This document shows positions 1-64,000 of a stretch of DNA of 64,000 nt, piece by piece. Position 1 is the stretch's first letter. Each line of letters starts with the position of its first letter. A model generated the notes under the pieces. That model was not told the origin of the DNA. It saw nothing but the letters and a program-made list of their open reading frames with translations, and ran no database searches. The stretch is taken from contig JAKASR010000001.1 in assembly GCA_021818955.1 (NCBI GenBank), forward strand, positions 310,001-374,000, given 5' to 3'. The position numbers were made by a program, and so were the translations under genes. Origin of the DNA: Acidobacteriota bacterium. GTDB taxonomy: Bacteria; Acidobacteriota; Terriglobia; Terriglobales; SCQP01.

Positions 1-74
1 TAAAAGCTAAGATTTGCCGGGTTGCGGCGCCTTCTACCCGCTGCAATGGACTGGCGTGCCCGGTCCGGAAGCTT

Positions 75-90
75 TGTTACAATTAGCGCA
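75..90 (+). promoter_or_regulatory. Extended -10 promoter for a leaderless transcript
   Basis: TACAAT lies at 78-83 and is preceded by TG one base upstream (75-76), forming an extended -10 element. The A of the ATG at 90 lies six bases beyond the hexamer, where transcription would normally start, so the mRNA could begin at the start codon itself. No good -35 box is seen, which is usual for extended -10 promoters. The assignment is by sequence only. Confidence 0.5.
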
Positions 91-185
91 TGTGCCGGTG
101 CTCCAGTCTGCTGCTACCCATGCCCGCCTGTTGTGGTTGCGGAGCCGACGGGGGCGCTCCGTGCTGCGGACCTTCGATTCCGTAG
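90..185 (+). CDS. Poly-cysteine small ORF upstream of sulfurtransferase (putative cysteine-responsive leader peptide)
   Basis: This 31-codon ORF runs from ATG at 90 to TAG at 183-185. It has seven cysteines, at residues 2, 4, 14, 15, 17, 25 and 26, including two CC pairs. An in-frame ATG at 120 would give a 21-residue version. There is no Shine-Dalgarno sequence before 90, but an extended -10 box sits exactly where a leaderless start would need it. The ORF ends 120 bases before a CysA-type sulfurtransferase gene. In mycobacteria, leaderless cysteine-rich small ORFs ahead of sulfur-metabolism operons, including cysA2-type genes, are known as cysteine-responsive attenuators. The same role here is inference; an mRNA structure that hides the downstream ribosome site was not demonstrated. 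Confidence 0.6.
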   Translation: MCRCSSLLLPMPACCGCGADGGAPCCGPSIP

Positions 186-305
186 CCCGAGCTTGCCACC
201 GGCAACAACAGCCGGCGCGCGGATGATCTTCCCCTCGCCCGCGTTGTTCAACCCGCGACAGGCAGAATTTTTGCTCAAAGTGAATTTGCAAGGAGAAAGA
301 GGACT

Positions 306-1166
306 ATGAATTACGCGCATCCGGAGGTGCTGGTCCCAACCGTTTGGGTCGAGCAGCACTGGAACGATCCCCAAGTCCGCCTGGTTGAGGTGGATGTGGA
401 TGCCAATGCTTACCACGAAGGCCACATTCCCGGCGCCATTGCCTGGGCCTGGAGCAGCCAGTTGTGCGACACCACGCGGCGCGACATCCTGAGCCGGGAG
501 GCGTTTGAGAAACTGATGTCGGCCTCCGGCATTGGCAACGACACTACCGTCGTGCTCTACGGCGACAGCAACAACTGGTTTGCCGCCTGGGCTTTCTGGC
601 AGATGAAGATTTACGGGCACAAGGATGCGCGCATGTTGAACGGCGGCCGGAAGAAATGGATCGCCGAGGGACGGGATCTGACGCCCGCGGTGCCGCATCC
701 GCAACCGGCGCATTACAAGGCCGCCGCGGCGGATTTAAGCTTGCGCGCGTATTTGCCGCAGGCGCAGGCGGCCAGCCAGCAGCCAGGCGCCGACCTGGTG
801 GACGTCCGCAGCCCGCAAGAGTTCACGGGCGAGATTTTTGCTCCCCCGGGACTGCCGGAGACCTGTCAGCGCGGCGGCCATATTCCCGGGGCGCGCAATA
901 TCCCTTGGAGCAAGGCTTGCAATGACGACGGCACCTTCAAATCCGCCGACGAGCTCAAGGCGCTATATGGCGCCGAAGGCGTGGACGGATCGCGCCCGGT
1001 GATTGCCTATTGCCGCATTGGCGAGCGCTCCAGCCATACCTGGTTCGTGTTGCGCTACCTGCTGGGATATAAGCAGGTGACCAATTACGACGGCTCCTGG
1101 ACGGAATGGGGCAATCTGGTGGGTGCGCCGGTAGAGAAGGGCGTGGCGGCGGAGGTAAAGCCATGA
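306..1166 (+). CDS. Thiosulfate sulfurtransferase, tandem rhodanese domains (CysA/SseA type)
   Basis: The product has 286 residues and should move sulfane sulfur from thiosulfate or a similar donor to a thiophilic acceptor through a cysteine persulfide. Two rhodanese domains are visible: an inactive N-terminal one (about 10-125) and a catalytic one (about 155-275). The active loop is CRIGERSSH with Cys236, as in mycobacterial CysA-type enzymes. The typical DVR and GHIPGA motifs appear in both halves. The start at 306 follows AGGAGA in an A/G-rich stretch. The stop overlaps the start of the next small gene, so the two are probably co-transcribed and translationally coupled. The poly-Cys small ORF upstream suggests control by cysteine supply. 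Confidence 0.92.
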   Translation: MNYAHPEVLVPTVWVEQHWNDPQVRLVEVDVDANAYHEGHIPGAIAWAWSSQLCDTTRRDILSREAFEKLMSASGIGNDTTVVLYGDSNNWFAAWAFWQMKIYGHKDARMLNGGRKKWIAEGRDLTPAVPHPQPAHYKAAAADLSLRAYLPQAQAASQQPGADLVDVRSPQEFTGEIFAPPGLPETCQRGGHIPGARNIPWSKACNDDGTFKSADELKALYGAEGVDGSRPVIAYCRIGERSSHTWFVLRYLLGYKQVTNYDGSWTEWGNLVGAPVEKGVAAEVKP

Positions 1167-1378
1167 AAGCCGAGTATTACCGGGAACGTCGCCTGGAAGT
1201 CGCCGGTTGGCCGCTGCGGTTGACCAGCTATAAAATCGGCGAGAAGTTTTATTGCCATGCCGACAATGTCTCGCCCGGCGCCAATATCGCTCGCGCCTCG
1301 GCCTCCTCGCAGGAGGAAGCCGAGCGTCTGGCGCTGGAAAAAGCGCAGGAGCGGCTGCAACGCACGGTGCGCCGCTGA
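1163..1378 (+). CDS. Small conserved-looking protein coupled to the sulfurtransferase
   Basis: The product has 71 residues and begins MKAEYYRERR. The start overlaps the sulfurtransferase stop as ATGA, so translation is likely coupled and the protein should act in the same process. I do not recognise the family. It is charged and soluble, with no cysteines apart from one FYCH motif. Its C-terminal half (about 45-68) is alanine/glutamate-rich and should be helical. An upstream in-frame start at 1106 is possible but lies well inside the preceding gene. A role in sulfur transfer is inferred from position only. Confidence 0.7.
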   Translation: MKAEYYRERRLEVAGWPLRLTSYKIGEKFYCHADNVSPGANIARASASSQEEAERLALEKAQERLQRTVRR

Positions 1379-1521
1379 TGATTGAGTGGATGAACCGCAG
1401 GCGCGGTCCCTTCATGCCGGGGCCGCGCGTGCTCTGGGATTCCCCTGCCGCTGCTCATCCCGGGCTTCCCGCACGCCGTAGCCGGCGCATTGTATTGCAG
1501 CGCACTCAGGCATGCCGCGCA

Positions 1522-1550
1522 TTGACGGAAATCGATCAATCCAGTAGCTT
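1522..1550 (+). promoter_or_regulatory. Candidate sigma70-type promoter before the exported repeat protein
   Basis: TTGACG at 1522-1527 and TAGCTT at 1545-1550 are separated by 17 bases, in an AT-richer stretch 26 bases before the ATG at 1576. The -35 box is good and the -10 box is weak. No strong Shine-Dalgarno sequence is seen; CAGGA at about 1565 is the best candidate. Confidence 0.4.
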
Positions 1551-1575
1551 AGATAATTACCTTTCAGGATTTTGA

Positions 1576-4500
1576 ATGCAGCGTTTTGATTTCCGCCTTG
1601 CGGCGGTGGTGGCACTGGCGGCGCTAGCCGCAGCTTGTGGCGGCAGCGGCTCCGCGCCGGTGACCCGCAAGAAGCCCCTCACGCCCTTTCTTATCACCAC
1701 GTTGTATAACCAATCCGCGCAGGACTGGTACAACATGCCCTCGGCAGTGGTGAACGTTCCCTACGCTTTTGGGTTGTTAACCAACGTGGGCGCAAAAAAT
1801 ACGGATACCCAGGCGCCCGTGACCTTTGAACTTTATGGCAAAACGCCTATGCCGCCCGGCCTGAGCCTTTCGCCCAACGGCATTATCGGGGGCACGCCCT
1901 CGCAGCCGGGCTTTTACTCGTTTAATGTGATCGCGGTTGACAGTTCCGCGCCCAACCCCAAAATCAGCGCCCCGGCCGGACTTTCCATTGAAATCGGACA
2001 AGCGGGCGCGGTCCTGACCCAAGTAGGGCAAAACAGTCTGGGCGGCCAAGGTCAAAACGGCGAAGTTGCGGTGCAGGGCCATCTGGCGTTCGTGGGCACG
2101 CTGGGTGCGGGCAGCCCGCTTTCCCTGACGCCCAGCGCCGGCGGGGCCTCGTGCCCGTCCACCGGAATCAAAATTGTGGATCTAAGCCAGCCGGCATCGC
2201 CGCAATTGCTGACCATAATCCCGGGCACGCCGGGACTGGCGCAACCGGTGGCCAAGGCCGCCATGGTTTCCTCCGCCAGTTTTTATCCCAATGGAACCGG
2301 CGATCTGCTGGCCATCGCGCAGGAACCATGCGCCGCAGCCGCCGGTGCGGATAGCGGCGTCGTGGGCGGCATTGAATTGTTCGACGTGACCAATCCTTCC
2401 ACCCCGGTCTATCTCGGAACTTGGAAGGCCGATTATGCCGGCCACGATTCGGCTACCTGGAATCAACATGCCATTACGGCCGGCGTGCGTTCGCTGAGCA
2501 TCGTCTCCGCCAGTGGCCATATTTATGTGTTGGCCTCGGTACCGGGCTCGGAAGAGCTGACCTATAACTCCAGCGATCCTCAGGCGACGCAAGGTGATCT
2601 GCGCGTGATTGATGTCACCAATCCCGCGCAACCGGTCGAGATCGGCAGTTGGAGCTTGAGCGCGGTGACCGGGGTCAATCCTTTGACCCTCGCCGTGGGC
2701 GCCGATCAGCGCGTATTTCTGGATGAGATTCATACGGCCGGCGTGACCGTCAATCAAACCCCGGTGACGTACGCTTATCTTGCGTACTGGGATCAAGGCA
2801 TCGCGATTGTGAACGTTACCGATCCCGCAACGCTGGTCGAGACCGGAAACGATGGGCAGCCCCTCTCCAACCCCCAGGCGTTGGTGACGCATGTGGTCTA
2901 CCCCACGTTCAGCGCGGCGCAGGGCGCCACCGGCGGCTCCGCGGCAACCACTTCGCTGCCTGAAGGCAATTCGCATAATGCGTTGCCGATCGAGAACGGG
3001 CAGGCCTTGCTGATCACCGACCAGATCTGCGCCGCCGACAGCAGCATCACCAATCCCAGCACCGCGACCGTTTGCGGGTTTACCGTGCCCTTGACGAATG
3101 TGCAAGGCTGGGGCTTTCTGCGCCTTTATGACTTGACCACCCCGTCCGAGCCGATTATGGAAGGTTTCCTGGATACGGCGCAGAATCAATCCGATCCTGC
3201 TCCGGATGATGGCATCTACACCGCCGAAAATCTGGCTTGGAACGGAGATGCGGCGCATCCGCACGCGTATGTAAGCTGGGGTTCCAACGGCGTGTTGGAC
3301 GTGGATGTGAGCTCGCTTTCCACCCCCAATCTGCTCGCCGCGTTCGTGCCACCGGCCATGGCCGATCCGCAGGGCAGCGATCCCGCAAAAAATAATCCGG
3401 ACGCGCCGCTGATCTATGGGATCGGCGCGTACGCGCAGAATGGCAATTATTACATCGTGGCCAGCGATATCAATTCCGGGCTCTATGTCATTCAGGAAAG
3501 CGCGCCGCCCAGTTTTGCCATCATCACCAGCAGCCTGCCCGCGGGCAATGCCGGCGTGCTTTATAACGGGCAATTAGAAACCGTAAATGGCGTGGGCCAG
3601 ATTACCTATCAGGTTGTCAGTGGCAGTTTTCCTCCAGGATTGGCCGCGCCGGACGCCAATGGCGTTATCAAAGGCGTGCCTACGACCGCCGGATCTTATA
3701 CCTTCACCGTTATGGCTACGGATACGCAGTCCCATTCGACCTCCGCCACGTTTACGGTGGTCGTGACCAGCAATTTGGCCATCGCGACTACTAGCCAGAC
3801 CTTGCCGAATAAGGGTGTGGCCACCCTGAATGAAAGCTACAGCGCAAACTTTACCGCGGTGAATGGCACAGCGCCGTACACTTGGGCTGTAACCGCGGGG
3901 AATGTGCCGCCAGGCATGACCCTGGGCAGCGATGGCGCCCTGAGCGGCACGTCCACGGTGGCGGGTACCAGCAATTTCTCGGTTACCGTCACCGACTCCT
4001 CCATTCCCGCCAATAGCGTTACCCAGTCGTTTAATCTGACCGTAGATCCGCTGGAGTTTTCCACCGCTTCGGTTCTGCCCGATGGCGGGCAGGATACCTC
4101 CTATACGGCCAGTCTCAATCTGTTGAACGGTACGTTACCGTTTACTTTTGTGCTGGCGAACAATACCAGCCTGCCGCCGGGTTTGAGCCTGACGGCCTCG
4201 ACCGGCGGTATTACCGGCACACCCACGCAGGCCGGCACTTTCCCCTTCACCATTACCGTTTCCGATTCCGATGGCCAGACTGCGACCCAGCAGTTTTCGA
4301 TTAAGATTGAGCCTTTCGCCATCGCTACCACCTCGCTGCCTGCTGGAACGGTGGGCGTCGGCTACTATCAAACCATTCAATTAGCGACGCTGGATAGCAG
4401 TACCATTACCATCGGCGGAACATCCGGATTTACGTTTACGCTGCTTTCCGGATCGCTGCCGGATGGCTTGACGCTTCAAACCTCCAGCAGCGCCAGTTAT

Positions 4501-4620
4501 GCCATCATCGCCGGCGTACCCACCAGCGCCGGCAGTTATACTTTCACCATTCAAGCCACCGACGCGAATAATACCTCGGCGCAACAAACCTATACGCTGG
4601 TGATTCAACCCGGCAGTTAA
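1576..4620 (+). CDS. Large exported protein with LVIVD beta-propeller and Ig-like (He_PIG) repeats
   Basis: The product has 1014 residues. The N-terminus is a signal sequence ending AAAC at Cys21, a loose match to a lipoprotein box, so it may be lipid-anchored at the outer surface. One putative-Ig (He_PIG) domain is at about 75-135, with the typical PPGLSLS...G.I.GTPSQPG pattern. The middle (about 150-640) has repeated blocks such as IKIVDLSQPASPQ, IELFDVTNPSTPV and LRVIDVTNPAQPV, typical of LVIVD propeller repeats. The C-terminus (about 645-1012) has four or five more He_PIG domains. Such proteins probably mediate surface binding; ligand and partners are unknown. The gene stands alone and is followed by a partial copy of the dispersed repeat. 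Confidence 0.85.
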   Translation: MQRFDFRLAAVVALAALAAACGGSGSAPVTRKKPLTPFLITTLYNQSAQDWYNMPSAVVNVPYAFGLLTNVGAKNTDTQAPVTFELYGKTPMPPGLSLSPNGIIGGTPSQPGFYSFNVIAVDSSAPNPKISAPAGLSIEIGQAGAVLTQVGQNSLGGQGQNGEVAVQGHLAFVGTLGAGSPLSLTPSAGGASCPSTGIKIVDLSQPASPQLLTIIPGTPGLAQPVAKAAMVSSASFYPNGTGDLLAIAQEPCAAAAGADSGVVGGIELFDVTNPSTPVYLGTWKADYAGHDSATWNQHAITAGVRSLSIVSASGHIYVLASVPGSEELTYNSSDPQATQGDLRVIDVTNPAQPVEIGSWSLSAVTGVNPLTLAVGADQRVFLDEIHTAGVTVNQTPVTYAYLAYWDQGIAIVNVTDPATLVETGNDGQPLSNPQALVTHVVYPTFSAAQGATGGSAATTSLPEGNSHNALPIENGQALLITDQICAADSSITNPSTATVCGFTVPLTNVQGWGFLRLYDLTTPSEPIMEGFLDTAQNQSDPAPDDGIYTAENLAWNGDAAHPHAYVSWGSNGVLDVDVSSLSTPNLLAAFVPPAMADPQGSDPAKNNPDAPLIYGIGAYAQNGNYYIVASDINSGLYVIQESAPPSFAIITSSLPAGNAGVLYNGQLETVNGVGQITYQVVSGSFPPGLAAPDANGVIKGVPTTAGSYTFTVMATDTQSHSTSATFTVVVTSNLAIATTSQTLPNKGVATLNESYSANFTAVNGTAPYTWAVTAGNVPPGMTLGSDGALSGTSTVAGTSNFSVTVTDSSIPANSVTQSFNLTVDPLEFSTASVLPDGGQDTSYTASLNLLNGTLPFTFVLANNTSLPPGLSLTASTGGITGTPTQAGTFPFTITVSDSDGQTATQQFSIKIEPFAIATTSLPAGTVGVGYYQTIQLATLDSSTITIGGTSGFTFTLLSGSLPDGLTLQTSSSASYAIIAGVPTSAGSYTFTIQATDANNTSAQQTYTLVIQPGS

Positions 4621-4624
4621 GCCG

Positions 4625-4668
4625 GTTGCAAAAGCAGCAGCGCCTAAAAGTCAAAGCGGCCGCGCCGC
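4625..4668 (+). repeat. Dispersed repeat, right-half copy R1 (degenerate)
   Basis: The copy starts five bases after the preceding stop codon. It carries the AGCGCCTAAAAG module, an A-rich tract with one substitution, and GCGGCCGCGCCGC in place of the usual GCGGCCGAGCCGC. The long left hairpin is missing. Confidence 0.75.
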
Positions 4669-4714
4669 GCCGGAAATTCTTTGGAGCGGAAGAGGCGTGG
4701 TGCGCTTGGAGAGT

Positions 4715-4767
4715 TTGACCTTTGCCGGTATCCGCCGTAGGCTTAAAGCAAGCGGGCGCCCCGCCCG
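4715..4767 (+). promoter_or_regulatory. Candidate hfq promoter and 5'UTR hairpin
   Basis: TTGACC at 4715-4720 and TAGGCT at 4738-4743 are 17 bases apart. Downstream, CGGGCG-CCC-CGCCCG (4753-4767) can form a tight six-pair hairpin in the leader, about 70 bases before the hfq start. hfq is autoregulated in several bacteria; any such role for this hairpin is a guess. Confidence 0.4.
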
Positions 4768-4836
4768 TTGCGCTGCTCCGGCCTTCCGTGCTCATGACGC
4801 GGAACCACGAACCTCGGGGGCGCGGGAGGAACAAGT

Positions 4837-5133
4837 ATGGAAAAGACACCCCAAAATATTCAGGATTCCTTTTTGAATACCGCCCGCAAGGAAAAACTGA
4901 TTATCACGATTTATCTGCTGAGCGGGGTCAAATTGTCCGGCCGCATACGCAGTTTTGACAAGTACTGCCTGGTGCTGGAGACCAGCAATCAGGAACAGTT
5001 GATCTTTAAGCACGCCATTTCCACCATCATCATCCAGCGCAGTGCGCTGCGGGAAGCGCATGCGGAGCCGCGGCATGCTGCGGCGCCGGTGCCCGCTCCG
5101 GCGCCCAGCATGACCGCCGAGGCGGAGAGTTGA
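4837..5133 (+). CDS. hfq: RNA chaperone Hfq
   Basis: The 98-residue product is an Sm-like protein that forms hexameric rings and helps small RNAs pair with mRNAs. Sm1 covers about 8-50, with [24 protein letters not shown] and the SFDKY segment. Sm2 is about 54-66, with IFKHAISTI; Lys58 and His59 match the uridine-binding KH pair, and Phe57 replaces the usual Tyr. A flexible alanine/proline-rich tail follows (about 72-98). The start is preceded by GGAGGAAC. hflX follows after 33 bases, the same gene order as in many Proteobacteria. Confidence 0.95.
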
Positions 5134-5166
5134 TTTCGGCGCTTTCGTCGTCGATTCGCCGTTAAC

Positions 5167-6507
5167 GTGAGCCGGCGCCCCCTTCTCCAGAGCACGGATC
5201 GCCTCGTGCGTGGAGCCGCGCCGGAACGCGTATTTTTGTTGGGAGTAGAGTTCAGCCAGCAATCCATAGGCGGGCGGACGCGCTGGGCGGTGGAAGAATC
5301 TCTGGCCGAATTGATGGAGTTGGCCGCTAGCGCCGGGGGCGAGGTGGTCGGCCAGATGTCGCAAACGCGCCCCGCTCCCGATGCCGCCACTCTGATCGGC
5401 CGCGGCAAAGTGCAGGAGTTGAAAGCCGCGCTCGAAGCGACCGGGGCCGATTTGACGATCGTGGATCAGGATCTATCCCCCACCCAGCAGCGCAATCTGG
5501 AGCAGGCTCTGGAGCGGAGGGTGGTAGATCGCACCCAGCTCATTCTCGATATCTTTGCCCGCCATGCGCGTACACGCGAAGGCCAATTACAGGTCGAATT
5601 GGCCATGTTGCGCTACCGCCTGCCGCGGCTGGCCGGGCGCGGCGTCGCCATGTCGCGCCTGGGAGGCGGCATCGGCACTCGCGGGCCCGGAGAAACCCAA
5701 TTAGAAAGCGACCGGCGCCGGCTGCAACAGCGCATTCGCAAATTGGAATCGGCGCTCGAAGCCGTGCGCCAGCAACGCGGACGGCAGCGGCAAAAACGCG
5801 AAGCCGTACCCCTGGCCACCGCGGCCCTGGTGGGTTATACGAATGCCGGCAAGAGTACGCTCTTCAACCGGATCACGGGTGCCGAGGTGACCGCCTCGCC
5901 CCGTATGTTCGCCACCCTCGACCCGACCGTGCGCGCTCTCCGTCTGCCCTCGCATCGCCGTATCTTGCTCTCCGATACCGTTGGTTTTCTGCGCGATTTG
6001 CCGCATGGTTTAATTTCGGCGTTTCACGCCACGCTGGAAGAAGTGCAACGCGCCAGTCTTTTGTTGTTGGTTTTGGACGCTTCCTCGCCCGATCGCGATT
6101 TACATCGCGCCCAGGTCGAACGGGTGCTGGGCGAACTGGAGGCCAGCCACACCCCTCGCCTGGAAGTTTGGAATAAAGCGGATCGCCTCAGTCAAACCGA
6201 GCGCGAAGCGCTGCGCGCGCCGATGCTGGAACAGGGCGGGGAAGCGCCCCTGCGTATTGGCATCAGCGCTTTGACAGGCGAAGGCCTGCCGGAACTGCTG
6301 GCCGCCATGGATCGCAAGCTGCCGCTCGATCCCATCCGCCGGGTTCATTTGCAGTTGCCGCACGGCGCGGGCAAGCTGCTGCATGCCCTCTATGAAAGCG
6401 GGGTCATCTATCGCGCCGAAGCCAATGATGACGGTTTGCAGGTGGTGGCGGATGTACCGGCATCCTTGCTGAAGCAGTTGACGCCTTATTGGCGGGATGA
6501 AAATTAA
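5167..6507 (+). CDS. hflX: Ribosome-associated GTPase HflX
   Basis: The 446-residue GTPase belongs to a family that binds the 50S subunit and splits stalled or stress-hibernating 70S ribosomes. The N-terminal HflX domain (about 20-190) includes the conserved stretch RTREGQLQVELAMLRYRLPR and GTRGPGETQLESDRR. The GTPase domain has G1 GYTNAGKST (about 221-229), G3 DTVGF (about 270) and G4 NKAD (about 337). The start is GTG at 5167; no clear ribosome site is visible, and coupling to hfq upstream is likely. The length is normal for the family. Confidence 0.95.
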   Translation: MSRRPLLQSTDRLVRGAAPERVFLLGVEFSQQSIGGRTRWAVEESLAELMELAASAGGEVVGQMSQTRPAPDAATLIGRGKVQELKAALEATGADLTIVDQDLSPTQQRNLEQALERRVVDRTQLILDIFARHARTREGQLQVELAMLRYRLPRLAGRGVAMSRLGGGIGTRGPGETQLESDRRRLQQRIRKLESALEAVRQQRGRQRQKREAVPLATAALVGYTNAGKSTLFNRITGAEVTASPRMFATLDPTVRALRLPSHRRILLSDTVGFLRDLPHGLISAFHATLEEVQRASLLLLVLDASSPDRDLHRAQVERVLGELEASHTPRLEVWNKADRLSQTEREALRAPMLEQGGEAPLRIGISALTGEGLPELLAAMDRKLPLDPIRRVHLQLPHGAGKLLHALYESGVIYRAEANDDGLQVVADVPASLLKQLTPYWRDEN

Positions 6508-6592
6508 AGCTGCCGGCTGGGGGAAATCCCATACCCGCACTCCATGCATGGGCGCCCGGTTACGGCCGAGCCCTTGCCCGCCGCGGCGGATC

Positions 6593-6622
6593 GCGCCTCA
6601 AAGTAAAAGCGGCCGAGCTGCC
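6593..6622 (+). repeat. Dispersed repeat, partial copy R2
   Basis: GCGCCTCAAAGTAAAAGCGG followed by CCGAGCTGCC matches the right end of the repeat family. It forms the left arm of the hairpin between hflX and the convergent DUF5335-like gene. Confidence 0.6.
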
Positions 6623-6663
6623 GGAACCGGCGGATCATCGCAAGCTGGGATTCGGCCGCTTTT
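6605..6663. terminator. Bidirectional hairpin between convergent genes
   Basis: AAAAGCGGCCGA (6605-6616) and TCGGCCGCTTTT (6652-6663) form a perfect 12-base inverted repeat around a 35-base loop. The loop itself holds CCGGAACCGG. Each strand ends in a short T run. The right arm is an inverted partial copy of the dispersed repeat and contains the minus-strand gene's stop codon. A terminator for both hflX and the convergent gene is likely. Confidence 0.55.
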
Positions 6664-7183
6664 AGGCTGCGCGGCGATGTTGGCGGCAATGCAACCAAAT
6701 CCGATCGCCGTCGGCCGATTCGATTTCGACCGTGCCGCCGCCGCTCGCGTCGATCAGAACGCGCCGCGGGGCGTTGATCGTATGCGTGAACTCCTGGTCC
6801 GGCTTATCGCCGAGAGAGATGTAAATTTTGTCTCTCGCGCCGGCGCGGTCGGCGCTGATGCCGGTGAGCGGCGCGCCGTCCACCTGGGTTCGGCGCTTGT
6901 TTCCCGCCATCCATTCCAATCGCACGCGACAATCGCGATGCGCAACGCTGAACTCATCGAGCGCTTTCTCCCAGGCGGGCTGAGGAATTTCCGTGCTGGC
7001 TCCTCCGGCGGGCGAACCCGGCGCGTCGGAATCCAGCCCGCCTAACAGTTCGCCCTGCTGATAACTCAATTGCGAACGGCCGGAGTCCTGATATCCCGCG
7101 GCGCCGCGTTCTCCCTGTCCCCAGGCGGCAGCAGTGCGGATTTCCATGGGGCCGGATGGATGCGGACCGGAAAACGGGTACAC
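6662..7183 (-). CDS. DUF5335-like protein, probably the 3' part of a frameshifted or slippage-expressed gene
   Basis: From a GTG at 7183 this frame encodes 173 residues. The C-terminal half (about 75-170: IPQPAWEKALDEFSVAHRD ... PLTGISADR ... INAPRRVLI) resembles the DUF5335 family. The N-terminal half is glycine-rich and low in complexity. The GTG has no convincing ribosome site. The same frame stays open upstream to about 7318 with a highly charged RRKEERRRNERRD segment but has no ATG. An ATG at 7326 in the neighbouring frame reads MAEKK and meets this frame at seven adenines (minus strand, 7313-7319), in the form A AAA AAG. The complete protein is therefore probably encoded from 7326 with a -1 shift, or the A run is one base short through mutation or sequencing error. 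Function unknown. Confidence 0.6.
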   Translation of the reverse strand: MYPFSGPHPSGPMEIRTAAAWGQGERGAAGYQDSGRSQLSYQQGELLGGLDSDAPGSPAGGASTEIPQPAWEKALDEFSVAHRDCRVRLEWMAGNKRRTQVDGAPLTGISADRAGARDKIYISLGDKPDQEFTHTINAPRRVLIDASGGGTVEIESADGDRIWLHCRQHRRAA

Positions 7184-7326
7184 GCCCGAGCCGCCGATTT
7201 CATCTTTTCTGCCTTGGCCGCCGCCGGGCAGCCCGCTGTCCCGGCGTTCGTTCCTCCGGCGCTCTTCCTTGCGGCGTTCGGCCCCGCTCCAGGTCGGCGA
7301 GGAGGATGGTGCTTTTTTTCAGCCAT
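7184..7326 (-). other. Probable 5' end of the DUF5335-like gene, out of frame
   Basis: ATG at 7324-7326 (minus strand) starts MAEKK. At the seven-A run (7313-7319) a -1 shift joins it to the open charged frame that leads into the 6662-7183 gene. Left unshifted, the ATG frame continues to 7066 with a compositionally odd, proline- and arginine-rich sequence and then stops. Confidence 0.45.
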
Positions 7327-7434
7327 GCCGGAATAGATGCGTGGAGCCGCCTGGAGGGCACGGATCACGGTTATGGTTTTACGCTAGAATTTGACCATTC
7401 CCTCCGGGGGTAATGTGTTTCTAGGAGTTGAAAT

Positions 7435-7941
7435 ATGCCTGCTTCGACCACCGGCTTGGCTTATTCGCACCTGCAAACTCCACTTGGGCCGATCACCATT
7501 TTGGTTTCGCAACGAGGGTTGGCGGGCGTCAGCTTTGGCATGGCTGCCCCCGAAGGAGCTCGGCTCGATCCCCAAGCCACTTCCAGGGCCGTGCGGCAAT
7601 TGTCCGAATATTTTCACGGAAAACGCCGGAATTTTCAGCTTCGTCTTGACTGGCGCGGAACCGCGTTTCAACGCCAGGTCTGGCGCGCGTTATTGCGCAT
7701 TCCCTATGGCCAGACCCGTTCGTATGGTGACGTTGCCCGCCGGCTGCGGCCGCGCGCTTTCGGGCGCTTGGCGCGCGCGGTCGGCGGCGCCAATCGCGCC
7801 AACCCCTGGGCCATTGTCGTCCCTTGCCATCGCGTGATCGGCGCCGATGGCGGCCTCACTGGCTACGGCGGCCCAGGCGGGGTCAATAAAAAGCGCTGGC
7901 TGCTTCACCTGGAACGGGCCGGCGGCCGCCCCCGGGCTTAG
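7435..7941 (+). CDS. ogt: Methylated-DNA--protein-cysteine methyltransferase
   Basis: The 168-residue suicide enzyme removes O6-alkyl groups from guanine onto its own cysteine. The active site PCHRVIG holds Cys131, preceded by the conserved VGGANRANPWAIVV and followed by GGLTGYGGPGG. The DNA-binding helix-turn-helix region (about 78-112) has FQRQVWRALLRIPYGQTRSYGDVA. The N-terminal ribonuclease-like domain is short, typical of the Ogt/MGMT class without an Ada domain. The start at 7435 follows AGGAG with eight bases between. Probably monocistronic or joined to the next gene, which begins 34 bases on. Confidence 0.93.
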   Translation: MPASTTGLAYSHLQTPLGPITILVSQRGLAGVSFGMAAPEGARLDPQATSRAVRQLSEYFHGKRRNFQLRLDWRGTAFQRQVWRALLRIPYGQTRSYGDVARRLRPRAFGRLARAVGGANRANPWAIVVPCHRVIGADGGLTGYGGPGGVNKKRWLLHLERAGGRPRA

Positions 7942-7975
7942 GCTTTCTTTTTCCGGCGGCAAGGCAGAAGGCTGT

Positions 7976-8818
7976 ATGCTGGAATCCCCTATGGCGAGCG
8001 CGGAACCAGATTCAACCTCGGCGGCGTGCCCGATCTGCCATGGAACCGGTTGGAAGGTCGACCTGACCGCCGCGGCGGAAGGGCGTGCCCAGCAATGTGA
8101 TTGCCGGCGGCGGCAGGCGCGTGAACAGCGGCTGGAATCGGCCGGTATTCCGCCGCGTTATGCCTCGTGTTTACTGGAAAATTTTGAGATTCAACCGCCG
8201 GGCGCCGCGCCCTCGCCCTGGTTGCATCAAGCTCTGGGCAAAGCCCGGGCATTTACGGATGATTACATCTTGCATGGACGCCGCACCGGGCTGATATTCA
8301 CCGGCCCCTGCGGAGTGGGTAAAACCCACCTGGCGGTGGGCATAGTGCAACGGCTGATGCAGGATTATTCCATCGTGTGCCGGTTTGCCGATCACCGTGA
8401 ACTCCTCAAGCGCATCCAGGCCACCTACGATGCCCGGCATCCGCAATCGGAAGCCGCGGTAGTTGAACCCTTCCTGGAGGCGGAAGTGTTGGTTTTGGAC
8501 GATCTGGGAGTGGGCCGGGCTACGGAATGGGCGCTAGAAACTTTGCACTATTTGCTCAACTCCCGCTACAGCCAAAATCGCACCACGCTGATCACCACCA
8601 ATTTTGAAGATGAGCCGTCCACGGGCGGAGCCAGTATGGCCCCGGGCGATTTTAATGGCAGCCGCCCGCCCACCCTGACTCAAGCGGTGGGTGAGCGCTT
8701 GCGCTCGCGCTTATACGAGATGTGCGAGCCGGTGCCGATCCGGAGTGAAGATTTTCGCCGCGGCATCGCGCACAACCGTAGGATCATGGCTGATGAGAAC
8801 GGCCGTTTTCGTGGCTGA
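7976..8818 (+). CDS. DnaC/IstB-like AAA+ ATPase with N-terminal zinc-binding motif
   Basis: The product has 280 residues. An N-terminal cysteine cluster (CPIC at 18-21 and CDC at 41-43) probably binds zinc. The AAA+ core has Walker A GPCGVGKTH near residue 112 and Walker B VLVLDDLGV near residue 171, followed by a sensor-like TTLITTNFE. This pattern matches DnaC/DnaI-type helicase loaders and IstB-like helpers. No transposase is adjacent, so a cellular helicase-loader-like role is more likely than a transposition helper. The start at 7976 is chosen because AGAAGG lies five bases upstream; an in-frame upstream start at 7847 overlaps the preceding gene. Confidence 0.8.
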   Translation: MLESPMASAEPDSTSAACPICHGTGWKVDLTAAAEGRAQQCDCRRRQAREQRLESAGIPPRYASCLLENFEIQPPGAAPSPWLHQALGKARAFTDDYILHGRRTGLIFTGPCGVGKTHLAVGIVQRLMQDYSIVCRFADHRELLKRIQATYDARHPQSEAAVVEPFLEAEVLVLDDLGVGRATEWALETLHYLLNSRYSQNRTTLITTNFEDEPSTGGASMAPGDFNGSRPPTLTQAVGERLRSRLYEMCEPVPIRSEDFRRGIAHNRRIMADENGRFRG

Positions 8819-8939
8819 AGCCTCGACAGGCGCCGTTCGGGCATGGATTGACAGTCCGGAGATGGACCCGTATCATTAAAATTGCACCGTAAAAGATCCC
8901 GGCGCCACTCCAACTCTGTCCGCTGAGCTGTTCCTGTCA

Positions 8940-8980
8940 GCCGTTGCTCGCGCAACGGCGGTCTGGCCGCCTTGAGGCGG
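8940..8980 (+). promoter_or_regulatory. Two hairpins in the rpsA leader
   Basis: GCCGTTGC-TCGC-GCAACGGC (8940-8959) is a perfect eight-pair hairpin. CCGCC-TTGA-GGCGG (8967-8980) is a second five-pair hairpin. Both lie in the 196-base gap before rpsA, about 35-75 bases before its start. S1 is autoregulated through its own leader in Gammaproteobacteria, but no homology to those leaders is claimed. Confidence 0.4.
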
Positions 8981-9014
8981 AAGCCGGTATCCGAGGGCGG
9001 CGCAGTCATACTCC

Positions 9015-10676
9015 ATGGAAAAAACTTTCGAACAACTCCTAGAAGAACACGAACAACATGCCGTGGCCGAGGGCGAACTGCACAAGGGCACGGTCTTGAA
9101 AATCGGCGAGGACGACGTCGTGGTGGATATCGGGCGCAAGTCCGAAGGCCTTGTCCCGCGGCGCCAATTCCTGAACCCCGACGGCACGCTGCGCGTGCGT
9201 CCGGGCGACATCGTGGATGTGGTGGTCGAGCGCGACGATGCCGAACACGGATTGCGGCTTTCGCATGAGCGCGCGATACGGATCCGGCTGTGGGATGACC
9301 TGGAAAAAGCCTACCAGGAAGGCACCGTGGTTCAAGGCCGCATTACCGAAAGGGTGAAGGGCGGCTTGGCCTGCAATATCGGCGTCAAGGCGTTTTTGCC
9401 GGGCTCGCAGATTGAACTGCGCCCGCTGCACCATCTGGAACCTTACATTGGCCAGGAAGTCAGGGTTCGAATTATCAAGTTGAATAAGAAGCGGGGAAAT
9501 ATTGTGGTTTCCCGCAAGGTGGTACTGGAGCAAGAGCAGAGCACGCAGCGCGAGCACACCCTGACTACCCTCGAAGAGGGCCAGGTGATCACGGGCGTGG
9601 TCAAAAATGTCATGGATTATGGCGTTTTTGTGGATATCGGTGGTATCGATGGCTTGCTGCACGTGACCGACTTGTCTTGGGGCCGGTTAGGACACCCGCG
9701 CGAGATGGTGCAGGCGGGGGATGAAATCACCACTAAGGTGCTGAAATTCGATCGCGAGAAGATGCGCGTCTCGCTCGGCTTCAAGCAGTTGCTGCCCGAC
9801 CCCTGGCTGGACGCCTCGGAACGCTATCCGATTGGCGCGCGGGTCAAGGGAAAAGTGGTCAGCATCGCCGAATACGGCTGCTTTGTCGAGTTGGAACAGG
9901 GCATTGAGGGCTTGATCCACATCTCGGAGCTTTCCTGGTCAAAACGCCTCAAGCACCCCTCCAAGGTGGTGGAAGTCGGCCAGGAACTCGAAGCCATCGT
10001 TCTGGAAGTGCACCCCAAAGAGCGCCGGATTTCGCTTTCGCTGCGCCAGGCGCAGTCCAATCCCTGGGAGCAATTGCACGAACGTTACGCTCCCGGCAGC
10101 GTGGTTGAGGGGCGGGTCCGCAATCTCACCGATTTCGGCGCTTTTGTCGAGATCGAGGAAGGGATTGACGGTTTGGTGCATATTAGCGACTTTTCCTGGA
10201 CCAAGCGCGTGAAACATCCCTCGGAAGTGCTGAAAAAGGGCGATAAGGTGCGCGCCAAGGTGCTGAGCATTGACAGTGAGAACCGCCGCTTGTCGCTGGG
10301 CTTGCGGCAACTCGAGCCCGATGCCTGGGAAAATTTCTTCAGTACCCGGCAACTAGGCGACGTGTTGCCGGGACGGGTGGCGCGAGTGGTATCCTTTGGC
10401 GCCTTTGTTGAAATCGAAGGCGGCATCGAGGGGCTGTGCCACAATTCTGAAATCCATTCGGAACTGCTCGGCGGTCGCGGGCTGGAGCCGGGACGGGAGT
10501 ATGAATTTAAAATCATCAAGCTGAATCCGGCCGAAAAAAAAGTAGGGCTCAGCCTGCGGGCGGCGTTGAATGAAGCCGACCGCACCGATATTGCCGCCTA
10601 TTCGCCCGGTCCCGCAACTTCGACGATTGAAGAAATGGTCAGCTTCAAGCGGGCTAGTGGCGATTCTAACGATTAG
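9015..10676 (+). CDS. rpsA: 30S ribosomal protein S1
   Basis: The 553-residue product binds mRNA on the 30S subunit and helps translation initiation. Six S1 (OB-fold) repeats run from about residue 20 to 530. The last four carry the strong pattern G.V...DYGVFV/YGCFVEL/FGAFVEI...GLVHISELSW. The first two are more diverged, as is usual for the ribosome-anchoring repeats. The start at 9015 (MEKTFEQLLEEH) has no clear Shine-Dalgarno sequence, which is common for rpsA. The length matches six-domain S1 proteins. Confidence 0.95.
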   Translation: MEKTFEQLLEEHEQHAVAEGELHKGTVLKIGEDDVVVDIGRKSEGLVPRRQFLNPDGTLRVRPGDIVDVVVERDDAEHGLRLSHERAIRIRLWDDLEKAYQEGTVVQGRITERVKGGLACNIGVKAFLPGSQIELRPLHHLEPYIGQEVRVRIIKLNKKRGNIVVSRKVVLEQEQSTQREHTLTTLEEGQVITGVVKNVMDYGVFVDIGGIDGLLHVTDLSWGRLGHPREMVQAGDEITTKVLKFDREKMRVSLGFKQLLPDPWLDASERYPIGARVKGKVVSIAEYGCFVELEQGIEGLIHISELSWSKRLKHPSKVVEVGQELEAIVLEVHPKERRISLSLRQAQSNPWEQLHERYAPGSVVEGRVRNLTDFGAFVEIEEGIDGLVHISDFSWTKRVKHPSEVLKKGDKVRAKVLSIDSENRRLSLGLRQLEPDAWENFFSTRQLGDVLPGRVARVVSFGAFVEIEGGIEGLCHNSEIHSELLGGRGLEPGREYEFKIIKLNPAEKKVGLSLRAALNEADRTDIAAYSPGPATSTIEEMVSFKRASGDSND

Positions 10677-10709
10677 ATCCTAGCCAGGACGAATCCGAAC
10701 CCTAGCACA

Positions 10710-10742
10710 CGGTCGTCGCGCAACCTGCGGCGGCCGTTTTGG
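10710..10742 (+). terminator. Intrinsic terminator after rpsA
   Basis: CGGTCGTCGC (10710-10719) pairs with GCGGCGGCCG (10727-10736) over ten positions including two G-U pairs, with a seven-base loop. It is followed by TTTT. It lies 34 bases after the rpsA stop. Confidence 0.55.
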
Positions 10743-10769
10743 CTTCTAATGCACGGAGGTATCCGGTCC

Positions 10770-11252
10770 ATGGCAAGCCGCACGACGCGTTTACATGAAG
10801 AAATTCAACAATGGGCGGAGTCGCATGGCGCCTGCCCGAGCATCGTTAGCCGCACGGGGGGTATGTTGCGCTTCGAATTCGATCCGGAGCGGGCGCAAAC
10901 CTTGACGCCGGTGGACTGGGAAGATTTTTTTCAGGTTTTCGACGATAAAGGCCTGGAACTGGTCTATGATGACAAGCCGCACAGCCGGTTTCATAAATTC
11001 GTCTATCCGGAAACCATGGAAGCGCAAGCTGAGCACCGCCCGCCCCAAAAACCGGCGCGGGCCAGCCGTCGGCTGCAGATTGTGGGTGGACTTAACCCCA
11101 CCGCCGGATCTTCGCGCAAACCCGCCGGCACCGGACGGCGCCGGAGCGCCTCATTGAAGGCCGCCGCAAGCGCCTCCGGGCGCCGTCGTTCCAGCTCTAA
11201 ATCCAGCCGCAATGGCGGCAAAAAGAACCGTCGTGCCCGCCCTGCGGCCTGA
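10770..11252 (+). CDS. Conserved-looking protein of unknown function with a basic, low-complexity tail
   Basis: The product has 160 residues. Residues 1-80 look like a folded acidic/mixed domain (EEIQQWAESHG, MLRFEFDPERAQTL, WEDFFQVFDDKGLELVYDD). Residues 90-160 are rich in Arg, Lys, Ser, Pro and Ala, suggesting nucleic-acid contact or disorder. The start at 10770 is preferred because GGAGG lies ten bases upstream; an in-frame ATG at 10749 is the alternative. I do not recognise the family. It sits between rpsA and an HU-type gene. Confidence 0.65.
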   Translation: MASRTTRLHEEIQQWAESHGACPSIVSRTGGMLRFEFDPERAQTLTPVDWEDFFQVFDDKGLELVYDDKPHSRFHKFVYPETMEAQAEHRPPQKPARASRRLQIVGGLNPTAGSSRKPAGTGRRRSASLKAAASASGRRRSSSKSSRNGGKKNRRARPAA

Positions 11253-11387
11253 TTCCCTGCATCTTTTCCTGGAAGGTTGATCCCTCGCTTCGCTGGGCTT
11301 GCACTTGTGCTAACCGCCCGGCTGGGGTAGAGTTGCGTTTACGCATGCCCTTTGTGGGGTTATGCAGCTTGCGCCAGGAAAACCATT

Positions 11388-11726
11388 ATGACCCGCGCCA
11401 ATTTGATTGAAGAGGTCGCACGCAATTTGGAAATTACTCGCAAAGAAAGTGAGATCGTGGTCGAGTCTATTTTCGAGAGCATGGTTCGCTCTCTGCGTGC
11501 CGGAGACAAAATCGAGATCCGCGGTTTTGGTAGCTTTCGTGTCCGCGACCGCAGGGGCCGTATTGGACGCAATCCCAAGACTGGCGAACAAGTGAACGTC
11601 CAGGCCCGTCGCGTCCCCTATTTCAAGCCGGCCAAAGAGTTACGCGATCTGGTCAATAGCACCATGCCGGGTGCCAGCCTCGCTGCCAGCGCCGCTGCCA
11701 TTGAAACCAAGCCGGCCGTCTCCTGA
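11388..11726 (+). CDS. HU/IHF-family DNA-binding protein
   Basis: The 112-residue nucleoid protein bends DNA. MTRANLIEEVARNLEITRK begins the dimerisation helices; IEIRGFGSFRVRDRRGRIGRNPKTGE (about 48-73) is the beta-arm hallmark, and VPYFKPAKELRDLV closes the fold. The RNPKTGE motif is shared by HU and IHF; the overall look is nearer to IHF-beta, but the call stays at family level. A 20-residue Ala/Ser-rich tail is extra. The start at 11388 is supported by AGGAAAA upstream; an earlier ATG at 11352 lacks support. Confidence 0.92.
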   Translation: MTRANLIEEVARNLEITRKESEIVVESIFESMVRSLRAGDKIEIRGFGSFRVRDRRGRIGRNPKTGEQVNVQARRVPYFKPAKELRDLVNSTMPGASLAASAAAIETKPAVS

Positions 11727-11797
11727 TCCTGGCCGCTATTTACATTTTTTTGCTTGAAGCCGCGTCTCAAGCTGTTTAAAGTACCCCAGGCGGGGCT

Positions 11798-12148
11798 ATG
11801 CTGAAAATCGGCGAGCGAATCCGGCAATGCCGACGCGACCGTGGCTTGTCGCAGGGCGATATTGAACAGCGCACGGGATTGCTGCGCTGCTATCTCTCGC
11901 GCGTGGAAAACGGGCATACCGTGCCCTCATTACAGACCTTGGCCAAAATCGCCCGCGCCCTGGAAATCCCTCTGGCGCACTTTTTTTCCGATAACGAAAA
12001 CGGGAAAGCCGCCCTGCCGCAATTATCCGAACACGACATGATCTTTCTGCAGCAGCTTTATTCCTACACCTCGGCCATGAAGGACAAAGAACGCGAACAA
12101 CTTCTGGCTATGGTGAAAAGAATGGCGACTGAGCCCGCCAGCAATTGA
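11798..12148 (+). CDS. XRE-family helix-turn-helix transcriptional regulator
   Basis: The product has 116 residues. The helix-turn-helix domain (about 4-62) reads IGERIRQCRRDRGLSQ ... YLSRVENGHTVPSLQTLAKIARAL, which is standard XRE/Cro-C1 architecture. The C-terminal part (about 75-112) is helical with YSYTSAMKDKEREQL and may be the dimerisation region. It lies just after the HU-type gene and its stop is four bases before the likely start of the deaminase gene, so it may share that transcript. Target genes are unknown. Confidence 0.88.
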   Translation: MLKIGERIRQCRRDRGLSQGDIEQRTGLLRCYLSRVENGHTVPSLQTLAKIARALEIPLAHFFSDNENGKAALPQLSEHDMIFLQQLYSYTSAMKDKEREQLLAMVKRMATEPASN

Positions 12149-12152
12149 ACAA

Positions 12153-13229
12153 TTGAACGCATCCCTGACTGAACCAGCGTCCGGCTATCCTCCCGATTTT
12201 CCCCCGGACTGGCGGGAGCAATTAAAGCGGCTGCCTAAAGCCGAGTTGCACCTGCACCTGGAGGGCAGCATCGCCCAAGAAGATCTACGCGCGCTGGCTC
12301 TGCGGCATGGGGATGCCGCAACCGCCCGGCGGGCCCAATCCTGTTATACCTACCAGGATTTTTCCGGTTTCCTTCAAGCTTTTAAGACGGTCAGCCGGTT
12401 GCTGGCCACGCCGGAAGATTACGCCTTTATTTTGCGCCGCTTGGCGGAATCGCTGCGCGCGCAGGGTGTGGTTTACGCCGAACTGATCCTATCCGTCGGG
12501 GTGGCGCACTGGAAAGGCATGGATTGGCCGACGATCTGGCAGGCGCTGGAAAACGAACGCCGGCGCATTACTGGCGAATATGGACTGCGCCTGGCGTGGA
12601 TTTTTGACGCCGTCCGCCAATTCGGTTTTGAGCCGGCAGGCCGGGTACTGGCCGAAGCATTAACATGCCGCCAACATGGCCCGGTAGTAGCTTTCGGCAT
12701 TGGCGGAGATGAAGCCGCCATCGAGGCCCGTGTTTTCGCTCCCCTCTATAACGAGGCCGCCAAAGCCGGTCTGCACCGGACGATCCATGCCGGTGAAAGC
12801 CGCGGCCCGGAATCAGTCTGGGAAGCAATCCAGGAGTTGAAACCGGAACGCATAGGCCATGGCATCGGCTCGGTTCAGGATGATGCATTAATGGATAAGC
12901 TGGCCCATCAAAATATTTGGCTGGAGGTCTGCCCCAGCTCGAACCTGCGTACGGGAGTCGTTCCCTCGCTGGCCGGGCATCCGATCCGCCGCCTCTGGGA
13001 AAAACGAGTGCCCTTGACGCTGGCCAGCGACGACCCGGCGATGTTTGAAACCACCCTGCTGCACGAATTAGCGCTACTGCCTGGCTTGGGTTTTTCCTGG
13101 AACGATCTGCTGCGCCTGCTCGACAATTCCTTTGCCGCTAGTTTTTTGCCGGAGGTTGAAAAAGAGCGTTTCCGGCTGCGCCTGGCGCAGGCACTAAAGT
13201 CGCCCGGCGCAGCGGTAAAAACACTGTAA
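12153..13229 (+). CDS. add: Adenosine deaminase family enzyme
   Basis: The 358-residue metal-dependent amidohydrolase probably deaminates adenosine or a related purine nucleoside. Zinc ligands and catalytic residues are visible: HLHLEG (about 30-35), HAGE (about 212-215), IGHGIG (about 234-239) and LASDDPAMF (about 288-296), in the right order. The start is uncertain: TTG at 12153 is used, and no ATG exists before the HLHLEG motif. Related family members act on aminodeoxyfutalosine in menaquinone synthesis or on adenine, so the exact substrate is not settled. Confidence 0.85.
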   Translation: MNASLTEPASGYPPDFPPDWREQLKRLPKAELHLHLEGSIAQEDLRALALRHGDAATARRAQSCYTYQDFSGFLQAFKTVSRLLATPEDYAFILRRLAESLRAQGVVYAELILSVGVAHWKGMDWPTIWQALENERRRITGEYGLRLAWIFDAVRQFGFEPAGRVLAEALTCRQHGPVVAFGIGGDEAAIEARVFAPLYNEAAKAGLHRTIHAGESRGPESVWEAIQELKPERIGHGIGSVQDDALMDKLAHQNIWLEVCPSSNLRTGVVPSLAGHPIRRLWEKRVPLTLASDDPAMFETTLLHELALLPGLGFSWNDLLRLLDNSFAASFLPEVEKERFRLRLAQALKSPGAAVKTL

Positions 13230-13231
13230 TC

Positions 13232-13240
13232 TGCTATACT
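13232..13240 (+). promoter_or_regulatory. Candidate extended -10 promoter for proC
   Basis: TGCTATACT gives an extended -10 (TG, one base, TATACT) just after the stop of the deaminase gene. It would yield a leader of about 180 bases before proC, in which no known RNA element is recognised. Confidence 0.35.
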
Positions 13241-13428
13241 GCCTTTGATGTTTATTCGCAATCCACGACCGTGCCCGCCGCCGCATTTTGCGGGCCGGGT
13301 CACGTTGGATTAGGGCTGTATTCCACTTTCCAGCTTTGAATTCCTCGCCCGCCGGCCCCATGCCGCGGGCGTCATCGTCTAAACTCCCTCGGCCCGGCAG
13401 GCAGACTCGATAGGGAGAATTGAATACC

Positions 13429-14292
13429 ATGCAAACTCAAAAAACCGATACCACCCGGGGACTATTCAGCGGTAACAAAATTGCCATTGTGGGCTGTGGC
13501 ACGATTGGCGAGGCTTTAGTGCGCGGCATGCTGAGCGCCGGGTTTGCCAAAACTGCGCAGATCCAGGTCTCTACGCGTAGCCCGGAGCGCGCGCAGATGT
13601 TGCATCGCAGCCTGGGGATAGTGGCGGGCACCGACAATCGCCGTACGGCCGAGGGCGCCGATGTGGTTGTCCTGGCGGTGAAACCTTCGCTGGCTTTGCC
13701 GGTACTGGATGAGATGGCCGGCGAGCTGTCGGCGCGGCAGGCAATGGTGATCTCGGTGGCCGCCGCCATCACTACTCTGCAATTGGAACAGGCCATCGAG
13801 CGCCGTACGGGCGCGTTTGGCGCGGTTGTGCGCGCCATGCCCAACACACCCGCGCTGATCGGCAAGGGCATGACGGCGCTGGCGCAAGGGCGGAAGGTGA
13901 GCGCCGCGCAAGCCGAAATTGCGCGCCACTTGTTCCTTTCAATCGGCCGCGCGGTGATGGTCGAAGAGCGCTACCTGGATGCCGTCACCGGACTGAGCGC
14001 CAGCGGGCCGGCATTCATTTATATGGTGATCGAATCGCTGGCTGAAGGCGGCGTCCGCGTCGGCTTGTCGCGGGAACTCGCCTTGGAGTTGGCGGCGCAA
14101 ACCGTCGTTGGCGCGGGCTCTATGGTCTTGGAAACGCAGGAGCATCCGGCCAAGCTCAAAGACGCGGTTACCACCCCGGCCGGCTGCACTGTGGATGGGC
14201 TGCTGGAATTGGAAGAAGGCGGGTTGCGCGTTGCCTTGATCAAGGCGGTCAGTCGCGCCGCAATCCGTGCCGGGCAATTGGCGGGGCGCTGA
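13429..14292 (+). CDS. proC: Pyrroline-5-carboxylate reductase
   Basis: The 287-residue enzyme reduces pyrroline-5-carboxylate to proline with NAD(P)H. The N-terminal Rossmann fold has IAIVGCGTIGEALVRGML with the GxGxxG nucleotide loop. The C-terminal dimerisation domain carries the family signature around DAVTGLSASGPAFIYMVIES and later DAVTTPAGCTVDGL. The start at 13429 fits GGGAGA ten bases upstream; TTG at 13420 would be too close to it. rlmN follows after 40 bases. Confidence 0.94.
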   Translation: MQTQKTDTTRGLFSGNKIAIVGCGTIGEALVRGMLSAGFAKTAQIQVSTRSPERAQMLHRSLGIVAGTDNRRTAEGADVVVLAVKPSLALPVLDEMAGELSARQAMVISVAAAITTLQLEQAIERRTGAFGAVVRAMPNTPALIGKGMTALAQGRKVSAAQAEIARHLFLSIGRAVMVEERYLDAVTGLSASGPAFIYMVIESLAEGGVRVGLSRELALELAAQTVVGAGSMVLETQEHPAKLKDAVTTPAGCTVDGLLELEEGGLRVALIKAVSRAAIRAGQLAGR

Positions 14293-14332
14293 GCGGCAAC
14301 CGGCTAAAATAGTATCGGCTTCATTTCACATC

Positions 14333-15475
14333 ATGCCCGATCATCCACTATCTTTATCGGTCGCAGCCTGGTCGGAATGGGCGCAGGCCGGGGGAATGCC
14401 GGCGTGGCGGGGCAAGCAGATTTATTCTGCTTTGCATCAACAACGCATTCAAGCCTGGTCCGAAGCCGCTTATCTTCCAGCCGGTTTGCTCCGCAGTTTG
14501 GAGGAGGAATGGCCGGCGCCGGCTCTCGGCCTCAGCCGGAGCTTCACTTCCGCGGATGGCACGGTTCGCTACCTGCTGCGTTTGGCCGATGGCGCCGAAA
14601 TCGAGGCGGTTTATCTGCCCATCGAGGAGTTCGAGGCCGGAGGACAAAAGAGTGTCAGCCGGCATACATTTTGCATTTCCAGCCAGGTGGGTTGCGCCGC
14701 CGGTTGCCGTTTTTGCTTCACCGCGCAACTGGGTCTGGAGCGCAATCTGTCGGCGGGAGAAATTGTCGCCCAGGTTTATGAATTGCTGCGCCGGCACGGC
14801 GTATGTCCCGGTACCGGTGGCGATCGCCTCAACCTGGTCTATATGGGAATGGGTGAGCCGCTGTTGAATTACACCGCGGTGATGGAATCTGTACGCCGCC
14901 TGACCGATGCCGGCGGATTGGCCTTGCCGCCGCGGCGGATTACGCTTTCGACCGCCGGAATAGTGGAAAAAATTCGTCGCCTGGGTGGAGAATCGCCGCG
15001 TCCGCGGCTGGCGATCTCGCTGCATGCTTCGACCGACGAGTTGCGCGCGCGTCTCATGCCGCTGCATCGCGGCCAAGGCGGGATGCGGGCGCTGCTTGAT
15101 GCCGCGCGCGAATTTCCCCTGGCTCCGCGTGAAAGCCTGACATTCGAATACGTACTGCTGCGCGGCCTCAATGACGATTTGGGCGAGGCTCGCCGCTTGG
15201 CGCGGCTATTAAGCGGTTTACGCGCCAAGATCAACCTCATCCCCTGGAATGGCGGCAACGGATTGCCGTTTGCGCCGCCCGCCATGCGGCGGGTGCAAGC
15301 GTTCCAAGCCTGCCTTACGGCCGCCGGCTTGCCCGCCTGGATCCGCCATCCGCGCGGGCAAGACATTTTTGCCGCCTGCGGCCAGTTGGCGCGCGCCGGT
15401 GTGGCGCGACAATTACCGCCGTTTCCCCACTCGGCGGGAACCCCGGCAGGTCTGGAAATGCGAGATGCGCTTTGA
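14333..15475 (+). CDS. rlmN: 23S rRNA (adenine2503-C2)-methyltransferase, radical SAM
   Basis: The 380-residue dual-specificity enzyme methylates A2503 of 23S rRNA and, in some bacteria, A37 of tRNAs. The iron-sulfur motif is CAAGCRFC (CxxxCxxC, about 123-130). Other marks are MGMGEPLLNY, LSTAG and ISLHA, and the C-terminal RHPRGQDIFAACGQL contains the catalytic cysteine. The start at 14333 has no clear ribosome site. Its stop overlaps the next start as TTGA, the first of two overlapping junctions that link three genes. Confidence 0.93.
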   Translation: MPDHPLSLSVAAWSEWAQAGGMPAWRGKQIYSALHQQRIQAWSEAAYLPAGLLRSLEEEWPAPALGLSRSFTSADGTVRYLLRLADGAEIEAVYLPIEEFEAGGQKSVSRHTFCISSQVGCAAGCRFCFTAQLGLERNLSAGEIVAQVYELLRRHGVCPGTGGDRLNLVYMGMGEPLLNYTAVMESVRRLTDAGGLALPPRRITLSTAGIVEKIRRLGGESPRPRLAISLHASTDELRARLMPLHRGQGGMRALLDAAREFPLAPRESLTFEYVLLRGLNDDLGEARRLARLLSGLRAKINLIPWNGGNGLPFAPPAMRRVQAFQACLTAAGLPAWIRHPRGQDIFAACGQLARAGVARQLPPFPHSAGTPAGLEMRDAL

Positions 15476-16191
15476 CTGAGACGGGACAAAACTACTTCCA
15501 ATACTTCACCGAGATTGAAGAACAGTTTCAACGCCAGCGCGGCGCGCAAGTTTTTCTCTCGCCGGTGGATTGGGCTTTGATTGAAGCCTGGAAACAAGCC
15601 GGCGTGCCGCTGCCGGCGGCGCTGGAGGGAATTGAACAGGCGTTTGCCAAATTTGCCGCAGGACGTCGGCGCGACAGCACGCGTCCGCGCTCTCTGCTCT
15701 ATTGCGCGCCGGCGGTATTGCAAGCCGCGGCACGCTGGCATGCCGCCGCCATCGGCGGCCATGACCAGGCTGCCGATGCGGCCTGCAGCGAAGAATTCAC
15801 GCCCTCTCGCCTGGCGGAAAGCTGTGCACGCTGGCGCCGCGCGGTGGAAGCCGCCAGCCTGCCCGCGGGCATGCATGCCACCCGGGCGGAAGTCGCGTCT
15901 GAACTGGCGAACCTGCAACAGGCCTTGGCCGCGCAGCCTGGTGTCGCCGTCAAACTAGAGGATCTGGAGCGGCGCTTTACCGCATTGGAAGACAAACTGG
16001 CCGCTGGCTGCCAACAACATGCGCCGGCCGCCACGCTGGTTGGGATCCGCGCGGAACTGGATCGCGCGCTGGCGCCCTATCGCCGCCGGTTGACGGCGGC
16101 GCAATTGGCGGCGTTGGAGCCGCAATTCCTGCGCCAGCGCTTGCTGGAGCACTTTCGCCTGCCCCGCTTGTCGCTGTTTCATCTGCCATGA
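15472..16191 (+). CDS. Unknown protein between two rRNA methyltransferase genes
   Basis: The product has 239 residues, beginning at TTG 15472, overlapping the rlmN stop. Residues 1-55 (YFTEIEEQFQRQRGAQVFLS, DWALIEAWKQAGVPLPAALEGIEQAF) look like a compact helical domain. The rest is alanine-, arginine- and leucine-rich with probable coiled-coil stretches (about 140-180). The last 40 residues end in LLEHFRLPRLSLFHLP. No catalytic motif or membrane segment is seen. Its stop overlaps the next start. The tight packing between rlmN and an RlmD-type gene suggests a ribosome-related role, but that is only inference. Confidence 0.75.
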   Translation: MTETGQNYFQYFTEIEEQFQRQRGAQVFLSPVDWALIEAWKQAGVPLPAALEGIEQAFAKFAAGRRRDSTRPRSLLYCAPAVLQAAARWHAAAIGGHDQAADAACSEEFTPSRLAESCARWRRAVEAASLPAGMHATRAEVASELANLQQALAAQPGVAVKLEDLERRFTALEDKLAAGCQQHAPAATLVGIRAELDRALAPYRRRLTAAQLAALEPQFLRQRLLEHFRLPRLSLFHLP

Positions 16192-17522
16192 AAACGAATA
16201 CCCCGCGGCAGTTGACGATTGAACGGCTGGTTTTCGGTGGCGAGGGTTTGGCCCGCCAGGAAGAAGCGACGCCTCTTGCCCGGGAAACGGCTGGAACTGC
16301 GGAAAACGGCCGCGAATATGCCCGCGGCAAAGCCGTTTTCGTGCCGCTGGTGCTGCCGGGTGAACTGGTTGAGGCGCGGATTGAAGAAGAGCACCGCAGC
16401 TACGCCCGCGCGCGCATGATGCGCGTGTTGCGTCCTTCGGCCGCGCGCCAGGCGCCGCCCTGCCCCTATTTTGGCGAGTGCGGCGGCTGCCAATGGCAGC
16501 ATATTCTGCCCGCTGAGCAGTTCGATTTCAAGCAAGGCATTCTGCTCGAAACCTTGTGCCGCTTGGCGGGTGCTTCCAATCTGCCGCCGGTTACGCCCCA
16601 TCCTTCCCCGCCTTGGTATTACCGCAATCGCGCCCGCTGGCGCGTCCGGGCTGAGGAGCCTCGATTAGCTTACCGGCGCTGGCACAGCCACTCGGCGCTG
16701 GGTGTGGCCCAGTGCCGGCTACTGCATCCTGAACTCGAACGCCTGACTCAATTGCCTTGGCCGCCGCCGCCGCCGGAACTCGAAGAGCTTGAGGCGGCGG
16801 TCAACGATCAAGGCGAATTACAACTGCACTGGTTGGGACGCGATTTGTCCCCGGCGGCCCTGGCCTGGTGCGAGCAAGCCTCCGCTAGCGCTGGCTGTCG
16901 CGCGGCTGCTGTCACCACGCGCGCGGGTACGCAAGCCTTGCACGGCGAGGGTTGGCTGATCTGGCGCGTGGGTGAATACCGCTACCGGATCAGTCCTGGG
17001 GCTTTCTTTCAGGTGAATCGCTTCCTGCTGCCGGAACTGATCGAAGCCATGCTGTCCGCGGCCGAGGGGGAACGGGCTCTGGATTTGTTCAGCGGCGTGG
17101 GCCTGTTCGCCTTGCCCCTGCTGGACCGTTTCGGCTGGGTCAGCGCGGTCGAAGCCGATCCCGTTTCCGCTTCCGACCTGCGTTGGAATGCCGCGCATGC
17201 CGCCTCCAATCAGGCAAAAGATGCCGCACGCCTGCATGTCTCCGCGATAACCGCGGAAGAATTTCTCGAACGCGCTTCGGACGCTCGCTTTGATTTGGTG
17301 CTGGTGGATCCCCCGCGGGCCGGACTGGGTAAACGGACGCTGCAGGGCTTGCTGCGCCTCCACCCCCGGCGGTTGCATTATTTATCCTGCGATCCCGCCA
17401 CCCTGGCGCGCGACCTCAAAATCCTGCTCGCCGCCGGTTATCGGCTGGAACAATTGCATTTATTCGATTTGTTTCCCCAAACTTATCATCTCGAAACGCT
17501 AGTTCGGCTGCGGCGTGATTGA
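16188..17522 (+). CDS. 23S rRNA (uracil-5-)-methyltransferase, RlmD/RumA type
   Basis: The 444-residue SAM-dependent enzyme should methylate C5 of a uridine in 23S rRNA or tRNA. The N-terminal TRAM-like segment (about 8-85) is followed by a four-cysteine iron-sulfur motif, CPYFGECGGCQWQH (about 89-102). The catalytic domain has LDLFSGVGLFALPLL (SAM site, about 299-313), LVDPPRAGLG and LSCDPATLARDL, the last holding the nucleophilic cysteine. RlmC, RlmD and TrmA are hard to separate by eye; the FeS cluster favours an RlmD/RlmCD-like enzyme. Confidence 0.9.
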   Translation: MKTNTPRQLTIERLVFGGEGLARQEEATPLARETAGTAENGREYARGKAVFVPLVLPGELVEARIEEEHRSYARARMMRVLRPSAARQAPPCPYFGECGGCQWQHILPAEQFDFKQGILLETLCRLAGASNLPPVTPHPSPPWYYRNRARWRVRAEEPRLAYRRWHSHSALGVAQCRLLHPELERLTQLPWPPPPPELEELEAAVNDQGELQLHWLGRDLSPAALAWCEQASASAGCRAAAVTTRAGTQALHGEGWLIWRVGEYRYRISPGAFFQVNRFLLPELIEAMLSAAEGERALDLFSGVGLFALPLLDRFGWVSAVEADPVSASDLRWNAAHAASNQAKDAARLHVSAITAEEFLERASDARFDLVLVDPPRAGLGKRTLQGLLRLHPRRLHYLSCDPATLARDLKILLAAGYRLEQLHLFDLFPQTYHLETLVRLRRD

Positions 17523-17581
17523 GAGCGGCTGGGACCGCGCGATTTACCTCTGAGCCTCTCGGCTTCTAGTCGAGGATCATT

Positions 17582-17663
17582 CAGTGAGTTTTCGCAAAGC
17601 GTCTGGCTTCGGCCGGAGGTTTGCGAAAGCGTCAGTGCCTAAAAGTAAAAGCGGCCGAGTCGC
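17582..17663 (+). repeat. Dispersed repeat, full core copy R3
   Basis: TTTCGCAAAGCGTCTGGCTT and the following CGGCCGGAGGTTTGCGAAAG form the long hairpin. The conserved module with AAAAGTAAAAGCGG and a final CCGAGTCGC completes the copy. It lies 60 bases after the methyltransferase stop, in a 355-base gap (17523-17877) with no gene. Confidence 0.85.
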
Positions 17664-17747
17664 TCTAAACCGTTGAAAGTTAAGAGCTTCTTCCCAATCT
17701 CGGGGGTGATACAACCGTGGAATCATGGCATAACCGCTGAGATTTTG

Positions 17748-17785
17748 CCGGGGCCGTTCCACATCCTTGCCCGGGGTTGTTTTTT
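17748..17785 (+). terminator. Possible intrinsic terminator before comEC
   Basis: CCGGGGC (17748-17754) pairs with GCCCGG (17769-17774) with one bulged base, and a run of six T follows at 17780-17785. It would end transcripts entering from the methyltransferase gene. Confidence 0.35.
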
Positions 17786-17877
17786 GCTGGAGATAATTCG
17801 GATTGATCTAAATTGATAGCTGGCACTTGGCCTAGATAAGCGTTGAAAACTGACGGCTGGCTGTTACTCTGCCTCGC

Positions 17878-20637
17878 ATGCAGCCTTTGTTTTACGCCGC
17901 GCTGGCGTTTGCGCTCGGCATCGGGACAGCCGGACTGCTGCCGGCTCCGGCGCGCGGCTGGTTTTGGGGCGGCTTGGCCGCGGCGTTGTTGTCGGCCTTG
18001 GCGGCCGCGGCTTGCCGTCGCAAACCCTGGCTGAAAACTTCGCTGCTGATGGTGGCCTGCGCCGCCGCCGGCCTGGCGCGGGCGCAATGGCTGCAGCTTC
18101 ATCCGCCGGCGCCGGACAGTCTGGCCCGGGTGGTGCATGCGCTGCGCTTGGGCGTGCGCGAGCCGGTGCGATTGACCGGCTATGTGCGCGGCGTGCCGGT
18201 TTGGACTGCTCATTACCTGCGTTTCGATCTCGCCTGCCGCCGTCTTGAAGCCCGGGGCCGAATTTGGGCGGTCCGCGGCGGTATCCGGCTTTACGGTGAT
18301 CTCCGCCCCCGGGTTCGCTTCATTACCAAAACTGCAGCCGCCGCGCATGCCGGCGCGGTGCGGCGCCTCCAGGTGCCGCAATGGAATCCGTTGCGACCGT
18401 TGCTGCAGCCCGGTCGCGCTTTCACCGTGGAAGTCGAGCCGCGTCCTTTGCGCCGGCTGCGGGATCCCGGCGTTCCCGATTTTAGCCATCGCTTGCGCCG
18501 CCAGGGCTTGGATTTTCAGGCCAGCTTGCGCCCACACCGCCTGCAGCTCTCGCGCTCTCGTCCGGGAAGCTGGCGCATGCGCTTTCGGGCGTTGTTGTGG
18601 AGCGCGATCAGCGATCGACTGGACCGCCTGCTGTCCCCCCTGCGGCATCCGCGGCTCAATGCCGTGCTTCGCGCCATGATGTTGGGCGATCAACTGCGGT
18701 TGAGTCGGCATACGCGCCGGGTATTTCAGATTGATGGAATTTACCATCTGTTGGTCGTAGCCGGCCTGCATATTGCCATCCTGGCCGGTTTGCTTTACTG
18801 GCTTGCCCGGCGGCTGCGCTTGCCGCCCCCCGCCGCCGGCTTCCTCAGCCTGTTCGCGCTTTACGTTTACTCCTGGCTGATCGCGGCGCGCGCGCCGGCC
18901 GAGCGGGCTTTGCTGATGCTGACGATTTATTGGCTGGCGCGATGGTGGTATCGCGAGCGCCAGCCCCTCAATGCGGTGGGCGCGGCGGCGCTGCTGATGT
19001 TGGCTTGGCGTCCACTCGAGCTGGCGGAAGCCGGTTGGCAGATGTCGTTTGCCGCGGCGCTGCTGTTGGCCGGCATCGCTTATCCGGTCGCGGTTCAGGT
19101 CTTCTCCCCGCGCATTCAGGCTTTACAGCAATGGGGGCGCCCCGGCCAGAGGGGAGACCTCGACCCTCGCTGGGCGCAATTCCGCCTGGATTGGCAGCTT
19201 CGGCTCCGCGGGCTGGCTCAACGCTCGCCCTGGCTGGGCGCCCGCCTGGCCCCGGCGCTGCTGCGCTTCGCTTTGCGTTTAGGCGAGATTGCCTGGGTTT
19301 CCTTGGTGCTGCAACTGGGCTTTGCCGGCTTTATGATGGCCGATTTCCATCGCTATAACCCCTGGGCGGTGCTGGCGAACGCGCTGGTGGTGCCGCTGGC
19401 CTCGCTGCTGTTGCCACTGGGCTGGCTGAGCATTGCCTTGAGTTTTGCTGCCGAAGCCATGGCGCAAGCCGTGCGCCTGAACGTGTTTCAACGCTGGGCG
19501 CACGCCTGCACCCGCGATCTGGGACGTTTATTAACGCTGGCCGGTCACGGATTATTGGCTTTGGCGCAATACTTAGCCTGGCTGCCGCAGGCGGCATTGC
19601 GCGTCCCGACGCCACCGCCATGGGCTTTGTTGTTATATGCGGGCCTGGTCGGTTATTGGCTGTTGGTCGTGCAACACTGGCATGCCCAGCGCCAGGGACT
19701 GGAACGACTCCCGATACCCCAGCGCTTGGTCGAGGCAAAACGCCGCCATTTTGCCCCCCTGGTTGCGCTGCTGCTGTTGGCGATTTGTACGCAATGCCTG
19801 GCTTGGTGCCCGTTTTCGCCCCGCTTCCCCGCGCGCCGGCTCGAAGCCTGGGTGCTGGATGTCGGCCAAGGCGACGCCATCCTGGTGGCCTTTCCCGAAC
19901 GGCGCACGCTGCTGGTGGATGCCGGCCCGGCCACCGCGGGGGGATTCAATGCCGGACGTGATGTGGTGGCGCCATTTCTCTGGAGCCGTGGCTTGCGCCG
20001 TCTGGATGCGGTGTTGTTGACTCACGCCCATCGCGACCATATCGGCGGCATGGATGCGGTGTTGCGCCGCTTCCATCCGCAAACCGTCTGGGTGGCCGCC
20101 AGTCTGCCGGCCGAACCGCCGGTCCAGCGCCTGCTTCGCACCGTGCTCGCGGTGCATGCCCGGCTGCGCCGCCTCGCCGCCGGCGAACGCTTTCGCATCG
20201 GCGCGGCTTATCTCGATGTCTTGGCCCCGCCGGCGGCCTATCGTCCTGGAGCGCGCGCGAGCAACGCCGATTCGGTCGTGGTGCGCATCCGTTTTGGCGC
20301 CGGCGCGCTGCTGCTCGCCGGCGATGCCGGGCGCCCGCAGGAACAAGCGATGCTGGCCGCCGGCTGGCCGCTCGCCAGCACCGTGCTCAAGGCCGGCCAT
20401 CACGGCAGCCTGACCTCCTCCAGCCGCGCTTTCCTGGATGCGGTTCATCCCTCCGCCGCCATCATCTCTGTCGGCGCCAGCAACCTCTACGGACTCCCCG
20501 CGCCTCGATTGCTTGATCGCTTGCAGCGTCGTGGCATTCGGTTCTGGCGCACCGACCAAAATGGCGCGATCGAGTGCCGGTTCTCCGCTACCCGATTGCA
20601 AATCTTCGATTTCCGCCCGCCCTGGTCTCGTCCGTAG
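17878..20637 (+). CDS. comEC: ComEC/Rec2 DNA-uptake channel protein
   Basis: The 919-residue polytopic protein forms the inner-membrane channel for single-stranded DNA in natural competence. N-terminal membrane segments and a soluble OB-like region occupy about 1-230. The Competence core (about 255-590) contains MMLGDQLRL and DGIYHLLVVAGLHIAILAG followed by many hydrophobic helices. The C-terminal metallo-beta-lactamase-like domain (about 655-915) has VLDVGQGDAILV, LLVDAG, THAHRDHIGG and KAGHHGS. The length is slightly above the usual range. A minor-pilin operon lies 1.6 kb downstream, so both parts of a DNA-uptake machine may be encoded nearby. Confidence 0.92.
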   Translation: MQPLFYAALAFALGIGTAGLLPAPARGWFWGGLAAALLSALAAAACRRKPWLKTSLLMVACAAAGLARAQWLQLHPPAPDSLARVVHALRLGVREPVRLTGYVRGVPVWTAHYLRFDLACRRLEARGRIWAVRGGIRLYGDLRPRVRFITKTAAAAHAGAVRRLQVPQWNPLRPLLQPGRAFTVEVEPRPLRRLRDPGVPDFSHRLRRQGLDFQASLRPHRLQLSRSRPGSWRMRFRALLWSAISDRLDRLLSPLRHPRLNAVLRAMMLGDQLRLSRHTRRVFQIDGIYHLLVVAGLHIAILAGLLYWLARRLRLPPPAAGFLSLFALYVYSWLIAARAPAERALLMLTIYWLARWWYRERQPLNAVGAAALLMLAWRPLELAEAGWQMSFAAALLLAGIAYPVAVQVFSPRIQALQQWGRPGQRGDLDPRWAQFRLDWQLRLRGLAQRSPWLGARLAPALLRFALRLGEIAWVSLVLQLGFAGFMMADFHRYNPWAVLANALVVPLASLLLPLGWLSIALSFAAEAMAQAVRLNVFQRWAHACTRDLGRLLTLAGHGLLALAQYLAWLPQAALRVPTPPPWALLLYAGLVGYWLLVVQHWHAQRQGLERLPIPQRLVEAKRRHFAPLVALLLLAICTQCLAWCPFSPRFPARRLEAWVLDVGQGDAILVAFPERRTLLVDAGPATAGGFNAGRDVVAPFLWSRGLRRLDAVLLTHAHRDHIGGMDAVLRRFHPQTVWVAASLPAEPPVQRLLRTVLAVHARLRRLAAGERFRIGAAYLDVLAPPAAYRPGARASNADSVVVRIRFGAGALLLAGDAGRPQEQAMLAAGWPLASTVLKAGHHGSLTSSSRAFLDAVHPSAAIISVGASNLYGLPAPRLLDRLQRRGIRFWRTDQNGAIECRFSATRLQIFDFRPPWSRP

Positions 20638-20703
20638 GGCGGAAAATCTCCACCGCGCTTCTTCCTGGACTGGATGCGGGGCGGGCAAATCTATAATAAA
20701 AAA

Positions 20704-20973
20704 ATGAATGGGGATCAGCCGGAGTCTTCCGCCTCGGCTTTAGAGGTGGAAAGACGGGATGAAGCGCGCCGGTTGCGGCGTTTGCAAATTATGGTGGATA
20801 TGGTGATGAGCGTGATCGCGCAGAGTGAAATCAGCCTGGAAGAAGCCACCGCATTGGCGGCCGGCGCGCGGCAGGCGGCTTTGGCCATGTTTCCCGGTAA
20901 AGAGTTGGCGTACGATCTGCTCTATCGCCCTCGGTTGGAGCGGCTGATTCGTGAACGCTTTCGCATTGCATGA
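20704..20973 (+). CDS. Small helical protein of unknown function
   Basis: The product has 89 residues, starting at ATG 20704 about 66 bases after comEC. It is charged and apparently all-helical (LEVERRDEARRLRRLQIMVDM, IAQSEISLEEATALAAGARQ, PGKELAYDLLYRPRLERLIR). No cysteine, signal sequence or membrane segment is present. It is probably co-transcribed with comEC and larE, whose likely start lies 13 bases downstream. I do not recognise the family. Confidence 0.65.
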   Translation: MNGDQPESSASALEVERRDEARRLRRLQIMVDMVMSVIAQSEISLEEATALAAGARQAALAMFPGKELAYDLLYRPRLERLIRERFRIA

Positions 20974-20986
20974 GCCGGATAGGACC

Positions 20987-21817
20987 ATGATCGAGCAAAA
21001 ACGCGAACGCCTGCGTCAGGTGCTTTCCGCAATCGGCCCCATGCTGGTGGCCTATTCCGGCGGCGCCGATTCGGCTTACCTGGCTTGGGAAGCGCGTCAG
21101 ACGCTGGGCCGCGACCGCGTTTTGGCGCTGATTGCCGATTCGCCCAGTCTGCCGCGGCGGCATTTGCGCCTGGCGCTCGCCTTCGCCCAAACCCACGATA
21201 TTGCTTGCGAAACCCTGGCCACTTACGAACTCGATGACGAACGTTACCGCCGCAACCACCCCGACCGCTGCTTCTTCTGTAAAGATGAACTGTTTCGCCG
21301 CATGGAGGAAGAACGGGGGGCTCGGCCCGCTTTTTCCACGCTGGCCTATGGGCTGAACGCTGATGATCCGGCCGATTTCCGTCCCGGCCACGCCGCCGCC
21401 CGCCTGCATGGCGTTCGCGCGCCCTTGGCGGAAGCGGGATTGGGAAAGCGGGAAATCCGCGATCTGGCCCGCCTGGCCCGCCTGGAAATTTGGGACCGCC
21501 CGGCTTCCGCGTGCCTTTCCTCCCGGGTGGCCTACGGCTTGGAAGTTACGCCCGCCGTGCTGCGCCGGGTCGAGCAGGGAGAAGATGCGCTCGCGGCGTT
21601 GGGGTTTCGCCAGTTTCGGGTGCGTTTTCACGGCGCTATCGTGCGTATCGAAATCGCCCGGGAAGAAATGCAACGCGCCCTGAACCCCGAAATGGCCCGC
21701 CGCTTTACCGAAATTTTCAAGCGGCTGGGATTTGATTATGTCACCCTCGACCTGGAGGGCTACCGTATGGGTGCGCTCAATGCCGGGCTGGTCGCGCTGC
21801 CCACGGCGTCGTCATGA
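20987..21817 (+). CDS. larE: ATP-dependent sacrificial sulfur transferase LarE
   Basis: The 276-residue PP-loop enzyme adenylates the carboxylates of a pyridinium precursor and donates sulfur from its own cysteine to build the nickel-pincer cofactor of lactate racemase. The PP-loop is AYSGGADSAYLAWE (about 23-36). SACLSSR places the sacrificial cysteine at residue 176, the same number as in the Lactobacillus enzyme. A CFFC pair at 95-98 is present. The start at 20987 is favoured by nearby AGGA; GTG at 20951 would overlap the preceding gene. No larA, larB or larC is visible in the window. Confidence 0.9.
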   Translation: MIEQKRERLRQVLSAIGPMLVAYSGGADSAYLAWEARQTLGRDRVLALIADSPSLPRRHLRLALAFAQTHDIACETLATYELDDERYRRNHPDRCFFCKDELFRRMEEERGARPAFSTLAYGLNADDPADFRPGHAAARLHGVRAPLAEAGLGKREIRDLARLARLEIWDRPASACLSSRVAYGLEVTPAVLRRVEQGEDALAALGFRQFRVRFHGAIVRIEIAREEMQRALNPEMARRFTEIFKRLGFDYVTLDLEGYRMGALNAGLVALPTASS

Positions 21818-21834
21818 CCATTCTCTGCTTGCAA

Positions 21835-22146
21835 GAAGCGTTAACGGCCGAGTCGGGCAGCAGTTTTCGTCATTGGCAATTTCGTAGAAATTGCCTTTAG
21901 CATGCTCAATTTCGGAGAAATTGCCTCTAGCCATGCCCGCAGGCCGAAGCGCGGGGTTCCGGTTAGCTCCCGCGCCTCTGAACGACGATGCCAAGCAATT
22001 CCGCAGGAATTGCATCAAGCCAGCCGGCAATTCCGCGGGAATTGCGCCCGGCCATGCCCGGCAGCCATGCGTATTCGCCAGGCGTCCGGTTTCGGCCGGA
22101 CCTTGGCGAAAGCGTCAGCGCCTAAAAGTAAAAGCGGCCGTGCCGC
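21835..22146 (+). repeat. Dispersed repeat, composite copy R4
   Basis: This is the longest composite copy and fills most of the gene-free stretch 21818-22251. It opens with the left module GAAGCGTTAACGGCCGAGTC. Then come four short palindromes of the AATTnCGnnGnAATTG type, near 21874-21893, 21906-21926, 21996-22014 and 22027-22045. A GCAGGCCGAAGCGCGGGGTT segment separates the pairs. The full core, with long hairpin and right-end GC hairpin, occupies 22067-22146. Confidence 0.85.
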
Positions 22147-22222
22147 CCGAATAACCGATCTGATACCAAACTAATCACTATGACTCTTGCTTGACTCTCA
22201 AAAGAGACGCTAAATTCAAGCA

Positions 22223-22228
22223 TATAAT
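22223..22228 (+). promoter_or_regulatory. Candidate -10 box for the minor-pilin operon
   Basis: A perfect TATAAT lies 24 bases before the first pilin-like start. No matching -35 box is seen at the usual distance; TTGACT near 22192 is too far. The region 22147-22251 is AT-rich relative to its surroundings. Confidence 0.35.
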
Positions 22229-22251
22229 GAACTTGCTATTTGGCAGAATAG

Positions 22252-22872
22252 ATGCATTATAAAAACCCGGCTATGTGCGCCATTTCTACCCCGTTTGCGG
22301 CGAGTTCTGCTCCAACCTGCCGGCGCGCCGCGCGGCGCGGCTTTAGCCTGGCGGAAATTCTGGTGATCGTGGGAATCATGGCGACGGTTAGCGCCTTGGT
22401 CGCGCCCGATATTCTTTCCAGCATGAATGCCTATCGGCTGAATGCCGGCTTGAGTGAATTGGCCGGCAAGCTGACGGAAGCCAAATTCAAGGCGCAATCG
22501 CAGAACAACGATTATGAGATCGTGCTCGATACGATAGGCAACGGTTACTCGCTGGAGTACATGACCGACGCCTCAACGCGCAGCTTCGCCGTGCCTGCGT
22601 ATGAGTCGGAAATTATGCTGCCCACCAATGTAAGCCTCGGCTTCGGATCGCTCACCACCCCGGCGGGGGATCCGGGCGATCAGCCCTCGTTGGCGCAGTC
22701 GGCTTCCATTTGCTTCAACTCTCAGGGCATGCCGGTGGATAACAACGGGCAACCGACCGCGGCGAATGCCTTTTACCTGACCAGCCAGGGACAATACGGC
22801 GCGGTGACCGTCTCGCTGGCCGGAAGAGTGCAAATTTGGTTATGGAGCGGATCCCAATGGAACGCGGAATGA
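22252..22872 (+). CDS. Type IV pilin-like protein, GspH/FimT type
   Basis: The product has 206 residues. A prepilin leader ends in ARRG, with cleavage before FSLAEILVIVGIMATVSALV (about 31-50), the class III hydrophobic helix. The glutamate at +5 is present. The C-terminal half is beta-rich and resembles GspH/FimT minor pilins. The unusually long leader (about 30 residues) suggests the true start might be ATG at 22273. It is first in an operon of four overlapping or closely spaced pilus genes; its stop overlaps the next start as ATGA. Confidence 0.85.
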   Translation: MHYKNPAMCAISTPFAASSAPTCRRAARRGFSLAEILVIVGIMATVSALVAPDILSSMNAYRLNAGLSELAGKLTEAKFKAQSQNNDYEIVLDTIGNGYSLEYMTDASTRSFAVPAYESEIMLPTNVSLGFGSLTTPAGDPGDQPSLAQSASICFNSQGMPVDNNGQPTAANAFYLTSQGQYGAVTVSLAGRVQIWLWSGSQWNAE

Positions 22873-23357
22873 AATGCGGAATGAAATTACGCCCCCCGGC
22901 GCGATGCCGCGCCGGCGGTTTTACCTTGATCGAGGTGGTCACGGCGCTGGCCGTGCTGGGCGTGGGTGTGCTGGCGGTCGCGGGAGTTTTCGTGCAAGGC
23001 CAGATCACTTCGCACTCGCAATCCGATCTGACCCAGGCGACCGTGGTTTGTCAGAGCCAGATGGAGGCGTTGCGAAACTATCATTTTGCAGACTCCGAAC
23101 TGGCGGTGGGAGGCAGTTTGACTTCCGCCGTCTCGGGTTACTCCGACCAGGTGGATAGCACCGGTCAGGAAGTGACCGCCGCCAATGGCTTGACGCCGGT
23201 CTATAACCGTTGGTGGCAAATCAGTGTGGATTCCACCGGCACGCTCAAGACCATCGCCGTGCGTTGCGCCGATGTCGCTGCCCGCGGTCCGATTGTTTCC
23301 GACATCACCGTCGTCGATTATCGGAGTTGCGATCCAATCAATAAGAGCTGCCCCTAA
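22869..23357 (+). CDS. PilV-like minor pilin
   Basis: The product has 162 residues, beginning MKCGMKLRPPARCRAGG. The prepilin site is G before FTLIEVVTALAVLGVGVLAV (about 18-37). The start at 22869 overlaps the upstream stop as ATGA and has GGAACGCGGA directly upstream; an earlier in-frame ATG at 22836 is less likely. The soluble part is typical of PilV/GspI-like minor pilins that prime pilus assembly. It is followed after 10 bases by the next pilin-like gene. Confidence 0.85.
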   Translation: MKCGMKLRPPARCRAGGFTLIEVVTALAVLGVGVLAVAGVFVQGQITSHSQSDLTQATVVCQSQMEALRNYHFADSELAVGGSLTSAVSGYSDQVDSTGQEVTAANGLTPVYNRWWQISVDSTGTLKTIAVRCADVAARGPIVSDITVVDYRSCDPINKSCP

Positions 23358-23367
23358 ACGCTTGCCT

Positions 23368-24369
23368 ATGCTGCATGCTCACTTCCATTTGCGCGCCAGA
23401 AGCCGCGCCGGTATCGCCTCCGGCCGGCTTTTTTCGCGCCGGCGCGGCTTCACCCTGATCGAACTGCTGGTCAGCCTGGGTGTGCTTTTGGCGGTCTTGG
23501 CGCCGGTGCTGGTGATGTTCACCGGACTGGAAAAAAACTATTCCGGCACGCGCCAGAAAATCAATTTACAGATGCAGGCCCGCGCCGCGCTGAATCTAAT
23601 GGCGAATGAAATCGAGTTGGCCGGCAGCAACTCCGTTACCGATACGGTGGTAACTTCCACCGTCGGGCCTTGCACGCCCTGCACGGTGTATGTCGGGGAC
23701 GGCGCCGCGCTCAATCCTGGCGATCAGGTGATTCTCGATCCGGGAACGAGCACCACTACCGGCAATTACGAGGTCGCGACCGTAATCAATTCCAACGCCA
23801 ATAGCTTCAGCGCGGATTTGACCAAGACGCACAATGTGGGCGCGGTGGTGATTTATCCGGGTTATCCCTACGCCACCGGCGTCTATGGGGTCACCGGCTC
23901 CTATTCCGGAACTTGTCCCAGCGGGGCCACCGTATGCGGCAGCGAACTGCAGTTTTACGGCAACGTTTTCGGCAAGGGCAATTGCCCGACCACGGGCAGT
24001 TGTACCTACGGCAGAATCTACTTCATCGAATATCGCTACGATGCCGCCAACCAGCGCCTGCTGCGCTCGGCAACCCCGGTCACCGATACCACGCTCCAGC
24101 CGTTCTATCCCATCTGCGACCATGTGACCAGTGTGGTCTTTGCCCTTTATGCCAATGATTCTGGCTTTTATCCCAAGCTGAATCTCAGCCTGACCATTCA
24201 AACGCCTTACATCGATCCGCAGACCGGAGTGCAGGAAACATATAACCTGCAGCGCGGCATCATCCAGGCGCGCAATGTGCAGATCGCCTCGCAAATGATC
24301 AACAGCGCCGATGGTAGTGATGTGCGACTTCAACCGCCGGTGAATGTGCCTACCTTGGCAAGCCAATGA
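23368..24369 (+). CDS. PilW-like minor pilin
   Basis: The product has 333 residues. After a basic leader of about 27 residues, the prepilin motif RRRG-FTLIELLVSLGVLLAVLAPVLV appears. The mature protein is large for a pilin, with NLMANEIELAGSN and a cysteine-bearing variable region (CTPCTVYVGDGAALNPGDQV), as in PilW/GspJ-like proteins. The start at 23368 is chosen because it gives a normal leader; an in-frame start at 23224 lies inside pilV. The stop overlaps the start of the fourth operon gene. Confidence 0.85.
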   Translation: MLHAHFHLRARSRAGIASGRLFSRRRGFTLIELLVSLGVLLAVLAPVLVMFTGLEKNYSGTRQKINLQMQARAALNLMANEIELAGSNSVTDTVVTSTVGPCTPCTVYVGDGAALNPGDQVILDPGTSTTTGNYEVATVINSNANSFSADLTKTHNVGAVVIYPGYPYATGVYGVTGSYSGTCPSGATVCGSELQFYGNVFGKGNCPTTGSCTYGRIYFIEYRYDAANQRLLRSATPVTDTTLQPFYPICDHVTSVVFALYANDSGFYPKLNLSLTIQTPYIDPQTGVQETYNLQRGIIQARNVQIASQMINSADGSDVRLQPPVNVPTLASQ

Positions 24370-25901
24370 AACCTCAATCCCAATTCGGACGCCGCCGCCG
24401 CCAGCGTGGCATCGCGCTGGCCACGGTGATTTTCTTAATGTTGATTTTGGCGATGCTGGCGGGCGCGATTTTGTATGCCGCTCAGCTTGACACCTTAGGC
24501 TCCTATAACTATGCCGCGGCTACCCGCGCCGGCTATATCGCCGATGCGGGCTTGCAGCAAGCCGTGAACTGGTTCGATTTCGATTACTGCGATAGCGGCT
24601 GTATGGGGGTGGAGCAACCCAGCAGTAAATATAACGTCACCCAGTCTCCCGTCACGCTCGTGGGCACCACCACCGCCGTCGTGCTCAGTACCGGAACCGA
24701 TTCGGAGTTTCCCGATGCGGGCACCGTTACCGCTTTTCAAACCGCTTTGCAAGGCGCTTCCGTCGGCGGCCAAGGCACCTTTTCGATCAGGGCTACCCTG
24801 ATTTCTGACACCCCGGTGCACACCGTCAACGGGAATGCGAACCAGGAACGCTGGGAAGTGCAGGTGACCGGCTATTGGGCTGAAAACGGCGTCACGCTGG
24901 CGACTTCGCAGTTAACCGGCTTCATTGAGCAGGGAGTCACGCCCATCAGCAACTATGCCATGTTTTCTACCGGAAGAACTTGCGGCAGCATTACCATGCA
25001 GGGCAATTCCTATACCGACAGTTATGATTCCAGCCTGGGTTACGAGGCCTCGGCCAATTCCACCAGCGGCGGCGATGTGGGTTCGTTTGGCAACATCCAG
25101 GCCACCGGCGCCGCCACCATCGGCGGCAATGCCTATGTGCCGGATGGCGTGTATGGCAGTTGCAGTGCCGGCAATCCCATTGGGTTCACGCAAAAAGGCG
25201 GCAATGTTAATGTCACCGGCTCGATTTTGAGCATGCAATCCCAATGCTATACCTGCTTTCCCGCGCCGCAGATGGTAAGCAATTGCATGACCAACCTGGA
25301 TTGCCTGCCATTGCCCAGCCCGGATACGAGTGGCAACTATACGCTTTCCCCCACTTGCACCCAAAACAGCGACGGCAGCACAACTTGCGGCGCCGCCTCG
25401 ATTGGCTACGGTAATCTATCTCCCGCGGGCGGGACTTTGGTCTTGCCTGCCGGCAGCGGCACCACCGCCAATGTGTATTACATCAATACCATTACCGCTA
25501 CTGCCAATACCAATCTTGAAATCTCCGGGAATGGCCCGGTAATCGTGAATCTGGTGGGCGCGGGCACGCTGCAGGATTTACCCAACTGCACCAGTTGTGT
25601 GTTTGAGCTTTCCGGCGGTGCCATGTTGAATCCTTCGCTCATTCCCGCCGACTTTCAAATCAATTACGCCGGCACCGGCACTCTGTTGCTGGATACCGGC
25701 TCGTCCTCCTCCGCGATGGTGGTCTATGCGCCGCAGAGCGCAATCTCTTTAAGTGGCGATGCGGGTCTCTATGGCAGTGTCATTGGGGCAAGCATCACCC
25801 AAATGGGTTCGGCGGCTGTGCATTATGACCGCCGGCTGAAAAATACCACCCTGGTGCTCAATCCCTTTCAGCTCGTGAGCTGGAACCGCCAAGTACAATA
25901 A
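24366..25901 (+). CDS. PilX-like pilus assembly protein with large C-terminal surface domain
   Basis: The product has 511 residues. The N-terminus (GIALATVIFLMLILAMLAGA, about 15-34) is a PilX-type membrane helix without the usual Phe/Glu prepilin residues. TRAGYIADAGLQQAVNWFDF follows, the common PilX pattern. Residues 200-511 are rich in Gly, Thr, Ser and Asn. They contain spaced cysteines and end in SAAVHYDRRLKN, as in the C-terminal domain often found in PilX-like proteins. It closes the operon; the next gene is about 175 bases away. Confidence 0.83.
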   Translation: MKPQSQFGRRRRQRGIALATVIFLMLILAMLAGAILYAAQLDTLGSYNYAAATRAGYIADAGLQQAVNWFDFDYCDSGCMGVEQPSSKYNVTQSPVTLVGTTTAVVLSTGTDSEFPDAGTVTAFQTALQGASVGGQGTFSIRATLISDTPVHTVNGNANQERWEVQVTGYWAENGVTLATSQLTGFIEQGVTPISNYAMFSTGRTCGSITMQGNSYTDSYDSSLGYEASANSTSGGDVGSFGNIQATGAATIGGNAYVPDGVYGSCSAGNPIGFTQKGGNVNVTGSILSMQSQCYTCFPAPQMVSNCMTNLDCLPLPSPDTSGNYTLSPTCTQNSDGSTTCGAASIGYGNLSPAGGTLVLPAGSGTTANVYYINTITATANTNLEISGNGPVIVNLVGAGTLQDLPNCTSCVFELSGGAMLNPSLIPADFQINYAGTGTLLLDTGSSSSAMVVYAPQSAISLSGDAGLYGSVIGASITQMGSAAVHYDRRLKNTTLVLNPFQLVSWNRQVQ

Positions 25902-26075
25902 CCGCAAGCAGCCGGTGGCGAGTGCCGTTCATTTTGGGGCGGCACTTTCGGGGTTCCCATTTCGGCTCTTTCCGCTCCCGCGCCCACTGCTTGCCTTCCC
26001 GGCAATGTCCTTGTGCCCTGACGAGCTTGCATCCAAGCAGGGGTCTGTGAGTTTAGAGAAATGGGAGAAGTCTTT

Positions 26076-26279
26076 ATGCCCCCCAGTCCTCCGCGCAAAA
26101 CCACTGGTTTGGGCCGGATCATGCAGCTCGCCTGCCGGCATCATTGGATCCGCGCCCGCTTGCGCGACGGCAGTTATGGCCTGCGCTGCCAGTTTTGCAT
26201 GCGGGAGTATCCACACACTTGGGACGAATTGATCCGCTCGGGAGTCTCCGCCCAAGCTCATCGCGATTGGGTGGCTTGA
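26076..26279 (+). CDS. Small cysteine/histidine protein of unknown function
   Basis: The product has 67 residues. LACRHHWIRARLRDGSYGLRC followed by QFCMREYPHTW gives a C-x2-H ... C-x2-C arrangement that could bind one metal ion. The start at 26076 has GGGAGA nine bases upstream; ATG at 26061 is the alternative. It overlaps the 3' end of the minus-strand glycosyltransferase gene by 22 bases. Function not recognised. Confidence 0.6.
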   Translation: MPPSPPRKTTGLGRIMQLACRHHWIRARLRDGSYGLRCQFCMREYPHTWDELIRSGVSAQAHRDWVA

Positions 26280-27184
26280 TCCCTCGCGGCGTTCTCCACG
26301 CTATAGCGATATAACAGCGCATACCAGCTTGCCGGCAAGCGCCACGAGGAATCGACCAGCCCGGCCAGATGCGGCGCCAGCGGCGGGACAAGCCGTCGCG
26401 CCCAACGCTTGCGCCAGCGGCGCTTCCACGCTTGGCTTTGTTCCTGGGCGCGAACGCTGCGCCCCGCGTCGGTCTCGTCGAATATCGCCCGTAAGGCCGC
26501 GTGCCGCCGCCCTCGCGCCACCGCTTCCATGAAATCGAAACGCTGGTAATGCAGCCCCAGCGCCTGGGGATGATAACGTAAGCGCAAGCCGGCGCGGTGT
26601 AGCCGCCATGACAGCTCCGTATCTTCAAATGCGGCGGCGGGAAAACGCTCGTCAAACAGGCCATGCGCCAGCAGAAAGGCGCGCTTCAGGCTGAGATTAC
26701 AGGTATAAAATGCGTAAAAATCCAGGGCTTGGCCGGCGCGGAAATGGCCAAAGCCGAACATCGGCCCGCGCTCGCCCAGCCAGCGCATGAACGGCGTGGC
26801 GCGCATATCGGGATGCCAGGCGACTCGCCCCAGCGCCGCCTCTTCGGGTGCGGCATGGCGTTGGTGAAATACCAGGTGCTCACGCACCATCTCCGGCGCC
26901 GGAATGACATCATCGTCGTTGAACAGTGCCAGTTCGCCGCTCGCCTGCTTCAGGCCGAGATTGCGCGCCGCCGCCGGCCCGCGGCTTTCCTGGCGTAGAT
27001 AATGGCAGGCCCCCGGCCAGGCTCGCGCGTGCGCTTCGACGATGGCCGGGGTGGCGTCATTCGAGCCGTCATCCACCACCACTATTTCCGCCGGCGCTTC
27101 CGCCTGCCGTCGATAGCCTGCCAAAACGCGCGCTAAAGTGGCGGCGCGATTATGAGTGGGTATGATGACGCTGAGACGGTTCAT
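26258..27184 (-). CDS. Glycosyltransferase family 2
   Basis: The 308-residue product has a GT-A fold: LSVIIPTHNRAATLARVL at the start, VVVDDGSNDAT (about 36-46) and a FNDDDVIP metal-binding motif near residue 92 for the nucleotide sugar. The C-terminal part contains an ED pair (FEDTELSWRLHRAG) typical of the catalytic base region. No membrane helix is seen, so it is probably cytoplasmic or peripheral. The start overlaps the hemG stop by four bases. The sugar and acceptor are unknown. Confidence 0.88.
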   Translation of the reverse strand: MNRLSVIIPTHNRAATLARVLAGYRRQAEAPAEIVVVDDGSNDATPAIVEAHARAWPGACHYLRQESRGPAAARNLGLKQASGELALFNDDDVIPAPEMVREHLVFHQRHAAPEEAALGRVAWHPDMRATPFMRWLGERGPMFGFGHFRAGQALDFYAFYTCNLSLKRAFLLAHGLFDERFPAAAFEDTELSWRLHRAGLRLRYHPQALGLHYQRFDFMEAVARGRRHAALRAIFDETDAGRSVRAQEQSQAWKRRWRKRWARRLVPPLAPHLAGLVDSSWRLPASWYALLYRYSVENAARDQATQSR

Positions 27185-28593
27185 GCCCGCTGTTGGGAAC
27201 TGGCCAACGCCGGCAGCTCCTGCTCGAGCCGGCGCACCGCCTCCCGTCCGCTTTCCAGGCTGTCGGGTATGCCGATGCCCTGATAGGCATTGCCGGCCAG
27301 TGCCAGCCCCGGCCAGCGCCGCCGCATGCGCTCGATGCGGTCGTGCCGCGCGCGGTGTCCCGGCGTATATTGCGCCATCGCCCGCGGCTGCCGCGAGATG
27401 CGCAGCAGGTCGGGCGGCGGTAGCGGCCCCAGCAGTTCCTGGAGTTCGCGGTACGCCAGACTCCAGGCCGCGTCATCCTCCAGTTCGAGCACGGCGGCAT
27501 CGCGCCGCCCGCCATAGAACAGCCGGATCATGGCTCCGCCTTCGGGCGCGCGCAGGGGAAATTTGCGATGTGAAAAGCTGCAGGCCAGCATGCGTTTGCC
27601 TTCCCGGCGCGGCACCAGAATGCCAAAGCCGTCCGGCAGGGGCGGCGCCTGGCGATAACCCAGGCTCAGGAGCATTGCCGAGCTATAAGGGATGGCGGCG
27701 AGTTCATTGGCCAGTTGGCTATCCTGCCCGCGCATTAATGCGGCCGCGGACCAGGCCGGAAGCGCTAGCACCAGCCGCTCTGCCTGAATGCTTTCACTGG
27801 AAGCGAGCAGGGCTTCCCATCCCTCGGCGGTTCGCCGGACCTGTGCCACCGGCGTTCGCAGGCGCACCCGCTCCGCGCCGATGCGTTCCGCCAGCTTGTC
27901 CACCAGGCGTTGCATGCCCGCACCCAGGCTGGCGAAGAGCGGCTCCGGCTGGCGGCGGGCTTGTCGCCGGGCTTTCCACAAGGCCCGGCTCAAACTGCCG
28001 CTTTGCTGCAGCGCGCGCATGCGCGGCGCAATCGCCTCCAGGCTCAATTCTTCCGGCTCGCCCCCATACACCCCGGCCAGCAAGGGAGCCGCCAGATATT
28101 CCACCGCCTCCTCGCCATATAAGCGGCGTAGAAAATCGGCTACCGATTCATCCTCCTGCGGCGCCTCGCGGCGCGAACCGGCAATAAATTCCCTGGCCAT
28201 GCGCAGTTTGGTTTGCCAGCCAAGCAGCCGGGTCGTGGCCAGCGGACGCATGCGCGCCGGCGCTAAGAGTTGCCAGCCGGGTGGCAGCGGCAATAATCGC
28301 CCCTGGCGCAATATCAGTGTCGCGCGCGCGTGGTCTTGCGAAGCAATGATTTCATCGCCCAAGCCCAGTTCACGGCACAACCCCGCCAGGGAACGCTTCA
28401 TCCCCAGCCAGGAATCCGGGCCGGCTTCGAACAGAAATCCATCCTGGCGTTCGCTGGCAATGACTCCGCCGGGGTGGTCGCCGGCTTCGAGCAGTAGAAA
28501 ATTGCTTTCCTGGCGGGCCTGTAATTCGTATCCCGCTCCTAAGCCGGCGACTCCGGCGCCGATGATGAGGGTTCGTAACCGGTCCGGCTTCAT
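27181..28593 (-). CDS. hemG: Protoporphyrinogen oxidase (HemY-type)
   Basis: The 470-residue FAD enzyme should oxidise protoporphyrinogen IX (or coproporphyrinogen III) late in haem synthesis. The N-terminus has TLIIGAGVAGLGAGYELQ, the dinucleotide-binding loop, followed by LLLEAGDHPGGVIASE and FEAGPDSWL. The C-terminus has GNAYQGIGIPDSLESGREAV, the second FAD contact. The start at 28593 is preferred: the ATG at 28617 lies inside repeat copy R5 and would add eight residues of repeat origin. hemE lies upstream on the same strand, separated by the repeat. The symbols hemG and hemY are both used for this type. Confidence 0.9.
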   Translation of the reverse strand: MKPDRLRTLIIGAGVAGLGAGYELQARQESNFLLLEAGDHPGGVIASERQDGFLFEAGPDSWLGMKRSLAGLCRELGLGDEIIASQDHARATLILRQGRLLPLPPGWQLLAPARMRPLATTRLLGWQTKLRMAREFIAGSRREAPQEDESVADFLRRLYGEEAVEYLAAPLLAGVYGGEPEELSLEAIAPRMRALQQSGSLSRALWKARRQARRQPEPLFASLGAGMQRLVDKLAERIGAERVRLRTPVAQVRRTAEGWEALLASSESIQAERLVLALPAWSAAALMRGQDSQLANELAAIPYSSAMLLSLGYRQAPPLPDGFGILVPRREGKRMLACSFSHRKFPLRAPEGGAMIRLFYGGRRDAAVLELEDDAAWSLAYRELQELLGPLPPPDLLRISRQPRAMAQYTPGHRARHDRIERMRRRWPGLALAGNAYQGIGIPDSLESGREAVRRLEQELPALASSQQRA

Positions 28594-28603
28594 GCGCAGT
28601 CCT

Positions 28604-28682
28604 GCAGTATTCGCCATGCGTCCAGTTTCGGCCGGACTTTTGCGAAAGCGTCAGCGCTTAAAAGTAAAAGCGGCCGTGCCGC
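28604..28682 (+). repeat. Dispersed repeat, full core copy R5
   Basis: This complete core copy lies between hemE and hemG. Its long hairpin is around CCAGTTTCGGCCGGAC, followed by the AAAAGTAAAAGCGGCC module and a final GTGCCGC. On the minus strand it begins 13 bases after the hemE stop, and it supplies an upstream ATG in frame with hemG. Confidence 0.85.
28659..28682 (-). terminator. Terminator-like end of R5, after hemE
   Basis: Read on the minus strand, GCGGCACGGCCGC can fold into a short hairpin and is followed directly by TTTTACTTTT. It begins 13 bases after the hemE stop. Confidence 0.5.
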
Positions 28683-28695
28683 CAGTCGAAGATGC

Positions 28696-29727
28696 TCAGC
28701 CGCTATATTCATGTACCCATTCCACCACGCGCCGGGCCTGCTCCAGATCGGTTTCGGGCAAAATGCCATGGCCCAGATTGAAAATATAGCCGGGGTGCTC
28801 GCGCGTTTGCTTCAGCATGCGCTGTACGGTGCGCTTTAATTCGTCGGCGGGCGCCAGCATGCGCATGGGGTCGAGATTGCCCATCAGGCCGCAGGCATAG
28901 CCCAGGCGTCGCCAGGCGGTATCCAGTTCAACTCGCCAATCCACGCCGATCACCGCCGCCCCGGCTTCGTTCAACGTTTCCAGGTAGCTTCCCGTGCCGG
29001 TGGAAAAATAAATCACCGGCACGTCGAGGGCCTGGATCGCCTCGATCACCAGCCGGTTGTAGGGCAGCACGAAATGTCGATAATCATTTTCGGATAACGT
29101 TCCCGCCCAGCTATCGAAAAGTTGGATCACCGCCGCTCCCGCCGCCACCTGCTGGCTCAGCGTTTCGACCAGGATGGGACACAGTTTTTGCATCAGTAAG
29201 GCCCAGGCGCCATGGTCGCCATACAGCAGGCGCTTGGTGTGGAAAAAATTGCGGCTGGCGCCGCCTTCAATCAGGTAGCTGGCCAGTGTGAACGGGGCGC
29301 CGGCAAAGCCGATCACCGGCAGTTTGGGGCCGAAGTGGTCATGCACGCGGGCAATCGCCTCGGCGATAAAACCTAATTCGCCCCCCAGACTTTCGGGTAA
29401 GGCGGCGATTGCGGCCCGGTCGCGCAGGGCCGGCTCAATCATCGGCCCTTCCCCGGATCCGTAGGCCAGCCGAAATCCCATCGGCTCGGCGGGCAAGAGC
29501 AGGTCGGAAAAGATGATGGCGGCATCTACGCCCAGGGTTTCGGCGGCTTCAATGGTGATTTCCGCCGCCAGGTTCGGGTTCTTGCAAAGCGTCAACAGAT
29601 CGTGCCGGACGCGCCGCTCCCGGTAGGCGGGCATATAACGTCCGGCTTGACGCATAAACCATACCGGAGTTTTATCGACGCTCTGTCGCTGGCAGGCGCG
29701 TATTAGCCGGGCTTGAGTCGTGGGCAT
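28696..29727 (-). CDS. hemE: Uroporphyrinogen decarboxylase
   Basis: The 343-residue enzyme removes four carboxyl groups from uroporphyrinogen III to give coproporphyrinogen III. PVWFMRQAGRYMPAYRERR (about 21-39) is the N-terminal signature. FSDLLLPAEPMG and GFAGAPFTLASYLIEGG (substrate-pocket segments) and IFNLGHGILPETD near the C-terminus are all present. The start at 29727 fits family length; the frame stays open upstream through purH only by chance. hemG follows after a repeat copy; hemL lies 8 kb away. Confidence 0.95.
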   Translation of the reverse strand: MPTTQARLIRACQRQSVDKTPVWFMRQAGRYMPAYRERRVRHDLLTLCKNPNLAAEITIEAAETLGVDAAIIFSDLLLPAEPMGFRLAYGSGEGPMIEPALRDRAAIAALPESLGGELGFIAEAIARVHDHFGPKLPVIGFAGAPFTLASYLIEGGASRNFFHTKRLLYGDHGAWALLMQKLCPILVETLSQQVAAGAAVIQLFDSWAGTLSENDYRHFVLPYNRLVIEAIQALDVPVIYFSTGTGSYLETLNEAGAAVIGVDWRVELDTAWRRLGYACGLMGNLDPMRMLAPADELKRTVQRMLKQTREHPGYIFNLGHGILPETDLEQARRVVEWVHEYSG

Positions 29728-29771
29728 GTTGGAAGCGTAGCATGCGGGCGGCGGCTGGCCGCCGGCCCTCA

Positions 29772-31373
29772 TCAATGGCGGAAATGGCGGAATCCGGTAA
29801 ACACCATCGCCAACCCGTGCTGGTCGCAAGCGGCGATGACCTCGGCGTCCCTCACGGAACCGCCCGGCTGCATGACCGCGGTCACGCCATTGCGGGCGGC
29901 TTCTTCCACGCCATCGGGAAACGGGAAAAAGGCGTCGCTGGCCAGCACGGTGCCTTGGACCGGCGATTGCGCCTTCATCACCGCCAGGCGCACCGAATCC
30001 ACCCGGCTCATTTGTCCGGCGCCCACTCCGACGGTCTGCGTGCCGCGCGTCAACACGATCGCATTGCTTTTTACGTGCTTGGCGACTTTCCAGCCAAACT
30101 CCAGGCTGGCCATTTCTTCCGCTGTGGGGGCGCGCTTCGTAACCACTTTTAATTGGGCCGGATCGAGGCTTGCGCGATCGTCGTCTTGCGCCAGCACTCC
30201 GCCCGGCACCGTTTTCAACCGCCAGGCGGCGGTGGCCGGCCGCGATGGCGCCGGCGCCGGTACTTCGACCAGGCGCAATTGTTTTTTCGCGCTCAAAATG
30301 TGCAGCGCTTCGGCATCGTAGCCCGGCGCGGCTATGCATTCTACAAACAATTTCGAAATTTCTCTGGCGGTGTCGGCATCCAGCTTGCGATTGATCCCCA
30401 CCACGCTGCCAAAGGCGGATACGGGGTCGCAAGCCAGCGCGCGTCGCCAGGCTTCCTCCAGCGTATCAGCGGTCGCGCATCCGGCGGGATTGGTGTGTTT
30501 GATAATCGCCGCCGCCGGGGCCTCGAACTCGCCCGCTAAAGCCCAGCAAGCGTCCAGATCCACCCAGTTGTTGTAGGAAAGCTCCTTGCCTTGCAGGCAG
30601 CGTCCCCACACCAGCCCGCTGGGATCTTGCGGGTCGCCATAGAGTGCGGCGCGCTGATGCGGGTTTTCGCCATAACGCAGGCTGGACAGTTTGCGATAGC
30701 GCAAGGCCAGGCTCTCCGGAAACTCCCCCTCCCTGCCGGCGGGCGTGTAATGCCAGACCTCTCCCTGCAATTGGACTCGCGCCAGCGTGGCGGCAATCGC
30801 GGCGTCATAAGCGGCAATGCGATCGAAGCTGCGCCGCGCCAGTTCCCAGCGTGTCGCCAGGCTGAGTTGCCGCGTGGATTCCAGTTCGCGCGCCACTTCC
30901 TCGTAGTCGCTGGGGGAAGTGATCACGCCGACCCCGGTAAAATTTTTTGCCGCCGCGCGGACCAGGGTCGGCCCCCCAATGTCGATATTTTCGATCAACT
31001 CTTCGAAGCTGGCCCCCGGGCGCGCCGCGGTCGCCTCGAAGGGATATAAATTGACCACCAGCAGATCGATAGCCCGCAGCCCATGCCGCTCCATTTGCCG
31101 CTGGTGGTCCGGATCATCGCGGCGCGCCAGCAAGCCCGCGTGTATCTTTGGGTGCAGGGTCTTGACCCTGCCATCGAGCATTTCGGGAAAGCCGGTGAAC
31201 TCAGCGACATCTTCTACGCCCAGTCCGGCATCGCGCAGCGCCCGCGCCGTGCCGCCGGTGGAAAGCAGGGCAAAACCATAAGCGGTCAGCTTTCGGGCGA
31301 AGTCAATCAGGCCGGTTTTATCGCTGACCGAAATCAAAGCCAGCGGCGATGAGGAAATGGCATTTGGGGTCAT
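29772..31373 (-). CDS. purH: Bifunctional AICAR formyltransferase/IMP cyclohydrolase
   Basis: The 533-residue enzyme carries out the last two steps of IMP synthesis. The N-terminal cyclohydrolase domain (about 10-200) has ALISVSDKTGL, LLSTGGTARAL, RVKTLHPKIHAGLLAR and NIDIGGPTLVRAAAKN. The C-terminal formyltransferase domain has SLRYGENPHQRAALY, the active-site lysine/histidine pair in IKHTNPAGCA, and a final TAVMQPGGSVRDAEVI. The start at 31373 is preferred over 31436, which would reach almost to repeat copy R6. hemE follows 44 bases downstream. Confidence 0.95.
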   Translation of the reverse strand: MTPNAISSSPLALISVSDKTGLIDFARKLTAYGFALLSTGGTARALRDAGLGVEDVAEFTGFPEMLDGRVKTLHPKIHAGLLARRDDPDHQRQMERHGLRAIDLLVVNLYPFEATAARPGASFEELIENIDIGGPTLVRAAAKNFTGVGVITSPSDYEEVARELESTRQLSLATRWELARRSFDRIAAYDAAIAATLARVQLQGEVWHYTPAGREGEFPESLALRYRKLSSLRYGENPHQRAALYGDPQDPSGLVWGRCLQGKELSYNNWVDLDACWALAGEFEAPAAAIIKHTNPAGCATADTLEEAWRRALACDPVSAFGSVVGINRKLDADTAREISKLFVECIAAPGYDAEALHILSAKKQLRLVEVPAPAPSRPATAAWRLKTVPGGVLAQDDDRASLDPAQLKVVTKRAPTAEEMASLEFGWKVAKHVKSNAIVLTRGTQTVGVGAGQMSRVDSVRLAVMKAQSPVQGTVLASDAFFPFPDGVEEAARNGVTAVMQPGGSVRDAEVIAACDQHGLAMVFTGFRHFRH

Positions 31374-31453
31374 GAGAGCGCTGGCGCCGCACATCGGGCC
31401 ATGTTTCAGTTTAGTGTCGCGCGGCTCGCTTGCCAACCGCCGCTACCTGGAGC

Positions 31454-31527
31454 CGTCGCAAGGTGTCCGGTTTCGGCCGGACCTTTGCGAAAGCGTCAGC
31501 GCCTAAAAGTAAAAGCGGCCGAGCCGC
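31454..31527 (+). repeat. Dispersed repeat, full core copy R6
   Basis: The copy lies between the thiolase and purH genes. GTCCGGTTTCGGCCGGAC forms the tip of the long hairpin. Its outer arms TCGCAAGG and CCTTTGCGA pair nearly perfectly. The right end is the standard GCGGCCGAGCCGC. Confidence 0.85.
31504..31527 (-). terminator. Terminator-like end of R6, after the thiolase gene
   Basis: On the minus strand GCGGCTCGGCCGC is followed by TTTTACTTTT and begins five bases after the thiolase stop codon. Confidence 0.55.
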
Positions 31528-31532
31528 TTGGC

Positions 31533-32714
31533 TTACCGGACTTCGACCGCCGCCGCCATCCCCATGCCTCCGGCGGCGCACAAGGCCGCCAGCCCGCGCC
31601 CGCCTCCTCGCCGCCGTAACGTGTGCAGTAGCGTCACCAGAATGCGCGCTCCGCTGCATCCGGTCGGGTGCCCCAGCGCGATCGCGCCTCCCCCCGGGTT
31701 CAAGCGTTCTCGGGGCAGGCCGCTCAACTCCGGCTCTCGCAAGCAAGCCAGAACTTGCGCGGCGAAGGCTTCGTTGATTTCTATGCTGTCAAAATGATCG
31801 AGTCGGGCGCCCTCTCCGTCGAAATGCCGTAACAGCCGCGCAATCGCCGGCGCCGGGCCTAAACCCATGCGCTCCGGAGCGAGCGCGGCGGTCGCGCTCT
31901 CCAGCCAGCGCCCCATGACCGGCAATGCGTGCCGCTGGCGGAAATCCCCCGACGCCAGCACCAGCGCCGCGGCCCCATCGGTGATGCCGGAGGCGTTGCC
32001 CGCCGTGATGCTGCCGGCTGGCTTAAAAGCCGGCTCCAGCCCTTCGAAATCTTCCAGGCGGGCCTTCGGGCGAACGTGTTCGTCAACCTTCAGCTTGCCG
32101 GCGCTGCCTTCCACCGCGATCAGTTCGTCGCCTAATCCCGCGGCGGCCGCCTGCGCCGCTTTTTGATGTGAAGCCAGAGCGAACTCATCCTGCTCGCGCC
32201 GCGAAATGCCATAGGCTCCGGCCAGCAGTTCCGCCGTCTCGCCCATCAGCAAATCGCACAGCGGGCAATGATAGCCGTCCTGATACATGGCATCGACCAT
32301 CGGGGTATGGCCCATCCGCTGTCCCCAGCGCGCTCGCGGCGCTAAATACGGTATGCGGCTCATGGCTTCGGTTCCCCCGGCCACGATGCATGCGGCGCGC
32401 CCCAGGCGAATTTCCAGGGCGGCGGCCTCGACCGCCTTTAAACCTGAAGCGCAAGCTTGATTGATGGTGTAGCCGGGGACTTCATCCGGCAGGCCGGCCA
32501 ACCGTACGATCTGTCGGGCGGGATTGGGTCCGCCGCCCGCCTGCCGGGCGTTTCCGAAAATGCATAACTCAATGGCTTCCGCCGCTACGCCCGCCCGCTT
32601 CCAGGCGGCGTGCGCCGCTTGGGCGCCCAATTCGGCGGCGGAATAGCCAGCCAGGCTGCCTCCAAATCGCCCGATCGGCGTCCGCACTGCGCTGAGGATA
32701 AAAACTTCTGTCAT
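31533..32714 (-). CDS. Acetyl-CoA acetyltransferase (thiolase)
   Basis: The 393-residue enzyme catalyses condensation or thiolysis of acyl-CoA. The acylated cysteine is in NQACASGLKA (about residue 89). The second-domain motifs are EINEAFAAQ, ALGHPTGCSGARI (catalytic His) and CAAGGMGMA (second Cys). The start at 32714 gives the standard N-terminus MTEVFILSAVRTPIGRFGG. The length is exactly typical of biosynthetic thiolases. No beta-oxidation partner gene is adjacent, so a role in acetoacetyl-CoA formation or in fatty-acid breakdown cannot be separated. Confidence 0.92.
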   Translation of the reverse strand: MTEVFILSAVRTPIGRFGGSLAGYSAAELGAQAAHAAWKRAGVAAEAIELCIFGNARQAGGGPNPARQIVRLAGLPDEVPGYTINQACASGLKAVEAAALEIRLGRAACIVAGGTEAMSRIPYLAPRARWGQRMGHTPMVDAMYQDGYHCPLCDLLMGETAELLAGAYGISRREQDEFALASHQKAAQAAAAGLGDELIAVEGSAGKLKVDEHVRPKARLEDFEGLEPAFKPAGSITAGNASGITDGAAALVLASGDFRQRHALPVMGRWLESATAALAPERMGLGPAPAIARLLRHFDGEGARLDHFDSIEINEAFAAQVLACLREPELSGLPRERLNPGGGAIALGHPTGCSGARILVTLLHTLRRRGGGRGLAALCAAGGMGMAAAVEVR

Positions 32715-32737
32715 TGGAATCTGCCGCCGATCGGGCG

Positions 32738-33163
32738 TCACTCGCGACGATCAAGGTAACTTTGCAAGATCAATACGGCCGCCAGCCGGTCCACCGCTTG
32801 CCTGCGCTTTTGTTGGCTGCTCCCGGCTTCTCGCAGCACTTGTTCCGCCATCACGGTGGTGAAGCGTTCATCCCAATATTCCACCGGCAGCGAGGTTGCG
32901 TTCGCCAGTTTTGTTCCAAATTCGCGAATGGCCGCCGCCTGCGAGCCCGCATCTCCACTGGGCAAAAGCGGTAGGCCGAGCAGCCATAATCCAATCTCAT
33001 GTTGGCGGGCGTCGGCGCCAAGCGCCGCCAGGTCAGCCGCCAGATTGCGGCGCGCGAGCGTGGGCAATCCTTGCGCGCTGATGCCTAGCGGATCGCTCAC
33101 CGCGCGCCCAATCCGGCGCCGGCCGATATCCAAGGCTAAAATGCGTGGCCGCTTGGAGTTCAT
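32738..33163 (-). CDS. ruvX: Holliday junction resolvase-like RuvX (YqgF)
   Basis: The 141-residue RNase H-fold nuclease is associated with 16S rRNA 5' maturation or junction resolution. The N-terminal LALDIGRRRIGRAVSDPLG carries the first catalytic Asp. WLLGLPLLPSG and YWDERFTTVMAE supply the other acidic residues. The start is uncertain: ATG at 33163 (used here) or 33181; both lack a well-spaced ribosome site. It ends 23 bases before the thiolase start and is probably co-transcribed with it. Confidence 0.88.
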   Translation of the reverse strand: MNSKRPRILALDIGRRRIGRAVSDPLGISAQGLPTLARRNLAADLAALGADARQHEIGLWLLGLPLLPSGDAGSQAAAIREFGTKLANATSLPVEYWDERFTTVMAEQVLREAGSSQQKRRQAVDRLAAVLILQSYLDRRE

Positions 33164-33248
33164 TCCTGAAATGTATCCCATGTGCCGCCGCTTTTCATCG
33201 CGGCGCGGAACAACCTGACCCGCCTGGAAAATCATCTATTATTGAGCG

Positions 33249-33488
33249 ATGGCTGAAGTGATCCTCATGCATTCTCCTCGCCAGCGGGGCGACCGCCGGC
33301 GTTTTCAGCGGGATAGCTATGTGCATGGTCAGCAAACAATCGCGAATGCAATTTTCCACTTAAAAGATGATCCCGCCGAAGATGCCCGCGCCGCCGTGCG
33401 TTTCCTGGTGCATCACCTGGCCACCTGTTTTCGCAGCGATGATGAGCCTTTACAGCCGCGTCCGCTGGATTCTGAAACGACTCCCTAA
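33249..33488 (+). CDS. Small protein of unknown function
   Basis: The product has 79 residues and is divergent from ruvX. The N-terminus is basic (SPRQRGDRRRFQRDSY). The middle (IFHLKDDPAEDARAAVRFLVHHLATCF, about 36-62) is a likely amphipathic helix pair. No motif is recognised. The start at 33249 has no strong ribosome site, so the call rests on a clean open frame, plausible composition and a suitable gap. Confidence 0.45.
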   Translation: MAEVILMHSPRQRGDRRRFQRDSYVHGQQTIANAIFHLKDDPAEDARAAVRFLVHHLATCFRSDDEPLQPRPLDSETTP

Positions 33489-33492
33489 ACCT

Positions 33493-33574
33493 CCATGAGT
33501 TTTCGCAATGCATCCGGTTTCGGCCGGACCTTTGCGCAAGCGTCAGCGCCTAAAAGTAAAAGCGGCCGGCCCGC
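33493..33574 (+). repeat. Dispersed repeat, full core copy R7
   Basis: This complete core copy starts five bases after the stop of the 79-residue ORF and lies before the PIN-TRAM gene. Its long hairpin has TTTTCGCAATGCATCCGG and CCGGACCTTTGCGCAAG arms. The right end reads GCGGCCGGCCCGC. Confidence 0.85.
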
Positions 33575-33693
33575 CCCCCGGTAATGTTAGGATAATATCG
33601 CCTGCTTCTCGGGCCAGCTCCGGGGTGCCGCCTCCGGTATTTGCTGGATGGCCAATACCGCATTTCATTCGCCGGCGAAGCGGATCGATTAAA

Positions 33694-34740
33694 ATGAACG
33701 ATTTATTAATGCTTCGTGTTTCCTTATTCCTCGTCTCCATTCTTGGCGTCTGGTTGATTCAGCCGTTCAACTTTGGCCGTTTGGGTATAGTCGGCGTGCT
33801 CGGGGTCGGCGCTGCGGTCGGCGCGCTGGTCATTTTATTGGAACACCGCTTGCGCCGCGCCAGTCTGAAACGCCTGATCGGCGCCGCCGCCGGTTCGCTG
33901 CTGGGCATTCTGGGCGCGTTTTTGATCTCGCTTGTGGTTTGGCGCATCGGCTTACCCTACCGCCTGGCGGCTTTCTTCAGCTTTACGGCCATGCTGGTAA
34001 TGACGTATGTGGGCTTGGTGTTGGGCGCGGACAAAGGCGATTTACTGGACCTTTCCGCCATCCGCGCGCTCTCCGGCTCGGAATCCCGCCGGCGCATGAA
34101 ATTGCTCGACACCAGCGTCATTATTGACGGCCGCATCGCCAATTTGATGGAAACGGGCTTCGTGGAAGGTCCCTTCCTGGTGCCGCAGTTTGTGCTCCAT
34201 GAACTTCAGGCGGTGGCTGATTCCAGCGACGGCACAAAACGCGCTCGCGGCCGCCGCGGCCTCGATGTGCTGCAGCACCTGCAAAAATTGCCCGGCATTG
34301 ATCTCCAGGTCCTCAACGAGGATCTGCCGCAAATTCCGCAGGTGGATCATAAATTGATTGCGCTGGCGCTCCAGTATGGCTGCAAGATCGTGACCAACGA
34401 CTTCAACCTGAATAAGTTGGCCAAGGTGCAGCAAGTGGAGGTCTTGAATATCAACGAAGTCGCCAATGCCGTCAAGCCCGCCGTCCTGCCGGGGGAAAGC
34501 TTGCGGGTGTATATTCTCAAGGAAGGCAAGGAAGCTCATCAGGGCATCGGCTATCTTGACGACGGCACCATGGTGGTCGTGGACCATGCCCGGCGGCTGC
34601 TCTCGCACAATGTGGATGTCGTGGTGACTTCCGTGCTGCAAACCACCGCGGGTAAGATGATCTTCGGCCGCCTGGAAGAGCGCGGCGCCGGGCGTGGCGT
34701 TTCGCTCTCGGAGGCCCAGACCTGGTCGGGATCCCAATAA
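33694..34740 (+). CDS. Membrane-anchored PIN-TRAM domain protein (YacL-like)
   Basis: The product has 348 residues. Four hydrophobic segments (about 5-25, 29-47, 63-85 and 90-108) form the membrane part. The PIN nuclease domain (about 131-265) starts LLDTSVIIDGRIANL with the catalytic Asp and has HELQ and VTNDFNLNKLA with further acidic residues. A TRAM domain (about 280-340) follows with GESLRVYILKEGKEAHQGIGYLDDGTMVVV. The start at 33694 is chosen over 33508, whose first 20 codons would be repeat-derived. ispD starts six bases after the stop, a common pairing. Confidence 0.9.
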   Translation: MNDLLMLRVSLFLVSILGVWLIQPFNFGRLGIVGVLGVGAAVGALVILLEHRLRRASLKRLIGAAAGSLLGILGAFLISLVVWRIGLPYRLAAFFSFTAMLVMTYVGLVLGADKGDLLDLSAIRALSGSESRRRMKLLDTSVIIDGRIANLMETGFVEGPFLVPQFVLHELQAVADSSDGTKRARGRRGLDVLQHLQKLPGIDLQVLNEDLPQIPQVDHKLIALALQYGCKIVTNDFNLNKLAKVQQVEVLNINEVANAVKPAVLPGESLRVYILKEGKEAHQGIGYLDDGTMVVVDHARRLLSHNVDVVVTSVLQTTAGKMIFGRLEERGAGRGVSLSEAQTWSGSQ

Positions 34741-34745
34741 AGCCT

Positions 34746-35459
34746 ATGCGTGCCGCCGCCATAGTCCCCGCCGCCGGGCTCAGCACCCGCATGGGCTCGA
34801 CCACCTCCGGGTCCGCCCGCAAGCAGTTGCTCGAACTCCAGGGGGTGCCGGTGTTCATTCATGCCTTGCGCCGCCTTGATGCGTGTCCTGAACTGCACGG
34901 CGGCATCTACTTGCCCGTGCGCCCCGAAGATCGCCAGCAGGTCGAACGCCGGCTGCAGGCGCAAACTTGGCGCTTGCCCATTACCGTGCTGGAAGGCGGA
35001 GAAACGCGCCAGGATTCGGTTTGGCGGGCCTTCGAGCGCATTCCCGACGGTATCGGCCTCATTGTCGTGCATGACGCCGTGCGCCCGTTTCTGGAAACCG
35101 GCCTGGTCGGTCGCGTCCTGCAAGCGGCGGACCGCTGGGGTGCCGCTATTGCCGCGATTCCCGCCATTGACACCATTAAACAGGTGGAACGCGCTTCCAA
35201 CGATACCACTTGTGTCACCGCCACCTTGCCGCGCGAACGCATTGTGCTCGCTCAGACCCCGCAAGCTTTTCGCTATGAGCTATTGCGTCGCGCCTTCGAT
35301 AAAGCCCGCGCCGAAGGCTTCTACGGCACCGATGAATCGGCCCTGATTGAGCATTTAGGTGAGCCGGTCTATGTGATTCCGGGTTCGCCGCGTAATTTAA
35401 AAATTACCAACCCTGCCGATCTGGAATGGGCGGAAATGCTCTCCGCCACCGCTGGCTAG
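34746..35459 (+). CDS. ispD: 2-C-methyl-D-erythritol 4-phosphate cytidylyltransferase
   Basis: The 237-residue enzyme adds CMP to methylerythritol phosphate in the MEP isoprenoid pathway. The nucleotide-binding loop is AAIVPAAGLSTRMGS near the N-terminus with K26 in SARKQ. VLEGGETRQDSVWRAF, VHDAVRPF and AQTPQAFRYELLRRAF follow in the family order, and the end is PRNLKITNPADLEWAE. The TTSGSA insertion before the lysine is a small variation. ispF is not adjacent. Confidence 0.94.
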   Translation: MRAAAIVPAAGLSTRMGSTTSGSARKQLLELQGVPVFIHALRRLDACPELHGGIYLPVRPEDRQQVERRLQAQTWRLPITVLEGGETRQDSVWRAFERIPDGIGLIVVHDAVRPFLETGLVGRVLQAADRWGAAIAAIPAIDTIKQVERASNDTTCVTATLPRERIVLAQTPQAFRYELLRRAFDKARAEGFYGTDESALIEHLGEPVYVIPGSPRNLKITNPADLEWAEMLSATAG

Positions 35460-35462
35460 CCG

Positions 35463-35488
35463 CAAGCGTTAACAGCCGCCGGGTCGGA
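35463..35488 (+). repeat. Dispersed repeat, left-module fragment R13
   Basis: AAGCGTTAACAGCCG then GGTCGGA matches the left module seen in composite copies R4, R9, R10 and R12, with one inserted stretch. It lies directly after the ispD stop. Confidence 0.5.
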
Positions 35489-35503
35489 CGCGGCGGCGGC
35501 GGC

Positions 35504-36472
35504 TTAGGGCGCGCTCGTTGAGCGGTACATAGCCCGGCCGTATCTCGAGCTGGTGGCAATCCGGGCAAAGTACTCGTACCAGAGATGAGATTCACGGGTA
35601 ATCGCCTGCTCTCCGAGCTTGCCGCTGGCATCGAAAGTCGTAAAAACGCATAGCGCATACGGACGTCGCGGCAATAACACCAGCCCGCAATCGCAGCGCA
35701 CGTGCTCCAGCACGCCGGGTTTATCGGCGACGGGGACGCCGGCTTTCACCCCCCGGCTCAGCGGCGTGCCCGATTGCTGGCTGGCAAGCTCCATCCAATC
35801 CAAATAGAGTTGTCGCGATGCCGGCCTCAGCGCATGGCCTTGAAACACCGTCCGCAGCAGGCGAACGATATCGCGCGGGGTCGCCACATTTTCGCGCCCG
35901 GCGCGGGCCGCCGCGCTATCCATCATTTCGCGCCGCAATGCCGTGTGCCGCAGTCCCAGGGCGCGCATTTCGTTGTTGACGCGCTGCATCCCGATCCGCC
36001 CGATCAGCAGATTGGTCGCGGAATTATCGCTCAACTGCATCATCGCCACCGCCAGATCGCCCAGCGACATGGTGGTGGTGCCGTCGCCCAGGTTGTGCAG
36101 CAGCCCGGAACCGCCCACGGTGGCCGCATGGCGGATGCGCACCGGGGTGTTCAAATTCAGACGGTGTTGATCGGCCAGGTGCAGCAGCTCGAATAATAGG
36201 GTCGTCTTGATCGTGCTGGCGGTGGGAAACACCTGGCGGCCATGGCAATACCACGATTGGCCGCTGGTCAGGTCGCGAACGCCAATCCCCATCACGCCAT
36301 CGAACCGGCGCGCATCCTTGAAACTCCGCCGAACGGTTTTTTGCCAGAGCAGTTGCCGCAGCGAGTTCGGTTGCGGGGCGGCCGGCGTCTGGGCGGCGCA
36401 CGCGATGCCGCTCCATCCGAGCCCTGCCAGAATGACGATTATGTTGCGTGTTGATCGGCTGAACCTTTGCAT
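35504..36472 (-). CDS. Serine hydrolase of the class A beta-lactamase fold
   Basis: The product has 322 residues with an N-terminal signal peptide (about 1-29, ending ACAAQ). Catalytic motifs are S-x-x-K in TASTIKT (about 85-91), SDN in QLSDNSATNL, and KPG in DKPGVLEH where beta-lactamases have KTG. The fold order fits class A beta-lactamases and related periplasmic serine hydrolases. Whether it hydrolyses beta-lactams cannot be told; the KPG triad is unusual. The start at 36472 has GGAG seven bases upstream. It follows the 218-residue unknown gene by 13 bases. Confidence 0.82.
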   Translation of the reverse strand: MQRFSRSTRNIIVILAGLGWSGIACAAQTPAAPQPNSLRQLLWQKTVRRSFKDARRFDGVMGIGVRDLTSGQSWYCHGRQVFPTASTIKTTLLFELLHLADQHRLNLNTPVRIRHAATVGGSGLLHNLGDGTTTMSLGDLAVAMMQLSDNSATNLLIGRIGMQRVNNEMRALGLRHTALRREMMDSAAARAGRENVATPRDIVRLLRTVFQGHALRPASRQLYLDWMELASQQSGTPLSRGVKAGVPVADKPGVLEHVRCDCGLVLLPRRPYALCVFTTFDASGKLGEQAITRESHLWYEYFARIATSSRYGRAMYRSTSAP

Positions 36473-36485
36473 GAGGCCGCTCCGC

Positions 36486-37142
36486 TTACTGCGCCAATCG
36501 GATATGGGTTGCGTGCGCATCCAACCCGTCCAGCACAAAATCGACGCGATCGTTCAGCGAAGGGCAGCAGAGCCGGTCGCCCATGGCGTAGTGGGCCGAG
36601 TTGATGCGCAGCCGCTGCCGCGTCGCTAGAAATTCGGCGCTGCCGCCGCCGCGGCAGTTGTAGGTGATTTGGTTCAGCAGCGCCAGCTTGCCCTGTTGCC
36701 ACGCGTATTCCTGCACGACGCCGGCGCAGGTGCGCGAGCGGCGGCCGCTGAAAAGAATCCCAAACGTCAGGACGGCCTTCCCGCCCGGGGCCCGCGGCGC
36801 CAAAACGCCTTGCAGATGGTAGATCTGAAACTCAATCGGCGTCCCGTCAACGCGCTGCGAATAATTTCCGTTCACCACCGGCAGCGCCAGCGGGGTCGCG
36901 ATCAGCGGCTTATGCGACATCCCCGTGTCGGCCGGCGGGGTTGGATAAATGCGATAAAGAAAATTTTTAAAGTCCACATGGAATAAGTCGGGGGCGTTGA
37001 CTGGTCTGGCCAGAAAACGGCCGACCACCACGCGGGATATTCCGCCCCAGCTCCGGCTGCGTTCCGTTCTTTTAAACCATGGAATCGGCATCAACAAAAG
37101 CGCCGCCAGGCCTAACCCCAGGGGGGTGCGCCATGTTTTCAT
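36486..37142 (-). CDS. Exported or membrane-anchored protein of unknown function
   Basis: The product has 218 residues. The N-terminus (MKTWRTPLGLGLAALLLMPI, then PWF) is a signal anchor or signal peptide. The remainder is beta-rich with four cysteines, including CAGVV and CRGGG and a CC pair near residue 190, so disulfides are possible. The start overlaps the hemL stop as ATGA. It is followed by the beta-lactamase-like gene, suggesting an operon of hemL and two envelope proteins. Family not recognised. Confidence 0.7.
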   Translation of the reverse strand: MKTWRTPLGLGLAALLLMPIPWFKRTERSRSWGGISRVVVGRFLARPVNAPDLFHVDFKNFLYRIYPTPPADTGMSHKPLIATPLALPVVNGNYSQRVDGTPIEFQIYHLQGVLAPRAPGGKAVLTFGILFSGRRSRTCAGVVQEYAWQQGKLALLNQITYNCRGGGSAEFLATRQRLRINSAHYAMGDRLCCPSLNDRVDFVLDGLDAHATHIRLAQ

Positions 37143-38518
37143 GGTTGTGCCTTCCGTCGGCGATGCTGGGACTTGGACCGGGTCATTTTTTTGTCTCCCG
37201 GCGGTCTGGCGGCGGCAAAGGCCGCGGCGGCGGCGGCCAGGGTTTTTTTCAGTTCGCGTTCGCCATGGGCGGAACTGAGGAATGCGGCTTCAAACTGCGA
37301 CGGTGGCCAATAAACGCCCTCGCGCAGCAGGGCGGCGTGAAAACGTGCAAATTGGCCGGTATCGCTGCTTTTCGCATCCTCATAGTTTTTCACCGGCCGG
37401 GACTGGAAAAACACCGTCAGCATTCCGCAAGCGGATTGGACCTGGCAGGTGGCGCCGGCGGCCGCGGCCGCGTCTTTTAAACCTTTGGCCAGTTGGCGGG
37501 TCATTCGATCGAGCCGGCTATAAAATTGCCTGTCTTCGCGCAGCCGTTCCAGAGTCGCCGCGCCCGCGGCCATGGCGATGGGGTTGCCGGCCAGTGTTCC
37601 CGCCTGATAGACCGGCCCTTCCGGTGCCACCATGCCTAAGATCTCGGCGCGCCCTCCGTAGGCGGCTGCCGGCAAGCCGCCTCCCATTATCTTGCCCAAG
37701 GTAATCAGGTCCGGAGTAATCCCATAGCGTTCAACCCCGCCGCCGCGCGCTATGCGGAACCCGGTCATGACCTCGTCGAAGATCAGCAGCGCTCCGTGCC
37801 GTGTGGCGAGTTGGCGCAAGCCTTCCAGAAATCCCGGTTCGGGCGGAACGCATCCCATATTGCCCGCTACCGGTTCGACAATAATCGCCGCGGCGGGTGC
37901 CGGAGCGTGAGTGATGACGGCTTCAACCGACGCTAGATCGTTATACGTTGCCGTAAGGGTGCTGGCTACTACCGCCGGCGGCACGCCGGCCGACCCCGGT
38001 AATCCGCAGGTCGCCACCCCGGACCCGGCTTCGGCCAGCAGCAGGTCGGCGTGGCCGTGATAACCGCCGGCAAATTTAATGACAATTTCCCGGCCGGTAA
38101 ATGCGCGCGCCAGCCGTACCGCCGACATCACCGCTTCCGTGCCGGAATTGACCAGCCGCATGCGCTCTATTCCGGGGTAAACCCGTTGTATCTGGCGCGC
38201 CAATTCCAGTTCCAGGCGATGATTGGCGCCGAAGCCCAAGCCTCCCTGGGCGGCTTTGCGTACCGCTTCCACTACCTTTTTTTCGGCATGGCCCAGGATC
38301 AGCGCTCCCCAGGAGAGCACGTAATCGATATAACGCCTCCCGTCCACGTCCACCAGTTCCGCTTGGGAGCCGCGCTCGATCCAGACTGGTTCGCCGCCTA
38401 CCGCTCGAAATGCGCGCACCGGCGAATTGACGCCCCCGGGAAAACGTTTTAAGGCCTCCCTGTGCAGGGTTCGAGATCGCCTCCCCGGGGCATTGTTGAT
38501 TCGCTTGCCAGTCGGCAT
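37139..38518 (-). CDS. hemL: Glutamate-1-semialdehyde 2,1-aminomutase
   Basis: The 459-residue PLP enzyme makes 5-aminolevulinate from glutamate semialdehyde. FPGGVNSPVRAFRAVGG, NSGTEAVMSAVRLARAFTGR, KFAGGYHGHADLLL, FDEVMTGFRIARGG and LGKIMGGGLPAAAYGG (PLP lysine) are all visible in family order. The C-terminus carries an extra basic tail of about 25 residues (KKMTRSKSQHRRRKAQP), not typical. The start at 38518 borders an AT-rich divergent region shared with the GT39-like gene. With hemE and hemG in the window, several haem steps are encoded nearby. Confidence 0.94.
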   Translation of the reverse strand: MPTGKRINNAPGRRSRTLHREALKRFPGGVNSPVRAFRAVGGEPVWIERGSQAELVDVDGRRYIDYVLSWGALILGHAEKKVVEAVRKAAQGGLGFGANHRLELELARQIQRVYPGIERMRLVNSGTEAVMSAVRLARAFTGREIVIKFAGGYHGHADLLLAEAGSGVATCGLPGSAGVPPAVVASTLTATYNDLASVEAVITHAPAPAAAIIVEPVAGNMGCVPPEPGFLEGLRQLATRHGALLIFDEVMTGFRIARGGGVERYGITPDLITLGKIMGGGLPAAAYGGRAEILGMVAPEGPVYQAGTLAGNPIAMAAGAATLERLREDRQFYSRLDRMTRQLAKGLKDAAAAAGATCQVQSACGMLTVFFQSRPVKNYEDAKSSDTGQFARFHAALLREGVYWPPSQFEAAFLSSAHGERELKKTLAAAAAAFAAARPPGDKKMTRSKSQHRRRKAQP

Positions 38519-38694
38519 TAGGAATCAGTATTCCTCAATCGCGTGTTTTTTGCATTCCTCAAATTCCTCGCGGAGCGTTGGGTTTGATATTTGCCGTTGA
38601 ATTTTCGCTTTCATCAAAATTTGCTGCTTTGCCAACCGTCCGGCTTTAATTTCAGTCCAATCTAAAAACAAGTTTCCTCATTTTTATTTTCGTA
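38519..38694. promoter_or_regulatory. AT-rich divergent intergenic region
   Basis: This gap separates hemL (minus) from the GT39-like gene (plus). It is clearly AT-richer than the rest of the window and should hold both promoters, but no hexamer pair stands out on either strand. Confidence 0.3.
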
Positions 38695-40434
38695 ATGGCT
38701 AGCCTATCCCGCCCGCTTGCGTATCCGCCGCAAGCTGAAACCGAAAAACAACTGCGGCTGCATTCCCGCTCGCGCCGGGAAACCGCAATCGTATTTTGTC
38801 TTTTCGCGCTGGCGCTGTTGCCACGGGTCATGGCGCTCGGTGCCAGGAGCCTGTGGCTGGATGAGGCCGCCACGGAAGGCATCGCCCGGCTTTCCTGGCG
38901 TCATTTCTGGCTCTTGTTGAGCCGGCATGAAGCCAATATGGGTTTGTATTATCTGCTGATGCGCGGATGGCTGCGGTGGGGGCATGGCGCCGCCTGGCTC
39001 CGCCTGCCTTCGGCGCTTTTTGGTGCGCTGGCCGTGGTGGTGGGCTATGCGCTGTTAAGGCGGGGCTTCAGCCGCGAAACCGCCATCCTGGGTGCCTTGC
39101 TGCTGGCCCTCAATCCCTTCGCCATCGCCTATTCCCAGGACGCCCGCGCTTATTCGCTGGCCATGCTGCTGGGAATGCTCTCCACGCTGTTTTTCATGCG
39201 GGCCATTGAAAACCGCCGGCTGGCGCCGTGGCTGGCTTTCGACTTGGCCGCGATCGCGGCGGTGTATGCGCATTTCTTTGCCGTGCTGGTGCTGGCTGCG
39301 GAAGGAGTGTGGCTGCTATGGCTTCGGCCTGGCCGCCGCGTCTGGAAAAAAGCCGCCGCGCATGGCGCCGTCATCCTGGCCGGCATCAGCCCGCTGGCGT
39401 GTTTTGTCTTGTGGCGTAACGATGGCCAGCTTTTTTGGGTGCCGCCCTTCGCGTTCCACATTTTGGGAAAAATTCTGGGTAACTTTGCCGGCGCGCTGGA
39501 TCGTTCGGAATGGCAATTTTGGCCCTTGGCGCTGGCAGTGTATGGGTTGTGTCTGTTGGCGGTGTGGCGTCCAGCCGCGCTCTCCTTGAGTATTCGCCAT
39601 GTGTCCGGCTTCGGCCGGATCTTTGCGAAAGCGTCAGCGCCTAAAAGTAAAAGCGGCCGAGCCGCCCTGGGCGCGAAAAAGTTCTCAGCCGCCGGGAATC
39701 TGGTCGGAATTTCCCAACCGGCGCGGCGCCGCCTGGTGATGCTGTTCGTCGTATGGCTGCTGGTGCCGATCCTGCTCTGCCTGCTCATTAGCCTCTGGCA
39801 GCGGGCGCTGGTCAATCGTTTTTTGCTCGTGGCCTTGCCCCCCGTCCCTCTGCTGGCCGCCATCGGCCTGCGGGAATTGCGCGGCAAATTCCGCTGGGCG
39901 GCGGTTGCTGCCCTCGGCGCGCTCTCGCTCAGTTTGCTGCCCCGCCTTTATCGCGCCCCGCTGCAGGATTGGCGCGCCGCCGCCGCCTGCATCGCCCATC
40001 GGGCCCGCCCCGGCGACCGCTTAATCGTTTATGGCGGCTATTGCGCCTTGCCGCTGGAACATTACCTGCGGCGGTGGCCTCGGTCTCCGCGCCTCGTTTA
40101 TCCCCGGAGCGCCAATGCTTATCGCCTCTTAACCCTGCGCCATGGCAAGCTTGCCGCCCGCTATGGCGGCATTGTCGCCCTGTGGCGCGCCCTGGCCGGG
40201 GTGCGCCGCCGCCGGCTATGGTTGGTGGGGTTGGCGTTTTTTCCGCATTTTCAGCTCAATCGCGTCACCATGAAATGCCTGCGCCATGCCGGCTGGCCGC
40301 CCGGGTTGCGCTTTCGCGCCGGCTACCACTTCACCGGCGTGGATGTCGCGCTCTTTGCGCCGGAAGCGTTGACGGCCGAGTCGGACAGAAGTTTTCGTCC
40401 GAAATCGCAGGCCGAAGCGCGGGGTTCCTATTAG
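38695..40434 (+). CDS. Polytopic glycosyltransferase (GT39/ArnT-like) carrying an in-frame repeat insertion
   Basis: The product has 579 residues. After a basic N-terminus, many hydrophobic helices follow. LWLDEAATEGIARLSW (about 52-67) matches the first-loop acidic motif of GT39/ArnT/PMT-like enzymes that use lipid-linked sugars, and SQDARAYSLAML is also typical. Residues about 298-324 (HVSGFGRIFAKASAPKSKSG) are encoded by repeat copy R8, between two membrane segments. The last 24 or so residues (EALTAESDRSFRPKSQAEAR) come from the left module of composite copy R9. Despite both, the frame is open throughout. Sugar and acceptor unknown. Confidence 0.82.
   Translation: MASLSRPLAYPPQAETEKQLRLHSRSRRETAIVFCLFALALLPRVMALGARSLWLDEAATEGIARLSWRHFWLLLSRHEANMGLYYLLMRGWLRWGHGAAWLRLPSALFGALAVVVGYALLRRGFSRETAILGALLLALNPFAIAYSQDARAYSLAMLLGMLSTLFFMRAIENRRLAPWLAFDLAAIAAVYAHFFAVLVLAAEGVWLLWLRPGRRVWKKAAAHGAVILAGISPLACFVLWRNDGQLFWVPPFAFHILGKILGNFAGALDRSEWQFWPLALAVYGLCLLAVWRPAALSLSIRHVSGFGRIFAKASAPKSKSGRAALGAKKFSAAGNLVGISQPARRRLVMLFVVWLLVPILLCLLISLWQRALVNRFLLVALPPVPLLAAIGLRELRGKFRWAAVAALGALSLSLLPRLYRAPLQDWRAAAACIAHRARPGDRLIVYGGYCALPLEHYLRRWPRSPRLVYPRSANAYRLLTLRHGKLAARYGGIVALWRALAGVRRRRLWLVGLAFFPHFQLNRVTMKCLRHAGWPPGLRFRAGYHFTGVDVALFAPEALTAESDRSFRPKSQAEARGSY
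39587..39665 (+). repeat. Dispersed repeat, full core copy R8 inside a gene
   Basis: This complete core copy (GTCCGGCTTCGGCCGGAT hairpin tip, then AAAAGTAAAAGCGGCCGAGC) lies wholly inside the GT39-like gene and is read without a stop. It is the only copy in the window that sits in the middle of a coding region. Confidence 0.9.
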
Positions 40435-40552
40435 GTCCCGCGCCTATGAACGACAATAAACTTTCAGCCGCCATGAGTATTCGCAATGCGTCCGGTTTCG
40501 GCCGGACCCTTGCGAGAGCGTCAGCGCCTAAAAGTAAAAGCGGCCGTGCCGC
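40363..40552 (+). repeat. Dispersed repeat, composite copy R9
   Basis: The left module GAAGCGTTGACGGCCGAGTC is followed by a GCAGGCCGAAGCGCGGGGTT segment and the full core (about 40471-40552). The AATT palindromes present in R4 and R10 are absent. The left third is coding, as the 3' end of the GT39-like gene. Confidence 0.85.
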
Positions 40553-40650
40553 GAACCCGGCCGCGCCCGCCCCATGCTACTCTGAAATAACTGCCGCTGC
40601 GTTCCCGCTGCTGGAACTTCCATTCCCTTTCTGCAAGGAGCATTTCGATC

Positions 40651-41868
40651 GTGAAAGTTGCCCTGTTTACGCGCGAATATCCCCCCTATATCTATGGCGG
40701 CGCGGGTGTGCATGTGGATTATCTCTCGCGCGAGCTGGCAAAAATCATTGATGTCGAAGTGCATTGCTTCGGCGATCAGGACACGCGCTCGAGACGCCTG
40801 GTCGTTTCCGGCCATGAACCCTGGCCTGAATTGGAGGATTCGGCCGGCAAGTTTCGCGCTGCGCTCGAAGCCTTGAGCGTCAATCTGGCCTCCATTCGCA
40901 AACTCGAAGGTGTGGATGTAGTCCATACCCACACCTGGTATGCCGCTATGGCCGGTTTCTGGGCCAAGAAACTCTACGGCGTGCCTCAAGTGCTGACCAC
41001 CCATAGCCTCGAGCCCTTGCGCGCCTGGAAAGCCGAGCAACTGGGCAGCGGGTACGTCATGAGTTCCTGGATGGAGCGAACCGCCATCGAAGCAGCCGAA
41101 GCCGTGATTGCGGTCTCCAACGAAACCCGCGCCGACATCCTGCGCGTTTATCCCGCCATTCGCCCCGAACGCGTGCACGTCATCTATAACGGGATTGATC
41201 TGGACGAGTATCGCCCGGTCACGGACACCTCCGCCCTGGCCGCCTATGGCGTCGATTCCAAGCGCCCGTACATTCTTTTTGTCGGCCGCATCACCCGCCA
41301 GAAGGGCGTCACGCATCTGGTGGATGCGATCCGTTATCTGCCCGCCGAGACCCAGGTCGTGCTCTGTGCCGGCGCGCCGGATACCCCCGAAATCGCCGCT
41401 GAAATGCGCTCCAAGGTCGAAGCGGTGCGGCCCGGTCATCCGCGCGTCATCTGGATCGAAAAAATGGTGAGCAAGCCCGAAGTGATTCAGCTTTACACCC
41501 ATGCCACCGTCTTCTGCTGCCCTTCCGTCTATGAACCCTTCGGCATTATTAATCTGGAAGCGATGGCCTGTCATACCGCCGTGGTCGCCAGCGCCACCGG
41601 CGGCATAAAGGAAGTGGTTGTGGACGGTGAAACCGGCTATCTGGTGCCGTTCGCGGCCGATCCGGCCACCGGCATGCCCGCCGATCCCGACCGCTTTGCG
41701 CGCGATCTGGCCGCGCGCTGCGCCGCGTTGCTGCAGCAACCCGGCTTGGTGAAACGCATGGGTGAAGCCGGCCGCCGGCGGGTGGAAGAGCGCTTTAGCT
41801 GGCGTGCCATCGCCGCCCAGACCCTTGAACTTTATCGCCAACTGGCGGGCAAAGGTGCTGGACTCTAG
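40651..41868 (+). CDS. glgM: Glycogen synthase / alpha-maltose-1-phosphate synthase, GT4 family
   Basis: The 405-residue GT-B enzyme is of the actinobacterial GlgA/GlgM type, using ADP-glucose to extend glucan or to make maltose-1-phosphate. YPPYIYGGAGVHVDYLSREL near the N-terminus is the acceptor/nucleotide loop, followed by HTHTWYAAMAG. The C-terminal domain has VGRITRQKGVTHLVDAI and the GT4 EX7E motif in YEPFGIINLEAMAC. The start is GTG at 40651 with AAGGAG ten bases upstream. The presence of glgE at 56.4 kb in the same window supports the GlgM reading. Confidence 0.88.
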   Translation: MKVALFTREYPPYIYGGAGVHVDYLSRELAKIIDVEVHCFGDQDTRSRRLVVSGHEPWPELEDSAGKFRAALEALSVNLASIRKLEGVDVVHTHTWYAAMAGFWAKKLYGVPQVLTTHSLEPLRAWKAEQLGSGYVMSSWMERTAIEAAEAVIAVSNETRADILRVYPAIRPERVHVIYNGIDLDEYRPVTDTSALAAYGVDSKRPYILFVGRITRQKGVTHLVDAIRYLPAETQVVLCAGAPDTPEIAAEMRSKVEAVRPGHPRVIWIEKMVSKPEVIQLYTHATVFCCPSVYEPFGIINLEAMACHTAVVASATGGIKEVVVDGETGYLVPFAADPATGMPADPDRFARDLAARCAALLQQPGLVKRMGEAGRRRVEERFSWRAIAAQTLELYRQLAGKGAGL

Positions 41869-41888
41869 GCGGAGATGTCTGGTGTACG

Positions 41889-42140
41889 CTAAGCGTTAAC
41901 GGTCGAGTCGGGCAGTAGTTTCGTCCGAAATCGCAGGCCGAAGCGCGGGGTTCCTGTTTGGTACCGCGCCTATGAACGACGATACCAAGCAATTCCGCAG
42001 GAATTGCATCAAGCAAGCCGGCAATTCCGCAGGAATTGCGTCCGGCAATGCCCGGCATCCATGAGTATTCGCCATGTGTTCGGTTTCGGCCGGACCTTTG
42101 CGAAAGCGTCAGCGCCTAAAAGTAAAAGCGGCCGAGCCGC
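41889..42140 (+). repeat. Dispersed repeat, composite copy R10
   Basis: The left module is AAGCGTTAACGGTCGAGTCG. It is followed by the GCAGGCCGAAGCGCGGGGTT segment, two perfect GCAATTCCGCAGGAATTGC palindromes (about 41990-42040) and the full core (about 42058-42140). It fills the gap between glgM and the convergent methyltransferase gene, whose 3' end it encodes. Confidence 0.88.
42115..42140 (-). terminator. Terminator-like end of R10, overlapping the methyltransferase stop
   Basis: On the minus strand GCGGCTCGGCCGC and TTTTACTTTTAG encode the last residues and the TAG stop of the methyltransferase, so hairpin and stop codon coincide. Confidence 0.4.
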
Positions 42141-42880
42141 GTGGCCGGCCGCACTAGCGCCAGCAGCGAAACTCCCCAAACCGGATCGAAACGGGACCAA
42201 CAGGCGGGGCTGACGAGCAGAGTATAAAGGCTGCGGTTTACCCACTCCGGCGGCAGCCGGTCTTCCAGCCGCAATCCCTTCGATTGCCCTGGAAACAGGT
42301 GGCGCCAGCCGCGCGCGATGGCTATCGCCGGGAGGGCGGCAAAGTTGAACGCGCGGCAGAGCAGCACTTCGCCTCCCGCGTCCTGCAGCAGGCGCAGTAG
42401 CGATTTCCGGCTATAGCGCCGGTAATGGTGTAGCGCCACGTCCCAATCGCTCCACAGCCAGCTCAGTGCCGGCACCGTGAGCGCCAGCACCCCATCGGGG
42501 CGCAAAATGCGCAGCAACTCGCGCAGGGCGGCGCCGTCATCGGCCAGATGTTCCAGCACGTCCAGCGCGGTGGCGGCTCGGGCGCAGCCGGTGGCCAGCG
42601 GCAGTTGATCCACCCGCGCCTGCAGTAATCCCAGCCCCCCGTGCGCCCGTGGTCGCGCCAGCCGTAGGCTTTCCACATGATCGTCGAGGCCAAGCACGCG
42701 GCAGACCGGCGCCATCTCCTCCAGCCAGGCGCCGGTGCCCGCGCCGGCATCCACCAGCAGGTCGCCGGCATTCAGGCGGACAAAGCGCTGCAACCAGTGC
42801 CGCACGATCGCCCGTTTGCCGCAATAAAACCAATGCTGCCGGTCAATTCGCTCCAGGCGCTCGTATTCGGCCGGATTCAT
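42116..42880 (-). CDS. Class I SAM-dependent methyltransferase
   Basis: The product has 254 residues. Motif I is LLVDAGAGTGAWLEEMA (about 41-57), with acidic end VLGLD, then ALDVLEHLADD (motif II/III) and LRPDGVLALTVPA. HHYRRYSRKSLLRLLQDAG is common in methyltransferases found in polysaccharide clusters. The last eight or nine residues (TRLGRFYF) are encoded by repeat copy R10. The start overlaps the upstream glycosyltransferase stop by four bases, so the two are co-expressed. The substrate is probably a lipid- or glycan-linked intermediate, by context only. Confidence 0.82.
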   Translation of the reverse strand: MNPAEYERLERIDRQHWFYCGKRAIVRHWLQRFVRLNAGDLLVDAGAGTGAWLEEMAPVCRVLGLDDHVESLRLARPRAHGGLGLLQARVDQLPLATGCARAATALDVLEHLADDGAALRELLRILRPDGVLALTVPALSWLWSDWDVALHHYRRYSRKSLLRLLQDAGGEVLLCRAFNFAALPAIAIARGWRHLFPGQSKGLRLEDRLPPEWVNRSLYTLLVSPACWSRFDPVWGVSLLALVRPATRLGRFYF

Positions 42881-43869
42881 GGCTGCGCCGCGGCCGGGTT
42901 GTCCGGCCGGGTTTCCGCATAGGCCGGCTCCGCGCGGTGCATTCGTTGGATGATGTAGAGCGGCCGCGATTTGACTTCATCGTAGATGCGCCCAATGTAT
43001 TCGCCGATCAATCCCAGCGAGATCAGTTGCACGCCTCCCAGAAACAGCACCGCGAAAATCGTGCTGGTATAACCCACGACCACCGGCTGATTGAATAGCC
43101 CGACGCCGCGGAACCTTTCAATCACGATCACCAGCGCCCCGGCCAGCGCAAATCCGGCGATGCCCAGCCCTAATAGAATGCTGAGCCGCATGGGTTTATA
43201 GCTGAAGCTGAACACCGCGTCGAAGCCGTAACGCAGCAGGCGCAATAAACTTTGGTGCGAACGGCCCTGCGCCCGTTCGGCGCGATCGTAAGCAACCGTC
43301 GTGGTGCGAAACCCGATCCAGGCGCGCAGGCCGGGCAAATAGCGGTTGACTTCGCTCATCCGGCGCAACTCTGCCGCCGCCGCGCGGTCGAGCAGGCAAA
43401 AAATGCCGCCCCGGTCCGGCAAGGGGTAATCCGAAAGATAGGCGAAGAGACGGTAAAACGCCGCCGTTAGCCAGCGCCGGGGCCCGCGTTCGGCGCGGCT
43501 TCGGCGCTCCGCCACGACCACCTGCGCGCCCTCTTGCCAGGCCGCGATCAGTTCGGGAATCAGTTCCGGCGGGTCCTGCAAATCGGCATCCATCAGTACG
43601 ACGGCTTCCCCGCGGGCGATCCCCAATCCGGCGCTCAACGCCGCCTGGTGTCCCCAGTTCCGCGAAAGCTCCACCATCACGATCCGCCGGTCTTGGTTCT
43701 GCAGTCTCCGCAGTTGATCGAGACTGTCGTCCCGGCTGCCATCGTCCACGAAGATCAGCTCGCAGCTCATGCCGGTCCGATCCACCGCCGCCCGCAGTCG
43801 CTCATAAAGCGATGGTAGCAACTCGGCTTCATTGAATATCGGCAGAACAATGGATAGCATGCCGGTCAT
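42877..43869 (-). CDS. Glycosyltransferase family 2 with two C-terminal membrane helices (GtrB/DPM1-like)
   Basis: The 330-residue product has a GT-A domain (about 1-225): LSIVLPIFNEAELLPSLYE, FVDDGSRDDSLDQL, NWGHQAALSAGL, MDADLQDPPELIPEL. QGRSHQSLLRLLRYGFDAVFS is followed by two membrane helices (about 235-258 and 270-293) and the typical LGLIGEYIGRIYDEVK end. Such enzymes move sugars from nucleotide donors onto polyprenyl phosphate, giving donors for GT39-type enzymes like those encoded next to it. Co-transcribed with the downstream methyltransferase. Confidence 0.9.
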   Translation of the reverse strand: MTGMLSIVLPIFNEAELLPSLYERLRAAVDRTGMSCELIFVDDGSRDDSLDQLRRLQNQDRRIVMVELSRNWGHQAALSAGLGIARGEAVVLMDADLQDPPELIPELIAAWQEGAQVVVAERRSRAERGPRRWLTAAFYRLFAYLSDYPLPDRGGIFCLLDRAAAAELRRMSEVNRYLPGLRAWIGFRTTTVAYDRAERAQGRSHQSLLRLLRYGFDAVFSFSYKPMRLSILLGLGIAGFALAGALVIVIERFRGVGLFNQPVVVGYTSTIFAVLFLGGVQLISLGLIGEYIGRIYDEVKSRPLYIIQRMHRAEPAYAETRPDNPAAAQP

Positions 43870-43901
43870 TTACGCCATATTACCGCGGGGCTTGCCCATC
43901 G

Positions 43902-43934
43902 GCGTTAATGGAAAAGTAAAAGCGGCCGAGCCGC
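43902..43934 (+). repeat. Dispersed repeat, short copy R11
   Basis: GCGTTAATGGAAAAGTAAAA then GCGGCCGAGCCGC. It looks like a link between the left module (GCGTTAA) and the right end (AAAAGTAAAAGCGG), with the long hairpin missing. It lies in the divergent gap 43870-43991. Confidence 0.7.
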
Positions 43935-43991
43935 CGCATCGGTTTGGTCATGGCATTATGATGGGAAATATTTCCGCTCCCGGCATGCATA

Positions 43992-45575
43992 ATGCAATCA
44001 TCACCCGCGGTCGCGCTTAAACCTGTAGAAACTTTTACCAGTCGGGTGGCGAAGTGGCCGGTGGTCGTCCTGCTGCTGGCGCTGGTATTTGGCTACGGCG
44101 GGGTGCGCCTGCTCACCGCCAATGCTCGCCTGCTGACTTTGCGGCAAGATGTCACTTATCCGGAAAGCACGGATATTCAACTTGCGCTTTGGACGGCGCA
44201 AACCGGCCGCATTTTGCCGCATTTTCACTCGCCCCCCTTTACCCCCGCCATTTATGGGCCTGGCTTTTATTTGCTCTTGGCCGCGGCGGCGCGTCAATTT
44301 CACGCCGGCTTTTTCCCCTTATTGGTTGCCGCCCGCGCTGCTGCGTATGGCGGTTTTATAGGGCTGTTGGCCTTGATTTTTATTTATCTCCGGCGCGGCC
44401 GCGCCCTCGGCTGGCTGCCTGCGGTGGCCGCGGTCGCGGCCTTGGCGGCGACTGCGGATTTTTCTCTGTGGATTGCCAGCGCGCGTCCTGACCTGCCGGC
44501 CTTGTTGCTCACCATCGCGGGCTTGTTGCTTGCGGCCTGGCCGCCGCCGGCTTCGCGTCGCCGGCTGGCCGCCGCCGGCGTGGCTTGCGCCGCCGCCTGG
44601 CTGCTCAAACAATCGTTTATTACCGCTCCTTTGGCTGTGCTGCTTAGCCTGCTGTTCCGGCGCCGCGGGCGTGATGCGGGCATTTTTGTTGCCGCCGGTG
44701 TCTTGACGGCCGCGCTCGGCTTCGCCTGGCCGCTGCTTCATGGCGAGTCGATGCTAAAGGCCATGCTGCTGTTGCGGCATTCCGTCATGCAGCCGGGCGC
44801 GGGTTGGCACATGTTTTTCGCTAGTGTAACCTCGCCCGCCAACACTTTGTTGTTCCTGCTGGGCTGGCTGGGCTTCTGCTGCTCGCGGCGTCGGCCCGAA
44901 TGGGCGCTGCCGCGCCTCTATTTTCTTCTGGCTTGGACCTTGCCGGTCATCCCCATCATGCAGGCCGGCGCCGCGGTGAATTATTTGTTCGAAGGCTGGA
45001 CCGCCAGCGCGCTGCTCTTGCCCCTCGCGCTCGATTGCCTGCAATTCCACTGGCGTAAAATTAGCCCCCTCTCGCAAGCCTTGACGCTCGCGCTCTTGCT
45101 GTTTTATTTCTGGAACTATCAGCTGCCGCCTTATCGCTTCCTGGTGGTGCCCGCTCATAACTATGGCGATTTGCGCCCGCTGCGCCGGATGCGCGTGTTT
45201 TCCAGCGACGATTTCCTCGCCGTGCACAGCCGCCGTCCTGAACTGCTCGATCCTTACCTGGCGCGCGTCCTTGAGTTGACCGGCCATTTTTCTTCCGCGC
45301 CGATTCTCGCGCGCCTCGATCATAAAACCTATAACGAGCTGTTTCTGGGCGATGCGGGAGGGGCGTTGCCGGCCTATCGGGGCATCCCTTATTACAGCCG
45401 CGCGGAAATTATTGCAATTCGAGAAAACTATCGTTTACTTTGTGCCGCCGGCGGCATCACCGTCTGGCTGCCTCGGCGCCGCCCTCCACCCTTGAATCGG
45501 GCATCGGCCTCGCGGCTATTGAACCGTTCCTGCCAGCCCCAGCCGTTTCGCCTTCACCGCAACGGCCGTTACTAG
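43992..45575 (+). CDS. Polytopic membrane protein, probable glycosyltransferase (GT39-like)
   Basis: The product has 527 residues and about ten hydrophobic segments between residues 22 and 400. The first periplasmic loop has RQDVTYPESTDIQLALW, with acidic residues where GT39-like enzymes carry their catalytic Asp, and YGPGFYLLLAAAA follows. Residues about 400-500 form a soluble C-terminal domain (RMRVFSSDDFLAVHSRRPEL, YNELFLGDAGG). The TAG stop abuts composite repeat R12. The enzyme class is inferred from topology and loop pattern. Confidence 0.7.
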   Translation: MQSSPAVALKPVETFTSRVAKWPVVVLLLALVFGYGGVRLLTANARLLTLRQDVTYPESTDIQLALWTAQTGRILPHFHSPPFTPAIYGPGFYLLLAAAARQFHAGFFPLLVAARAAAYGGFIGLLALIFIYLRRGRALGWLPAVAAVAALAATADFSLWIASARPDLPALLLTIAGLLLAAWPPPASRRRLAAAGVACAAAWLLKQSFITAPLAVLLSLLFRRRGRDAGIFVAAGVLTAALGFAWPLLHGESMLKAMLLLRHSVMQPGAGWHMFFASVTSPANTLLFLLGWLGFCCSRRRPEWALPRLYFLLAWTLPVIPIMQAGAAVNYLFEGWTASALLLPLALDCLQFHWRKISPLSQALTLALLLFYFWNYQLPPYRFLVVPAHNYGDLRPLRRMRVFSSDDFLAVHSRRPELLDPYLARVLELTGHFSSAPILARLDHKTYNELFLGDAGGALPAYRGIPYYSRAEIIAIRENYRLLCAAGGITVWLPRRRPPPLNRASASRLLNRSCQPQPFRLHRNGRY

Positions 45576-45735
45576 AAGCGTTAACGGCCGAGTCGAACAG
45601 CAGTTATCGTCCTTGGCAATTCTGCGAAAATTGCGCCTGGCCATGCCCGGCAGCCATGAGTATTCGCCCTGCGTCCGGCTGCGGCCGGACCTTTGCGAAA
45701 GCGTCAGCGCCTAAAAATAAAAGCGGCCGAGCCGC
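45575..45735 (+). repeat. Dispersed repeat, composite copy R12
   Basis: The left module GAAGCGTTAACGGCCGAGTC starts on the last base of the upstream stop codon. One GCAATTCTGCGAAAATTGC palindrome follows, and the full core occupies about 45655-45735. It fills the gap between two convergent membrane-protein genes and touches the stop codon of both. Confidence 0.88.
45711..45735 (-). terminator. Terminator-like end of R12
   Basis: On the minus strand GCGGCTCGGCCGC begins at the stop codon of the 658-residue membrane protein gene and is followed by TTTTATTTTT. Confidence 0.55.
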
Positions 45736-47711
45736 TATTCCCAGGGCAGGCGTAGTTTATGCCAGTGAGTTTTTATCGCGTATGAAGGTTGAATCCGATA
45801 AATGCGCGCCCCATAAACGGCGTTGCCGTAATAATGAGTTTGCCGGTAATGTTGTTCAATCCAGGCCAGCACGCGGCGATCAAAAGCATGGCCAAAGCGG
45901 GTGTCTTTCTGCCCGGCGGGAAAATATTCGGGAAAGGTGCGCTTGAAAATCACAATCGTTTGTGGGCGCGACCGGCGCAGCATGGCTAATGCTTGATGCT
46001 CGTGCCGCGGTCCGCTGATATAGCCGGGGATCAGGTGATCGTAAGGCAGGGGCGAGACTCGATTCGTCATCACATATAAAAACGCGCTCTCGGGAATGGA
46101 CAGCAGCCGCCGGCCTGGATGCCGCTGGAGCGCCTTGAGGGTCTGTCGCCACACCTGGCCGCGGGCGGCGCCGGCGCGAATTTCCCCCGCCGGCGATTGT
46201 ACCGGGAAATTCCGGTTGCGCGCCGCTTGCAGATCTTGCCAGGCATAGCCGGCGAGCGTCAGCGCCAATAGCGCCGACACGGCCACTCCCGCGGTGGCTA
46301 CGGTTCGATTCGCCTGGGGTCGCTTCCTGGTGTGCAAATCATTGTCCGGAATTTCGCTTGGGGCTGTATCTGGCCGCGTAGTCTGGAGAGTGGGCTTGTT
46401 GGTGGGTTTGAAACTCCCGGTCAGGACTAGGGGTAGCGCTTCCCAGACGAAATAGATCCATACCGGTATGAAAGGCCAGCATAAGAGATTGGCATAGCCG
46501 GTAAGATTGGGGTTGCCCAGGGTGCGCGTCAGCAATACGCCGCCGGCGGCCAGCGGCAAAATCAGCATGCGTTCTTTTTCAGTCCATTGCCGGCGTAAAC
46601 GCACGGCCAAAATGCCCAGTAAAAACAGCAGGTAGAGCGGCCAAAAATAAAAATCGAATACTTTCCAGCTCAGCTCGCGCCCCCATTGCTTTTGCCATAG
46701 CCACAGCGGAAACAGCAGCAGGCAAGGGAGGGTCGCGATTCGGGAAAGGGGGCGGCGCGCGAGTCGCTCCAGACCGCGTAAGAGCCAGTGGATGCCTACG
46801 ATCCAGGCCAGCGACGGCGCCCACCATTGGCGCTGACGCCACCAGAAAATAAACCAATCGCGGTGCGGATGCGCGGCGGAAAGGCGGCGATAAAAAATAC
46901 GCTGGTTGTGGAGTAGATACAGCGGTAATAAATTTTCTCCCGCTAATTGCCTCCAGCCCAGGCGCAACAAAAAATAACCGTAAACACCGAACGACAATAG
47001 CGCTGCGGGCGCCGCCACAACCAGCCAGGCCCGGGTGCGGGCGATGCCGCGCTGGTCGAATCCGGGCGCGGCCAGCGTGATGAGCGCCACCACGATGGCG
47101 GCAATCCCAAATTCCTGCTTGGTAAGCAGGCAAAAGCCGGTAAGAGTTCCAAGCCCCCACAGTTGCCACTCCGCCTTGGGCCCGGGATGTTGCCGCTCGA
47201 TCCCTATCCATAGCGCCAAAGCCAGCCACAACAATCCGTAATTAGCGGCAAAAGTATAGGGATAAACGTAATTGAACAGCGAGACACGGAAGGCGAATAC
47301 GACCAGCACGGCGGCGCTGGCCAGCCAGGCGTTCCAGGGCGTTAAAAGTTTACGCGCGATGCCGTAGCTGGCTAAGACGATGCCTAGCGCCGCCAGTAGC
47401 CCGCTGATATAAAAAACATCCAAATGCAGCCCAAATATCCGTAATAAAAACGAATTCCAATACGGCGCCAGCGGGCCAAATTGATATTGCACGTCGCGAT
47501 ACAGCATCACCGCGCCCCCGGGTAATTGGCCGGCGAGCCGCGCCGCGATGTAAGCGTCGCGACCGCAATCCACATCCAAGTCCGGCCAGGTGGCCCAGGT
47601 GGTGGCCCCCAATACCGCCCACAGGCCGATGAGTCCTCCCCAACTCAGCGCCTGCGGCCACCATGGACTGCGTGGCGTGGCGGGGGTTGCGTGAGGTGCG
47701 GTGGTCGCCAT
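45735..47711 (-). CDS. Large polytopic membrane protein, probable glycosyltransferase
   Basis: The product has 658 residues and at least ten hydrophobic helices between about 20 and 505. The first extracytoplasmic loop contains PDLDVDCGRDAYIAARLAGQ followed by QYQFGPLAPYWNSFLLRIFG, a GT39/GT87-like arrangement with acidic residues after the first helix. A soluble C-terminal part (about 520-650) includes HPGRRLLSIPESAFLYVMTN. Convergent with the preceding GT39-like gene across repeat R12. The enzymatic role is inferred from architecture and neighbours. Confidence 0.68.
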   Translation of the reverse strand: MATTAPHATPATPRSPWWPQALSWGGLIGLWAVLGATTWATWPDLDVDCGRDAYIAARLAGQLPGGAVMLYRDVQYQFGPLAPYWNSFLLRIFGLHLDVFYISGLLAALGIVLASYGIARKLLTPWNAWLASAAVLVVFAFRVSLFNYVYPYTFAANYGLLWLALALWIGIERQHPGPKAEWQLWGLGTLTGFCLLTKQEFGIAAIVVALITLAAPGFDQRGIARTRAWLVVAAPAALLSFGVYGYFLLRLGWRQLAGENLLPLYLLHNQRIFYRRLSAAHPHRDWFIFWWRQRQWWAPSLAWIVGIHWLLRGLERLARRPLSRIATLPCLLLFPLWLWQKQWGRELSWKVFDFYFWPLYLLFLLGILAVRLRRQWTEKERMLILPLAAGGVLLTRTLGNPNLTGYANLLCWPFIPVWIYFVWEALPLVLTGSFKPTNKPTLQTTRPDTAPSEIPDNDLHTRKRPQANRTVATAGVAVSALLALTLAGYAWQDLQAARNRNFPVQSPAGEIRAGAARGQVWRQTLKALQRHPGRRLLSIPESAFLYVMTNRVSPLPYDHLIPGYISGPRHEHQALAMLRRSRPQTIVIFKRTFPEYFPAGQKDTRFGHAFDRRVLAWIEQHYRQTHYYGNAVYGARIYRIQPSYAIKTHWHKLRLPWE

Positions 47712-47741
47712 CCCGCAATGTTATAATCCAGCCACTTCCCT

Positions 47742-47999
47742 ATGAAAGCATTTGTGCATGTCAGCCTGAAAAAAAGCGTGCTCGATCCTCAAGGCAAAAC
47801 CGTGCAGGCCGCTTTACAACGCCTGGGATACAGTCAGATCGCGGCAGTGCGCCAGGGAAAAAGCTTTGAACTCGATTTGGAGCCGGGGCTGTCCGAGCCG
47901 GACGCGCGCCAATTGCTGGAACGCATCGCCCGGGATGTGCTGGCTAATCCCGTTATCGAAGAATACCGGATTGAAGTGCTGCCCAACGGCAAGCGCTAA
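47742..47999 (+). CDS. purS: Phosphoribosylformylglycinamidine synthase subunit PurS
   Basis: The 85-residue product is the small subunit of the three-part FGAM synthase (PurS-PurQ-PurL) in purine synthesis. MKAFVHVSLKKSVLDPQGKT, VQAALQRLGY and the C-terminal ANPVIEEYRIEV are family hallmarks, and the length is standard. Unusually, purQ and purL do not follow; the next gene encodes a VWA protein. The start at 47742 is divergent from the membrane protein gene, with 30 bases between. Confidence 0.92.
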   Translation: MKAFVHVSLKKSVLDPQGKTVQAALQRLGYSQIAAVRQGKSFELDLEPGLSEPDARQLLERIARDVLANPVIEEYRIEVLPNGKR

Positions 48000-48120
48000 C
48001 TTGCCCGGCCTGGAAAAAGCCGCCGCTGCAATGCGCGCTTGACTTCGCCCTATCCCTTGCTAGCATCGAAGTAATCGGGTAGGCAGGGCTGGCATTTTCT
48101 TAACAACTGCCCGGAGGTTT

Positions 48121-49878
48121 GTGAGGACTCGCATGCAAACTTCCCGATGCATGTATGCCTGGGGCTGGGCTTTTGCGCTCGGCTTCTTCCCGGCGGTCGC
48201 GCAGCGCCCGCCGCATTTTACCAAGCAAGTCCCGCTGGTCAACTTGACTCTGGTCGCCACCGGCGCCAACGGCAAGCCTTACCTCGGCCTCCAGCCAAGC
48301 CAACTCGTGATCAGGGAAAACGGCCACCGGCAAAAGCTGATCGGTTTTCGCCCGGCTTGGCTGCCCGCGCCCGCCTCGGCTTCGCCGGCCGCCTCGGGTT
48401 TGACCGCCGCTTTAAAAACCCGATCCGCCTGGCCGCCGGCTGCCGCCAGCGCCAATCTCCGCTATATCGCCCTGGCGGTGGACGAAATGGCGCTCTCGCC
48501 GCTGGAGCGCACGCATCTGATTTCGTCTTTGCGCAACTTTTTCGCCCAGCCCTCGACCCAGCCTGTCGCCTTTGCTATTTTCGCGTTTCGCCATGGCTTG
48601 AAGCTGGTGCAGACCTTTACCGACGATCCCGCCACCTTGCGGGCCGCCTTGGACAAATTGGCCCGCGATCCGCTTTCGCCCTCGCGCCATCAGACGGTGG
48701 ATAATCTTTTGCAGGATTTGAACGATTGCCGCTGCCTGACCGGCAATGCCGAGTTGAATGATGGCGTGCGCGGCAGCGCTCCCACCGGCAATCTCTTCGC
48801 GATCATGCGCAGCAGTGCGCCACAGGATAGCCTCAAGGCCGCCCACCGCTGCGGTTTCCTGATCGCCCACAGTTTCCGCGGCCAGCAGGAGCAGTTGAGC
48901 CAGTTGGAATTGGACGATATGCGGGCTTTGATTGCGCTTCTGGGCGTTATCCCCGGCGAAAAGCAGGTGATCTATCTCGGCCACGGATTCCTGCTCAATC
49001 CCGGCGATCTGGCCTATCGCGCCTATACCAGTTATTTCGATGCCCAGCCGATGTACGCCGGCCAGCTCGAACATCAGCTTTCAATGCGCGAGTTGGCGGC
49101 CGCCGCTCAGGCTGACGATGTCACCGTCGATGCGCTCGATTTGCATAGCCTGCGCGCCGATTCCTTGAGCGGCAATACCGGCGGCAATTTCGGCCATGCC
49201 GGCGCGGGCCAAAGCCACGCCGCCGGAGATGCCGGACCGGGCCAGGGCGCGATAGCGGCGATGAATTTTCTTATGGTCCGCGACCGCGCTACCGGCAATG
49301 CGCTCCGGCAAATGGCTGCTCTCACCGGCGGCCGCGCCTATCTGGACCGCAATCATTGGCAGCCCGGCTTGCGCCAGGCCACCAGCAATCTGGCCGGCAT
49401 CTATTACGCCGCCTATATCCCCGCCGATCGCAAACTGGATGGCTCCTATCGCCGCATTTCACTGCAATTCCTTCCGCCCGCGGGGGTCCACGGGGTCAGC
49501 GTGCAAACCCGTCCCGGCTACTTCGCCCGCCCCTGGCATCGCCTGCCGCTGCGTTTTCATGTCGATCCCCCGGCCAATTATCAGGGAAAGTTGATGATCG
49601 CGGTCCGCTGCAGCCTGCCGGCGAAAAGCCTGCATTGGCATCAGCGCCAGGGGCAACGCTATGACCAACTGGTGGCCATGTCCCGCGTGCTGAACGCGAG
49701 CGGCCAGGTGGTGCATCGCCAGTTTTATGCCTGGCCGGTTGAACCCGGCAAGGATGGCCGCGTCCACTTTGGCTTTGGACTCTTCCTGCCGCCAGGCAAG
49801 TATTACTACCTGGTGCGCATCCAGGAACCCGGCGCTCGCCGGCTGGCCGAACTCTCTACCCGACTCTCGATCAAATAA
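48121..49878 (+). CDS. Secreted VWA-domain protein of the acidobacterial VWFA-related type
   Basis: The product has up to 585 residues. A signal peptide (about 8-28, ending AVAQ) is followed by VNLTLVATGANGKPYLGLQP and VIRENGHRQKLIGF, an N-terminal beta-sandwich found in these proteins. A VWA-like domain (about 110-420) has YIALAVDEM in place of the DxSxS metal site and a later MAALTGGRAYLDRN. GIYYAAYIPADRKLDGSYRRI and VQTRPGYFA close the family pattern. The start is GTG 48121 or ATG 48133; GGAGG at 48112-48116 favours the former. Function unknown; such proteins are numerous in Acidobacteria. Confidence 0.85.
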   Translation: MRTRMQTSRCMYAWGWAFALGFFPAVAQRPPHFTKQVPLVNLTLVATGANGKPYLGLQPSQLVIRENGHRQKLIGFRPAWLPAPASASPAASGLTAALKTRSAWPPAAASANLRYIALAVDEMALSPLERTHLISSLRNFFAQPSTQPVAFAIFAFRHGLKLVQTFTDDPATLRAALDKLARDPLSPSRHQTVDNLLQDLNDCRCLTGNAELNDGVRGSAPTGNLFAIMRSSAPQDSLKAAHRCGFLIAHSFRGQQEQLSQLELDDMRALIALLGVIPGEKQVIYLGHGFLLNPGDLAYRAYTSYFDAQPMYAGQLEHQLSMRELAAAAQADDVTVDALDLHSLRADSLSGNTGGNFGHAGAGQSHAAGDAGPGQGAIAAMNFLMVRDRATGNALRQMAALTGGRAYLDRNHWQPGLRQATSNLAGIYYAAYIPADRKLDGSYRRISLQFLPPAGVHGVSVQTRPGYFARPWHRLPLRFHVDPPANYQGKLMIAVRCSLPAKSLHWHQRQGQRYDQLVAMSRVLNASGQVVHRQFYAWPVEPGKDGRVHFGFGLFLPPGKYYYLVRIQEPGARRLAELSTRLSIK

Positions 49879-49888
49879 ACCTTTATGT

Positions 49889-50040
49889 GCGTGAAATAAC
49901 CCGATTTTTTCCCGTTATTCCAAGTGCGTGGATTTGGAATAACGGGAGCAAGTTCTTGAATCTAAAGGCTGTTCCCGTTATTCCAAGCCTGAGACAACGG
50001 GCTTAATTTTGGAATAACCGGCCTTTTCGTGGAATAACGC
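49889..50040. repeat. Cluster of GGAATAAC-type inverted sites
   Basis: Six related sites lie between two convergent genes. They are GTGAAATAACCC (49891), CCCGTTATTCCAA (49911-49923), TTGGAATAACGGG (49934-49946), CCCGTTATTCCAA (49974-49986), TTTGGAATAACCGG (50008-50021) and GTGGAATAACGC (50029-50040). The second and third pair perfectly over 13 bases around a ten-base loop. The whole gap 49879-50131 is AT-rich for this genome and holds no gene. Confidence 0.75.
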
Positions 50041-50131
50041 TTTATTTTCAGTAATTTAAGCTCGCGGTAAGCATGAAAATTGTCCAATATTTTGTACACT
50101 AGTCCGTTAGTAACGAAAAGAGCGTGACCGC

Positions 50132-51571
50132 TTATTTTCTTGCCTTTTCGCGCTCCAGAAAACGCCGCAGGCGGTCGAGCGTGCGCGCTTTGCCAAAGAC
50201 CAGCGCGCTTTCCAGCAAGGGCGGCGACGCGGTCTTGCCGGTCAAAATGGCGCGAAACAGCATGAACACCTCCTTGGCCGGCCAGCCGGATTGCTCGGCC
50301 AGATCCCGTAGGGTTTTCTCCAGCGCCGGATGCGTCCAGTCGCTGGCCTCGAGCCCCGCCAGCAGTTCGCTGCTCATTTTCAAGGTCTCTTCTTTGGATC
50401 GTTTTTTGGGCAGGTAAACCTCCGGCGGCGGCGCCACCTCGTCGCGAAAGAAAAAATCCGCCAGGTCGGCGGCCTGCGCCAGCGTCTCAATCCGTTCCTG
50501 CACCAGCGGCACGATCTGGCGCAAATAGCTTTCTCCAAAAACGTTCTCGCGCAGTTCCCCCAGCAGCGTCTCCGGCGGCAGTGCCCGCAAGTACACTCCG
50601 TTCAGCCAGCGTAATTTTTCCAGATCGAAAACCGGTCCGCCGAGGCTGATGCGCTCGAATTGGAATTTTTCCGCCATCTCCGCCAGGTTGAATTGTTCCA
50701 GGTCCGCCGGCATGCCGCCGCCCAGCAGGCCAAGGAAGTTGATCAGCGCCGCGGGCAGGAAGCCGGCCTGGCGGTAATAGATCAGGGAAACCGGATTTTT
50801 ACGCTTCGAAATTTTCGATTTATCCGGGTTGCGCAGCAGCGGCATGTGCCAGAAGCGCGGCGCTGGCCAGCCAAACGCCTGATAGAGCAGCACGTGCTTG
50901 GGGGTGGAAGAAATCCATTCCTCCGCCCGGATCACGTCGCTGATCTCCATCGCGTGGTCATCCACCACATTGGCCAGGTGGTAGGTGGGGTAGCCGTCGG
51001 ATTTCAGCAGCACCTGATCGTCCACATTGGCGTGGTCGAAACGGATTTCGCCGCGCAACTCATCGCGAAACGTCGTCTCGCCGGGCTGCGGCACCGCCAT
51101 GCGCACCACAAAAGGAACCTGCCGCGCGAGGTTTTCGCTGACCTGCGCCGGACTCAGTTGCAGGCAGGTGCGGTCGTAACGCGGCGGCTGTTTGGCCGCC
51201 GCCTGCTGTTTGCGCATCGCTTCCAGCCGCTCCGGAGTGCAAAAGCAGCGGTAGGCCTTGCCGCTTTCCTGCAGCCGCAGGACGGCTGCGCGGTAAAGTT
51301 CGGTCCGCTCCGATTGGCGGTAAGGGCCATAGCCGCCGCCCACGTCCGGGCCTTCATCCCAGGCCAGTCCCAGCCAGCGCAGGCTTTCGAAGATCATCTG
51401 TTCCGAGGTTTCGACAAAGCGGGTGCGGTCGGTGTCTTCGATCCGCAGAATGAAGCGCCCGTGCCGCTGGCGCGCGAATAGGTAATTCAACAAGGCGATA
51501 TAAGCCGTGCCCACGTGCGGATCGCCGGTGGGCGAAGGCGCAATGCGCACGCGAATGGGCGTGTCATTCAT
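50132..51571 (-). CDS. gltX: Glutamyl-tRNA synthetase
   Basis: The 479-residue class I synthetase charges tRNA-Glu (and perhaps tRNA-Gln). VRIAPSPTGDPHVGTAYIAL contains the HIGH-type motif as HVGT. RFILRIEDTDRTRFVETSE follows, and KISKRKNPVSL is the KMSKS-type loop. The C-terminal helical anticodon-binding part (about 330-479) is present. The second Met is taken as start. It lies next to, and slightly overlaps, the MFS gene on the same strand. Confidence 0.94.
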   Translation of the reverse strand: MNDTPIRVRIAPSPTGDPHVGTAYIALLNYLFARQRHGRFILRIEDTDRTRFVETSEQMIFESLRWLGLAWDEGPDVGGGYGPYRQSERTELYRAAVLRLQESGKAYRCFCTPERLEAMRKQQAAAKQPPRYDRTCLQLSPAQVSENLARQVPFVVRMAVPQPGETTFRDELRGEIRFDHANVDDQVLLKSDGYPTYHLANVVDDHAMEISDVIRAEEWISSTPKHVLLYQAFGWPAPRFWHMPLLRNPDKSKISKRKNPVSLIYYRQAGFLPAALINFLGLLGGGMPADLEQFNLAEMAEKFQFERISLGGPVFDLEKLRWLNGVYLRALPPETLLGELRENVFGESYLRQIVPLVQERIETLAQAADLADFFFRDEVAPPPEVYLPKKRSKEETLKMSSELLAGLEASDWTHPALEKTLRDLAEQSGWPAKEVFMLFRAILTGKTASPPLLESALVFGKARTLDRLRRFLEREKARK

Positions 51572-52884
51572 CATGCGTTTAGTCTAACAAGCGCGCCGTC
51601 TTCCTCCAGGCGTACTCCCAGCCAGAGTGCGGCCGCGGCCAGGCCAAGCAGGGCGGAAAACGATAGGGCGGGCATCCAGCCGATACGCGCCGCCAACCAG
51701 GGCGTGAGCGTGGGCGAGAGCACGCCGCCGAGGTTGCCGCAAAAATTCATGACCCCTCCGCCGGCGCCGGCGCGCCGGCCGGCGAGCCGGCTGACCGCCG
51801 CCCAAAATGGCGCTTCCGTGCCGATTACCAGCGCGGTGGCGGCGGTGAGAGCGGCGACGGCGGGCGCGAGACTGGCGGCGCGTGCGCCCAGCCAGAGGCA
51901 CAGCGAAGCCAGGCTCAGCGCCGCCAGCGGCACGGCGCGCCGGCCCCAGCGCATGCCCCAGTCCCGCGCGGCGGCATCGGAAAGCCAGCCGCCCAGCGGT
52001 ATCGCCAGCAGGGTCGAAAGCCAGGGAAGCGTGCTCAGCCAGGCGGCATGCGCCAGCGGCAGCTTACGTACCTGGACGAGATAAAGGTAAAACCAAAAAA
52101 CAAAGATGTAGCCCAAATAGCTTTGCAGAAAGTAACTGGCGCAAAGCAAAATGAAGCTGCGCCGCGCATACGCCAGGACAGGCGGCCTTTGCGCCGGCTC
52201 GGCCGGCCGTGAGCCGGCCGCCTGCCTCGGCGGCGCGCCGCGTCGCCAGGCGAACGCGGCTATCAGCATCAGCGCGGCTGAGGCGGCTAGCGCCTGACGC
52301 CAGCCGTAGTGAGCCGCAATCCAGCCGAGTAGCGGCGGCGCCAGCGCCGAGCCCAAACCGATGGACGCCAATACGAGGCCGTTGCCGCGTCCCTGCAGGG
52401 CGGGTGGAAGCCAGTCCGCGACTAGGCGCGCGCTGAGCGGATAGGTGGGAGCGGCGGCCGCGCCCAATAGCATGCGCAGCCCGATCAGCCCCAGCCAGGC
52501 GGCCGCGGCGCCGCCCCACAGCCCGATGCCCGCGGTTGCCGCCGTTGCCAGCGTCCAGCCTAGAGCCAGCAGAAACAGGAAGCGCCGGCTGGGCCAGCGA
52601 TCGGCCAGCCAGCCGCCCGGTGCCTGAAAAATTGTGTAGGTGATCAGAAACGCGCTGAAGGCGAAACCCATGCGGGTGGGCGTCCAGTGAAAAGCCGCCA
52701 TCAACTGCGGCGCGATCACGCTCAGCCCGACGCGGCCGATATAGCCGGCGGTCGCGAGCGCCAGCAGCAAAACCACGCCCCGCCATACACCCCGGGCAGG
52801 CTGCGGTCTCCTGCCTGCGCTCGGCGCGGGAGCGGCTGCGTCGGCCGGCTGGCCGGTTATTTCAGGGCTTGGCACAGAATCCAT
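51571..52884 (-). CDS. Major facilitator superfamily transporter
   Basis: The product has 437 residues and about 12 hydrophobic segments. GGWLADRWPSRRFLFLLALG (about 90-109) is the MFS loop 2-3 signature, with a related GGWLSDAAARDWGMRWGRR loop in the second half. Sequence features recall the anion:cation symporter/glucarate-phthalate permease group, so a carboxylate substrate is possible but unproven. The start at 52884 removes an N-terminal stretch of about 145 residues that would be out-of-frame reading of the acetyltransferase gene; the true genes overlap by 28 bases. Confidence 0.87.
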   Translation of the reverse strand: MDSVPSPEITGQPADAAAPAPSAGRRPQPARGVWRGVVLLLALATAGYIGRVGLSVIAPQLMAAFHWTPTRMGFAFSAFLITYTIFQAPGGWLADRWPSRRFLFLLALGWTLATAATAGIGLWGGAAAAWLGLIGLRMLLGAAAAPTYPLSARLVADWLPPALQGRGNGLVLASIGLGSALAPPLLGWIAAHYGWRQALAASAALMLIAAFAWRRGAPPRQAAGSRPAEPAQRPPVLAYARRSFILLCASYFLQSYLGYIFVFWFYLYLVQVRKLPLAHAAWLSTLPWLSTLLAIPLGGWLSDAAARDWGMRWGRRAVPLAALSLASLCLWLGARAASLAPAVAALTAATALVIGTEAPFWAAVSRLAGRRAGAGGGVMNFCGNLGGVLSPTLTPWLAARIGWMPALSFSALLGLAAAALWLGVRLEEDGALVRLNA

Positions 52885-53330
52885 TCCGACTGGCCGGGGA
52901 TAAGATAGCCGGGCAGCTCGCCGCATTTCTTGTAGCCATGGCGGAAATAGAGCCGCTGGGCGCCGGTGTTGAAGGAAGAAACCAGCAAAAACAGCCAGCG
53001 TTCGCCGGCAAAGCGGGTTTCGGCGAAGTGTAGCAGGCGCGAGCCCCAGCCGTGCCCGCGCGCTTCCGGCGCGACCGCCAGGGTTTTCAAATAAGGCGAG
53101 CCGGCAAAACCGTGCGGCGCGAGCGCCAGCAGTGCCACGCGCCGGTTCGCTTCCCGCGCCAGCCATACTTCCAGGCCGGGCTGGCGTAGGCCGGCGGCAA
53201 TGCGCGCCGCATCTTGGCCAAGTGTTAGCCAGGGCTCGCTGGCCGCCATCATGCGCGCGCTCCAGACGCGGTCGCCGCGCCCGGCCAGAGTCAAACTCGC
53301 TCCGGCCGGCAGTTTGTCCCACGACTCCAT
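52857..53330 (-). CDS. GNAT-family N-acetyltransferase
   Basis: The 157-residue product transfers an acetyl group from acetyl-CoA to an unknown amine. The acetyl-CoA loop is VAPEARGHGWGSRLL (about 88-102, R/Q-x-x-G-x-G/A pattern), preceded by PYLKTLAV and followed by FNTGAQRLYFRHGYKKCGE. The start at 53330 (MESWDKLPAG) is preferred over 53351. Its 3' end overlaps the MFS start, so the two are probably co-expressed. Confidence 0.87.
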   Translation of the reverse strand: MESWDKLPAGASLTLAGRGDRVWSARMMAASEPWLTLGQDAARIAAGLRQPGLEVWLAREANRRVALLALAPHGFAGSPYLKTLAVAPEARGHGWGSRLLHFAETRFAGERWLFLLVSSFNTGAQRLYFRHGYKKCGELPGYLIPGQSEWILCQALK

Positions 53331-53434
53331 AATTGGCGCTTGGCGCCGCATACGGGGATGAGTTTACAACGAGCCGAAGGCTAAAGGCGGAAAGCTGACA
53401 GCCTGCATGATTGAATGGCCGCTATGGAACGCGG

Positions 53435-55060
53435 TCAGCGCACCATCGCCATGACTTCATTGCGGATGCTGTCTTCCCCATCCGCCGATTGGATGCGGTC
53501 CTGCCAGGCGGGAACGTCAAGATTGTAGGGATGTTCCTTGGTGGTGTGCTCGATCCGGGTGGCGAAATCGTGCTGGTCAATCTGCAGCAGCAACGATGCT
53601 ACCGGCACCCGCCCCGACCAGACGTGCGGCTTCATGTCTTCCATAAAACGCAAGCTGTCATGCTCGCCCAGCCGTTTTAGCGTCCAGTGGAGTTTGTGGT
53701 AAACCAGCTTCTCCGTTGCCGGAGAGAATTGCAGCTTTACTTCGCGCAGCGGCTTTTCGACATACACGTTCAACATGCGTTTTTTGATGTTGGCGTAATC
53801 GAACGTGCGCTGGATTAGTCGAATGAAGCCCTGCTGCAACTCGATGGGGCGCATCTTCATGGGGATGAAGACGGTATGGTGGGCATCGTAGAGCTTGGCC
53901 TTGACCGTCAGGATCCGGCCTTGCTCCATGAAGCGTTTCCACTGCCGCGCCGTCGGGGTCAGGATGTTGAAGTAGGGATAGAGCAGGTTGATGCGCTCGT
54001 AAAATTCGTAGGCGGAATCGAAACATGCCGGGGTGTCGGTGTCGGTGCCGAAGATAAAGCTGCCGATTACCTCCATGCCGTACTCGCGCATCTTCAACAC
54101 CGCTTCGTCGTAGTTGAAAGCGATGTTGTGCAGCTTGTTATAGGCGCGCAAGGTCTCCCGGTCCTGGCTCTCCAGCCCGATAAAGATGTTGTAGAAGCCG
54201 GCCTCTTGCAGCAGTTGCAGGGCTTCCTTGTCCTTGTGGACATTGATCGTCATCTGCGAGCCGAAGATGGGATGGTATTTCGGGTAACGCCGGTTGAGCT
54301 TGATGATGCCGCGCAGCAGTTCCTTGAACGTGCGCGGATGCCCGAAGATGTTATCGTCCACGAAAAAGATCGGCCGCCAGAAGTACCGCCCCACCCAGTC
54401 GTTTTTATAAATGACTTCCAGCTCGTCGCAGAGGTTCTCTGGGGTTTTGTACCGCATGTCGTGGCCCAGCATCTGCACGATCGAGCAGAAATCGCAGTCG
54501 AAGGGGCAGCCGCGGCTGGCCTGCAGCGTCAGCGATACGTGGTGCATCCAGTCTCGCCGCCGCACGCGCGGCAGATGGCGAATCTTGGACATCTCCGTTT
54601 TATGGCCTTGCTCGTAAATCGGCTTTAGCTTGCCGTCGCGCGCATCGCGCAGGATGTCTTCCCAAAGATACTCGGCCTCGCTGACGCAGATCGCGTCGGC
54701 GTGTACCAGTGAATTTTGGGGAATCATATAGGGGTGGTAGCCGCCCATGACCACCTTGACCCCGCGTTTGCGGAACCGATCCGCGATCTGGTAAGCGCGA
54801 GTGGCATTGGTGACCATTACGGTCATCGCCACCAGATCCACTGGGGCGTCGAAATCGATGTCGCGCAGGTTCTCGTTGACGATATCCAGTTCAACCCAAT
54901 CCGGCGTGAGCGCCGCCAAGGTCTCGATGCCGTTAAACATCAGCCCGTAACTGCGCACAGGATAGGGCCAGCTTAAGAGTTGGTGAATGCGCTCCTGGCT
55001 GAATTGTGTGCGCACTTTCGATTGCGGATCGCGCTTGGGATAAATAAGCAGTACGCGCAT
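53435..55060 (-). CDS. B12-binding radical SAM enzyme with DUF4070-like C-terminus
   Basis: The product has 541 residues. The N-terminal cobalamin-binding fold (about 1-150) has VLLIYPKRDP and VVMGGYHPYMIP. The radical SAM core has the CPFDCDFC iron-sulfur motif (about 194-201), then FFVDDNIFGHPRTFKELLRG and FIGLESQDRETLRAYNK. The C-terminal part (about 345-500) resembles DUF4070, often found in this class, including hopanoid-modifying enzymes. The substrate cannot be decided from sequence; no hopanoid gene is adjacent. The start at 55060 gives a standard MRVLLIYP N-terminus. Confidence 0.86.
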   Translation of the reverse strand: MRVLLIYPKRDPQSKVRTQFSQERIHQLLSWPYPVRSYGLMFNGIETLAALTPDWVELDIVNENLRDIDFDAPVDLVAMTVMVTNATRAYQIADRFRKRGVKVVMGGYHPYMIPQNSLVHADAICVSEAEYLWEDILRDARDGKLKPIYEQGHKTEMSKIRHLPRVRRRDWMHHVSLTLQASRGCPFDCDFCSIVQMLGHDMRYKTPENLCDELEVIYKNDWVGRYFWRPIFFVDDNIFGHPRTFKELLRGIIKLNRRYPKYHPIFGSQMTINVHKDKEALQLLQEAGFYNIFIGLESQDRETLRAYNKLHNIAFNYDEAVLKMREYGMEVIGSFIFGTDTDTPACFDSAYEFYERINLLYPYFNILTPTARQWKRFMEQGRILTVKAKLYDAHHTVFIPMKMRPIELQQGFIRLIQRTFDYANIKKRMLNVYVEKPLREVKLQFSPATEKLVYHKLHWTLKRLGEHDSLRFMEDMKPHVWSGRVPVASLLLQIDQHDFATRIEHTTKEHPYNLDVPAWQDRIQSADGEDSIRNEVMAMVR

Positions 55061-55280
55061 GAGACCTTTTGGGGTTGTTGAACTTTTGGGCAGCGGCGGA
55101 GAATACACCCCCGGCTATTAGGAGAGCATACACCTCATTTTTGGATAAAGCTAGAATTCAAGGGTAAAAAGCCTTTAATCCAACCTGAACTGTCATTAGA
55201 TTCCATGGTCAGCTTAGTTCAGCATTGAATTGCAATTCGTCTTGCCGCCGGTTTTGGCCGCCATGCTTGGCATTCTGGTT

Positions 55281-56183
55281 TCAGCTTTTTCTTTTAACTG
55301 GGCGGCTGCCAGCCTGCCGATGGTTTTTACTGTCTTTGAGCGCCAGCGATTGCAATGTCTGAACCACTTCCGCCGGGCCGGCCAGCCAATAGTGCGCGCG
55401 GGTCGGCCATGGGCGTCTTTCCCGTTTTGTTGATTTCGAGGCAATTGTTTCAGGAAATGCCGTGGTTGTTTTTTCGGGTTTTCCCGGCGCGACATACACG
55501 CCCAGCAAGGGGACCGTACGCAATGCGAAGACGGTCTCATCGGTGCGGTCGTCGCCAAAGTAAATGACCGCGTCGGCTGCGAGTTGCCTGGCCAGCAGGG
55601 CGATGGTTTCGCCTTTATTTCTCGCTCCCGGCACGATCAGCTCCAGCATGCATTTGCCGAGCAGCGGGTGATAACCATAACGTCGGGCCAGGGCGCGGCC
55701 GGCGCGCAAAATTTCGCTTTCAAGCTGGGGCGCTTGGCGAAAATGCAAGGCGACGGATACCGGTTTGGCTTCCACCACCACTCCGGGCCAGCGCCGCGCC
55801 ATTTTCCGGAGCTCGGCGCGCGCCGCCGCACTGAACCGTGCCGGCGCGGGGAGCTTGAATCTGCGGCCGGGCGGGGCGGCTAGCTGGTTGCCGTGCGAGC
55901 CGATGTACCAGGCGCCCGGCACAGGGCAACGCGCGCGTAAATCGCTCAGCGCGCGTCCGCTGACGATCGCCACCTCCCAGCCGAGGCGGCGGCCAAGCGC
56001 GGCGAGCGCGGCTTGGGCCCCCGGAACTGCGCGGGCGGTTTCCGGCCGGGCGGCGATTTCCGAAAGTGTACCGTCAAAATCGCTGGCCGCGAGCACGCGC
56101 CGGGCCGAGTCCAGTTGCCGCTTCCAGGCGGAGGGGAGGCCGGAACTGCTGCCGTCCCAGAGATAGGGTATGGAGCGCATCAA
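55281..56183 (-). CDS. otsB: Trehalose-6-phosphate phosphatase
   Basis: The 300-residue HAD-type enzyme dephosphorylates trehalose-6-phosphate. AASDFDGTLSEIA (about 32-44) holds the nucleophile Asp pair, VAIVSGRALSDL the second motif, and YFGDDRTDETVF (about 216-227) the acidic metal-binding motif. The C-terminus (about 265-300) is basic and may be extra. The ATG at 56183 lies inside what remains of an otsA gene, so otsB was probably once the downstream partner in an otsA-otsB operon. Confidence 0.9.
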   Translation of the reverse strand: MMRSIPYLWDGSSSGLPSAWKRQLDSARRVLAASDFDGTLSEIAARPETARAVPGAQAALAALGRRLGWEVAIVSGRALSDLRARCPVPGAWYIGSHGNQLAAPPGRRFKLPAPARFSAAARAELRKMARRWPGVVVEAKPVSVALHFRQAPQLESEILRAGRALARRYGYHPLLGKCMLELIVPGARNKGETIALLARQLAADAVIYFGDDRTDETVFALRTVPLLGVYVAPGKPEKTTTAFPETIASKSTKRERRPWPTRAHYWLAGPAEVVQTLQSLALKDSKNHRQAGSRPVKRKS

Positions 56184-56396
56184 ATTCGTGCATCCGGATG
56201 CGGGGCAGGATCTCGCCCGCCCAATCGGAAATGTTGTACCGGCTGTCGCGCGCGCGTAAACGGCTCATAAGCGCACCGCTTCGCGCAGCTCCCGCGCCGG
56301 CCCGGTGAACTCGCTCCACAATAACACCGCATTCTCTCGCGCCGCGGCGGCAAATTCTTTCGCCGCCAACAGCCTTCACTATTAGATTCACTCTAG
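56184..56396 (-). pseudogene. otsA: Decayed 3' fragment of trehalose-6-phosphate synthase (otsA)
   Basis: Three short OtsA-like blocks occur in order but in different frames. VNLIVKA (about 56376-56396) corresponds to the GVNLVAKE region. AAKEFAAAARENAVLLWSEF, then TGPARELREAV, runs to a TGA at 56265-56267. RLRARDSRYNISDWAGEILP, starting just after, resembles the OtsA C-terminus. The segment between the last two (the VNPYD region in intact enzymes) is missing. The intact 5' part is gone, and glgE starts divergently only 37 bases away. Confidence 0.6.
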
Positions 56397-56432
56397 GCAA
56401 TCCCCCTGCCTAATGTCAGGATAGGGATTAGC

Positions 56433-58463
56433 ATGGTTTCCCACGAAAAACGCGCTCGGGATAAAGCGCAAAAAATTGCATCTTCTCCCGCCGGTGGTAG
56501 AACGAAAGGCGAAGGCGGCTTCCCGGAAACCCCCGCGGAAATCACCATGGAATGTGTCTATCCCGATGTGGACGCCGGCGTCCATCCGGCCAAGCGCCTG
56601 GCCGGAGAAACTATCTCTGTTTGGATAGATATCTATAAAGAAGGCCACGACGTGCTTTCCGCGGTGCTATTGCATCGCAACCAGGGAGAAATACTGTGGA
56701 CGGAAACACCACTCGTGCTCTTCAATAACGACCGCTGGACTGCGGCGTGGACGCTCGAAGCCGCCGGCCTGCATGAATTTACTTTCGAAGCCTGGGTGGA
56801 AGCTTTCGATACCTGGCGCCGCGACACCGAGCGAAAACGCGCAGCCGGCCAGCCGATTGACAGTGAGTTGCGCGAAGGCTTGGAAATGTTACGCGCCGCC
56901 GCGAAGCGCCTGCCCGCCGGCAGCACCGATCTACAGCAACTCAAAGCCTGGCAGGCCCAGGCGAATACCGAGTTGAAGAACGGACAGATGGATGCGCCGG
57001 TGCTGCTGACCGACCCGGTGGCCGAACTGATGCGCCTCTATCCCGATCGCAGTTGCGCTACGCGCATGCAGCCGCCGCGCCGGATCATGGCCGATCGCGA
57101 CCGCGCCGGCTTTGGCGCCTGGTACGAAATGTTTCCCCGCTCCGCCGGCACCGATCCCCACCGCAGCGCCACCTTGCGCGAGTGCGAAGCCCGGCTGCCG
57201 GAAATTCAACGCATGGGCTTCGATGTGCTTTACTTCCCGCCCATCCATCCCATCGGCCACACCCATCGCAAAGGACGCAACAACAGCCTGCGCTGCGAGC
57301 CCGGCGAGCCCGGCAGCCCCTATGCCATCGGTTCCGAACTGGGCGGCCACGATGCGGTCGAGCCCTCGCTGGGCACGCTCGAAGATTTCGATGGCCTGGT
57401 TGCCGCGGCGCGCGAGCACGGCCTGGAAATCGCGCTGGACTTCGCGCTCAACTGCTCGCCCGACCATCCTTATGTCCGCGAGCACCCGGAGTGGTTTTTT
57501 CACCGTCCCGACGGCACCATCAAGTACGCCGAAAACCCGCCCAAGCGCTACGAAGATATTTATCCGCTCAACTTCACCGGCCCCGCCTGGCGCTCGCTGT
57601 GGGAAGAAATGGCGCGGGTGATCCGTTTCTGGGCCGCGCACGGCGTGCGCATCTTCCGCGTGGATAATCCCCATACCAAGCCCTTCGCCTTCTGGCGCTG
57701 GCTGATCCGCACCATCCAGGCCGAAGACCCCGGCATCATTTTTCTCTCCGAGGCGTTTACCCGCCCCAAGGTGATGAAGTACCTGGCCAAAGTGGGTTTC
57801 ACCCAGTCCTATACCTATTTCACCTGGCGCAATACCAAGACGGAATTGACCGAATACCTGGTCGAGCTGACCCAAAGCGGGTGCCGCGAATATTTCCGGC
57901 CCAATTTTTTTACCAACACACCCGATATTCTGCCGCCGATTCTGCAGAGCGGTGGCCGCGCCGCCTTCCTCTCCCGTTGCGCCCTGGCCGCCACGCTCTC
58001 GCCGAATTACGGCATCTATAGCGGTTTCGAACTATGCGAAAATCACGCCATTCCGGGGACGGAAGAATATCAGGATTCGGAAAAATACCAGTTCAAAGTC
58101 TGGGACTGGGACCGCCCGGGCAATATCAAGGATTTCATCGCCCGCATTAATCAGATCCGGCGCGAGAATGCCGCCTTGCAGGAGTTCAAATCGCTGCGCT
58201 TCTTCTGGGCCGGCAACGACCAGATTTTGTGGTATTGCAAAAACACTTCCGATCGCGACAATGTCCTGCTGATTGCAGTCAATCTCGATCCAGATAATGT
58301 GCAGGAAAGCGAAGTCGAGCTGCCGCTCGATCATCTCGGGTTGCGCGACGATCAGCCGCTGCGGATTCATGAACTACTGCACGATTGGCGGGCCGAATGG
58401 TGGGGCCGGCGCGCCGGCGTCCGGCTCGACCCGGGCGACGCCTGGATCCTGCGGCTGGTTTAA
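56433..58463 (+). CDS. glgE: Alpha-1,4-glucan:maltose-1-phosphate maltosyltransferase
   Basis: The 676-residue GH13 enzyme extends alpha-glucan using maltose-1-phosphate. The N-terminal beta domain (about 35-140) is followed by SRSAGTDP-type YEMFPRSAGTDPHR, PPIHPIGHTHRKG and LDFALNCSPDHPYV. The catalytic Asp is in FRVDNPHTKPF (about 408-418) and the acid/base Glu in FLSEAFTRPKVM (about 438-449). The first 35 residues are basic and probably disordered. With glgM at 40.7 kb it completes the last two steps of the GlgE pathway. The remaining neighbours are otsB and a hydrolase. Confidence 0.94.
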   Translation: MVSHEKRARDKAQKIASSPAGGRTKGEGGFPETPAEITMECVYPDVDAGVHPAKRLAGETISVWIDIYKEGHDVLSAVLLHRNQGEILWTETPLVLFNNDRWTAAWTLEAAGLHEFTFEAWVEAFDTWRRDTERKRAAGQPIDSELREGLEMLRAAAKRLPAGSTDLQQLKAWQAQANTELKNGQMDAPVLLTDPVAELMRLYPDRSCATRMQPPRRIMADRDRAGFGAWYEMFPRSAGTDPHRSATLRECEARLPEIQRMGFDVLYFPPIHPIGHTHRKGRNNSLRCEPGEPGSPYAIGSELGGHDAVEPSLGTLEDFDGLVAAAREHGLEIALDFALNCSPDHPYVREHPEWFFHRPDGTIKYAENPPKRYEDIYPLNFTGPAWRSLWEEMARVIRFWAAHGVRIFRVDNPHTKPFAFWRWLIRTIQAEDPGIIFLSEAFTRPKVMKYLAKVGFTQSYTYFTWRNTKTELTEYLVELTQSGCREYFRPNFFTNTPDILPPILQSGGRAAFLSRCALAATLSPNYGIYSGFELCENHAIPGTEEYQDSEKYQFKVWDWDRPGNIKDFIARINQIRRENAALQEFKSLRFFWAGNDQILWYCKNTSDRDNVLLIAVNLDPDNVQESEVELPLDHLGLRDDQPLRIHELLHDWRAEWWGRRAGVRLDPGDAWILRLV

Positions 58464-58514
58464 ACAAAAAGGAAGTGAGAAGGAAGCAGTAAGCATTCTG
58501 AAGAAGGACGCGTT

Positions 58515-59246
58515 ATGCGCCGCTGGTTTTGCCTGTTCCTGCTCCTGCTTTTAAGGTTGCCCGCCTTCGCGCAGCGCATGGTGAATTTTACGCCGCTGGC
58601 CCGTGGCTATCTGGCGCTGCCGCGCACGCCCGGGCGCCATCCCGCCGTCATTGTCATACAGGAATGGTGGGGCTTGAACAACTGGATCAAGCGGCAGGCC
58701 GACCGTCTCGCCGCCCGCGGCTACGTCGCGCTCGCGCCCGACCTGTATTACGGCAAGCTGGCCACCACCCCCCGGCAGGCGATGGCGCTGGTGCGCTCCT
58801 TTAATCGTTCCCGCGGCTTGCGGGATTTGCAATCCGCCTATGCCTGGCTGCGCCATCGTTCCGGCGTCGCGCCCAGCCGCATAGCCGTCCTGGGCTGGTG
58901 TTTTGGCGGCGGGCTGGCGCTGCGCTTTGCCGCGCAACAGCCCGGCCTGCGCGGTGTCGCTGTCTATTATGGCGAACTGCCTTTGCCCGCCCACTTACCC
59001 GCCTTCGCCCGACGCCTGCGCGTGCCCCTGCTGGGCAATTTCGGGGGCGCCGACCGCGGCATTCCCCCCGCCCGTGTACGCCAGTTCGCCGCCGCGCTGC
59101 GCGCCGCCGGACAGCGGCCCAACATTAAAATCTATCCTGGCATGCCGCACGCCTTCGCCCACTTGACCACCCCCGCCGGGCGCGCCGCCGCTCGCGATGC
59201 CTGGCGCCGGACGCTGGCGTTTCTCAATCGCCGGCTAGGCCGCTAA
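58515..59246 (+). CDS. Exported dienelactone hydrolase family protein
   Basis: The 243-residue alpha/beta hydrolase has a signal peptide (about 1-19, ending AFAQ). VIVIQEWWGLNNWIKRQADR is typical of the family. The catalytic triad is Cys in GWCFGGG (about 133), Asp in FGGADRGIP (about 183) and His in PHAFAH (about 214). The substrate is unknown. It begins 51 bases after glgE and may share its transcript. Confidence 0.88.
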   Translation: MRRWFCLFLLLLLRLPAFAQRMVNFTPLARGYLALPRTPGRHPAVIVIQEWWGLNNWIKRQADRLAARGYVALAPDLYYGKLATTPRQAMALVRSFNRSRGLRDLQSAYAWLRHRSGVAPSRIAVLGWCFGGGLALRFAAQQPGLRGVAVYYGELPLPAHLPAFARRLRVPLLGNFGGADRGIPPARVRQFAAALRAAGQRPNIKIYPGMPHAFAHLTTPAGRAAARDAWRRTLAFLNRRLGR

Positions 59247-59360
59247 TTTCTCCAAACCAGCGCTGCAGATCGAGTTGAATTATTGAAAATAAAGCCTGGC
59301 AGAACGGGAAAATTGTGCCGTTTCACCCGCCAGCAGACCACAGATAAATGATCGTGTCGT

Positions 59361-60938
59361 TCAATTCTGAATTTGTTCGACCAGGTCCAGGCGCTTTTGC
59401 CAGGGATCGGTTTCCGGCTTTGGTCCCGCCGTGGTGAAATTCAGCAGTTGATTGCCCTGGGGCGTCATGCGCCGCCAATGCGGCAAGCCGCGACCGTTGG
59501 GATTGCCGGTTTTAGCGAAGTTGATCCAATAGGCGTGCATGGCGCGCGCGGTGGCCTCGTCTTGCGCGGTCAGATGCCGCCCGTAGGCCGCCCACATGGA
59601 GTGTTTCAGGGTATCGAAGACGTAGGGAATTTCCGAAGAATGCGGCGCCCCAGAAAGTTTGGCGCGCACGGCCGCGGCCACATAGGAAAAACGATAGACA
59701 TACGCCGGCTGTCCCTGCGCCGCCGCCCGGCGCGCAATGAACCGGGCTGGCTCGATCATGTCTTTCACCTTGCCAATACGTTGCGCGACGACCTGAACCC
59801 GGCTATTCGGCCCGGCGCCAAAGGCGGCGCGAGCCGCGGTTTGCTGTGCCCCAAAGGGGGCAAACAGCGCCGCCAGGGTAGGCGCGGCGGTAAAGCCGAG
59901 GTCGGCGCTGTTGGCGCCGATGATGATGGGCACTGGCGCTTCTTTGGCTTGTTTGAAGGTCGTCTCCGCCGAGCGCACGATCAGCTTGCCGTCAACCATC
60001 GGGCCGGAATAGATCGTCCGCTGGGGAAACATGCTGGCCATATTGAGTCCGTGCACGATGGCCGAGGCCGGCAGCCGGCGCAAGGCTGCCAAGGCGCGCT
60101 TGCCCTGGCCGTGTATGCCCATCATCTGGGCAAACATGACCGCATCCTCTTCCGCAGAAGGCCGGCCATGGGGTCCGGGGTGGTCCAGCGGCGCCGGCGG
60201 AAGTATGCCGTTGCGGCCGCCGCCCGATTCGACAATCGCGCGTGCGAAGAGCCCGCGCGCCAGCGGCGAGCTCAACAGGTCGAGCACCGAGGCCCCGCCC
60301 GCCGATTCGCCGAAGATGGTAACCACGCCGGGATCGCCGCCGAAGGCGGTGATATTGCGCCGCACCCATTTGAGCGCCGCGATCTGATCCATCAGGGCGT
60401 AGTTGCCGACTAAAACTCCCGGCCGGACTAGGGCGGGGAAGGCGAAAAAGCCGAATCGTCCGACGCGGTAGTTGAAGCTGACGAACACCACGCCATCGCG
60501 GGCAAACGCCGCGCCGCTATAGGGCGCGGGCGAGGAGCCGCCGTTGACAAAGCCGCCGCCGTAGATCCAGACCATCACCGGCAGCGGATGCGCATGCCGG
60601 GCGGGCGCCCAGACGTTGAGGTAAAGGCAATCTTCGCTGGGCCTGGTGCGCAAGGGCGCGGCATCGCCGGGAAACAGCTTTTGCATGCAGTCGTGGCCGT
60701 AACGGAGCGCGGAGCGAACGCCGGTCCAGGGCTTGACCGCCCGCGGCGGTTGCCAGCGCAGCCGGCCGATGGGTGGACGCGCAAAGGGGATGCCTTTGAA
60801 GATCCATTCGCCTTGCCGGCTCGCGCCGCGGATTTTTCCCGAGGCGATGCGCACTACCGGAGCGGAAGCGGGACGGGCGGTCACAGCTGCCACAGGCATG
60901 GCCGCGGCTATCCAAATCGCCAGCATCGTAGTTTTCAT
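59361..60938 (-). CDS. Type B carboxylesterase, exported
   Basis: The product has 525 residues with a signal peptide (about 1-22). The nucleophile elbow is FGESAGGASVLDLLSS (Ser about 211), and the oxyanion hole region is MVWIYGGGFVNGGS. SEDCLYLNVWAP and the C-terminal ARAMHAYWINFAKTGNPNG are family signatures. Substrate unknown; relatives hydrolyse various carboxylic esters. Divergent from the response-regulator gene across about 220 bases. Confidence 0.92.
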   Translation of the reverse strand: MKTTMLAIWIAAAMPVAAVTARPASAPVVRIASGKIRGASRQGEWIFKGIPFARPPIGRLRWQPPRAVKPWTGVRSALRYGHDCMQKLFPGDAAPLRTRPSEDCLYLNVWAPARHAHPLPVMVWIYGGGFVNGGSSPAPYSGAAFARDGVVFVSFNYRVGRFGFFAFPALVRPGVLVGNYALMDQIAALKWVRRNITAFGGDPGVVTIFGESAGGASVLDLLSSPLARGLFARAIVESGGGRNGILPPAPLDHPGPHGRPSAEEDAVMFAQMMGIHGQGKRALAALRRLPASAIVHGLNMASMFPQRTIYSGPMVDGKLIVRSAETTFKQAKEAPVPIIIGANSADLGFTAAPTLAALFAPFGAQQTAARAAFGAGPNSRVQVVAQRIGKVKDMIEPARFIARRAAAQGQPAYVYRFSYVAAAVRAKLSGAPHSSEIPYVFDTLKHSMWAAYGRHLTAQDEATARAMHAYWINFAKTGNPNGRGLPHWRRMTPQGNQLLNFTTAGPKPETDPWQKRLDLVEQIQN

Positions 60939-61027
60939 ATCGCGTGCTCCCCTGAGCCTTTTCGAACCGTGCTGAAATCGCTTTCATTGTACTCCCGCGA
61001 GCAGCTTCCAGCCGCCAGCTCCCCGCT

Positions 61028-61116
61028 AATGAAATTAAACTTTTCATTTCCAAAAACCGGCGGCTGACAAGGGCAAAACGGGCTGCGATTCGCTACCACT
61101 GGAATCCGGCGGCTGA
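61028..61116. promoter_or_regulatory. Possible operator region between esterase and two-component genes
   Basis: AATGAAA and TTTCATT (61028-61034, 61042-61048) form a seven-base inverted repeat. Downstream, CCGGCGGCTGA occurs twice as a direct repeat (61057-61067 and 61106-61116). The second copy lies 45 bases before the response-regulator start. Binding by any regulator is conjecture. Confidence 0.3.
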
Positions 61117-61160
61117 AAACGGGATACTTGGGACAGGGAATTGTTAGATTAGGTCAAGCA

Positions 61161-61781
61161 ATGCCTGCCATAGCCGAAACGCCCAATGTGCTCATCGTCG
61201 AAGACGAAGATCTGATTCGCGACGCTTATGCGCTGCGCTTGGCGCATGAAGGGTTTACCGTCATCCAGGCGAAGAACGGGCGCGAAGCGCTCGCCCGCGC
61301 CCGCCAGGACATACCGCATCTGATTCTGCTCGACGTCATCCTGCCCGATTTCAGCGGCTTCGAAGTGCTCAAAGCCTTGCGCGCCGACCGCCGCTTTTCC
61401 TCCGTGCCGGTCGTGCTGTTCACCAACCTTGGCCAGCACATGGATAAGCACGAGGCGGCGCGCATGGGCGCCACCGATTACCTGGTCAAAAGCGAAGTTA
61501 CGCCCGCCGAGGTGGTGAACCGGGTTAAAAAACTGCTGGCCGAGGGCGGGGGAGTGCGGCCCATCGCCAATTTCGAGCTGTTCGTGGATGCCGAGCGCGG
61601 CGACGCCGCGGCGCTGGCCTCGCTGCTGGGATATCCGCGCGATTACCGCTGCCGCCAATGCGGCGGCGCGCTGGTATTGCTGCTTTCCGGCGATTTTTCC
61701 GATCCCTGGACTCGAAATTTTCGCGCCCGGCTGCGCTGCCCGCGATGCCAGCAAATGGCCGAGACGGCGGCGCAGGCCTGA
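61161..61781 (+). CDS. Response regulator with C-terminal zinc-ribbon-like module
   Basis: The product has 206 residues. The receiver domain (about 8-125) has VLIVEDEDLI (acidic pocket), LILLDVILPDFSG (phospho-acceptor Asp), VLFTNLG and YLVKSE (conserved Lys). The C-terminal part (about 150-200) is not a DNA-binding domain: RCRQCGGALVLLLSGDF and RCPRCQQMAE form a CxxC...CxxC pair that may bind zinc. The start at 61161 avoids an extension to 61128. The histidine kinase gene starts 16 bases after the stop. Confidence 0.85.
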   Translation: MPAIAETPNVLIVEDEDLIRDAYALRLAHEGFTVIQAKNGREALARARQDIPHLILLDVILPDFSGFEVLKALRADRRFSSVPVVLFTNLGQHMDKHEAARMGATDYLVKSEVTPAEVVNRVKKLLAEGGGVRPIANFELFVDAERGDAAALASLLGYPRDYRCRQCGGALVLLLSGDFSDPWTRNFRARLRCPRCQQMAETAAQA

Positions 61782-61797
61782 ACCGGCGGGAACGGGC

Positions 61798-63933
61798 ATG
61801 TGGCAATCGGCGCAAACCCCAGGCGATGCCCGGCGGCAACATCAGGCCCTCTGGTATGAGCGCGCGCTGCGCTGGTTGACCGCCTCTGTCGTCCGCTCGA
61901 CGGCGATTTTTGTAGTACTCAGCCTGGTGCCTATCCTGTTGCTCACTTATTACATTGTCGCCTCCAGCCTGGAAGCGGCGGAATACCAGGGGTTGAGAAG
62001 CGACAATGAAACCCGCGGCTACGCGCTGGCGCTGCTGCACACCAGCTACGCCAGCGAGGCCAACGCGTTAGCCGCCGCCGGACATCAATACAGCCTGCGC
62101 ACCGCGCTGGCCTCGGGCTCGGGCGCGCAACTCGCCGCCGCGCTCGCCGCTATCGCCGGGCAGCATCGCGAATTTGTCTCGATTGCCTGGTACCAGCCGG
62201 AGGGCTTGCTGGAAGCGTCCTGGCCGGCCAACTCGCCCATCTGGGATCCGCTGGCGAATGGCCGGCGTTGGTTCCGACGGGCGCAGTTCGACTGGTACGC
62301 TTCCTCGTTGCAGCCGCAGCAGGTAGCCGGCGCGAAGGTGCTGCTGCTGGCGACCCCGGTGCGCGCGAACGGCCGGCTGGAAGGGGTGATGGTCGGCGCC
62401 TTGCCCGCCGCGGTGCCCGATTCCTGGTTGAAGAACATCAATCGCGGCACCGACCGCTTTCTTTACGTCTTTGACCGGCGCCATCAGCCCATCTCGCTGC
62501 CTCCCGGCGCCCCGCTCAGTTCCGAGCGCATCGCCCACTCGCCCGCATTGCAGGCCGCCCTGCGCGGGCATACCGGCACCACCGGCTTTTTGCGCCCCAT
62601 CGCGCTCGAATCCAATTCGCTCACCTACGCCGCCTTGCCCAACAGCTCGCAAGCGGTGCTGGTGGTCCGTCCCGAGCGCCTGACCACCTATGTGGTCAGC
62701 GTTTTCTACGACAAGCTGGCCTTTATCGCCATTATTGTTTTTGTGCTGGCGGTGATCAGCGGCCTGCTTTTGCGGGCCGCCTTCCGCTATTACCTGCGCT
62801 ACACCCGCGAGGTGGAAAGCGGGCGTAATCGCAACGAGGCGCTGCTCAGCTCCATTGGCGATGGAGTGGCGGCCGTGGATGCCGATTTGCACTTGATCGA
62901 GTTCAATCGCGCCGCCGCGCAAATTACCCGCTGGCCGCCGGAAGAAGCTCTCGGCCGCGGCTACGACGAGGTGTTTGCCTGGGTTCCCGAGCAGCCTTCG
63001 CGCCCGGCGCAGGATCCGGTGCGGCTGGCCATCGAGCAACGCCAGGCTTTGCGGTTCGTCCGCGACCTGCTGCTGGTTCGCCGCGACGGCACCCGCTTGC
63101 CGGTCAGCCTCAGCGCCGCGCCGGTGCTCGACGACCAGGGCCAGGTGACCGGCTGCGTTGCTGTCTTTAACGACGCCAGCCAGGAACGCGAGGTGGACCG
63201 GATGAAAACCGAATTCATCTCCATCGCCAGCCATCAGCTCCGCACGCCCATGAGCGGCGTCAAAGGCGCGCTCTCGCTGCTGCTGGAAGACGTGCTCGGC
63301 CGGCTCAATCCGCAGCAGCGCGAATATCTGCGCCGCGCCTACGAAGCCAACGAGCGCCTGATCGCGCTGGTCAACGACCTGCTCAACGTCAGCCGGCTCG
63401 AACAGGGGCAAATGCAATTGCATCATGAGCCGGTGGATCTGAGCGCCCTGGCCGCCGCCGTCGCCGCCGAGTACCAGGTCCGCGCCCAGCGCTACCGCCA
63501 GCAGTTGCAACTGGCGCCGGGCCAGGCCGCCGTCTTTACCCTGGGCGATCCCATGCGCTTGCGCGAGGTGGTGGCCAATCTGGTGGATAACGCCATTAAA
63601 TACACCCCCGAGGGCGGACGCATCACCCTGGCCGTGCGCGCCGAGGCCGAGCAGGCGGTGTTTGAAGTTTGCGACACCGGCGTCGGCATTCCTCCCGACC
63701 AGATTGCGCATCTGTTCCAGAAGTTCACCCGCATCCAGAACCCGCTCAGCGCGCGCGAGTTCGGCAGCGGCCTGGGACTCTACTTCGTCCGCTCGGTGGT
63801 CGAGCTGCATCAGGGCTCGATCCAGGTGGAAAGCCAGCCGGGGCAAGGCACCTGTTTCCGCGTGCGCTTGCCGCTGGAGCCGCAGCCGGCGCCGGAGCCC
63901 GCGCTCCCCGGCGCCCCCAAAATTTCCGGTTAA
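61798..63933 (+). CDS. Membrane sensor histidine kinase with periplasmic and PAS domains
   Basis: The product has 711 residues. One helix lies at about 33-55 and another at about 300-325, enclosing a periplasmic sensor of about 245 residues. A PAS domain follows (about 350-465: EALLSSIGDGVAAVDADL, GCVAVFNDASQ). The kinase core has the H-box IASHQLRTPMSGVKGAL (His about 480), N-box NLVDNAIKYTPEGG, G1 DTGVGIP and G2 GSGLGLYFVRSVVE. Its partner is the upstream regulator. The start at 61798 removes an out-of-frame extension over the regulator gene. The signal is unknown. Confidence 0.92.
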   Translation: MWQSAQTPGDARRQHQALWYERALRWLTASVVRSTAIFVVLSLVPILLLTYYIVASSLEAAEYQGLRSDNETRGYALALLHTSYASEANALAAAGHQYSLRTALASGSGAQLAAALAAIAGQHREFVSIAWYQPEGLLEASWPANSPIWDPLANGRRWFRRAQFDWYASSLQPQQVAGAKVLLLATPVRANGRLEGVMVGALPAAVPDSWLKNINRGTDRFLYVFDRRHQPISLPPGAPLSSERIAHSPALQAALRGHTGTTGFLRPIALESNSLTYAALPNSSQAVLVVRPERLTTYVVSVFYDKLAFIAIIVFVLAVISGLLLRAAFRYYLRYTREVESGRNRNEALLSSIGDGVAAVDADLHLIEFNRAAAQITRWPPEEALGRGYDEVFAWVPEQPSRPAQDPVRLAIEQRQALRFVRDLLLVRRDGTRLPVSLSAAPVLDDQGQVTGCVAVFNDASQEREVDRMKTEFISIASHQLRTPMSGVKGALSLLLEDVLGRLNPQQREYLRRAYEANERLIALVNDLLNVSRLEQGQMQLHHEPVDLSALAAAVAAEYQVRAQRYRQQLQLAPGQAAVFTLGDPMRLREVVANLVDNAIKYTPEGGRITLAVRAEAEQAVFEVCDTGVGIPPDQIAHLFQKFTRIQNPLSAREFGSGLGLYFVRSVVELHQGSIQVESQPGQGTCFRVRLPLEPQPAPEPALPGAPKISG

Positions 63934-63956
63934 AACGCCCGATAAGCCCTATCGCC

Positions 63957-64000
63957 ATGCCTGCCATCTCTTCCCATTGGTTCCAAAACGCCATTATTTA
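63957..64000 (+). CDS. Possible start of the next gene (truncated by window end)
   Basis: ATG at 63957 opens a frame (MPAISSHWFQNAII) that runs off the window without a stop, 23 bases after the kinase stop. No ribosome site is clear and nothing can be said about function. Confidence 0.25.
   Translation, partial: MPAISSHWFQNAII

Follow-up and report, generated by a model that had tools for sequence, protein, structure and literature searches.

A hairpin-rich repeat lies in frame in an acidobacterial glycosyltransferase gene and recurs in at least four other genes

A repeat copy inside a gene raises the question of whether the reading frame continues through it and, if so, where the added peptide comes from and why it is tolerated. 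We asked this for R8, a repeat copy that a first-pass annotation of the 64-kb stretch of DNA from an uncultured acidobacterium analysed here (the window) had placed at 39587-39665, inside a glycosyltransferase gene. Judged from sequence, R8 is very probably a recent insertion of a selfish, non-autonomous, hairpin-rich miniature element that works much as the Rickettsia palindromic elements (RPE) do and is tolerated at permissive sites in proteins.

The insert in the glycosyltransferase gene

R8 falls within an open reading frame for 579 residues whose 3’ end overlaps a further copy of the repeat:

38695..40434, + strand: host gene, a PMT_2-type (GT-C-like) membrane glycosyltransferase of 579 aa, open through the insert (from the ORF, PF13231 and hydropathy)
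39588..39665, + strand: R8, a short-form repeat (78 nt) in frame in the glycosyltransferase gene, adding 26 aa, residues about 299-324 (from its sequence, family match, in-gene test, an orthologue without the insert, and its length and edges)
40365..40552, + strand: full-length repeat copy (188-nt class) over the 3’ end of the glycosyltransferase gene (from repeat length and edges; the C-terminus is unlike that of the orthologue)

The host protein matches PMT_2 (PF13231, E 1.2e-12), and mannosyltransferase models match it below cut-off. R8 agrees with the family core at 96% and encodes residues 299-324, SIRHVSGFGRIFAKASAPKSKSGRAA. Its placement in coding sequence is thus confirmed, with the edge refined from 39587 to 39588 and the residues from 298-324 to 299-324. 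As had been claimed, the frame runs through the repeat with no stop, and the codon-usage score is strong on both flanks (43 upstream, 41 downstream). The description of the added peptide as a basic segment between two membrane helices was also borne out: it contains six K/R and no D/E, and hydropathy places hydrophobic segments, the predicted helices, on either side at 278-296 and 347-365. A structure prediction for the glycosyltransferase, built from two sequences, gave a pLDDT of 42 and was set aside. At the other end of the gene, the copy at 40365-40552 supplies the last ~24 codons, in another frame, together with the stop, so that the protein ends in ...SDRSFRPKSQAEARGSY.

For comparison we used two species of the genus, the source genome (G000) and G001 (JAJYIU01, Acidobacteria bacterium isolate DBS2-1.bin132). 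The G001 orthologue is 62% identical, occupies the same place before glycogen synthase and aligns on both flanks of R8, but lacks the R8 peptide; two paralogues in the source genome lack it likewise. We looked for repeat-free orthologues carrying the same peptide and found none. The alignment had also been proposed as a way to find the exact edges and any duplicated target bases; the edges had to be taken from the repeat family and not from an empty site, because the inter-helix loop differs in length between R8’s host and its sole close orthologue. Most simply, the insert would span 39588-39665, that is 78 nt or 26 codons, with no target duplication.

Since the assembly is of metagenome type (47 contigs) and short-read assemblies break or misjoin at repeats, the reading frame could in principle be a pseudogene or an artefact in which a repeat joins unrelated contigs, or its protein might not be made. 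We consider this very improbable: the two halves of the gene keep the same order and frame, with glycogen synthase adjoining as in G001, the flanks of R8 both score strongly as coding, there is neither stop nor frameshift, and four independent cases, described below, concur.

Ends, modules and coding potential of the repeat family

Across the 3.8-Mb genome, 386 sites lie within 3 mismatches of the 21-mer core of R8, against 1 for a reversed-pattern control. The copies have a median identity to the consensus of 94%. Within the window, a 104-nt stretch of the repeat occurs in nine copies that are 67-88% identical to the reference copy. Besides those listed above, the following copies and fragments were recognised in the window by family match unless stated otherwise:

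4626..4673, + strand: degenerate copy, 3’ part
6593..6621, + strand: degenerate copy, 3’ part
17585..17663, + strand: short-form copy, intergenic
21837..22146, + strand: long-form copy (310 nt), intergenic (family match and length)
28604..28682, + strand: short-form copy
31449..31527, + strand: short-form copy
33496..33574, + strand: short-form copy
41892..42140, + strand: long-form copy, antisense to a methyltransferase-like ORF at 42116-42880 on the - strand (ORF list and length)
43908..43934, + strand: 3’-core only (GAAAAGTAAAAGCGGCCGAGCCGC)
45577..45735, + strand: long-form copy with an internal deletion (159 nt; family match and length)

The copy at 41892..42140 provides the methyltransferase-like ORF with its C-terminus, GRFYF and stop, through the overlap at 42116-42140.

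The abundance of the family bears on the idea that the segment is ancestral to the glycosyltransferase family, the repeats being derived from it and the orthologues having lost it. We found no support for this, and it is almost certainly wrong: there are 386 copies, nearly all of the examined ones intergenic, the long forms reach far past the peptide, and the lack of the peptide in the orthologue and paralogues already contradicts it.

Long copies have a sharp 5’ end, AAGCGTTAACGG, short forms such as R8 start at an internal GAGTATTCGC, and nearly all copies end in ...GCGGCCGWGCCGC. A C precedes the copies at a fixed distance in 93% of long and 92% of short forms, and the left boundary common to both is CNNN/RAG (the slash marks the junction). 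Counted from the R of RAG, long copies fall mainly into classes of 189, 219, 222, 249 and 252 nt, with others at, for example, 221 and 251 nt; the short unit measures 78 nt from the G to the last C. Long copies carry further hairpin modules, and the consensus folds as a chain of hairpins (z -2.97 for the full element), with R8 alone folding more weakly (z -1.86). No regular target duplication was found across the family. Two long copies, near 106694 on contig C6 and near 2661 on contig C22 of G000, have flanking direct repeats of 14 and 12 bp (AAAGTGATCATTTA and TTCGCCCTGCGT). Also on C22, at 2659-2887 (L067), three core units stand head to tail with exact joints, GCCGC/TTCGCC, which looks as if new copies join the 3’ ends of old ones.

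One might suppose that the element owes its form to a life as a protein-coding parasite, with selection holding its modules at 3n nucleotides and its frame open so as to render insertions in genes harmless. The main length classes of the long form are indeed multiples of three, as are the lengths of 61 of 107 long copies and all 33 clean short forms, and all five copies inside genes (see below) use one frame. We nevertheless think this rather unlikely. In long copies the antisense frame is open as often as the sense frame (40 versus 39), the 250/251-nt class is not a multiple of three, and the 30- and 33-nt module lengths may be due to chance. With the 21-mer anchor left out, intergenic copies display no excess of synonymous changes in the peptide frame, and for this reason we do not think that the family is kept as protein. 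An apparent scarcity of stop-creating changes in intergenic copies was discarded as confounded, the 21-mer having served as search anchor.

Copies inside genes and orientation along contigs

Of the 269 copies examined (see below), five lie inside genes. Each is carried by the coding strand of its host, enters after the second codon base (phase 2) and is preceded by CNNN, and the insert lengths of 78, 105, 222, 252 and 312 nt are each a multiple of three. In addition to R8, they are (signal peptides were called by eye):

TPR/FG-GAP/UnbV_ASPIC protein P0001, 1196 residues: 222-nt long form in sense, 74 extra residues; G001 has a clean empty site
M1 aminopeptidase: older, internally deleted copy of 105 nt in sense, where the signal peptide meets the mature protein; G001 is without the insert
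Phosphoesterase (start codon uncertain): 252 nt in sense, following the signal peptide; G001, G002, G003, G004 and G010 lack the insert
Secreted protein, 394 residues: 312 nt in sense, following the signal peptide; G001 lacks the insert

In P0001, residues 982-1057 are absent in G001, where the flanks 2-981 and 1058-1189 match at 78% with two codons between them; other aligned relatives also do without this segment. The M1 aminopeptidase of G001 reads ...VASAQ/IPAGIPRALARRR at the corresponding site, and the insert in the source genome, though only 73% identical to the consensus, is still open and in frame. The use of one frame by 5/5 copies has p = 0.008 if survival is proportional to the frames staying open, for a small n, and the antisense peptide thus seems to be less tolerated. 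Apparent N-terminal ‘fusions’ to the repeat on contigs C38, C6, C27 and others have neither a signal peptide nor a homologue to back the upstream part; as a start downstream of the repeat is possible for these genes, they were set aside.

The inserts are probably translated and their effect on the host proteins may be nearly neutral. Selection might instead have adopted the peptide for a function and kept it, for example in helping to anchor the loop at the membrane’s inner face or as a linker following the signal peptide. The strongly basic character of the R8 peptide in its inter-helix loop and the openness of the old aminopeptidase insert are in keeping with such a role. The same peptide, however, occurs at differing locations in unrelated proteins, orthologues do without it, and the intergenic copies show no synonymous excess in the element frame, so we judge uptake for a function to be quite improbable and continue to favour tolerance of a selfish insert.

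To place the in-gene copies in context, the positions of 269 of the about 386 copies, in 1.56 Mb of stretches, were compared with genes called by codon usage, which make up 77.6% of that DNA. Five of the 269 lie inside genes, some 15 cross gene ends and the remainder are intergenic, a strong avoidance of genes given the coding fraction (p about 1e-162). Relative to the nearest gene, the element is on the same strand in 131 cases and on the opposite strand in 138. Adjacent copies, on the other hand, share their orientation 189 times and differ 18 times, compared with 431 agreements and 407 disagreements for genes five apart. Whole contigs carry the repeat in one orientation regardless of gene direction (C6, 28/28; C22, 16/16; C46, 22/23; also C35 and others), and the copies in the window are likewise all oriented alike. 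By contig, orientation tracks third-position GC skew (Spearman -0.64, p 7e-5; sign-flip p 0.0014), and the C-rich strand is the sense strand of the element in 202/269 copies. As a contig-level correlation, which is not proof, this suggests that insertion or retention is tied to the direction of replication; the sense strand would then probably be the lagging strand.

A course of events can be proposed from these features. The element would have spread recently in one acidobacterial lineage, inserting between CNNN and the next base with no duplication, so that a unit of 3n nucleotides would leave the host frame intact. On entry after the second codon base the sense frame would be open, and the protein would gain a soluble, basic peptide of low complexity, 26-104 residues long. 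Selection would purge most of the insertions that hit genes, which would explain why nearly all copies are intergenic, and the survivors would be those combining an open frame with a tolerant site such as an inter-helix loop, the junction between signal peptide and mature protein, or an inter-domain linker. A more specific proposal, that the element is oriented by replication strand, targets single strands and is built of modules kept to whole codons with an open sense frame, so that it could spread within genes as well as outside them and repeatedly add linkers to exported and membrane proteins, has a small chance of being correct.

Mobility and relation to known elements

Mobility of the repeat is deduced from its copy number and the empty sites, as no mobilising enzyme was found. 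The source genome has no Y1 tyrosine transposase (PF01797); G001 and other relatives have this family, with no repeat beside the examples examined. The only reverse transcriptase found in the source genome is an RT-Cas1 fusion, which leaves a retroelement route unsupported. The same goes for a retroelement with truncated 5’ and fixed 3’ ends: no mobile reverse transcriptase was found, and the 5’ ends fall into discrete classes. The fusion lies at L284:220-2316 (- strand), adjoined by an ORF that looks Cas6-like by eye. The mobilising enzyme is probably now absent or unrecognised, and probably acted on one strand at replication. In G001 there are 2 matches to the core and about 30 diverged fragments. 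No comparable copy number was found elsewhere in the order, the expansion being present in 1/200 genomes. Neither IMG/VR, searched by exact pattern, nor plasmids and phages gave a match to the repeat, and Rfam gave none within the window.

The first-pass annotation had likened R8 to RPE, which were reportedly described by Ogata et al. in 2000. As with RPE, the repeat sits in frame in genes (five here) whose orthologues in G001 and other relatives lack it, forms stem-loops (several hairpins here, weaker in the short form), and has an open frame at permissive protein sites. RPE and the WPE of Wolbachia are hairpin repeats of ~100-150 nt with many copies and an open peptide, found in frame in unrelated conserved genes at exposed or tolerant sites (PMC2229807, PMC10969869, PMC3767692). 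In the Rickettsia set, roughly half of the copies are within genes (PMC10969869), as opposed to 5/269 here. The present family also differs in belonging to another phylum and a high-GC genome, in its modular lengths of up to ~310 nt, in its contig-wide strand polarity and in its CNNN/RAG start. The likeness therefore holds for the mode of working but not for membership, the two having been compared by description.

Insertion of small repeats in frame is established for Rickettsia and Wolbachia, for several MITEs and for REPs (PMC2229807, PMC10969869, PMC3767692, PMC3733652). The NEMIS/Correia, ERIC and YAPL/RU-2 MITEs are non-autonomous, have an open frame and are fused in frame to host ORFs (PMC2229807). 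The present family shares with them its non-autonomous nature, its open frame and the occurrence of signal-peptide proteins among the hosts. In contrast to MITEs, it lacks terminal inverted repeats, its ends reading AAGCGTTAACGG and GCGGCCGAGCCGC, and there is no regular duplication of TA or another target. GTAG/CGTC REPs are small palindromes, mainly intergenic with some inside ORFs, and are often located at the 3’ ends of genes, where they provide stop codons (PMC3733652). All of these traits recur in the present family. Unlike GTAG REPs and REPINs, it lacks the GTAG tag and head-to-head inverted dimers, neighbours being overwhelmingly in the same orientation, and its genome contains no RAYT gene. 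In the portion of a REP survey that we drew on, tyrosine transposases are recorded for Acidobacteria and no acidobacterial REP or protein-inserting repeat is (PMC3733652); this agrees with the earlier statement that no acidobacterial example was known, within a literature of incomplete coverage. Working like RPE but departing from them in its intragenic share, and from MITEs and REPs in the features above, the repeat is best regarded as a new family of a known kind.

The case for protein-inserting repeats has been built largely on Rickettsia and Wolbachia, which are intracellular and whose small populations could explain the tolerance. Five orthologue-checked sites in an acidobacterium would suggest that proteins gain linkers and loops from selfish DNA by a general route, and the youth of the family, together with an insert-free relative in the same genus, makes neutrality and the choice of sites testable. 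The modular build has a parallel in the BIMEs, or mosaic intergenic elements, of E. coli, which combine several hairpin modules variably. The present family is a similar mosaic of hairpin modules, and differs from BIMEs in that its 3’ module is fixed and its copies keep to one strand polarity.
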